A stretch of DNA of 28,808 nucleotides. Source: a virus. Where the stretch lies: the IMG/VR virus record IMGVR_UViG_3300037246_000647, positions 1 to 28,808 of that record. One strand, 5' to 3'. How positions within the stretch are numbered: the stretch's first letter is position 1; the number at the start of each line of letters is the position of its first letter. Below the pieces are notes generated by a model that saw only the letters and a program-made list of their open reading frames with translations, was not told where the DNA came from and did no database searches. Below are positions 1-28,808 of this stretch, piece after piece. Position numbers and translations under genes: made by a program.

Positions 1-172
1 TAAATAGGGGTGGCCCCTCGAACACGGTGCCAAACGTTACGTCGAACGTTTCCGATCCAACGCCGACGAAATCAGCAGTGACGATGAGGCGTTGTGTCCC
101 TGCCCACTGACCTCGGTCCAGTTTCGTCCGAGTGTTCGCACGACGAATACGACGGTATCCAGCATCAGCCAT
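1..172 (-). CDS. 5' part of a tail-module protein of unknown function (runs off the left edge)
   Basis: An open frame of 57 codons starts at ATG 172 and continues past the window edge. The start overlaps the stop of the propeller-protein gene as TGATG, so the two are translationally coupled. Upstream lies an unusually long Shine-Dalgarno match, GGAGGTGATCC, complementary to the end of 16S rRNA over 11 bases, though it sits about 6 bases from the ATG at its near end. The visible protein begins MADAGYRRIRRANTRTKLDR, is basic for 20 residues, then turns into beta-strand-like sequence ending FEGPPLF, a pattern common in beta-sandwich tail proteins. The family cannot be named from this fragment; a further tail-tip or fibre component is the likeliest reading from position alone. 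Confidence 0.75.
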   Translation of the reverse strand, partial: MADAGYRRIRRANTRTKLDRGQWAGTQRLIVTADFVGVGSETFDVTFGTVFEGPPLF

Positions 173-1791
173 CAGCTAAGGATCACCTCCTCCTGTGCGC
201 TCGGCGGCTCCATGTCGCGAGCAGCGGCGTACCCCTTCAGCAAGTCACCCGTGAAGCTGATATTCAGGTTGTACACGTTGCCTGTCTCCATAGTTTCGAT
301 GTAGGAGACAACAGCCGCTACCGACGAAGGCCACCACAAGTCTGAGAACTCACCGTGCGATATCAACACGCGCTGTTCCCAGCCTGGAACCCTGGGGTTC
401 GCCATCAGCCCGAGAGTGCCAGGGAACCCAATGATGGGGTTAGCCGACGCGTCCCTCCATGATCCAGCAGCAATCATCTTGCCGAAGTCTGGGTAGTAGT
501 TGGAGCCACGCGACGAATGCCACGACCCATTCACCACTGTACGATGTTCGGGTGAAACACGGTTGACTCGTCTAGGACCCGACACCGCATACTTGGCGTC
601 CATTTCGTCCAGATCGAAGTATGCAATCTGTGGATAGATTCGCTGGGTCATGAAGAAAAACTTGCTCCCAACCAATGCTGCACCGTCGTACACATCCAGC
701 CCTTCAAGGTCTGGGACTCCTAACGCTGGACGTTCAGGGTCGCCTTCTTGGAACTCCACATCGCTACCAGAAGGAGTTTCTGAGAAGTCGAGCAGGTTGT
801 CTCTCTTGTCGGTGGGATAGGTGGTTCCGTCCCACGAATAACCCCACAGATAGGTCTGCACGGCTCCGCCGTCAACAGGCATCCGTCGCAACGATGGTCC
901 GTTGGCAAAATATATCCACCCGTTACGAAGGACCATCGCGCCTCCATCCTCACGGAAGTCCTCATGTTCCTTGAGCCACACGTCACTGTTGAATCGTTGA
1001 GGTATGCCCGTCGATGAATTGATTATCTCCTCGTCGGCTGCCACGACCCACCACGAAGGAGAAGAGTCCAAGCCAGGAAGGGTCGTGACTGGATGGCTCC
1101 CATGAAGGTTCATACGACGAATGACTAGACCATCGCCAAGACTTGAAGGCGTCTTCTGGCTCCAGTAGATGTAGTTCTCGTCGATAGTCCACGCATACAT
1201 TTCACCTATCGCGGCCTGTCGTCCCACATGACTGTCTCTTATCGGATCGTTGTAGGAGAAGGTGCCATTCGTCGGCGCTCCTGCCATCCAGGTGGCATAC
1301 CCTGTGTCGGGGTCCAGTTTCCACCATCGGATTCCGTCGAAAGTATGGCCCCCGGTCCTGCTTATCGGCCACGACGGGAAGTAAATGGAGGTTCCGTCCG
1401 TAAGGAGTGGGTACTTTCTTGGGGTGGACCCTGTCTGGAGTCGTTGGGTGGGTAGGAACCACTCGTCCAGGGCGTAACCTTCAGCCCCGTACGTTCCGTC
1501 GTCGGATGCGTCAGCAACAGCCCAATGGTTGCCGCTGTACTGAATACACCCTTCGGGCGTCACCTTTCCCACCCACTGACCATGACCACCAAAGAATGTG
1601 TTGTTGGGATACCACCTCTTACCCCAGACACTCAGCCATACGTCACCATTGTTCAAAAGTACCGCCGATGACAGATCGGCCGCATTCGGGAATACTCCGA
1701 CTGTTCGCATGAACCATTGACCTTCGGCGGCTGATGGAAGCACCTCGCCAATGACTATGGATGCGCCCCTGTCGCGAGGGGGAGAAGTCAC
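172..1791 (-). CDS. Tail-module protein with YWTD-like beta-propeller repeats
   Basis: 539 aa, GTG start overlapping the GNAT gene's stop as GTGA, with AGGGA 7 bases upstream. Several recurring units look like propeller blades: residues 207-236 contain YIYWSQ then VIRRMNLHGS; 291-312 contain WIYFANG then LRRMPVDGG; looser copies lie near 47-85 and 134-170 (SIYFPSW, then WWKLDPDTG). The pattern 'aromatic strand, then I/L-R-R-M-x-x-x-G' is that of YWTD/DUF5050-type propellers. The last 70 residues look like a separate beta-rich domain. No signal peptide or membrane segment is visible. Its place in the tail operon suggests a virion tail-tip or receptor-binding protein. The propeller assignment is from repeat appearance, not from a search; the role is inferred. 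Confidence 0.8.
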   Translation of the reverse strand: MTSPPRDRGASIVIGEVLPSAAEGQWFMRTVGVFPNAADLSSAVLLNNGDVWLSVWGKRWYPNNTFFGGHGQWVGKVTPEGCIQYSGNHWAVADASDDGTYGAEGYALDEWFLPTQRLQTGSTPRKYPLLTDGTSIYFPSWPISRTGGHTFDGIRWWKLDPDTGYATWMAGAPTNGTFSYNDPIRDSHVGRQAAIGEMYAWTIDENYIYWSQKTPSSLGDGLVIRRMNLHGSHPVTTLPGLDSSPSWWVVAADEEIINSSTGIPQRFNSDVWLKEHEDFREDGGAMVLRNGWIYFANGPSLRRMPVDGGAVQTYLWGYSWDGTTYPTDKRDNLLDFSETPSGSDVEFQEGDPERPALGVPDLEGLDVYDGAALVGSKFFFMTQRIYPQIAYFDLDEMDAKYAVSGPRRVNRVSPEHRTVVNGSWHSSRGSNYYPDFGKMIAAGSWRDASANPIIGFPGTLGLMANPRVPGWEQRVLISHGEFSDLWWPSSVAAVVSYIETMETGNVYNLNISFTGDLLKGYAAARDMEPPSAQEEVILS

Positions 1792-2204
1792 GCTGATCCC
1801 TTGATCTTCAGGACGCCAGTGAATTCAGTCATGACGCGTGCGTCTGTCACTACCGCTCCGTAACCCGTCGCTCGGTTCCTGGTCTGGGCGAAGGCTTCGT
1901 CCTTGTAAAAGCCGTACAGAAAACCATCACCCACGGTCCTCCGCGCAAGCTCGTCAACAAGGTCTTGACGAATGCGACGCGATATCCCACGATTCTGCGC
2001 GGGAGGAGTCACATATACTGTGGACAGCCAGCTACGTCCGTCACCATGCGCCCAAATAACCCCCACCATTCCCCCGTTGTCGTTATAGGCACACACAAAC
2101 ACAGCACCCGAACTGATGATGCGTTCAGCTAGAGCATGTGACCGAATATGCGGGACTAGACCGTGGAAGTCGTCTACTGATGGAGGCTCTACCACGATAC
2201 GCAT
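1788..2204 (-). CDS. GNAT-family acetyltransferase-like protein within the tail operon
   Basis: 138 aa. The frame is open upstream to 2309, but ATG 2204 is chosen because it overlaps the preceding stop as TAATG and has GGAAGGA six bases upstream. The central stretch STVYVTPPAQNRGISRRIRQ matches GNAT motif A (strand, then Q/R-x-x-G-x-G/A loop and helix that bind the acetyl-CoA pyrophosphate); here the loop is QNRGIS. A C-terminal RNRATGYGAV segment corresponds to the usual 'N-x-x-x-x-x-G-F/Y' motif B. Length is typical of a minimal GNAT domain. The substrate is unknown; possibilities include a virion protein, a host target, or DNA-base modification of the Mom type (Mom also has a GNAT fold). 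GNAT fold fairly sure; the role is not. Confidence 0.8.
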   Translation of the reverse strand: MRIVVEPPSVDDFHGLVPHIRSHALAERIISSGAVFVCAYNDNGGMVGVIWAHGDGRSWLSTVYVTPPAQNRGISRRIRQDLVDELARRTVGDGFLYGFYKDEAFAQTRNRATGYGAVVTDARVMTEFTGVLKIKGSA

Positions 2205-3481
2205 TAGGTGTCCTTCCCGAACAAGAAACACGTCCTGAGAGGTGCCGACGTGTCTATCTTCACCCACAGCTTGGCCCCCACGTAGGCTCCACCTTCGTCT
2301 TGTATCCACTCGTGTACGCCCACCGTTATCAGAGGAGCGTCAGAACCTACGAGTCTGGGATAGAAGAGAGCGTCGTCAAGGAACACTTCCTGCCCTGGCT
2401 GACCCTTCACACGAAACATAATCCGAGCAGGGATACTGATCCCTTGAGCAGGAAAGTCATCTTCGTCAGGTAAGCCCTGAAAATACTCTGGGTCAGGCGT
2501 CCAGTTGTCTCCGTCGTATCGCGGGTAAGGGATTCCCGGCCACAGGTGAGAAGGAGGCGGTATCTCATACAAGACCTGCTCCCAGTCACCACCGGTCAAC
2601 TCGTACTCCCGATTGTCTTCCCATTCAGACTGCCAAAAGACGCTATCGCCCGTGTCGGTGCGTCGTATGGTTGGGTTGGGCCAGACGACGCTGTACACCA
2701 ACATATCCAATTCGACGGTGCATGGGCTGTCCGAGTTCACCCACAGTTCGTGGTGCATGAGTAAGTCGGGGTTCTCAAACGGTGCCGTTGGACTCCCACA
2801 CTGACCGCTAGCTATCGGCATCTGGTACGACTTCAACAGCAAGTGCGTCTGGTCTGCGGGTAAGGGACCGAAGTAGCCCCCCTCCGCGCCCCAGATCGGA
2901 ACCAGCCAAGGAGACAGTCCACTGCTGTTCAATGTCACTTTCGCTGAATACTTCCCCTCTGGTCCGACGTTATGTTCATGTGAACGTTCGTCAGTGATGG
3001 CCCACAGGTTGGTGAGTGGTTCCTGTACCCACCAGTTCGTATAGGTGCCATTGTTCCAGGGCGTGGCCCTGTTGTAGGCGACCGACTGATCATCTTCAAT
3101 CTTCTGATATCGCTGCGGCCACAACTCCGATTGGTCCCACTTAGGAATGTACGGGTCGTTCCACAACATCTGACCTTCAAACGAACCATCAGGGGCCAGT
3201 TGGTCTTGGATCACGCTCGACCCGCCCGCTGCTCGCAGAGCTTTGACCTCTGGGTGTTCCACTCCCCACGCCGCCAGGTCTATAAGGGTTTCACCGGCCC
3301 ACGCCGCAGACCATTCAAACAAGGGAGGGTTGGCATACGCCGCACCGAAATAGACCGGCTCAATGAGTCCCTCACCCAACCCGCGAGCAATGACATCGAA
3401 TCGTATGTTGAACTGGTCCGACCATTGGATACGGTCCCGTTCATGCTTCTTCTCTGCCTGATGCAGCGACAAGTACGTCAC
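2204..3481 (-). CDS. Minor tail protein with a carbohydrate-binding-module-like jelly roll
   Basis: 425 aa, GTG start overlapping the previous stop as GTGA. The protein is rich in Trp, Asp and Pro and has no membrane segment. The N-terminal 80 residues (IRFDVIARGLGEGLIEPVYF, then a Trp-rich stretch) are unlike the rest. The region from about residue 165 to 400 reads as a jelly-roll: HELWVNSDSPCTVELDMLVY, a WEQVLYEIPPPSH strand, and the closing strand ARIMFRVKGQPGQEVFLDDA, which is the typical end of CBM4/9-like sugar-binding folds ('arirf....g...vylDDv'). Placed just after the peptidase-bearing tip protein, it is probably a virion protein that contacts host surface glycans. Fold by eye; ligand unknown. 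Confidence 0.8.
   Translation of the reverse strand: MTYLSLHQAEKKHERDRIQWSDQFNIRFDVIARGLGEGLIEPVYFGAAYANPPLFEWSAAWAGETLIDLAAWGVEHPEVKALRAAGGSSVIQDQLAPDGSFEGQMLWNDPYIPKWDQSELWPQRYQKIEDDQSVAYNRATPWNNGTYTNWWVQEPLTNLWAITDERSHEHNVGPEGKYSAKVTLNSSGLSPWLVPIWGAEGGYFGPLPADQTHLLLKSYQMPIASGQCGSPTAPFENPDLLMHHELWVNSDSPCTVELDMLVYSVVWPNPTIRRTDTGDSVFWQSEWEDNREYELTGGDWEQVLYEIPPPSHLWPGIPYPRYDGDNWTPDPEYFQGLPDEDDFPAQGISIPARIMFRVKGQPGQEVFLDDALFYPRLVGSDAPLITVGVHEWIQDEGGAYVGAKLWVKIDTSAPLRTCFLFGKDT
2971..2988 (+). promoter_or_regulatory. Copy of the dyad element inside a tail gene, antisense
   Basis: Plus strand reads TATGTTCATGTGAACGTT, 16 of 18 identical to element G (28527-28544). It faces against the minor tail gene that contains it. 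It may be coincidental, being in coding sequence. Confidence 0.25.
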
Positions 3482-6400
3482 TGGACGTTACCCGTACCGC
3501 TCCCACCAGACGCAGACCCCATAAGTATGACCCCACCCGCGATCTGCTGTGGCGTCGCGCAAATCTGAAAGTGCATCGGGTCCGGTGTAGACCAGAAGTT
3601 CCCCCACTTGAACACCCGATGGTTCCCGACCTTCGTACGAATAAGACTCTCGGCTTCGATGCCAATCTTGTAGATCGTGGAGCCAACCGTCGCTCGTGTT
3701 CCGTGAGGGTTGAAACCACTACCTGAGTTGATGTCAATAGCCAAGCCCCATGAGTGGTTCGACCAGTTTCTGGTGCTATACCCACCACCGATCAGCTTGA
3801 CAGGCCGACAGCTATACGAACCTGTCATGCTCCTGTTTACTTTGTAGTTGTGTCTGCTGACCAACACCCTCAGTGCCAACCATGCGGCGTAACCACGCTC
3901 GTCCACCTTGAGTCGTATCGTTTCGGTCTGGGATGCGTGAGAACTGGCGGTCCAGAAGTTGATCCAAATCAAATGACTCTGGTTGCAGTCACCGCTGCTC
4001 CAGTTCGATCCAGGCGCTCGGTTCGGAGGTCCAGCATTCGGCCAGTAGGCCCAGTTCGCAGTGTTAGAACAGTTGAGTGCCGTTCCGCCACGATTGTTAC
4101 CGGTGCCACCACCACTACCGTCGCCACCGGTTGAATCAGGAGGCACCGTGTAGTCGGGATACCCGTCGCCTGTCTCCCAGTCGATATCGTTCGACGGCCA
4201 CTCCAAACCTGGGGGAAGAGGGAACAAGTCACCGTAATCTTCGTCAACCCGCGGGTACGGCTCTGTGATTACTGGCTGCTCGTACAGGAACCAGTCGTCA
4301 GGCCACTTGGATTCGTCGTTCTCAACCTCGTCGGGAATCTGCCCTATCGCCCTCAGATAGGCGAACAGTGCAGGATGCATGGTTCTAGCGTTGACCAACC
4401 AAGTGCTGTCAGGACCGTTGCCCAACCAGTGGGTGTCTATGTCCATCGTCCAACTGCCTGACTCAAGGTCCATCGTTGACCTGAGTCCCTGTATGTAATG
4501 GACGTACACTTCTGAGGTGGTGCGTTCGTAGATTCTCACCTGATCGTCAGGTTCAAACGCGGGCATCCCAGGAATGCGGAACGACGACGTGCGGTACGAC
4601 CAGTGAATCCACAAGGACACCAGATAGGCGAACTTGGCTACGGCAACAGCCGCGTTGGGGTCGTCGGCAGTCCCGAACGGATAATCAGGCACCAACATGG
4701 GACGCTGCTGACCAGCCAACAGAGACAAGTCATCTACCTCGTACCCTGCTCCTTGCGCTCCGCTCGCCTCCTGAGTTTCCGGTGCTGTCTCACCAATAGC
4801 AAACCCCGGCGTGAACACGCCATACACTGACGGATCATCAGCGGACACCACGATCACCTCTGACCGAAGGTTCTCGTCATCAATCGTCACGCCGTAATCC
4901 ATCAGCACTTTGGTTTCGTCAATAGTCCTCAACGAGTCGTAACCGACGTAACCCAAGCCCTGCACAAAGTTGCCGGTCTTCCAAATGTTCGGCGGTCGGA
5001 ACACTGCACCACCAGACGAGTCGATGTAGAAGATGAATCCCAGTATCTCTTTGATCTGATTGATGCCGTCCTGTACTGACTTGTTGTCCCAGTACGACGG
5101 ATCAATGCACGGAGGGTCTACGGGGAACGCTCCAGACTGGAAGAAGTCTCCCCACACTCGTCCGTTTGTTCCCTCATACCATTCATCCAGAAGCGGGTCG
5201 GGTTGTTCTGCATTGGGCCAAAAGAATCCAGACCAGGCGCAAAACAACTTCACGATGTCCACGTAATCGTCAACGTTCCCAGGAACAAACGTTTCAACGT
5301 CCACCGGATCGGGGGTAGTGGTAGTCGTAACTGTCTCGACAGTGGAGGGCTGGAAGTGATACGCCCGCAACTCGTACACGGCTGCGCGGTACTGATAGGT
5401 GCCAAGGTTGGAGTCGGCCAGATTCGTAAACACCACGCGTATTTCGTCAGCGTTGTAGGTGGCAGGCAAGTCAACAGTGATCCAGTTGTTGTTTCTGGGT
5501 GTGTTGAGGCTCTTGACGTACTTGATGTTCGACCCGTTCGGGTACGCAGGCTTAGAGGTGCTGGCATAAGGGACCGTGCTTGACCCTTGCCACACTCCGT
5601 TCACCTTCACGCCGATATATACCTTGTATCCACCCCACTTCTGCTTGAAGCGAACCTGATTGATTGGCTCCCCTCTGGTGTCAGCGCCTATCCACTCAAA
5701 GGCCCAGCCCACGCTTGGCCCCGAGTTGCCCACAGACAGCCAGTAGGTGGACTCGTCACCGTCGAAGGCGTGAGAGGCGCGGTGACCGTAAATGGAGCCG
5801 TTAACGCCGTACCAGGGCGTGTTGGAGGACCTGTAGCCAGACGTGAGGAAGTTCGCCACGTTGGGACCAAGCGATTCAGTCACACCAGTAGTGGTCGATG
5901 CCACTATGTCTTCAGCCTGGAACACGCTTATGTCGATGTGGTCAGCACAAAACTCCAAGGGGTAGTTGTCGATGGGGATGATGGGTGGGTACAGACGTTG
6001 TTCGATCAACAGCTTGGCTGCGTCACGACAGGAAATAAGGATCGTGGCATCCGCCTTGTACTCCACCGAGTCGATCAGCCATATCCCGGTCAACGTCAGC
6101 TTCGTGTCATCGCTTGGAGTCCCAGCGAAGTCCGTTCCGTACCCCTGGAAGGTCTGGATCACACGGTTGGGGATAAGCATGTCTACCCAGGTGGCATCAA
6201 TGTCATGCGCCCAACGGTTCAACCCCGAATCGTCAACAGCGATACCACGACGGAAGGTGTACGGCCCCGGCTTACCCAAGTCTTTCAGTTCGCGACGGGT
6301 AGGTGACGTTCCCCCATCCCAGGCATCGTCCAGAATGTCATCGGCTGTCGGTGCGCGCAGGTTGAGGATTGTCATCTGCATGGATGCGGCATCGGCCCCC

Positions 6401-6603
6401 AACGTACGGTCTATTTCTATCATCCTGATGTTGGGCATCTCGACGGTTTCAGGGTTCTGTCCGAACAGCAACGTGCGCCACGGTGAATTCCCGTCTGGCT
6501 TCAACACTCGCTTCGATATGGTGGCCCTAGCTGTTGGCTTGTTGTCCCCTACCAACAAACCACTCTCCCAAACGTCCCACATCTCTTCCGGTACGTTCCG
6601 CAC
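3478..6603 (-). CDS. Large tail-tip protein with discoidin-like domain and C-terminal M15 peptidase
   Basis: 1041 aa. Domains in order: residues 1-235, beta-rich tail-tip-like N-terminus; about 245-415, a discoidin/F5-8C-like sugar-binding domain (ASHAFDGDESTYW near 276-288, closing strand YRAAVYELRAY); 425-770, more tail-like sequence; 820-845, a Gly/Ser/Thr-rich linker; 880-1020, a metallopeptidase of the M15 type. In the last, SNHSWGLAID gives the zinc ligands H950 and D957, and DPMH gives D1008 and the third ligand H1011. The M15 fold fits D-Ala-D-Ala carboxypeptidase or L-Ala-D-Glu endopeptidase activity, so this tip protein probably opens peptidoglycan during DNA entry. The usual Glu after MHF is Gln here. 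The start overlaps the upstream stop by one base. Confidence 0.88.
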   Translation of the reverse strand: MRNVPEEMWDVWESGLLVGDNKPTARATISKRVLKPDGNSPWRTLLFGQNPETVEMPNIRMIEIDRTLGADAASMQMTILNLRAPTADDILDDAWDGGTSPTRRELKDLGKPGPYTFRRGIAVDDSGLNRWAHDIDATWVDMLIPNRVIQTFQGYGTDFAGTPSDDTKLTLTGIWLIDSVEYKADATILISCRDAAKLLIEQRLYPPIIPIDNYPLEFCADHIDISVFQAEDIVASTTTGVTESLGPNVANFLTSGYRSSNTPWYGVNGSIYGHRASHAFDGDESTYWLSVGNSGPSVGWAFEWIGADTRGEPINQVRFKQKWGGYKVYIGVKVNGVWQGSSTVPYASTSKPAYPNGSNIKYVKSLNTPRNNNWITVDLPATYNADEIRVVFTNLADSNLGTYQYRAAVYELRAYHFQPSTVETVTTTTTPDPVDVETFVPGNVDDYVDIVKLFCAWSGFFWPNAEQPDPLLDEWYEGTNGRVWGDFFQSGAFPVDPPCIDPSYWDNKSVQDGINQIKEILGFIFYIDSSGGAVFRPPNIWKTGNFVQGLGYVGYDSLRTIDETKVLMDYGVTIDDENLRSEVIVVSADDPSVYGVFTPGFAIGETAPETQEASGAQGAGYEVDDLSLLAGQQRPMLVPDYPFGTADDPNAAVAVAKFAYLVSLWIHWSYRTSSFRIPGMPAFEPDDQVRIYERTTSEVYVHYIQGLRSTMDLESGSWTMDIDTHWLGNGPDSTWLVNARTMHPALFAYLRAIGQIPDEVENDESKWPDDWFLYEQPVITEPYPRVDEDYGDLFPLPPGLEWPSNDIDWETGDGYPDYTVPPDSTGGDGSGGGTGNNRGGTALNCSNTANWAYWPNAGPPNRAPGSNWSSGDCNQSHLIWINFWTASSHASQTETIRLKVDERGYAAWLALRVLVSRHNYKVNRSMTGSYSCRPVKLIGGGYSTRNWSNHSWGLAIDINSGSGFNPHGTRATVGSTIYKIGIEAESLIRTKVGNHRVFKWGNFWSTPDPMHFQICATPQQIAGGVILMGSASGGSGTGNVQ

Positions 6604-6986
6604 TATCCGACCTCTAGAAAATCAATGGTGTAATCAAACCGCGACTGGTTGATGGCTCTCCGCAAACGTGTCCACTTAACCGACGTAATCAAAATGTTCC
6701 AACTGCGCCCCTGGTCGTCGGTCAACACCATCACATAATGTTTGTCTGCCCATAGTTGCAGGTCTTGGTAGAACGCCTCTGTATTAACCAGGCCAGTCAT
6801 TGACCCCGTATTCACTTTGTCTCTGCCCTGGAATATGAGTGGTTGCGCGTTCGGTGCAGTCAGCGATTCTTGGACGATGTTGGCCTCACGTCCCGGTGGA
6901 TCGAATGTGTTCGGGTTGATCGGGAACGAGTACACCACCGGGGAACCGGATGAATTGTCAGTCAGGGTCCAAGCAACATGTGGCAT
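6603..6986 (-). CDS. Small minor tail protein following the tape measure
   Basis: 127 aa, ATG overlapping the tape-measure stop as TAATG. The sequence carries features I recognise from a family that commonly follows tape measures in actinobacteriophages: YSFPINPNTF near the start, then LIFQGRDKVNTGSMTG, then a Trp-containing LWADKHYVMVLTDDQGRSWN strand pair and a C-terminal RFDYTIDFLEV strand. This is an all-beta layout compatible with a distal-tail or baseplate-hub component. No membrane segment or signal peptide. The position between tape measure and large tip protein is where siphophages encode Dit-like proteins, but homology to Dit itself is not shown. The function is inferred from order and family memory. 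Confidence 0.85.
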   Translation of the reverse strand: MPHVAWTLTDNSSGSPVVYSFPINPNTFDPPGREANIVQESLTAPNAQPLIFQGRDKVNTGSMTGLVNTEAFYQDLQLWADKHYVMVLTDDQGRSWNILITSVKWTRLRRAINQSRFDYTIDFLEVG

Positions 6987-9900
6987 TAGAAGGGTCCAGT
7001 CGTTATTCCGGCAGCACCAGGCGTCACCCTTTGGGGTGCTTTCCCGTATGCAGCATCAAGAGCGTCAAGGACAGCCTGCAAGCTAATCTCGTCAGACACG
7101 TTGATATTGATATCCTGCACCCTGTTGTCCTGATAGTTGACGCCAAGCTGGTCAGCGGCCAACGCTCTACGCACCTCGAACAGAGTAGGTAGCCGGATGC
7201 TGGCAGGAATGTTGAACGCCATATCGCTGGCATCGTCCGCAAGACTTTCAATCAAGCTCTGAATCTCTAAGAAAATCTCTTTGCCCTGCTGGGTGGAAAC
7301 GTCCACTGTGGAAAGGAGCTTCTCCAACGCTCCAATGTATGCGGACAACCCTATTTCCCCTGTTTCGAAGGCGAATTCCAACTGGAACAGCCGATCATCG
7401 AAGAAGGCTCGCTTGGCGGCCGCTTCCGCGTTCTTCCTCTCCAACTCCAATCGTGCCTTCTCCAACGGACCAAGGTCAGGGGCCTGGAGTTTCTCCATGA
7501 TCAACAGCAAGTCCAACTGCGCCTGTTCAAGACTGTTGGTCACGTCCGACCCGATGCGACGGTTCAGGTCGCGCAGTTCTAGCTCCAGGGCGATCAACTG
7601 ATTCTGGAGTTGCAGTTGCTTCCGCTTGAGGTCGCCTACCTGAGCCGAGGTCGCTTCGTAAATCTGGGTAGACAGGGCAATCTCTTTCCCGACGTTGACT
7701 AGCTGTGCTTTCAGGTCCAGCATCGAATCGTTCACACCAGCCGACAGCAGGGTGAATGACTGGGCTGCTTTCAACAGTTCCAGCGCCTGGTTTGCCAGGT
7801 TCTCGTTGATCTGATTGATCAGTTCCAGCCCTGCAACCGAACTGCCTCCCACGTCGGCCAGCTTCCTACGCAGTCCGATCAAATCGGACTTGAGTCGGTT
7901 GAGTGAACTGAGAATCGGTCCCGACGCACGCGCTTCGGCAACGAGTCGTCTGGTTTCTGTGTCTTTCACCAACTCTAAAATCGTCTGGCTCAACTCGACA
8001 ATGATCTGAGCGACGAACTCCATGACCGCTGGGTTGAAGCTCAACAGCGCCGCACGGATCAACTGTGACCGTTCACGACGCAGGATGGCAATCGTCTGTT
8101 CTGGTGTGTTCGCTGCACGTTGAGCGATCTGTGACTGTGTGCGAATTGTGCTGATAGCGAAGTCTGCTAGTTCCCTTTGCGCTTCAATCAACTCCAACTG
8201 GACTCGACCGGCCTCACGACTCGACCCTGCTCGCGTCAAGGATCGAACTTCGGCAGACAATGAACGCACGTTGTTCTTTAGACGATTCTCCTCCGTGGCG
8301 TACGCGTTGTTGATTGATCGCTGCTGGTCGAAGCGAGCCGCAATGGTTGACGTGTACTGCTGTCTCAAGGAGAGTATTTCTGCGTCCAACTTCTCTTGTG
8401 TCGCTGGATCAGAGGCGTCCGCCCTCAACTGCGTCGCTTCAGCAATCAGTTCTTTGAGTTTGCGTTCACCCGTACCAAACGACGTGTCACCAATCTCTAT
8501 CTTCTGTGCCAACGCTCTGGCTCGCCGTTGGATGCCACCCAACGACCCCTCAATCCCCTCCAGGGTGATGTTCTGTGAATCGGCCAACGCCTTCCATGCC
8601 GCTGCCCAGTCCGCAAGACGTGGAAGTATCTCCAAGACTTCTTCTGGGTCGGCTGCTCGCGACAGTTCAAACAGGATGTCGCCGCCCTCACGACTCAGAT
8701 TTGATGCAATCTGCTTCGCGTCGCCGCCCTTGATTTTGCTCGCGTTGTCTCTGAACTCGGCAATCGACGCGAGGATCAGTTCCTCCGCTGCCATCGCTTC
8801 CAAAATGTCGTTCTGCTCTGCCGACCCTGGGATCAGTGCTTTGCGGTCGAACCCACCAGCCCCAATCACTCTGTCAGCTTGCTTTGATACTAAGTCCACT
8901 CTCGCTCGCAACTGATCCAGCGTGTCCAAGCCAGTCACATCGTGGCCTTGGAATTTCAGTAGTGCCCTGAGAAGCTCACTGTTGTTCAGTGTTTCGTCCA
9001 GCTTCGGAATCAAGGCCCTGAACCCGGCCGTAAGTTGATTGCCAAAGAATCCGCCGGTATCTTCTCGATTCTGGGCTATCTCGAACGCACCTCTCGCCAC
9101 GTCGAGTCGGGTTTCTGCGGGTGAAGCGCCCCTGGCTTCAGCTTCCAGTTCAATCGCCTTCCGCGATGCGTTCACCGCGTCTATGTGATTCGTAAACGAC
9201 TCATTGGACTGCACAATGCTGCCTCGCATTGAAAAAGCCGCCGATACGAACAGAGCGACTACCGCAGCTATCCCAAGTGCCTTGGATTGCGCTCCGGTAA
9301 GGATGGGCGTAGTGCTGCCACCACGCGCTGACGTAAACGCCTCCTTGACTTTGGCTGCAATCACCTTGTAGGAGGCAGCGGTGCTGGCTCTTATCGCAGT
9401 AATGTTGAATGTCAAAGAAGCAGCCCACTTCCTCAACGCTGAAAGCGTAAACACAAGTCCCTTGCCGACAGCCTCTGCTGATCTACCCAAGAACTGGATG
9501 CCTTTGATCGCAAGACCGGCAGCTACCGCTCCCCCTCCTGCTTTGGCCCCAGCCGACACGAACGGTTTGTTCGTACGAGGGTTGATCAGCGCCGCCGCAC
9601 CCGTAGTGAGCAACGGTCCTATTCCCAAAGCTGCTTGTGCTACACCGATAGCCGTCATTGTTCTGAGCAAAGCCCGTGCCGCCAACCCCAACGCAAGCAT
9701 GGTCGTCAGAGCATCGCCCAATCCACCGAACCCTGGAATCCGAATCTTGTTCAACGCTTGGATCAGGTTGATGACACCCCTCAGTAGCTTGTTGACTATT
9801 TCAAGGAACAAGTTGGCGGAGGACAGCAACAGCTTGAACGGCGTCAACACACCAATCTGTGTCAGGTTTGTCGCCAACGACTCAAACTGGGCAGAAATAG

Positions 9901-12283
9901 AGTTGATCAGTTCTCTGGAGGTACCTTCCAAGAAGGAGAACCGATCTTCGGCGGCTCCCACCTCATCAGTTATGTTTTGCATGTCCTTTTGTAGGTCTGC
10001 CGTACCAAGGACAGCCGCGACCACTTCAAGCTCACGTCGCTGACCGATGATCTGTTGGATTTCCACCAACTCTTTCGGGTCAAGTTTATCAATCTGATCT
10101 TGAATCTTCTGTAGAACAAACTTGCCACCCTTCCCGAAGTCGAGAAGTGATAGTTGCAGATTGTCACTGGCAGCCGCAAGGTCCAATAGCTTGTCGCGAG
10201 TTTCATCACTGGTAAACGAACCGAACGCTCGGACGATACGTTCTGCGATCTGCACTCCGGTACCAGGCAACACCCTGCTCGCTGACGCGATAATCGACAT
10301 AGTTTCCTGCATGGTGAAACCCATGCTCTCGAAGGTTTCCGTAGCACGGGCGGTGCCTTCAACAGTGTCCTCAAGGTCAATGCCGAATTGCTGCTGGATA
10401 CGAGTGGCTAGGTCTAGTGCCTTGCCTAAGTTCAGGACTGCTGCTGTCTCCCGCGCCAATAGCCTCTCTTGGAGAGTCAACGCCGAGTTCACGTCGGTCA
10501 GGACCACGTTGGCGAAGCCTTCAGCCACGGCTGTCAGTGACCGCAACACTTCATCTGCATCAATGGTTGACACCTTCAACGCAAGCAACTGTGCCCTGGT
10601 CGCGATCAGAGCGTTGTCAACGTCCGAGAAACGGGCGACCATCTTGAATGCGATTTCGTTTGCCACCGTGGGTAGCACGTTGAACTCATTGGCAATGTCC
10701 AAGACATCTCGCCTGATGTCCTCAAGTTGCTCACGAAACTCTGCCGTACCTCGCGGTGCTTCAATGTCGAACTCCAACGCGCTGGCAATGTCAACGAATG
10801 CACGCTCCACATCAATGGCTGTGGTGATGAAATCTCTGAGGAGCCTCTGGATACCGAAAATCAGACCAGCGGACAGGCTGAACTGAAGGGTCGCCTGGAA
10901 CCTACGACCGATACCACGGAAGGCACCGATCAACGTTCGCTCGAAGCCTTTCAATGAGGCGGTAATTTCATCGAAGTTGGGAGTCCTCAACACCCCCTGC
11001 GTAGCGAGCGCCCTCTGTCCCTTCTCGACAGAAGTCGTCAAGCTCTGTTGCAGTCTCGCTAGGTTGGCTGATCGTTGTGCCAGGTTGTTGTACTGACGTG
11101 CCGTAAGCCCCGTAGCTGACTGCATCTCCTGTTGTGTCGCGGTGTACTTCTGGGAGACTTCGTTCAGACGACGAATCTGAGTGAACAGCTTGGGTGCGAC
11201 CTTGTTTATCTCATCAAGACGCCCTGCACCTGTGAATCCTGCAATCTCCTGATCCATCTGGCCTAGCTGGGTAGTGATCCGTTCAAATTCCTCGGCCACA
11301 CCAATTCGACCAGACACCGCTCCGAATCCACCTTCGGGTCGTGCCAGCCGCTGCTGCGTGATCGCCAATTTCTGTTGTGCAGCGGTGAGTTGCTCAGTAA
11401 GACCGATGAACCTTTGCATATCAGCCTGGACTTCAGGTCCAGTGGTCGGCAACGTGCCTGCCTGTTTGATCTGTGCAAGGGTCTGCCCTTGTCGAAGCTG
11501 CTCCAGCACTGATGCAAGCTGTTTCGATCCGACCGCGGCTAGTCGTTCCTCCACCCCGACCCTTTGAGCTTGGAGGGCGTTGATCCTCGCCAGAGCCTGA
11601 CCTTCTTGTTCTCGAAGGTCGAGTAGCTGCTGTTGGACTCTCGCCTGTCCACTTGGGTCTAGCTGATCAAAAACTCTCTGTTGCAGGGCTGCACGTCGTT
11701 CGATCAGGGCCGACCGAGTACGTTCTAAGTCAACGAGTCGCTGTTGGATCGCCGCCTCAATGCCTAACCCCTGGGTGGCGTTAGCTGCCCGACTCCGTAG
11801 TGCGTCACCACCGATTGAGGACAGTTGCAGGTTGAGTTGGTTGGTGGCTATCAGTTGATTGTTGAACTGTTGAAGCTCACCCGTCCATCCAGCAATGTCA
11901 GACTCGTAGCCTTTGGCTAGTTGCTGAAGCCTGACCAGAAGTTTTTCGGCTTTCTCTAAGGAAACGAACCCTGTCCCAGGAGTGTCCGTAACCTCACGGA
12001 TGTTCTTAGAAAGGTTGACCCCAGTGCCCCTCTTAAGGGCTGCTTCACGCGCTACTGACAACTGGTCGAACGCAGCCCTGAGCAGTTTGACCTCGCCCTG
12101 GGCTTTCTGCATCGCCGCCGACGTAGCATTGGTCGATTTGATTATCTGACCAGCGTCACCAGTCTTACCGAGTTGCAGCAGAGCGCGCTGAACACGCTTG
12201 GTTTGGGTGGCAACTTTGTCGAAGTCTGCCTGGAGTTGTGATGAGTCAGATCGCCACCGGAAGGTGATGTTGCGACTACTCAT
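6986..12283 (-). CDS. Tail tape measure protein
   Basis: 1765 aa, by far the longest gene here, directly after the chaperone pair with an 8-base overlap and GGTGAT five bases before the ATG. Residues 1-450 are heptad-rich, Gln-heavy coiled coil. Residues about 480-700 match the TP901-type tape-measure core (DFITTAIDVERAFVDIAS, NEIAFKMVARFSDVD, FESMGFTMQETMSIIASASR). Residues about 810-900 and 998-1020 hold hydrophobic segments, the latter AAVVALFVSAAF, as expected for a protein that interacts with the membrane at DNA ejection. Residues about 1200-1700 are again coiled coil. The protein spans the tail tube and sets its length; at roughly 1.5 angstrom per residue a tail near 260 nm is predicted. 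No peptidase domain is visible. Confidence 0.96.
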   Translation of the reverse strand: MSSRNITFRWRSDSSQLQADFDKVATQTKRVQRALLQLGKTGDAGQIIKSTNATSAAMQKAQGEVKLLRAAFDQLSVAREAALKRGTGVNLSKNIREVTDTPGTGFVSLEKAEKLLVRLQQLAKGYESDIAGWTGELQQFNNQLIATNQLNLQLSSIGGDALRSRAANATQGLGIEAAIQQRLVDLERTRSALIERRAALQQRVFDQLDPSGQARVQQQLLDLREQEGQALARINALQAQRVGVEERLAAVGSKQLASVLEQLRQGQTLAQIKQAGTLPTTGPEVQADMQRFIGLTEQLTAAQQKLAITQQRLARPEGGFGAVSGRIGVAEEFERITTQLGQMDQEIAGFTGAGRLDEINKVAPKLFTQIRRLNEVSQKYTATQQEMQSATGLTARQYNNLAQRSANLARLQQSLTTSVEKGQRALATQGVLRTPNFDEITASLKGFERTLIGAFRGIGRRFQATLQFSLSAGLIFGIQRLLRDFITTAIDVERAFVDIASALEFDIEAPRGTAEFREQLEDIRRDVLDIANEFNVLPTVANEIAFKMVARFSDVDNALIATRAQLLALKVSTIDADEVLRSLTAVAEGFANVVLTDVNSALTLQERLLARETAAVLNLGKALDLATRIQQQFGIDLEDTVEGTARATETFESMGFTMQETMSIIASASRVLPGTGVQIAERIVRAFGSFTSDETRDKLLDLAAASDNLQLSLLDFGKGGKFVLQKIQDQIDKLDPKELVEIQQIIGQRRELEVVAAVLGTADLQKDMQNITDEVGAAEDRFSFLEGTSRELINSISAQFESLATNLTQIGVLTPFKLLLSSANLFLEIVNKLLRGVINLIQALNKIRIPGFGGLGDALTTMLALGLAARALLRTMTAIGVAQAALGIGPLLTTGAAALINPRTNKPFVSAGAKAGGGAVAAGLAIKGIQFLGRSAEAVGKGLVFTLSALRKWAASLTFNITAIRASTAASYKVIAAKVKEAFTSARGGSTTPILTGAQSKALGIAAVVALFVSAAFSMRGSIVQSNESFTNHIDAVNASRKAIELEAEARGASPAETRLDVARGAFEIAQNREDTGGFFGNQLTAGFRALIPKLDETLNNSELLRALLKFQGHDVTGLDTLDQLRARVDLVSKQADRVIGAGGFDRKALIPGSAEQNDILEAMAAEELILASIAEFRDNASKIKGGDAKQIASNLSREGGDILFELSRAADPEEVLEILPRLADWAAAWKALADSQNITLEGIEGSLGGIQRRARALAQKIEIGDTSFGTGERKLKELIAEATQLRADASDPATQEKLDAEILSLRQQYTSTIAARFDQQRSINNAYATEENRLKNNVRSLSAEVRSLTRAGSSREAGRVQLELIEAQRELADFAISTIRTQSQIAQRAANTPEQTIAILRRERSQLIRAALLSFNPAVMEFVAQIIVELSQTILELVKDTETRRLVAEARASGPILSSLNRLKSDLIGLRRKLADVGGSSVAGLELINQINENLANQALELLKAAQSFTLLSAGVNDSMLDLKAQLVNVGKEIALSTQIYEATSAQVGDLKRKQLQLQNQLIALELELRDLNRRIGSDVTNSLEQAQLDLLLIMEKLQAPDLGPLEKARLELERKNAEAAAKRAFFDDRLFQLEFAFETGEIGLSAYIGALEKLLSTVDVSTQQGKEIFLEIQSLIESLADDASDMAFNIPASIRLPTLFEVRRALAADQLGVNYQDNRVQDININVSDEISLQAVLDALDAAYGKAPQRVTPGAAGITTGPF

Positions 12284-13456
12284 CCCTTATCACCGGTATG
12301 GGTCCAGATCGGTCAATCATCTCGTTTTCCGACATCGGAACGTCCTCAGATTCTTCATACGCAGATCGCTTACTGCCCGACTTGTTACTGCGGTTTTCTT
12401 TAACGTTCCTGAACCACTCACTAATGAGTCCGTCTGACCACCAGATAGCCCGTGGGGGCTGTTCATCATCTGGCAGATTCTCGTACCAAGAGAGTACACT
12501 GAGTGCCTCGTTCAGCGCGTACACAAGGTCCCATTGAGCATTCAAAACGCCCTCTGGAAAGAAGATGTCCCCAGTCGTCTTGGCTACGCGAGCCAGTTTT
12601 AAGAAGGCTGGAGACTGAGCGAGTTTTTTACGTCGTCAATATCCACGTCAATCTGGTCGAGCTGGTCATACAGGTTCTGGGTGATGTGTACAGGCAGCAT
12701 GTCGATCTGGTCGAAGTCTTTGAAGTACCGCTTGGCACGGTCGTCCGGCATCTTGCATGTGTAGAACAGCATCCACTTGCGATAGACCTCATGCCAGACC
12801 AGTGACGATTCAAGGTCTATCAGTTTCTTCACAAGAAGTTTCTGTATGTCGGTGAACCGCTTCGGTGTGAACTCCTTACGTTTATCAGTCGTCAAGATGT
12901 CAACGCGTGCATCCACAGCAACGTCAAAAGTGGTGCGATGCGCTTCCATTTTCGACAACTCTTCGTCATCTTCATAGGTGATCGACAGATCAGAGTCTTC
13001 GGTTGACAGCTTTGTGTTGTGGGTTTGGATTTCCTCCATACGGTCGGTCATGGCTGCCAGCAGTTCGATGTAATCCTCGCCACCCTCTCCCCAGACAAGT
13101 TTCCCGTCGTCGTCTTTGGCCGCAAACTTGTCGTCGTAGAGAACCTCGTTGTAACCCTGCGAACGTAGAGTGCCCTCCTCGAAGTGCATCATCTGGTCAA
13201 TCATGAGGTCTTTGGTGTCGAGAGGGTCAAGCTCGTCCATCAGGGACACGTACTCGTCTGATTCCTTGTCCCTGTACTTGGTTTTGACACGCGCCGCAGC
13301 ACCGCGAGCTTTAGCTACAGCCTGTTCGTGCTGTGAAGATATCGGCTTCCGTAGATAGACCGACACTTCGATTTCTTTGCCGTCCTGCTCCCCGGTAAAG
13401 GTGATCAATGCGCCTGTTTTGAACAGGTCGGACAGGTGGGCCTGTGTTTTTGCCAT
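12276..13456 (-). CDS. Tail assembly chaperone, long form made by -1 frameshift
   Basis: The 285-aa chaperone frame contains GTA AAA AAC; slipping back one base on the heptamer A AAA AAC leads into an open -1 frame that continues without a stop to 12276. The fused protein would be about 393 aa and end NEMIDRSGPIPVIRDE. The downstream part has no good start of its own: its first available codon is a TTG at 12545 with no ribosome site, and the frame is open all the way back to the slip site. This G/GT arrangement is the hallmark of siphophage tail assembly chaperones, which coat the tape measure so the tube can polymerise round it. The tape-measure gene overlaps the end by 8 bases. Confidence 0.88.
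12599..13456 (-). CDS. Tail assembly chaperone, short form
   Basis: 285 aa from the second of two adjacent ATGs. ATG 13456 is preferred over 13459 because GGAGG lies four bases before it and only one base before the first. The protein is acidic, mostly helical and soluble: it begins MAKTQAHLSDLFKTGALITF with a beta segment to residue 35, then long charged helices, and ends VDIDDVKNSLSLQPS. It stops 21 bases after the slippery heptamer. Position between tail tube and tape measure, and the frameshift into the next frame, identify it as the G-type chaperone. It is longer than many G proteins (about 150 aa), so an extra domain is likely. Transcription probably starts at the promoter-like dyad immediately upstream. 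Confidence 0.88.
   Translation of the reverse strand: MAKTQAHLSDLFKTGALITFTGEQDGKEIEVSVYLRKPISSQHEQAVAKARGAAARVKTKYRDKESDEYVSLMDELDPLDTKDLMIDQMMHFEEGTLRSQGYNEVLYDDKFAAKDDDGKLVWGEGGEDYIELLAAMTDRMEEIQTHNTKLSTEDSDLSITYEDDEELSKMEAHRTTFDVAVDARVDILTTDKRKEFTPKRFTDIQKLLVKKLIDLESSLVWHEVYRKWMLFYTCKMPDDRAKRYFKDFDQIDMLPVHITQNLYDQLDQIDVDIDDVKNSLSLQPS
12623..12629 (-). other. Programmed -1 ribosomal frameshift site
   Basis: On the coding strand the heptamer is A AAA AAC in the X XXY YYZ register with the chaperone frame (GTA AAA AAC). It lies seven codons before the zero-frame stop, and the -1 frame is open from there to the end of the second chaperone frame. A stimulatory structure downstream is not obvious; a weak CCAG/CTGG or AGCC/GGCT pairing follows within 30 bases. 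Confidence 0.88.
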
Positions 13457-13472
13457 CATTCCTCCATTCGGA

Positions 13473-13493
13473 CGTTCACTCGAACAATAACAG
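13473..13493 (-). promoter_or_regulatory. Late-promoter-like element A, before the chaperone gene
   Basis: Coding-strand core is TATTGTTCGAGTGAACG: a TATNNT hexamer (TATTGT) that runs into a GTTC-GAGT-GAAC dyad ending about 14 bases before the start codon. It sits just after the UUCG terminator. One of five co-oriented copies. Confidence 0.5.
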
Positions 13494-13494
13494 A

Positions 13495-13512
13495 AGCCCC
13501 CCGAAGGAGGCT
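13495..13512 (-). terminator. Hairpin terminator after the major tail protein gene
   Basis: On the minus strand AGCCTCC-TTCG-GGGGGCT folds into a 7-bp stem (one G-U pair) closed by a C(UUCG)G tetraloop, followed by the U-rich run TCTGTTATTGTT. It lies about 29 bases past the tail-tube stop and would separate abundant tube mRNA from the chaperone unit. The U-run is broken, so read-through is likely. Confidence 0.7.
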
Positions 13513-13540
13513 CCTGCGTGCAATCCCCGGCCGTTGATTT

Positions 13541-14743
13541 TTACGGCTGATCTTCCTTGAAGATGTTCAGGTCGCCAGAAGCCGAACTGAAGGTGAAGTC
13601 AGCTTCGAGCTTGGCTCCAACGTTGCCCTGAAGGGCAGGCATGGCCCACTTGCAGTCGTTGATCTGGAACGTCTTGGTGGTCGCACCAGCCCCATCCTTG
13701 ACGATGGCCTTGAACTCCAACTCCGGTGGGTCTTGCGTTGCGTTCACAATATCCGTTGCCGTAAGGTCAGCCACGGCCTGAACCTGAGCGATCAACGAAG
13801 CCACGTCCGCTGGCTTCATGGTGACAGAACCCGTGCATTCGGGTGTGTCGAAGTCCTGGGCAACGACGAGAGCATTGTTGAACTCTTCGTCACGCTCCAG
13901 GGTCACTGACCAGTCAATGTTGACGGACTGGACACCGAACCAGTCGGTGTAAGCGGCAGCGCCGTCACCCAACTGAATCTGAATGTCACGACCACGAACA
14001 CCGGCAGGGTCAGCCACGTTGTGGAGTCCCTGACCGAAGGTTGCGGCGGTGGCCGAACCGTAGATAAGGACTATGTTGTCGGTCCCCACCGGGGGAGCGA
14101 CGATAAACGTCACTTCGGTCGCCGTGTTGGTGAAATCCGTGCCGAGCCTCTGCTTCACACCGTCCACATAGACAGCCAAGGCAAAGTAGATATCTGTACC
14201 GATAACAGACTGGAGAGCCGAATTCGCAAACGGATACGCCGTCACAATGGCATCGCCTGAATATGACTCACGATAAGGCGAACCTGGCACATAGAACACC
14301 GAGTCGCCACGGAACCCGAAAGTGCTGGTCATCGAGTCGGTCAGAGACATCGAATACGACGCTGACTCAAGGAAGAGGGTCGGAATGATCACCGAACCGT
14401 TGTCTGCCGTGAACACCGTGGAAGTCTTGTAGGGGGAAAGAATGTCGAGTGGCTTCGCAAGCGCCAGGTCGAACTCTGTCCCAGTGGCCTCAGTGTTGTC
14501 GCCGCCTGTGATGACCGACTCAATCTCAGTCGTCACGTCGAACGTTTCTATTTCAAATGTCAGGTCAGGAATATCTCGAACTGTCCCGATGGCTAGGTAG
14601 TTACCCAACTCCTCCAGGCGTTCTTCGTTGATGTTGATGCCTGTAACGCCGCCAGTCTGAATGCGGTCCACCAGGAAGGTGCCTACATCAGTCCCTTGGG
14701 CAGCGCCAGCAACATGGAGAATCTGACCACCCTTAATTGCCAT
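13541..14743 (-). CDS. Major tail (tube) protein
   Basis: 400 aa, ATG with AGGAG nine bases upstream, preceded by its own promoter-like dyad and followed by a terminator, as befits a highly expressed virion protein. N-terminus MAIKGGQILHVAGAAQGTDV and the C-terminal strand pattern (ADFTFSSASGDLNIF) fit a tail-tube protein, and it lies in the standard place between the tail-completion genes and the frameshifted chaperones. At 400 aa it is longer than the usual 200-300. Residues about 185-230 (AVYVDGVKQRLGTDFT, then EVTFIVAPPVG and IVLIYG) look like an inserted beta-sandwich module of the kind seen in tail fibres, presumably decorating the tube surface. Tube identity is from gene order plus sequence character, not a search. 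Confidence 0.85.
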   Translation of the reverse strand: MAIKGGQILHVAGAAQGTDVGTFLVDRIQTGGVTGININEERLEELGNYLAIGTVRDIPDLTFEIETFDVTTEIESVITGGDNTEATGTEFDLALAKPLDILSPYKTSTVFTADNGSVIIPTLFLESASYSMSLTDSMTSTFGFRGDSVFYVPGSPYRESYSGDAIVTAYPFANSALQSVIGTDIYFALAVYVDGVKQRLGTDFTNTATEVTFIVAPPVGTDNIVLIYGSATAATFGQGLHNVADPAGVRGRDIQIQLGDGAAAYTDWFGVQSVNIDWSVTLERDEEFNNALVVAQDFDTPECTGSVTMKPADVASLIAQVQAVADLTATDIVNATQDPPELEFKAIVKDGAGATTKTFQINDCKWAMPALQGNVGAKLEADFTFSSASGDLNIFKEDQP

Positions 14744-14765
14744 GAATTTACGCTCCTAATCGAAT

Positions 14766-14786
14766 CCTTCGAATGAAGAATACCAG
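14766..14786 (-). promoter_or_regulatory. Late-promoter-like element C, before the major tail protein gene
   Basis: Coding-strand core TGGTATTCTTCATTCGAAGG: an extended -10-like TGG-TATTCT followed by a CTTC-ATTC-GAAG dyad. It fills most of the 45-bp gap upstream, and ends about 22 bases before the ATG. No -35 hexamer is apparent at 16-18 bp. Confidence 0.55.
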
Positions 14787-14788
14787 TC

Positions 14789-15517
14789 TCAAACCTTGTT
14801 CTTAGCCCAGTTTGGTGGACGCCTCCAGTGTGCCCTCGCTCGGGAGGACGCACTGACGAACACACGGAAGTCAGCAGTGGGTTGTGGAATCACTTCTGGC
14901 GCATGCTGATACGCATAAGTTTCCACTTCTACGGCTATATCATCAGCCAATTCCTGGTATGCCAACTCCAACCTGTCCGCAGCATCCGTTACGGCGTCAC
15001 GAATGAAATACTTGGCCTGGATACCAGCGACTTCCCACCTCTCGCCTCCTCTGCCCTTGCGTCCACCGGGGAAAAACTGATCATCGGTGCCTTCTCCCCA
15101 AGGGACACGGCTTCCGCTCGAATCGCGCCATATGCCCAACGGCATCTGCTGTGAAGCTGACCCTTCTTCAAGGTGTCGCCATGCCCGATCAGTAATGCTA
15201 TCAGCGGTGTCTTCGTTCGGATATGTGATGGTCGAAATGGGGCCACTTTGGGTCGTTGTTCCACGGAACGTTGCGTTATCACCGAAAGTGAACTTGCCGG
15301 TAGCACGCGAACCGGGACGATACGTGTTCCCTCCCATCGTGGCTGACTGCCCAGGACGTTCAATAGTGGACGCGAAGATTTCGCGAGACTTGTCGTAGAG
15401 ACTGTCAAGAATGTCCCTGTTGATTGTTGCCGTCCCTTCAGCAACACCTTCAGCCATGATTTCAAAGCTGGTAGCGACGGACTCTACGGGTGGGTCGATA
15501 GTGACCGTTATGCTCAT
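14789..15517 (-). CDS. HK97 gp10-like neck/tail-completion protein
   Basis: 242 aa, start overlapping the upstream stop as ATGA. The N-terminal 65 residues are an amphipathic helix-rich region (INRDILDSLYDKSREIFAST). Mid-protein RAWRHLEEGS and, later, IQAKYFIRDAVTDAAD resemble the 'LEyGT ... p-F-l-r-p-A' pattern of the HK97 gp10 / minor-capsid connector family, here with a longer intervening segment. The last 60 residues return to helix and a basic tail (RRPPNWAKNKV). It immediately precedes the tube gene, where neck or tail-completion proteins lie. Family assignment is a by-eye resemblance; the position makes a head-tail joining role likely. Confidence 0.82.
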   Translation of the reverse strand: MSITVTIDPPVESVATSFEIMAEGVAEGTATINRDILDSLYDKSREIFASTIERPGQSATMGGNTYRPGSRATGKFTFGDNATFRGTTTQSGPISTITYPNEDTADSITDRAWRHLEEGSASQQMPLGIWRDSSGSRVPWGEGTDDQFFPGGRKGRGGERWEVAGIQAKYFIRDAVTDAADRLELAYQELADDIAVEVETYAYQHAPEVIPQPTADFRVFVSASSRARAHWRRPPNWAKNKV

Positions 15518-15777
15518 CGTTTTCGCAACTCTTGATGAATCTCGTCGAGCTTTTCAGCCCATATCTCATTGATGTAGCTCGTGTCTGCTTTCACAATGTC
15601 GATAGCCAGGTCTTTGAACCCGTTGATGTGGTCCAAGATCATCCTTCGTGTGTTCTTCTGCTCCTCTTCGGTGAGGTGCTTGTAAATGTTGTCTTCTAGC
15701 CACGACAGCACGGACGCTGTGGTCCTATTCCCGCGAATTGCTATCAGCTTGGCAACACCGTTGTTGTCATCACGCAT
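15514..15777 (-). CDS. Small helical protein in the head-tail connector cluster
   Basis: 87 aa, ATG overlapping the previous gene by 8 bases with GAGGA four bases upstream. The protein is almost entirely predicted helix, with charged heptads (SVLSWLEDNIYKHLTEEEQK, then KLDEIHQELRKR). No family recognised. It is embedded in a run of overlapping connector genes and so is probably a virion or assembly protein; size and helicity would suit a connector accessory or a chaperone. That is inference only. Confidence 0.82.
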   Translation of the reverse strand: MRDDNNGVAKLIAIRGNRTTASVLSWLEDNIYKHLTEEEQKNTRRMILDHINGFKDLAIDIVKADTSYINEIWAEKLDEIHQELRKR

Positions 15778-16255
15778 TCGTCCTCAAATCCACCGCGGCA
15801 TACGACAGGATGTGCCAATACTTCTGCCATGCCTGATTCACCCTGGCTGGTCTACTGCGGTTCACTCGTTCTATGTCCACTTGAAACTCGACGTTCTTCG
15901 CATTCTCGTAGTCATATACGTCCAACTGTGCGGTCTTCTTCAGAAAGGCGTACAAATCTCCCGACAGATGCCACCCGACAGAATCGTCCTCCATGAACAG
16001 GTCTATGAACATGACGGACTGATGTTCTTCCGCTCTCGATCCCATCTCCAGGTCACGTCCGTCAGCATCATCCATTGAAAACGCCACGGTATTCGGTGCA
16101 ACCTCGACTGTATCGTCGGGATACGCCGTCACGATCACCAGATCAGAGTGATAACGGCCCACATCGAACCAGCCCAACGTGTCCAGATGCGCGATGATCT
16201 GTTCCCTGACCGATTCGGCCAGCATCCGGTCACGAAGACCACCGACGAGTGGCAT
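15770..16255 (-). CDS. Probable tail terminator or head-tail connector protein
   Basis: 161 aa, start overlapping the upstream stop as TGATG. The opening (RDRMLAESVREQIIAHLDTLGWFDV, then YHSDLVIVTAYPDD) is the layout of tail-terminator/minor-tail gpU-like proteins: an N-terminal helix that ends in a short 'L-x-x-x-G-W/F' turn, followed by beta strands such as VEVAPNTVAFS and SVMFIDLFMEDD. The C-terminal half ends in a helix and strand with HILSYAAVDLRT. The order in the connector cluster fits a ring protein that caps the tube and joins it to the head. The exact identity among connector proteins is uncertain. Confidence 0.83.
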   Translation of the reverse strand: MPLVGGLRDRMLAESVREQIIAHLDTLGWFDVGRYHSDLVIVTAYPDDTVEVAPNTVAFSMDDADGRDLEMGSRAEEHQSVMFIDLFMEDDSVGWHLSGDLYAFLKKTAQLDVYDYENAKNVEFQVDIERVNRSRPARVNQAWQKYWHILSYAAVDLRTNA

Positions 16256-16731
16256 CAGTCAATCCCTTCCGCCACGCCATGCACCTGGTACACCGTCATG
16301 CCGCCCAACCCCACAGATGGACGCCAGAAACGGAAGAACCACTTCTGGGTTGAGATACCCACAGTGGCGTACGAGAAGCCGATTATCTTTGCGTACTGGT
16401 CGTCCATGAACGTGAACACGACCGTTGTGGGATTGAATTCTCCAACCTCAGTGTTGACACCGCCCTGCCTACCCAAGGGTGAGAAGAATTCAACCGCACA
16501 TATTGGCTGCACCGCAGCTTGTGTGGTGTCGGTGACAGGAACAGCATCCCAGTCCCAGGGCTGATCTTCGCTATCGTGATCCGTCCAGGTCACGTCCCGG
16601 TCGAAGTAGAAGGTGGGCCGGTCTGCTTTCGTCACGGGAAGGCCCATGACCATTGTCCGGTTCAGGGCCTCTTTCACCGTATCAACAGGGACGGCCGCTA
16701 TTGACTCAAACCCCCCGTGTTGTTCAGCCAC
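16255..16731 (-). CDS. Head-tail connector cluster protein (beta-rich)
   Basis: 158 aa from a GTG with GGGGGAG a few bases upstream. Mostly beta: FYFDRDVTWTDHD, AVEFFSPLGRQGG, TTVVFTFMDDQYAKIIGFSY, then a Trp/Phe-rich WFFRFWRP strand. No family recognised with confidence. It lies second of five genes between the capsid and tube proteins, the interval that in siphophages encodes adaptor, stopper, neck and terminator proteins, so a stopper-type role is a reasonable guess. Its stop overlaps the next start (TGATG). Confidence 0.82.
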   Translation of the reverse strand: MAEQHGGFESIAAVPVDTVKEALNRTMVMGLPVTKADRPTFYFDRDVTWTDHDSEDQPWDWDAVPVTDTTQAAVQPICAVEFFSPLGRQGGVNTEVGEFNPTTVVFTFMDDQYAKIIGFSYATVGISTQKWFFRFWRPSVGLGGMTVYQVHGVAEGID

Positions 16732-16740
16732 TGTCTCCCC

Positions 16741-17241
16741 CTAGATTTGAGGCGCTGGCGTGGTGGTAACTACCGTCCGTCTTGTCGCCTTAACACTGTC
16801 GTCAGCCTCACCGTACGCCGCTTTCGTCTTGTCAATTGCGCTCACTGACGCGTCCTCTGCCACCAGGAACTCCAATAGACGATTGATCACAATGGGAGAG
16901 TCAATCTCTTTCAACACCTTGTCGATGTACGAAGGGTCGTCTACGACCTTGTATGCAATCTCCCCGAGGTCCTTGTCGGTCAACGCGTTCACTGAATCAA
17001 TCTCATCGCGATTTGTCTCATCAGCAGCCTTCACAAGAACAAACGTGCCGTCACGGAACAGGTCCATCTCAGGCATCGCAGCTTTTTCTTGATTCACTTG
17101 ACGCTCAAGCACGGTGAGAGTGAAAGTACGACTCGGCCCGATGGTTTTCGAGGTTTCCCTGCCCATCGTGTCGAACTTGGTGTACCACCTCATCCCGTTC
17201 GATGAGTTCTTCCACACCTCTACGTTTGTTGGCGCTTCCAT
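16741..17241 (-). CDS. First gene after the major capsid protein; head-associated protein of unknown fold
   Basis: 166 aa, ATG with AAGGA five bases upstream. Residues 1-50 are beta-like (VEVWKNSSNGMRWYTKFD, TFTLTVLERQV), 60-85 include FRDGTFVLVKAAD, and 90-140 are helical (KDLGEIAYKVVDDPSYIDKV). It ends in a Thr/Pro tail, TVVTTTPAPQI. No family recognised. Gene order suggests a head-tail adaptor or head-surface protein. It has its own promoter-like dyad and follows a hairpin, so it starts a transcription unit running through the connectors. Confidence 0.83.
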   Translation of the reverse strand: MEAPTNVEVWKNSSNGMRWYTKFDTMGRETSKTIGPSRTFTLTVLERQVNQEKAAMPEMDLFRDGTFVLVKAADETNRDEIDSVNALTDKDLGEIAYKVVDDPSYIDKVLKEIDSPIVINRLLEFLVAEDASVSAIDKTKAAYGEADDSVKATRRTVVTTTPAPQI

Positions 17242-17256
17242 CCCGTTCCTTTCGGT

Positions 17257-17277
17257 CGTTCATGCGAAGCATACCTG
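17257..17277 (-). promoter_or_regulatory. Late-promoter-like element E, before the connector operon
   Basis: Coding-strand core AGGTATGCTTCGCATGAACG: hexamer TATGCT running into a CTTC-GCAT-GAAC dyad, ending about 16 bases before ATG 17241. A TTGACC lies 10 bp upstream of the hexamer, too close for a standard -35. Confidence 0.55.
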
Positions 17278-17294
17278 AAAGAGGGTCAAGAAGT

Positions 17295-17321
17295 GGGGGG
17301 AACCGTTAACCAGTTCCCCCC
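17295..17321 (-). terminator. GC-rich hairpin after the major capsid gene
   Basis: A perfect 9-bp inverted repeat GGGGGGAAC / GTTCCCCCC with a 9-base loop lies 40 bases past the capsid stop. It is followed by ACTTCTTGACC, only weakly U-rich, so it may act as a partial terminator or as a 3'-end stabiliser for capsid mRNA. The rest of the 120-bp gap holds element E. Confidence 0.6.
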
Positions 17322-17361
17322 TACGGCCCTTAACAGACCGACTTTTTGCTTCTTGTAGCGA

Positions 17362-18297
17362 CTATGGCGTGACGTTGGTGTCAACGATTCTGCGGAGCCT
17401 CTCCGGTCGAATCATAACTCCACCAAAGTCCTGCCTACCGATGTAGTGCCAGTACCAGTTGTCTTGCTCGACGTACTCCTTGGACTTGAGGCCACCGTAC
17501 ATGGCGAACTTGCCCGCATCCGATGAGATGACGAACATTTCATTCGCTGGAATGTACGAATTGCCTACCTGATCCTTGTAGTTGATCGAAGCGACAACGC
17601 TCGCACCGTGGTACACACCCAGGCGACCTCTTGCACGAATCTCCTCAAGGGCTTCATCAGCAAACCCTGTGAAGTCGGCAATCTGATCGACCACGGGCGC
17701 ACGGCCTACGATCGTAATAGCGCCGCCATTGGACTCGTCCCGAACCTCGCGGATGGCTTGGTTCAGTGCGGGCTGTGAGATTCCGGCTCCCGTGATGTAG
17801 GACGCATGTCCTATTCCGACGGCTGCCTCTACCAGCGCACGAATCTGTTGGTTAACGGTTGCGTCTAGACGCTGCACAGCGAGAGAACGAAGGGTGGCTG
17901 CCGACTTCGCAAAGTTGGCCTCCATCTTGTCTTCAAACTCATAAACGTGGAAACCCAGGGTATCCCGTGGCATCTCCAGTGTCTCGCTGACCATCGAGCT
18001 TGCCTCAATGTGACCGCCCTTAGCGATGAAGAAGACTTCCAGGCCAGTCTCTTCTTCGATAAGAACACGGTCAGTAAAGCCGACTCGCTCTACGTCGATG
18101 ATCTGATCGTAAAACGACTCATACTGGAAACCCTCCAGAATTGATTGAGTCAGAATCCCGGCCATCTCACGCCGCCATTCGGGGTCATTCCAGTTCTCCC
18201 GAGCGTCTGCGTTAACAGCCTCAATCAGTTTCGCTGCCTTCTCGCGGTCCTCGGATGAGCGACCGTGATTGTCAATTAGGTTCTTGAACAATGACAT
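17362..18297 (-). CDS. Major capsid protein
   Basis: 311 aa, ATG with AAAGGAGG eight bases upstream. It follows scaffold and decoration genes and precedes the connectors, the standard capsid position. The sequence fits an HK97-type capsid: a helical N-terminal arm (residues 1-60), a beta-rich E-loop-like segment (about 70-115, VLIEEETGLEVFFIAKGGHI), a long spine helix (about 120-160), and a beta/alpha P-domain with GVYHGASVVASINY and a C-terminal DFGGVMIRPERLRRIV strand. There is no long cleavable N-terminal scaffold domain, in agreement with a separate scaffold gene. Identity rests on order, size and secondary-structure reading. Confidence 0.88.
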   Translation of the reverse strand: MSLFKNLIDNHGRSSEDREKAAKLIEAVNADARENWNDPEWRREMAGILTQSILEGFQYESFYDQIIDVERVGFTDRVLIEEETGLEVFFIAKGGHIEASSMVSETLEMPRDTLGFHVYEFEDKMEANFAKSAATLRSLAVQRLDATVNQQIRALVEAAVGIGHASYITGAGISQPALNQAIREVRDESNGGAITIVGRAPVVDQIADFTGFADEALEEIRARGRLGVYHGASVVASINYKDQVGNSYIPANEMFVISSDAGKFAMYGGLKSKEYVEQDNWYWHYIGRQDFGGVMIRPERLRRIVDTNVTP

Positions 18298-18313
18298 TTT
18301 TCACTCCTCCTTT

Positions 18314-18889
18314 CTAGACCAGCAAAGTGGCGTCGAGTGTCTGCAACGTGTCATCGAATGCGGTAACGACGAGGAAAGCCTCGGCCGCAGTCGTGGTCAC
18401 GTCCCAATAATCGTTAGCTGCGCTCCAACCCAGAAGGTCGTCAACCGCGACACCCGCCGCACCCAGCCCATTCACCATCACAACCGCAGCGCGGCTCGAT
18501 GGGAAATTAAGACCAGCCTCAGTGGTGTCGAGGTCTGTATTACGCAGCCAAACTTTGGCTCCCTTGCCATGAAGCACTTGAACCATCCGGTCAACCGGAG
18601 CGGTATCAAGGTCAATGTTCAGAGAGCCAGCGGCTTGTCCCTCAATGGTTTGAGAGTCATGCTCATACCAGAGAATTCCACAAGTGTTCAGGGATACATC
18701 CCCTGAGCCACCGATGGCTACTCCAGATGTCGCATTGGCCTCTCGCACCCTTGCAGTATCCGCCGGATCAATTTCAACCAGAGTCCCCAACCGCAGAGCG
18801 GTTGCCGATGGCGCACGGAAGCGTGCCTCGCGGACTAGGTTCGTGAACCGACGCATCCCGAAGTTACGGGAGCTTCCACTTGAACCCAT
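18314..18889 (-). CDS. Probable capsid decoration protein
   Basis: 191 aa, ATG with a near-perfect AAGGAGGTGA six bases upstream, implying high expression. The first 28 residues are Ser/Gly and Arg-rich and probably flexible (MGSSGSSRNFGMRRF). The rest is beta: LRLGTLVEIDPADTARVREA, SGVAIGGSGDVSL, GAKVWLRNTD, AAVVMVNGLGAAGVAVDDLL. 'GTLVEID...' with the later 'GVAIGG' strand is the look of head-decoration/cement proteins such as the lambda gpD and DUF2190-like groups. Placement between scaffold and major capsid genes supports this. Which decoration family it belongs to cannot be told by eye. Confidence 0.83.
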   Translation of the reverse strand: MGSSGSSRNFGMRRFTNLVREARFRAPSATALRLGTLVEIDPADTARVREANATSGVAIGGSGDVSLNTCGILWYEHDSQTIEGQAAGSLNIDLDTAPVDRMVQVLHGKGAKVWLRNTDLDTTEAGLNFPSSRAAVVMVNGLGAAGVAVDDLLGWSAANDYWDVTTTAAEAFLVVTAFDDTLQTLDATLLV

Positions 18890-18901
18890 TAGCTCACCTC
18901 C

Positions 18902-19519
18902 TTATAGAGCCGTATCGGCCGCGGTGAGGTCCGAACCGAAGAACTCTTTGAGAGTGTTCGGTGTCGTTTCATCACCAGCGGTTTCTCGGGTGCCGTCGAA
19001 GTCCGAAGGCGGAGGAGTCTCGTCATCGTTCTCGTCGGACTTAGCTGTCGCAACAGCCTTGTAGTCCTCAACGAGAGCGTTGAACTCTTCCTCATCCTTT
19101 TTGGCCCACGACAACTTCCTTGCTTCGATCTGCTCGTCAGAAAAGTTGATTTCAGCGGCTCGGACAAGCTCTGCTCGTTCGTCAGCAAGCTCATCAAGGC
19201 GATCTGACTCATCACGCTCGGCAATCAGAGCTTCAAGCTCTGTCACCTTTACGTTCTGAGATTCAGACTCCTCTTTGGCCGCTGCGAGCTGCTCACCGAG
19301 GCTGAGAATCTCCGCATCAGACGCGGCTACTGCCTCATCCTTTGCCTTCTCGACGGCAGCGTCAATGAGAGCTTGGTGTTGCTCTTGTGTGATTTCTGCC
19401 ACATTCTCCTCCTGAGAGGCTTCTTCTCTTACTAAACAGATCGGACACTTATCTTCATTGTGGTGCGCGCCCTCCGGCTTTTCGGCCAGTAAAAGGTCGT
19501 GCAGTTCTTTTTCAGACAT
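18902..19519 (-). CDS. Probable scaffolding protein with N-terminal His/Cys motif
   Basis: 205 aa, strongly acidic. Residues 45-170 are one long Ala/Glu-rich coiled coil (EAVAASDAEILSLGEQLAAA), then a disordered acidic stretch with SDENDDETPPPSDF and a C-terminal helix TPNTLKEFFGSDLTAADTAL. This layout, directly upstream of decoration and capsid genes, is typical of phage scaffolds that guide procapsid assembly and are then removed. The N-terminus is unusual: HHNEDKCPICL (residues 19-29) gives two His and CxxC, a possible zinc site. The ATG at 19519 lies 15 bases after a promoter-like dyad. Scaffold assignment by composition and position. Confidence 0.85.
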   Translation of the reverse strand: MSEKELHDLLLAEKPEGAHHNEDKCPICLVREEASQEENVAEITQEQHQALIDAAVEKAKDEAVAASDAEILSLGEQLAAAKEESESQNVKVTELEALIAERDESDRLDELADERAELVRAAEINFSDEQIEARKLSWAKKDEEEFNALVEDYKAVATAKSDENDDETPPPSDFDGTRETAGDETTPNTLKEFFGSDLTAADTAL

Positions 19520-19533
19520 AACGTCTAATCCAT

Positions 19534-19554
19534 CCTTCGAGTGAAGATTACCAG
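19534..19554 (-). promoter_or_regulatory. Late-promoter-like element D, before the scaffold-capsid genes
   Basis: Coding-strand core TGGTAATCTTCACTCGAAGG: extended TGG-TAATCT hexamer running into a CTTC-ACTC-GAAG dyad, ending 15 bases before ATG 19519. It occupies most of the 55-bp gap after the protease gene. Confidence 0.55.
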
Positions 19555-19574
19555 CGAAAGGATTGGTTAAGAGG

Positions 19575-20300
19575 TCAGGTGCCGTAGGAGTGGACCACGG
19601 AAGCCATCGTGGTTTCCCACTGGGCCACCGGATCGTTCTCCCTGTTGGCGTATTGACGAGTTAGCCGTGCAGCTACTTCTGTGATTTCAGCATCGGGCCA
19701 CGCTGGTTTGTCTGGGGGAAAGATGAGGGCTGCGCCAAGGAACGTCGGGTTGATGAACCTTCGTGGGGAGTTCGCGTCGGCACCTAGATGCTCACACGTT
19801 TCGGCTGCACTCGCCTTGAACGGGAATACCCGCTCGCAGTTGAGGCACTGCTTCGACTCGGCCACACACTCCATGCTGTAGAACAGTTCGCCGTCGGCGT
19901 GTGCCTTCTTGATGAGTTGGCCCATCTCTGGGAAGTTCGCTCCCCAGATGACGCTCAACGCCTGAATCTCGGGGAACGTTTCGGACGCTTCAGGCTTGGC
20001 CTCACGTTGCACCATCTTCGTCTGAACGACTGTGCCGATAGGACGATCCCAATCGTGAAGCGCGTTGACTGGAGTATGAGTGATGGAATCTTCCCCAGCC
20101 TTCAGGTCATCAAAGGACCAAAAGTGACCGTTCTTGTTCAAGTTGTTCGCCTGAACGTAACGACCCACGACCCAGATGAATGACTGGTTGCTGGGCTTCC
20201 AGTCGAAGTCGCTCGCCATCTCTCGTGGTATGTCCCGTGGTTCTTCCACGATATACGCCTTGGAAGTGGCGTAGAACTTGTCGCCAATTACTTCAAACAT
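19575..20300 (-). CDS. Probable capsid maturation protease with zinc-finger insert
   Basis: 241 aa from ATG 20300, which overlaps the 29-aa peptide's stop as TGATG and has AGGAAG upstream; a GTG three bases earlier is possible. It lies between portal and scaffold, the standard place for a prohead protease. The sequence has NALHDWDRPIGTVV (H82; compare the 'NHD...piG' motif of prohead proteases), then GELFYSMECVAE (S142), then FINPTFLGAALIFPP, like the 'G-A-x-L' strand near the protease C-terminal. H82 and S142 are candidate catalytic residues. Between them and the last strand, C152, C155, C169 and H171 form a likely zinc finger. It lacks a visible scaffold domain. The protease call is by motif and order. 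Confidence 0.82.
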   Translation of the reverse strand: MFEVIGDKFYATSKAYIVEEPRDIPREMASDFDWKPSNQSFIWVVGRYVQANNLNKNGHFWSFDDLKAGEDSITHTPVNALHDWDRPIGTVVQTKMVQREAKPEASETFPEIQALSVIWGANFPEMGQLIKKAHADGELFYSMECVAESKQCLNCERVFPFKASAAETCEHLGADANSPRRFINPTFLGAALIFPPDKPAWPDAEITEVAARLTRQYANRENDPVAQWETTMASVVHSYGT

Positions 20301-20389
20301 CACTTCTTCCTATTCATCAGCCAAGCCACAGCGATTGCCCAGAACATCAACGTCCCAATCATGAGAATCGCCGTGTCGTCTTGCCCCAT
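20300..20389 (-). CDS. 29-aa single-pass membrane peptide between portal and protease genes
   Basis: ATG 20387-20389 opens a 29-codon frame, MGQDDTAILMIGTLMFWAIA and then VAWLMNRKK, ending in TGA that overlaps the protease ATG by one base. Residues 8-25 are one hydrophobic helix; the N-terminus is acidic and the C-terminus is NRKK, so by the positive-inside rule an N-out/C-in orientation is expected. It fills the otherwise empty 104-bp gap between portal and protease. Only a weak GGGA-type ribosome site precedes it. It resembles tiny membrane proteins found in many phages, but its function is unknown. Coupling to the protease start supports translation. Confidence 0.5.
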   Translation of the reverse strand: MGQDDTAILMIGTLMFWAIAVAWLMNRKK

Positions 20390-20404
20390 GTTCCCATAAG
20401 CCCC

Positions 20405-21976
20405 TTACTCTTCGGGGTCAGGTTTCGGTCTGTTCTTTCGACCCGATCCACCAGGAGTGGCATCGTCTGAATCAAACGGCACGTTGGTCGGCGGGAACTT
20501 GTCGTCGAACTCTTCCTTTTCAACATCCCTACGTTGCGCCTCCAACTCCTGATCGAACCCGTGTTCGGCAAGGATTGTCTCCCGTGACAGTTCGCCTCTG
20601 TCTCGAAGCTCTTGCATGATGGTGGACAGTGTGGGATCGAATTCGAGTTCGATGTGACGAGGCGTGTACTCCAGTCGCACCTTCTCGTCAAAGTTCTGTT
20701 CTGCGTTATCGGGGTGTTCTTGCACGGCCCGCACAAGCTCCTTCTCAAGAGTGCGCTTCAACATGTGACGCCGGGACGACAACCCTCGGGCGACAACTTT
20801 GCCCATCGTCACCGAAGTCTCACGGCCACCCATATCAGACGACAGCATGAACGTCCCCCACATACGCATCATGATCCGCTCGTCAAGCACGGCCCACTTG
20901 TCACGATCCAACACATGCTCCACATCTGGAGTGATGATTTCAATGTTGACCCGATGGTCGGTCACGATGATCGGTGACTTCGACTGGGTACGCATGTTCC
21001 CCGCCATCTCAATGATTTCGTTTCTCTTGGCGGGCATCTGGTCGGTCCCACGGGTGACAAGGACCACAAAGTTGATCCCGCCCAGCAGCCACGCACGATC
21101 CATTTCTCTCACCTGATGCTTCAGGTCGAGCAGTGGGAACAGAGCCTTCATACGAAGGTTCGCCCATCGTTCGTAAGGAGCCTTCGTCAGAGTGTGACGG
21201 AAAACGAACGCCGGATTGAGAAGCATCAAACGGTCTATCGGAATCTTTTCCTTCTCAAGTTTGGCGGCCTCCGCGCGTGGCGGCTCGTATCTTCCTACGA
21301 ACAACGACTTGATTAGACGATCCTCTACGTCCGACTCCTCTGAATTGAATTGGGACAATTCTTCGGGGGACGCAATCCACGCAAGCTGCGAATTGCCGAA
21401 CAAATCCCCAGCCACGGGGACCACACGCAACGGGTCCATGAACCCAAGACCGACGGGAACAGCCAAGTCGAACTCCTTGCGACGCTCCCGTCCCTTCTCC
21501 CCCTTACCGCGAACCTTGTATGTCTTGCGGCCCCACCATCGAACTGGATACACCTGGGATACCAGCATCAGTTCCCGGTGTAATGAGCGAATGAACCCGT
21601 CTATGTTGAGGTCTTCGCCAATCTGATTCCAAATGTTCTCTTGATCCTGATCTTCGGACTCGAACTGAATCTTCTGGAAGGCGATGGATTCTGAAGTCTC
21701 AAGCACGCCCGACACGATGTCATCATCGGCAGCGTCGTAGGCAAGGGCCATCTGGCTCAGAATCTCACCAGGCGTAACGTACTTGTTACGTTGAAACAGT
21801 CCCCTCTTGCGACGTTCGCTCGGTTGAGTGTCTTCGGCCCATGACGCCAATGACCTCTGAAAGCGGGGGTCGAGCATTTGGAACGCTTCCGACCCAAGCA
21901 CCTCGGCGGGTTCCACTTCGCTGACAACAATGCTGCCGTCGTCGTTCACGTCGGCTTCGTGGTAGTTGACCGTCAT
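20405..21976 (-). CDS. Portal protein
   Basis: 523 aa, start overlapping the 101-aa gene's stop as ATGA. It lies after the large terminase and before protease and scaffold. The N-terminal 60 residues are acidic and loosely ordered; residues about 110-330 give a mixed beta/alpha wing (LMLVSQVYPVRWWG, VPVGLGFMDPLRVVPV), and residues about 270-400 hold the long helices and the crown region (MDRAWLLGGINFVVLVTRGT, RIMMRMWGTFMLSS). The C-terminus is a charged, disordered tail (GGSGRKNRPKPDPEE). The dodecameric portal forms the vertex through which terminase pumps DNA and to which the tail attaches. Identity from order, size and general pattern. Confidence 0.86.
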   Translation of the reverse strand: MTVNYHEADVNDDGSIVVSEVEPAEVLGSEAFQMLDPRFQRSLASWAEDTQPSERRKRGLFQRNKYVTPGEILSQMALAYDAADDDIVSGVLETSESIAFQKIQFESEDQDQENIWNQIGEDLNIDGFIRSLHRELMLVSQVYPVRWWGRKTYKVRGKGEKGRERRKEFDLAVPVGLGFMDPLRVVPVAGDLFGNSQLAWIASPEELSQFNSEESDVEDRLIKSLFVGRYEPPRAEAAKLEKEKIPIDRLMLLNPAFVFRHTLTKAPYERWANLRMKALFPLLDLKHQVREMDRAWLLGGINFVVLVTRGTDQMPAKRNEIIEMAGNMRTQSKSPIIVTDHRVNIEIITPDVEHVLDRDKWAVLDERIMMRMWGTFMLSSDMGGRETSVTMGKVVARGLSSRRHMLKRTLEKELVRAVQEHPDNAEQNFDEKVRLEYTPRHIELEFDPTLSTIMQELRDRGELSRETILAEHGFDQELEAQRRDVEKEEFDDKFPPTNVPFDSDDATPGGSGRKNRPKPDPEE

Positions 21977-22278
21977 TTAGACATCTCCAATTCTTGACGA
22001 CGTATCTCGGTCATCCGCGACGCCCCCCTGTAAAGAAACTCGATCAATTCCATGACCGGTTTCAGTTGCAGCGTTCGCACCACTTTGGCCTTGCGGTCGG
22101 TGAATTCGATCTGTGAAAGGTGAACATGTATCTCGGTACATCGCGCCATCTGTCCCATGCAGGTTTCGATCACTATCCCAGGAGCGTCCATCGGCAGGTC
22201 TACGATCTGATCGAGGATGGTCCTGATTTCCTCAGAATAGCTGTCAATAGTGTCGAGTTTGTTCACACGAAGGTCCAT
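21973..22278 (-). CDS. Small protein between large terminase and portal genes
   Basis: 101 aa starting at ATG 22278, ten bases after the terminase stop; the ribosome site is weak. Entirely helix-like with alternating charge (RTILDQIVDLPMDAPGIVIE, then HVHLSQIEFTDRKAKVVRTL and a C-terminal RQELEMSK). Two cysteines (VIETCMGQMARC) are five residues apart. No family recognised. Its stop overlaps the portal start, so it is translated with the packaging genes; a portal- or terminase-associated factor is possible but unproven. Confidence 0.8.
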   Translation of the reverse strand: MDLRVNKLDTIDSYSEEIRTILDQIVDLPMDAPGIVIETCMGQMARCTEIHVHLSQIEFTDRKAKVVRTLQLKPVMELIEFLYRGASRMTEIRRQELEMSK

Positions 22279-22288
22279 TAAGGTCAGC

Positions 22289-23875
22289 TTAGACGAATAT
22301 CATCCCGACATCCTCGTGTTCCTCCCGCATTTCCTTGAGTTTTTCCAGGGCGTGAAGTTCTTTCCCGGCAACGAACATTGAGGCAGCATCCAGCGTGTGG
22401 AACTTCCCTCGTGCGAACGTTTTCCGTCCGTAAGCGTTGGTCTGTGACTGTTCCCGCGTCCAGGTTTGGCCCTGCCACTCACCCAATAGCTCCGTGTCCC
22501 ACGGGAGGATGAGTCGCTTCTGATCCACGTAGGTACGAAGCAGGTCATACCCATATTCCTTGGCTTGACGTTTGATTTCAAAGTCCGACGGGTCCTGCCA
22601 GTCTTCGTGTTCGTCCCAGCCAATGACCAGCTTCTGGTCTGCGCTGTACCCGATCACTCGGTCCATGATTGCGGGCGCTCCGTCTTGTAGTTCCTGAAAC
22701 ATAGGGAGTCCCAGTCCGGTGCGGTCCATAGTGAAGCGTTGGAACTGGTATTCGTCGAACAGGTATTCGATGACTCGACGTTGATCGGATGATCTGATTC
22801 GTTCCAGATGAATGCGAGCCAGGAGCCTGCTTACGGGTTCTTGGTCCTTTTTGGCTTCGTCACCAAAGATCAGAATCTCAGATGGGTGGTTGGTCATCCC
22901 CACATCCATGCCTGCCCAAGTTATCTTCCATGTTTTGTGGGAACGCGGCAGGTCGATCAAGTCAATGATGTCCACAGGCATCGCCATCTCGTCTGTGATT
23001 CTGCGGTAGTAGTACACGTCTTGGTTGTAGTCAGATGCTTCGTTGTCATCGACCGTTGCCATGAGGCGGTGCAACACGAACAGGGGATTGGTGGCGTCAC
23101 CGTGGAGTCCGAGGATGTTCCGCTTGTAGTCGGGTGAGTCCCTAGTCCCGTACATCTCGATTTTGTCAATGCGCTCCTGGTCTGACCATGTGGGTCGGTG
23201 CATACCGGTGAGCCTGTGGACCGACCAACCCGACCCTGGTTGCGAATGGCGATAGAACTCGTCACGCACACCCTTGGACACACCATGAGCGCGCCACTGA
23301 GCGTTTTCCTTACCGTGAGTCAGTGTCTCCACCAACTCAATCCAGCCTGCTTCGGGATAGTCCTGCGCTTCGTCCAACTCCAGTCTCAAAGGGTGCAACC
23401 CCTTCACCCCTTTGCCGTCCCTCTGTGGGATGCGACCGAGAATCTTGGAGCCGTTGGTGAAGTTCACTTGGAAGGGGCGATGCTTGAACCCTCTACCTAC
23501 ACCTTTAGGTAAGAGTTCGCGGGTAATACGGGTTCCTTTGATCCTGTCTTCGATACGAGAGGTCAATGGGTCAAGGTGAACAAGCTCTGGAGCAGTGACC
23601 ACCATCTCTGCGCCGGGATACTGCATTGGGAACGCCCAACCACGAAGAATGATGCTCTGTGTCTTGCCCACAGCACGGGCGCACTGATCCAACATGAGGG
23701 TGGACGAGTCGCGCCACCACGAATGCTGAAAGTCCCATGCTCGAAAGATCAGTTGCTTGTTGGAGGCCATTGGGTCTTCCCAAAGAAATTCCGCCAGGTC
23801 AATGCCTGACGGGTCTTCCAACATGGCGACCAAATACGACTCTGCTTCAGTTAAACCAACACTCTGTACCGCCAT
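22289..23875 (-). CDS. terL: Terminase large subunit
   Basis: 528 aa. The N-terminal ATPase has a Walker-A-like loop CARAVGKT at residues 65-72 and Walker B LRLELDEAQ at 163-171 (D168, E169). The C-terminal nuclease domain shows the RNase-H-fold acidic residues: D324 in WAGMDVGM, D384 in FTMDRTGLG, and D496 in FHTLDAASM. The protein cuts concatemeric DNA and pumps it through the portal. Length is typical. ATG 23875 lies 16 bases after a promoter-like dyad; no strong ribosome site is visible, only AGG further upstream. It opens the structural block, being the first gene after a strong terminator. Confidence 0.95.
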   Translation of the reverse strand: MAVQSVGLTEAESYLVAMLEDPSGIDLAEFLWEDPMASNKQLIFRAWDFQHSWWRDSSTLMLDQCARAVGKTQSIILRGWAFPMQYPGAEMVVTAPELVHLDPLTSRIEDRIKGTRITRELLPKGVGRGFKHRPFQVNFTNGSKILGRIPQRDGKGVKGLHPLRLELDEAQDYPEAGWIELVETLTHGKENAQWRAHGVSKGVRDEFYRHSQPGSGWSVHRLTGMHRPTWSDQERIDKIEMYGTRDSPDYKRNILGLHGDATNPLFVLHRLMATVDDNEASDYNQDVYYYRRITDEMAMPVDIIDLIDLPRSHKTWKITWAGMDVGMTNHPSEILIFGDEAKKDQEPVSRLLARIHLERIRSSDQRRVIEYLFDEYQFQRFTMDRTGLGLPMFQELQDGAPAIMDRVIGYSADQKLVIGWDEHEDWQDPSDFEIKRQAKEYGYDLLRTYVDQKRLILPWDTELLGEWQGQTWTREQSQTNAYGRKTFARGKFHTLDAASMFVAGKELHALEKLKEMREEHEDVGMIFV

Positions 23876-23890
23876 ACTCGCACAGCCTAA

Positions 23891-23911
23891 CGTTCAAACG
23901 AACAAAATGAT
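23891..23911 (-). promoter_or_regulatory. Late-promoter-like element B, before the terminase gene
   Basis: Coding-strand core CATTTTGTTCGTTTGAACG: hexamer TTTTGT (the weakest of the set) running into a GTTC-GTTT-GAAC dyad, ending 16 bases before ATG 23875. It lies 14 bases after the terminator, in an arrangement like that of element A. Confidence 0.5.
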
Positions 23912-23924
23912 TTCGGACAACAAA

Positions 23925-23948
23925 AACGACCCCCCGAAGGGGGCCGTT
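23925..23948 (-). terminator. Strong rho-independent terminator before the terminase unit
   Basis: On the minus strand AACGGCCCCC-TTCG-GGGGGTCGTT folds into a 10-bp stem (one G-U) with a C(UUCG)G tetraloop, followed by TTTGTTG (a five-T run when the last stem bases are included). It ends the right-hand unit about 80 bases past the Pro-rich gene. The remainder of this 154-bp gap is element B and otherwise holds nothing recognised. Confidence 0.85.
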
Positions 23949-24029
23949 CTCCGCCCGTAAACAGGCTGCTCTGCTTCACCAAAGCACTCTCATCATACCG
24001 ACTTTTACGTCAATGGGGACAAATCTTCT

Positions 24030-24338
24030 CTATTTTTGCCCAAGGCGGTACTTCAGCTTCTGCGACTCGCGTGCGGCAAGCGCCTCAGAACCAGCCACCA
24101 TGTTGCGCTGTGCAGCTTGCTGCGGAGTAAGCGGGCCTTCTTCGGCGGGTTCCTCTACCGGCTCGGGATCAGGCGGGGGCGGTGGCGGCGGCGGAGGAGG
24201 TGGGGGTGGTGCAGTCTCCGGCTCAGTCTCCGGCTCAGTCTCCGGCTCGTCTTCGGCGGGAGCAGGTTCGACCTCAATCGTGGCAACGGGGTCTTCTGAC
24301 TCCGGCACCATCACGTCCAGTGTTTCCTCGTCAGGCAT
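24030..24338 (-). CDS. Acidic Glu/Pro-rich protein with 13 consecutive prolines
   Basis: 102 aa. ATG 24338 is chosen over the upstream in-frame ATG 24359: it overlaps the previous stop as TAATG and has AGGAGG seven bases upstream. Residues 1-34 are acidic, followed by three EPET-type repeats, a run of 13 prolines, DPEPVEEPAEEG, and a C-terminal helix (LTPQQAAQRNMVAGSEALAA, ending KLKYRLGQK). The polyproline tract would form a rigid PPII rod and would stall ribosomes without EF-P. No family recognised. Lying just before terL, it could be packaging- or head-associated; that is only position. Not to be read on the other strand, where the tract would encode poly-Gly. Confidence 0.75.
   Translation of the reverse strand: MPDEETLDVMVPESEDPVATIEVEPAPAEDEPETEPETEPETAPPPPPPPPPPPPPDPEPVEEPAEEGPLTPQQAAQRNMVAGSEALAARESQKLKYRLGQK
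24171..24209 (-). repeat. Polyproline-coding tract
   Basis: Thirteen successive CCN codons using all four third bases (CCA, CCC, CCG, CCT mixed). The mixed codons mean this is not a simple triplet expansion and that proline, not the DNA repeat, has been kept. Confidence 0.9.
24213..24248 (-). repeat. 12-bp tandem repeat x3 coding Glu-Pro-Glu-Thr
   Basis: On the plus strand AGTCTCCGGCTC occurs three times head to tail without a mismatch. Perfect identity at the DNA level suggests recent slippage or duplication, and copy number is likely to vary between relatives. Confidence 0.92.
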
Positions 24339-24961
24339 TAGCTGACCTCCTTGATCCATAGGGTTTGATTCTCTCGGAACCGATCGTCTATTTTATCGTA
24401 CTCAGGAATGGCCGTTTCAATGATCCATTTGAAAATGTCATCCATCTCCGCGCCCAGTTCACGACGTTCCTCTTCGTCGCACCGCTCGTACAAACTCACC
24501 TGTGTTTTCAGGTCTTGGAAGATGTCAATTGCCTTCGCTATCTGGTTGTCACGGTGTATCCCGAACTCCAACGCTCTCTTTTTCAGGCTGGTCAGGTACT
24601 CACCGACTGACTCCTGTTCTGACTCAACACGACCCTTGCGGTCCATGCCCATGTGCTTCTTGAGCAAACGAATTTCGGTGTCGATCTTCTGTTTAGTGTC
24701 ACGCACGTCTTTCTCTGGGAACTGGAGATTGTCGTAGTCCACACCGCGAGTCATCCATGCAGTAAATCTGTAAGACAGCAATTCCAACCCAAGCAGGCGG
24801 TCCAGGTCTTGAAGGTCAGCGATGTTCTCGAACTGGTATTCGTTCTTGTATTTGAGCAGGTTCGTTTCAAACCACACCTTCTCTTCAATGACCAGCACTT
24901 CGAGTATCTGGCCGGAGGCTCCCTTGACGTATTTCGAGTCGTCGAAGTTCGGATCGGTCAC
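24338..24961 (-). CDS. Helical protein upstream of the terminase; possible small terminase subunit
   Basis: 207 aa from GTG 24961, chosen because it overlaps the previous stop as GTGA and has GGGGGG five bases upstream; a TTG at 24982 is in frame but lacks a ribosome site. The protein is nearly all helix: WFETNLLKYKNEYQFENIAD, DLQDLDRLLGLELLSYRFTA, then RLLKKHMGMDRKGRVESEQE and SLKKRALEFGIHRDNQIAKA. I recognise this type (LQDLDRLLxLELLxYRxT...FGIHR) as a conserved actinobacteriophage protein lying near terminase genes. Location and helicity would suit a small terminase subunit, though there is one gene between it and terL and no clear helix-turn-helix. Function uncertain. Confidence 0.82.
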   Translation of the reverse strand: MTDPNFDDSKYVKGASGQILEVLVIEEKVWFETNLLKYKNEYQFENIADLQDLDRLLGLELLSYRFTAWMTRGVDYDNLQFPEKDVRDTKQKIDTEIRLLKKHMGMDRKGRVESEQESVGEYLTSLKKRALEFGIHRDNQIAKAIDIFQDLKTQVSLYERCDEEERRELGAEMDDIFKWIIETAIPEYDKIDDRFRENQTLWIKEVS

Positions 24962-25611
24962 ATCAACCCCCCGTGAACCCAAGGCTGCAAACGTGCCGGA
25001 CCACGGAGTGCCTGTCGGTATTGTTTGTGTGGTTCATATGAAGATTGCTTGTAGTGGTCGTGCCACTCTTCCCTGGAGCTTGGTGTGGCGAACCTGTATG
25101 CAAGCAGGTCAGCCACAGGATGTTGGACGGCGTTGATTGACGTTACGTAGTGTGGACCGCGGACGATGAAGTTGGGTGGATGTGTGAACCTTCCCTCTTT
25201 GCGATAGGGGATGAACGGCCACACTGTTCGTGGCTCTTGCCAGTCCCAGCGATATTGCTCTTTGTTCCACATCCAGTGGAGTGTCGCGCCCAAACGTTGC
25301 CCGTAGTGGTGTCTCAACGCTGGCCGAAGCGGATTTGCGTCAGCAAGGACTTCGCCCGAATGAAGGATTGCAATGTAGTCGTCTGCCGTCAGATCGAACC
25401 TACGTTCCGCCTCTGCCCAGAGGACTGTCATGCTTTCGACGGATTCACGATCTGGGATGAGGACCGTTTCGGCGTCTGTGATCTGTGCCTTTTCTACGCC
25501 TACAAGGATTTCATCAGCCCACCACCAGGCGCGAGCAATGGTTCCGTCTATGTATCTGTCAGCGAATGGAATGAGCGCGACTACACGCAATGCGTCACGA
25601 CGGAGGGTCAT
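24958..25611 (-). CDS. Glycosyltransferase-like protein lacking an obvious DxD motif
   Basis: 217 aa. The frame is open further upstream, but ATG 25611 overlaps the previous stop as ATGA and is taken as the start. The layout is that of small GT-A enzymes common in phages: VVALIPFADRYIDGTI, AWWWADEILVGVE (the usual 'ADEI-v-v-D' strand), WAEAERRFDLTADDYIAILH (the 'W-x-x-E...DY-i-l-x-x-D' strand) and a C-terminal LLAYRFATPSSREEWHDHYK, resembling the 'R...k...Y' helix of the family. Where the metal-binding DxD/DE is expected the sequence is HSGE (H84-E87), so catalysis may be altered or absent. The sugar and target are unknown; phage relatives glycosylate virion proteins, DNA or host surface. Confidence 0.8.
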   Translation of the reverse strand: MTLRRDALRVVALIPFADRYIDGTIARAWWWADEILVGVEKAQITDAETVLIPDRESVESMTVLWAEAERRFDLTADDYIAILHSGEVLADANPLRPALRHHYGQRLGATLHWMWNKEQYRWDWQEPRTVWPFIPYRKEGRFTHPPNFIVRGPHYVTSINAVQHPVADLLAYRFATPSSREEWHDHYKQSSYEPHKQYRQALRGPARLQPWVHGGLM

Positions 25612-26099
25612 CCCGCCTGCTTGAACTCTTCCAGTTCCCGCATCCAGTCTTTGAGCATCTGAGCGCGTGCTGTCTGTATAGCCTCTTTGCAGGTAGGGCA
25701 GATGCCTGGGGCAGGGTCCTCGCACACGACACAAGTGGTCAGCAACGCTTTTGCCTCGTCTTCGGTCATTCCTTCTGGAAGCGGAATCCCAGGAGCAGGA
25801 ACTATGGAGGTGGTCGAAGCAGACCACTGAAAGTCCGTTGTGCTGCTGTCGTACGGATTGGAGTCACTGGTGCTGTCGCCCACAGTGATGGAGTAGGTAC
25901 CCATCGTGGTGTTGTCTATCGGCTTGTCGTCTGGACCCAAGATGTGGACTGGCTCAAAGAGCTTTTCCAAGGCCGTGGTGTCAATTTCGAGCTTCCCGAA
26001 AGTCACGGACGCGTTGTCTACGCCGTCTATATGAATGTGGTCGCTGTGCGCTTCTTTGCTTCTCCAGGGAGCGTTATCCCACCATCCACCAGTTGCCAT
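25608..26099 (-). CDS. Protein with a C-terminal four-cysteine zinc-type motif
   Basis: 163 aa, ATG overlapping the upstream stop as TGATG with GGAGAAA five bases upstream. The first 100 residues are hydrophilic and beta-like with strands HIHIDGVDNASVTFGKLEID and GTYSITVGDST. The segment TTCVVCEDPAPGICPTCKEA gives C123, C126, C134 and C137, a CxxC-x7-CxxC zinc ribbon or knuckle, followed by a helix to the C-terminus. No family recognised. The zinc motif could bind nucleic acid or simply stabilise the fold. It is translationally coupled to the glycosyltransferase-like gene downstream. Confidence 0.82.
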   Translation of the reverse strand: MATGGWWDNAPWRSKEAHSDHIHIDGVDNASVTFGKLEIDTTALEKLFEPVHILGPDDKPIDNTTMGTYSITVGDSTSDSNPYDSSTTDFQWSASTTSIVPAPGIPLPEGMTEDEAKALLTTCVVCEDPAPGICPTCKEAIQTARAQMLKDWMRELEEFKQAG

Positions 26100-26377
26100 C
26101 AGACTTTCTCCATTAGGTTTTGTCCTGTCACTCTAAGCATGATGTTCACACGCTTCACGGAATCTTCAACACCTTTTGCTGATTCGACCAACTCGACGTA
26201 GCCAGAGAGGGCGTTGCGGAGTTGTTCTTCGGACGGAGCTTCGGACTGACTGATTTCCATCAGCTTCTCAGCCGCTAGTTCTAATGCGTGTACGCCCACT
26301 TCTGCACCGGCAGTATGCCGCGTGTCAGAATACCAGCCGGATGCTTCGGATGAAGGTTCCCCTCTAAGAGTCGCCAT
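26099..26377 (-). CDS. Small helical protein of unknown function
   Basis: 92 aa from ATG 26377, which overlaps the regulator gene by 14 bases; an in-frame TTG at 26395 has a slightly better ribosome site (GAGAAG) and would add six residues. Residues 1-25 are polar (GEPSSEASGWYSDTRHTAGA), the remainder two or three amphipathic helices (ALELAAEKLMEISQSEAPSE, ALSGYVELVESAKGVEDSVK). No family recognised. It is coexpressed with the winged-helix regulator and coupled to the zinc-motif gene. Confidence 0.72.
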   Translation of the reverse strand: MATLRGEPSSEASGWYSDTRHTAGAEVGVHALELAAEKLMEISQSEAPSEEQLRNALSGYVELVESAKGVEDSVKRVNIMLRVTGQNLMEKV

Positions 26378-26618
26378 ACGACCGTAGTAGTTCAACTAGC
26401 TTCTCGCCTTTTTCGGTAGCGCGAAGGGTGCGCGGCCTGTTGGGAAGATTCGTTAGGAGATGCTGGTCGCGTAGGTCGTTGATGTGAAACTGAACAGTGG
26501 ACCTACCACCCAGACCAACCTCATCCGCGATTTCTTCAACGGTAGGCCCGAACGACTTGACCTCATAATGATCAATAACAGCCGACAGGACTTTGAATTT
26601 GGTGCTGTGGGTATTCAT
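26364..26618 (-). CDS. LexA-type winged-helix DNA-binding protein without a protease domain
   Basis: 84 aa. Residues 5-66 match the N-terminal DNA-binding domain of LexA: VLSAVIDHYEVKSFGPTVEE, then EIADEVGLGGRSTVQFHIND (turn and recognition helix about 35-49), then a wing ending NRPRTLRATEKG. LexA continues into an S24 peptidase with Ser/Lys; this protein stops after the wing, so it should not self-cleave under SOS. It is probably a phage transcription regulator. The ATG has almost no ribosome site and lies 11 bases after a TACCAT -10, so the leader is very short. Three tandem KTACGCG heptamers sit upstream of its promoter. Related MarR/ArsR-type folds are possible but LexA fits best. Confidence 0.85.
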   Translation of the reverse strand: MNTHSTKFKVLSAVIDHYEVKSFGPTVEEIADEVGLGGRSTVQFHINDLRDQHLLTNLPNRPRTLRATEKGEKLVELLRSYGDS

Positions 26619-26629
26619 GGCTGACCGTA

Positions 26630-26658
26630 ATGGTAGTAGAAACAGTCAGTGTGTTCAA
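26630..26658 (-). promoter_or_regulatory. Sigma-70-like promoter for the regulator operon
   Basis: Coding strand TTGAAC (26658-26653), 17-bp spacer, TACCAT (26635-26630). The expected transcription start is about 5 bases before ATG 26618, giving a nearly leaderless mRNA, consistent with the absence of a ribosome site. Confidence 0.45.
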
Positions 26659-26674
26659 TAATTATGATCCGTAT

Positions 26675-26695
26675 GTACGCGTTACGCGGTACGCG
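26675..26695. repeat. Three tandem KTACGCG heptamers upstream of the regulator promoter
   Basis: Plus strand reads GTACGCG, TTACGCG, GTACGCG with no gap, exactly 7 bp apart, followed by CGGTATATAA. They lie 17 bp beyond the -35 of the regulator promoter. They could be an operator array for the regulator or another DNA-binding protein. The surrounding 214-bp gap (26619-26832) otherwise holds the promoter, a small hairpin and nothing coding that I can support. Confidence 0.6.
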
Positions 26696-26796
26696 CGGTA
26701 TATAAGAGGAACGCCATTCTCAGGCGGTCGGGGGTCTTCCTCGGGCGATTCTGCGATCCCAGGATTCTGTCCTCGACTCTTGCGTCGTGCCGTCCT

Positions 26797-26813
26797 GTCC
26801 GATTTTGTCGGAC
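26797..26813 (-). terminator. Small hairpin after the 189-aa gene
   Basis: GTCCGA-CAAAA-TCGGAC forms a perfect 6-bp stem 20 bases past the stop of the 189-aa gene. No U-run follows, so it is a weak terminator or mRNA 3'-end structure at best. Confidence 0.35.
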
Positions 26814-26832
26814 TGCAACCGGACGTAAGAAC

Positions 26833-27402
26833 CTAGCCTGCGTCAGTGAGAGATGCAACGTCTTCCAGCAAGAAGTCTCCGGTGAGGGTTTCAAGGCGTA
26901 ACGAATGACCTGAGATGCCCACGATGGCGTCTTTTGTCCCCTTCCACGTACCTTCTTTCATCATCCATTCGTAGTGGATTGACATCGTGACCAGTAACGG
27001 CTGACGCGTTTTTATGTCGTCCAACTGCTTCAACAGATTCTCAAAGAACCGGTTGGAATAGACGCGCATCTCCCAGTTGGAGCCGAACACATGACGAAAG
27101 ATGCTGGACACACTCCACTCGCGGAAGAACCACAAAGGCTTATCGTCCTCGTCATAGGCATAGATAGCGATGATCTGTTCGTCACGTTTGCCACCACCCT
27201 CGCGCCCCTTCTCCATTTCCTCCTTCATGCTGGCACCCTCGTCTGAGTTGAGGTCAACAACACGATCACGAAGACGGGCATCCTTCTCAAAATTGGTGAG
27301 TGCTTTCGCTACGACCGCCGATGCTGGCCCGAGACTCTCAATCGACTCTTGTAAGTCTTCCAAGGCTTTCTTGATTGACTTATCTGGAAAGGATGTTGAC
27401 AT
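26833..27402 (-). CDS. Protein of unknown function downstream of the 325-aa gene
   Basis: 189 aa, ATG overlapping the upstream gene by 23 bases with GTGAGG five bases upstream. Residues 1-75 are charged helix (KSIKKALEDLQESIESLGPA, SDEGASMKEEMEKGREGGGK). Residues 78-175 are alpha/beta with aromatic-rich strands (QIIAIYAYDEDDKPLWFFRE, WEMRVYSNRFFENLLKQLDD, PLLVTMSIHYEWMMKEGTWK, AIVGISGHSLRLETLTGDFL). No catalytic motif, membrane segment or family recognised. Cotranscribed with the 325-aa gene and separated from the regulator operon by a 214-bp gap. Confidence 0.8.
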   Translation of the reverse strand: MSTSFPDKSIKKALEDLQESIESLGPASAVVAKALTNFEKDARLRDRVVDLNSDEGASMKEEMEKGREGGGKRDEQIIAIYAYDEDDKPLWFFREWSVSSIFRHVFGSNWEMRVYSNRFFENLLKQLDDIKTRQPLLVTMSIHYEWMMKEGTWKGTKDAIVGISGHSLRLETLTGDFLLEDVASLTDAG

Positions 27403-28357
27403 CGTGCCTCACTATTAGTGGCTTGTCCTTCGGCCCCTTTTCGTAGGGTGCTATCCAGATCAGCTTAGTTTCCTTCCTACCTGGGCCAACGGGCTGGTTG
27501 CGCCAGTGACCGTTCACAATCCACCGGTGGGACCACTCCCGCCCACTTTCATCACCCGTGAACTCGGTTTCATCATCCGTGAAACGTCGAAGGGTGACAA
27601 CACGCACGCTTCCTTCGTGAGGTGGTTCGCCCACTTCGCTGATCCAACGTCTACGCGCCTTGCGTCCTCTGTTCCCAGAAGCGATCTTCTGGTTGCACAA
27701 GGCCCAGAAGCACAGCATGAACTGTCTGAGGGCAGCACCGGCAGGGTGAATCAGCCATTCCTCGGTGTTGGCTTCTGTTCTGGCCTCGTAATCAATGTTG
27801 GATTCGGAAGGAGTCCAATCCAGATCGGCGGTCCAGCCCACAAGGTCGTGCGGCCAGTACGAGTAGGGGACAATCTCTTTGTCGAGTTCATCCCAGTACC
27901 GCGTCTGCTTGATGACAGGCACCAGATAGATGCCCGCACCGTGTTTGATCTTGTTGTCGTCGTCCTTGTCGTGGTAGCGAGTAGTCCCCCGCACCCACGC
28001 AATGGAGTAGACAGCGACCTTCTCCATGTCTGGATACGTCGGCATGTTCATTGGGGTTTCTAGCCATAGGAATCCACTCGTGGTGGGGAGTTGATTCATC
28101 TTCAAGGCTATGTGCAGCTTCTTCTCGCGTGCATCGTTCATGCCTGAACGGATAACCCGCAGCATGTTCTTGGTCACTGCGTATGTCCCAGCCCCTTTGA
28201 GGTCGGTGTGTATCTGCTCTGCCAATAGCCTCATGTCAGGACCGACGTTGTTGCGTCCTTTCAGCAAAAACTCAGCTACTTCGGGGCCAATTACGTCTGA
28301 TCCCATCAATCTGATGAGGTCTAAATGCTGATCGGATGCCGTTTGTGGGAGGAGCAT
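27380..28357 (-). CDS. Conserved actinobacterial-type protein of unknown function (GHWRNQ motif)
   Basis: 325 aa. It begins MLLPQTASDQHLDLIRLMGS and is helical to about residue 80, then alpha/beta. The C-terminal 50 residues carry VNGHWRNQPVGPGRKETKLI followed by WIAPYEKGPKDKPLIVR; this GHWRNQ...IWI-x-P-Y-x-K-GP signature is one I associate with uncharacterised proteins of actinobacteria and their mobile elements, whose role I do not know. A basic patch NRGRKARRRW precedes it (about residue 230), which could contact nucleic acid. The ATG has no ribosome site but sits at the predicted start of a sigma-70-type promoter, so the mRNA is probably leaderless. Confidence 0.85.
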   Translation of the reverse strand: MLLPQTASDQHLDLIRLMGSDVIGPEVAEFLLKGRNNVGPDMRLLAEQIHTDLKGAGTYAVTKNMLRVIRSGMNDAREKKLHIALKMNQLPTTSGFLWLETPMNMPTYPDMEKVAVYSIAWVRGTTRYHDKDDDNKIKHGAGIYLVPVIKQTRYWDELDKEIVPYSYWPHDLVGWTADLDWTPSESNIDYEARTEANTEEWLIHPAGAALRQFMLCFWALCNQKIASGNRGRKARRRWISEVGEPPHEGSVRVVTLRRFTDDETEFTGDESGREWSHRWIVNGHWRNQPVGPGRKETKLIWIAPYEKGPKDKPLIVRHDVNILSR

Positions 28358-28363
28358 GTATCA

Positions 28364-28392
28364 AGCATATCGAACATTCGGGGGGCCGTCAA
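28364..28392 (-). promoter_or_regulatory. Sigma-70-like promoter giving a leaderless mRNA
   Basis: Coding strand TTGACG (28392-28387), exactly 17 bp, TATGCT (28369-28364), then TGATAC and ATG at 28357. The expected start point, about 7 bases past the -10, coincides with the A of the ATG. The spacer contains CGAATGTTCG, an imperfect palindrome that may be an operator half. Confidence 0.65.
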
Positions 28393-28456
28393 GAATCAAA
28401 CAGGAAATCCCTCTGACCAGGACGTATCTCCAATGTCCCTTTTCAAGCTCAAGTTT

Positions 28457-28505
28457 CCACGTTTGTTACAGGTAGACACCAAGGTTCTTTCCCTGATAAA
28501 CGTGG
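28457..28505. repeat. 8-bp inverted repeat with a 33-base loop in the intergenic region
   Basis: CCACGTTT at 28457-28464 and AAACGTGG at 28498-28505, with a smaller CAGG/CCTG pair inside. On the plus strand it is followed by GGTTTTTAG, so it could terminate rightward transcription; on the minus strand there is no U-run. The rest of the 251-bp gap (28358-28608) holds a promoter at its left end and element G; nothing coding is supported. Confidence 0.4.
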
Positions 28506-28520
28506 GGTTTTTAGAAGGCT

Positions 28521-28541
28521 AAGAATATGTTCGTATGAACG
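28521..28541 (+). promoter_or_regulatory. Late-promoter-like element G, pointing rightward
   Basis: Plus-strand core GAATATGTTCGTATGAACG: hexamer TATGTT at the same place relative to a GTTC-GTAT-GAAC dyad as in the other elements, but in the opposite orientation to every gene supported here. The minus-strand flank has no TATNNT. Confidence 0.4.
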
Positions 28542-28608
28542 TTGTGGGACTTGCCCTCAATGGGGGACCTGATCAGCCACCCAAATGCAAGTTTCCGTTT
28601 ATATTGGG

Positions 28609-28808
28609 TCAGACGATTACCGCCAGTTGCGGTAGCCCTTGCATCTCAGACACTTCAGCCTGGAATAGGCCATCCATGTAGTAGAACCCGACCTGTCCCA
28701 ACTCAGTTGAGTAGAGGTCTACAAGCTGTGCCAGTTCTCGTTCTAGCGAATCAAGTATCCGCCTCAACGTGGTCGCTGATGCTTGCTGCTCGTATGAAGC
28801 AGGACCGG
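28609..28808 (-). CDS. 3' end of an unidentified gene (runs off the right edge)
   Basis: An open frame enters from the right edge and ends at TGA 28609-28611, giving 65 C-terminal residues: GPASYEQQASATTLRRILDS, LERELAQLVDLYSTELGQVG, FYYMDGLFQAEVSEMQGLPQ, LAVIV. The amphipathic helix in the middle and balanced composition look like real protein. No family recognised. The opposite strand is also open here (from ATG 28560 to the edge) but its composition is poor; the minus reading is preferred and agrees with the direction of all other genes. Confidence 0.55.
   Translation of the reverse strand, partial: GPASYEQQASATTLRRILDSLERELAQLVDLYSTELGQVGFYYMDGLFQAEVSEMQGLPQLAVIV

Follow-up and report, generated by a model that had tools for sequence, protein, structure and literature searches.

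P0001, a 1041-aa protein encoded on the minus strand at positions 3478..6603 of the window (the whole 28,808-base virus record analysed here, in which no tRNA gene was found), is probably a siphophage-like tail hub that has been decorated twice, with one module for binding surface glycans and an M15 peptidase for cutting the cell wall at entry. The reading frame is intact from a GTG start, and stops interrupt the reading on the plus strand over the same interval. In order along the chain the protein consists of an N-terminal conserved, hub-like part (residues 1-240; 5884..6603), a discoidin/CBM32-type module (residues 240-425; 5329..5886), a second conserved, hub-like part (residues 436-740; 4384..5298), a variable linker rich in Pro, Gly and Asp (residues 741-840; 4084..4383) and an M15 peptidase domain (residues 840-1041, the peptidase proper at about 844-1030; 3481..4086), all on the minus strand. 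Scans of viral_contigs recovered seven more full-length homologues, 46-53% identical and alignable end to end with P0001, every one of which has the hub parts, the discoidin-like insert and the M15 domain. The layout given in the preliminary description, namely a single tail gene for 1041 aa with a mid-chain discoidin-like module, a Gly/Ser linker and a C-terminal M15 domain, is thus borne out and is kept in the seven relatives.

Gene order and the hub-like parts

The minus-strand order is tape measure, 127-aa gene, P0001, 425-aa gene, GNAT-type gene and 539-aa gene (172-1791, minus), with the terminase large subunit at 22289-23875. The tape measure protein P0003 (6986..12283, minus, 1765 aa) matches PHROG phrog_167 (E 1.4e-7) and gave zero matches among annotated phages. 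Between it and the hub lies a small gene of about 127 aa (6603..6986, minus), in the position of Dit but at half the size of Dit. This small gene is present upstream of the hub in all eight contigs, directly so in those of the seven relatives, and the window's copy is identical to theirs at between 46/117 and 75/122 positions. A long tape-measure-like ORF also lies upstream in seven of the eight contigs, the eighth (L006) ending near the contig edge. Pfam searches located no hydrolase domain in P0003, in agreement with the earlier remark that no peptidoglycan-cutting domain is seen there, nor did they find one in the tape measure proteins of L002 and L003, both of which are cut at the locus start.

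The succession of tape measure, small gene and hub is the same as that of TMP, ORF46 and ORF47 in TP901-1, where we take ORF46 and ORF47 to be Dit and Tal. Since P0001 follows the tape measure and a small gene just as Tal does in TP901-1, an 'evolved Tal' hub is the best reading of the protein, and it is this gene order that places P0001, putatively, at the tail tip. According to the excerpted text of a review, Tal proteins can hold carbohydrate-binding modules within their N-terminal structural domain, which defines the 'evolved Tal', and lysin domains in a C-terminal extension (PMC7291167). P0001 would resemble the evolved Tal of those excerpts both in gene order and in carrying, within its N-terminal structural part, an insert of the carbohydrate-binding type, and its wall-cutting C-terminal extension would have counterparts in the Tal proteins of TP901-1, Tuc2009 and 80alpha. 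It differs in the nature of the additions, the insert being discoidin/CBM32-like rather than one of the BppA-type modules that the excerpts describe, and the hydrolase being of the M15 type. A described tail protein with an inner peptide-bond-cutting wall enzyme also resembles P0001, although the part of the source text available does not call that enzyme M15. The preliminary description's account of the domain architecture stands. The coupling of wall recognition and wall cutting in one tip protein is less out of the ordinary than that description implied, as Tals with an inserted carbohydrate-binding module or a lysin extension are already described in the excerpted review (PMC7291167).

The likeness to TP901-1 is one of arrangement, and a sequence match to its Tal is undetectable: hhalign of the P0001 family against TP901-1 Tal returned no match (probability 0.3%). 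Furthermore, the preceding protein, at 127 aa, is not a full-size Dit and has about half the length of TP901-1 ORF46 (253 aa by coordinates). A PDB sequence search with either the full protein or a five-row profile gave zero matches at E up to 1, the best match of the hub to a tail family in PHROGs reached an E of only 0.076, and a full-length AlphaFold2 model built from five sequences had a mean pLDDT of 31.9 and was not used. Against four relatives, residues 1-240 are 46-54% identical and residues 436-740, the best conserved stretch of P0001, are 57-62% identical, with 136 of 305 columns invariant.

Two features of the neighbouring genes were observed in passing. The window has a GNAT acetyltransferase gene (within 1788-2309, minus; Acetyltransf_10 E 1.3e-6, above cut-off) with a tail-fibre-like gene on either side; in L002, L003 and L006 the two tail-fibre-like genes abut with nothing between them. 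The 425-aa gene P0002 (2204-3481, minus) appears to have a mid-chain insert of about 300 aa relative to a tail protein that measures 132-141 aa in L003 and L006, and to which its first and last 50 or so residues align (scores 77 and 86). A split domain common to P0002 and P0005 had been suspected from short motifs at their ends; the pairwise scores bear it out for P0002 and not for P0005 (32 and 39), and it is retained as a weak lead.

The inserted discoidin/CBM32-type module

The Pfam family PF22633 (F5_F8_type_C_2) matches P0001 at residues 370-431 with an E of 4.5e-4, and its score of 21.2 bits does not reach the cut-off of 27.8, so that sequence by itself is insufficient for a discoidin call. 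Searched against PDB sequences, the discoidin part had no match better than E 0.037, and chitosan-binding modules took the first three places. The structure prediction that had been proposed for this region was run on residues 240-425 with eight sequences and returned a CBM32-type fold of moderate confidence (pTM 0.69, mean pLDDT 64.5, core strands near 90). The top Foldseek match of this model is 4zxe, a chitosan-binding carbohydrate-binding module (E 1.8e-4); CBM32 modules and fucolectins make up the best PDB matches, eight of which have an E up to 0.001. VIA-align superposed the model on AlyQ with its CBM32 (5xnr) at Z 10.6 and an rmsd of 2.7 over 120 residues; among the 50 matches listed, Z runs from 10.6 to 8.8 and many are CBM32 or lectin domains. 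The signature AFDGDESTYWLS at residue 279 follows a pattern, AFD...[ST]T-x-W-x-S, that is present in all eight members. Taken together, the model, the structural matches and the shared signature lead to a predicted discoidin/CBM32 fold for the inserted module, and it is under this modelled fold, not under the Pfam family PF22633, that we would file it.

What the module binds is a separate matter. As predicted, its beta-sandwich would face outward between the two hub parts and bind a surface glycan. It is somewhat unlikely that the module binds no sugar and instead serves as a structural spacer or binds a protein or some other ligand, as many galactose-binding-like folds do. The discoidin fold is common to non-lectins, and IFT25, netrin and BIRC6 appear among the structural matches of the model; the score lies below the Pfam cut-off, with one of the eight members matched at E up to 0.05. 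Against this, carbohydrate-binding CBM32 modules or fucolectins account for most of the top matches by structure and by profile, and the place of insertion resembles that of the carbohydrate-binding modules in evolved Tals, as far as these are set out in the excerpted review (PMC7291167). Binding of a surface glycan is therefore the reading that we carry forward.

The M15 peptidase domain and its active site

Pfam PF13539 (Peptidase_M15_4) matches residues 944-1014 of P0001 with an E of 3.4e-10 and a score of 40.8 bits, where the cut-off is 25, and it exceeds the cut-off in all eight full-length members of the family. The predicted zinc ligands H950, D957 and H1011 lie where they had been placed in the preliminary description and are invariant in the eight, as is the acid D1008, three residues before the last zinc histidine. 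The H-x6-D and D-x2-H spacings fit the Ply500 pattern exactly, and the combined motif S-x-H-x2-G-x-A-x-D ... D-x2-H arose in none of 20,000 shuffles of P0001. Ply500 has zinc ligands H80/D87/H133 and the motif SxHxxGxAxD according to the portion of the source available (PMC3315420). Its Asp130 has been proposed as catalytic, with His133 as a ligand, and in ChiX the mutation D120A abolishes activity, making Asp120 essential, with His123 as a ligand (PMC5778951, excerpts). Ply500, LysB4 and ChiX thus share with P0001 the SxHxxGxAxD and D-x2-H motifs, the zinc ligands and the catalytic Asp, but they are endolysins or a bacterial enzyme, whereas in P0001 the M15 domain stands at the C-terminus of a tail protein.

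By this comparison the predicted catalytic acid of the P0001 domain is D1008, at position -3 from H1011. The replacement by Gln of the Glu that often follows the MHF motif had been raised as a doubt about the active site. That doubt was misplaced, and Q1013 was rejected as a lost catalytic residue, given that the acid of the family is at -3 and is present. The residue after MHF/W is Gln in six of the eight tail proteins and Glu in two; across 16 M15 rows it is Gln in seven and Glu in nine, while Asp is found at -3 in all 16. It is very unlikely that the domain is catalytically dead and retained for wall binding or for structure. The frequency of Gln and the lower conservation of the M15 part (33-43% identity to four relatives, compared with 57-62% for the second hub part) could be read in that way, but the ligands and the Asp do not vary, Gln occupies the same place in the stand-alone lysin P0012 of a sister phage and in PDB chain 8q2g (HFQ; named as an L-alanyl-D-glutamate endopeptidase), and dN/dS in the M15 part is 0.17. 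This last value comes from L002/L003, the least saturated pair, for which the discoidin part gives 0.14 and the hub parts 0.16 and 0.08; the other two pairs are near saturation at silent sites, with two values undefined. The M15 part is under purifying selection, evolving faster than the hub yet constrained.

When a profile of the eight tail M15 domains was searched against the PDB at E up to 10, five sequences matched: Ply500 (2vo9, E 7.7e-4), LysB4 (0.042), 8q2g (0.052), ChiX (0.07) and, last, an antibody chain. As Ply500 ranks first, the bond cut by the domain is most likely L-Ala-D-Glu. Ahead of the domain is the Gly/Ser-rich stretch GDGSGGG, from residue 827, within the linker. In the mechanism that we propose, this flexible linker would hold the C-terminal zinc peptidase, in which Zn2+ would be bound by H950, D957 and H1011, with D1008 acting as general base to hydrolyse a peptide bond of the wall. 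Such local cutting would allow the tail to reach the membrane and the DNA to be released.

Relatives and the origin of the tail peptidase

Phages of this type are almost absent from annotated collections. At E 1e-5, P0001 matched one of 50,697 annotated phage records, Caudovirales GX15bay, whose protein QBQ74878.1 (MK557849) has the hub and the discoidin-like insert at about 30% identity over residues 1-731. In place of the M15 domain the GX15bay protein has GYWxVxxDG-type repeats in two blocks, and a search of the whole 52-kb record for PF13539 found nothing; GX15bay was accordingly left out of the M15 counts. As GX15bay has this hub without any M15, phages of the wider group can do without the cutter. 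The GX15bay gene (L004:12001-15915, MK557849.1) was deposited as 'glycoside hydrolase family 25', but its product is probably a tail hub homologous to P0001. Pfam gives the GH25 label no support, and the label may have fed into the CAZyme count of PMC6460857, to judge by the excerpted text.

The M15 domain alone had zero matches among annotated phages at E 0.01, and the lysin P0012 likewise had zero at E 0.001. A scan of genome_contigs produced 16 pattern matches and zero relatives, the A1 scan of viral_contigs (98 stretches) recovered only two known loci, and the P0007 scan gave zero matches. A literature search at the level of titles found no M15 domain in a siphophage tail hub. Eight further loci (L021-L028) have M15 in stand-alone, endolysin-like ORFs of 179-242 aa. 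One contig (G003) encodes both the tail M15 protein and, at L015:1096-1917 on the minus strand, a separate 273-aa lysin with M15 and PG_binding_1 domains, the M15 part of which matches the tail M15 profile with an hhalign probability of 98.5%. That P0001 is itself an endolysin, with an enzyme for exit joined to a wall-binding part, is very unlikely. Its M15 domain does resemble those of endolysins (phrog_1512), and the window has a single match to PF13539, with no other lysin named among the ORFs scanned, but P0001 lies within the tail cluster, next but one to the tape measure, its M15 domain sits on a conserved part of 800 residues, and G003 has the tail form alongside its separate lysin.

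In a tree of M15 domains the tail forms cluster, requiring two changes as against 5.6 in shuffles. Loci repeating other contigs (L005, L007, L009, L017, L018, L020 and L030-L033) had been dropped, and L026 was left out of the tree as its ORFs are the same as those of L025. Several forks are open, and the G003 lysin forms a long branch whose placement is unsure. With one change obtained in only 27% of bootstrap trees, the tail M15 domains may or may not go back to one origin. We tentatively raise the possibility that the entry cutter goes back to one recruitment of an M15 enzyme of the endolysin type and that the C-terminus of the hub is a site of exchange, bearing M15 in eight phages and repeats in GX15bay; G003 might then rely on one kind of enzyme, with a shared D-x-M-H-W-Q active-site edge, for entry in the tail and for exit in the lysin.

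In conclusion, P0001 appears to be a further evolved Tal-type hub with an M15 domain, from an uncultured lineage and ordinary in kind, both of its decorations being already known for Tals from the excerpted literature. The general understanding of tail lysins is unchanged by it. What the analysis contributes is a corrected reading of the active site, a flag on the GX15bay label as probably denoting a tail hub, and a well-conserved set of eight tail hubs, each of which unites a putative binding module and a putative cutting module in one chain.
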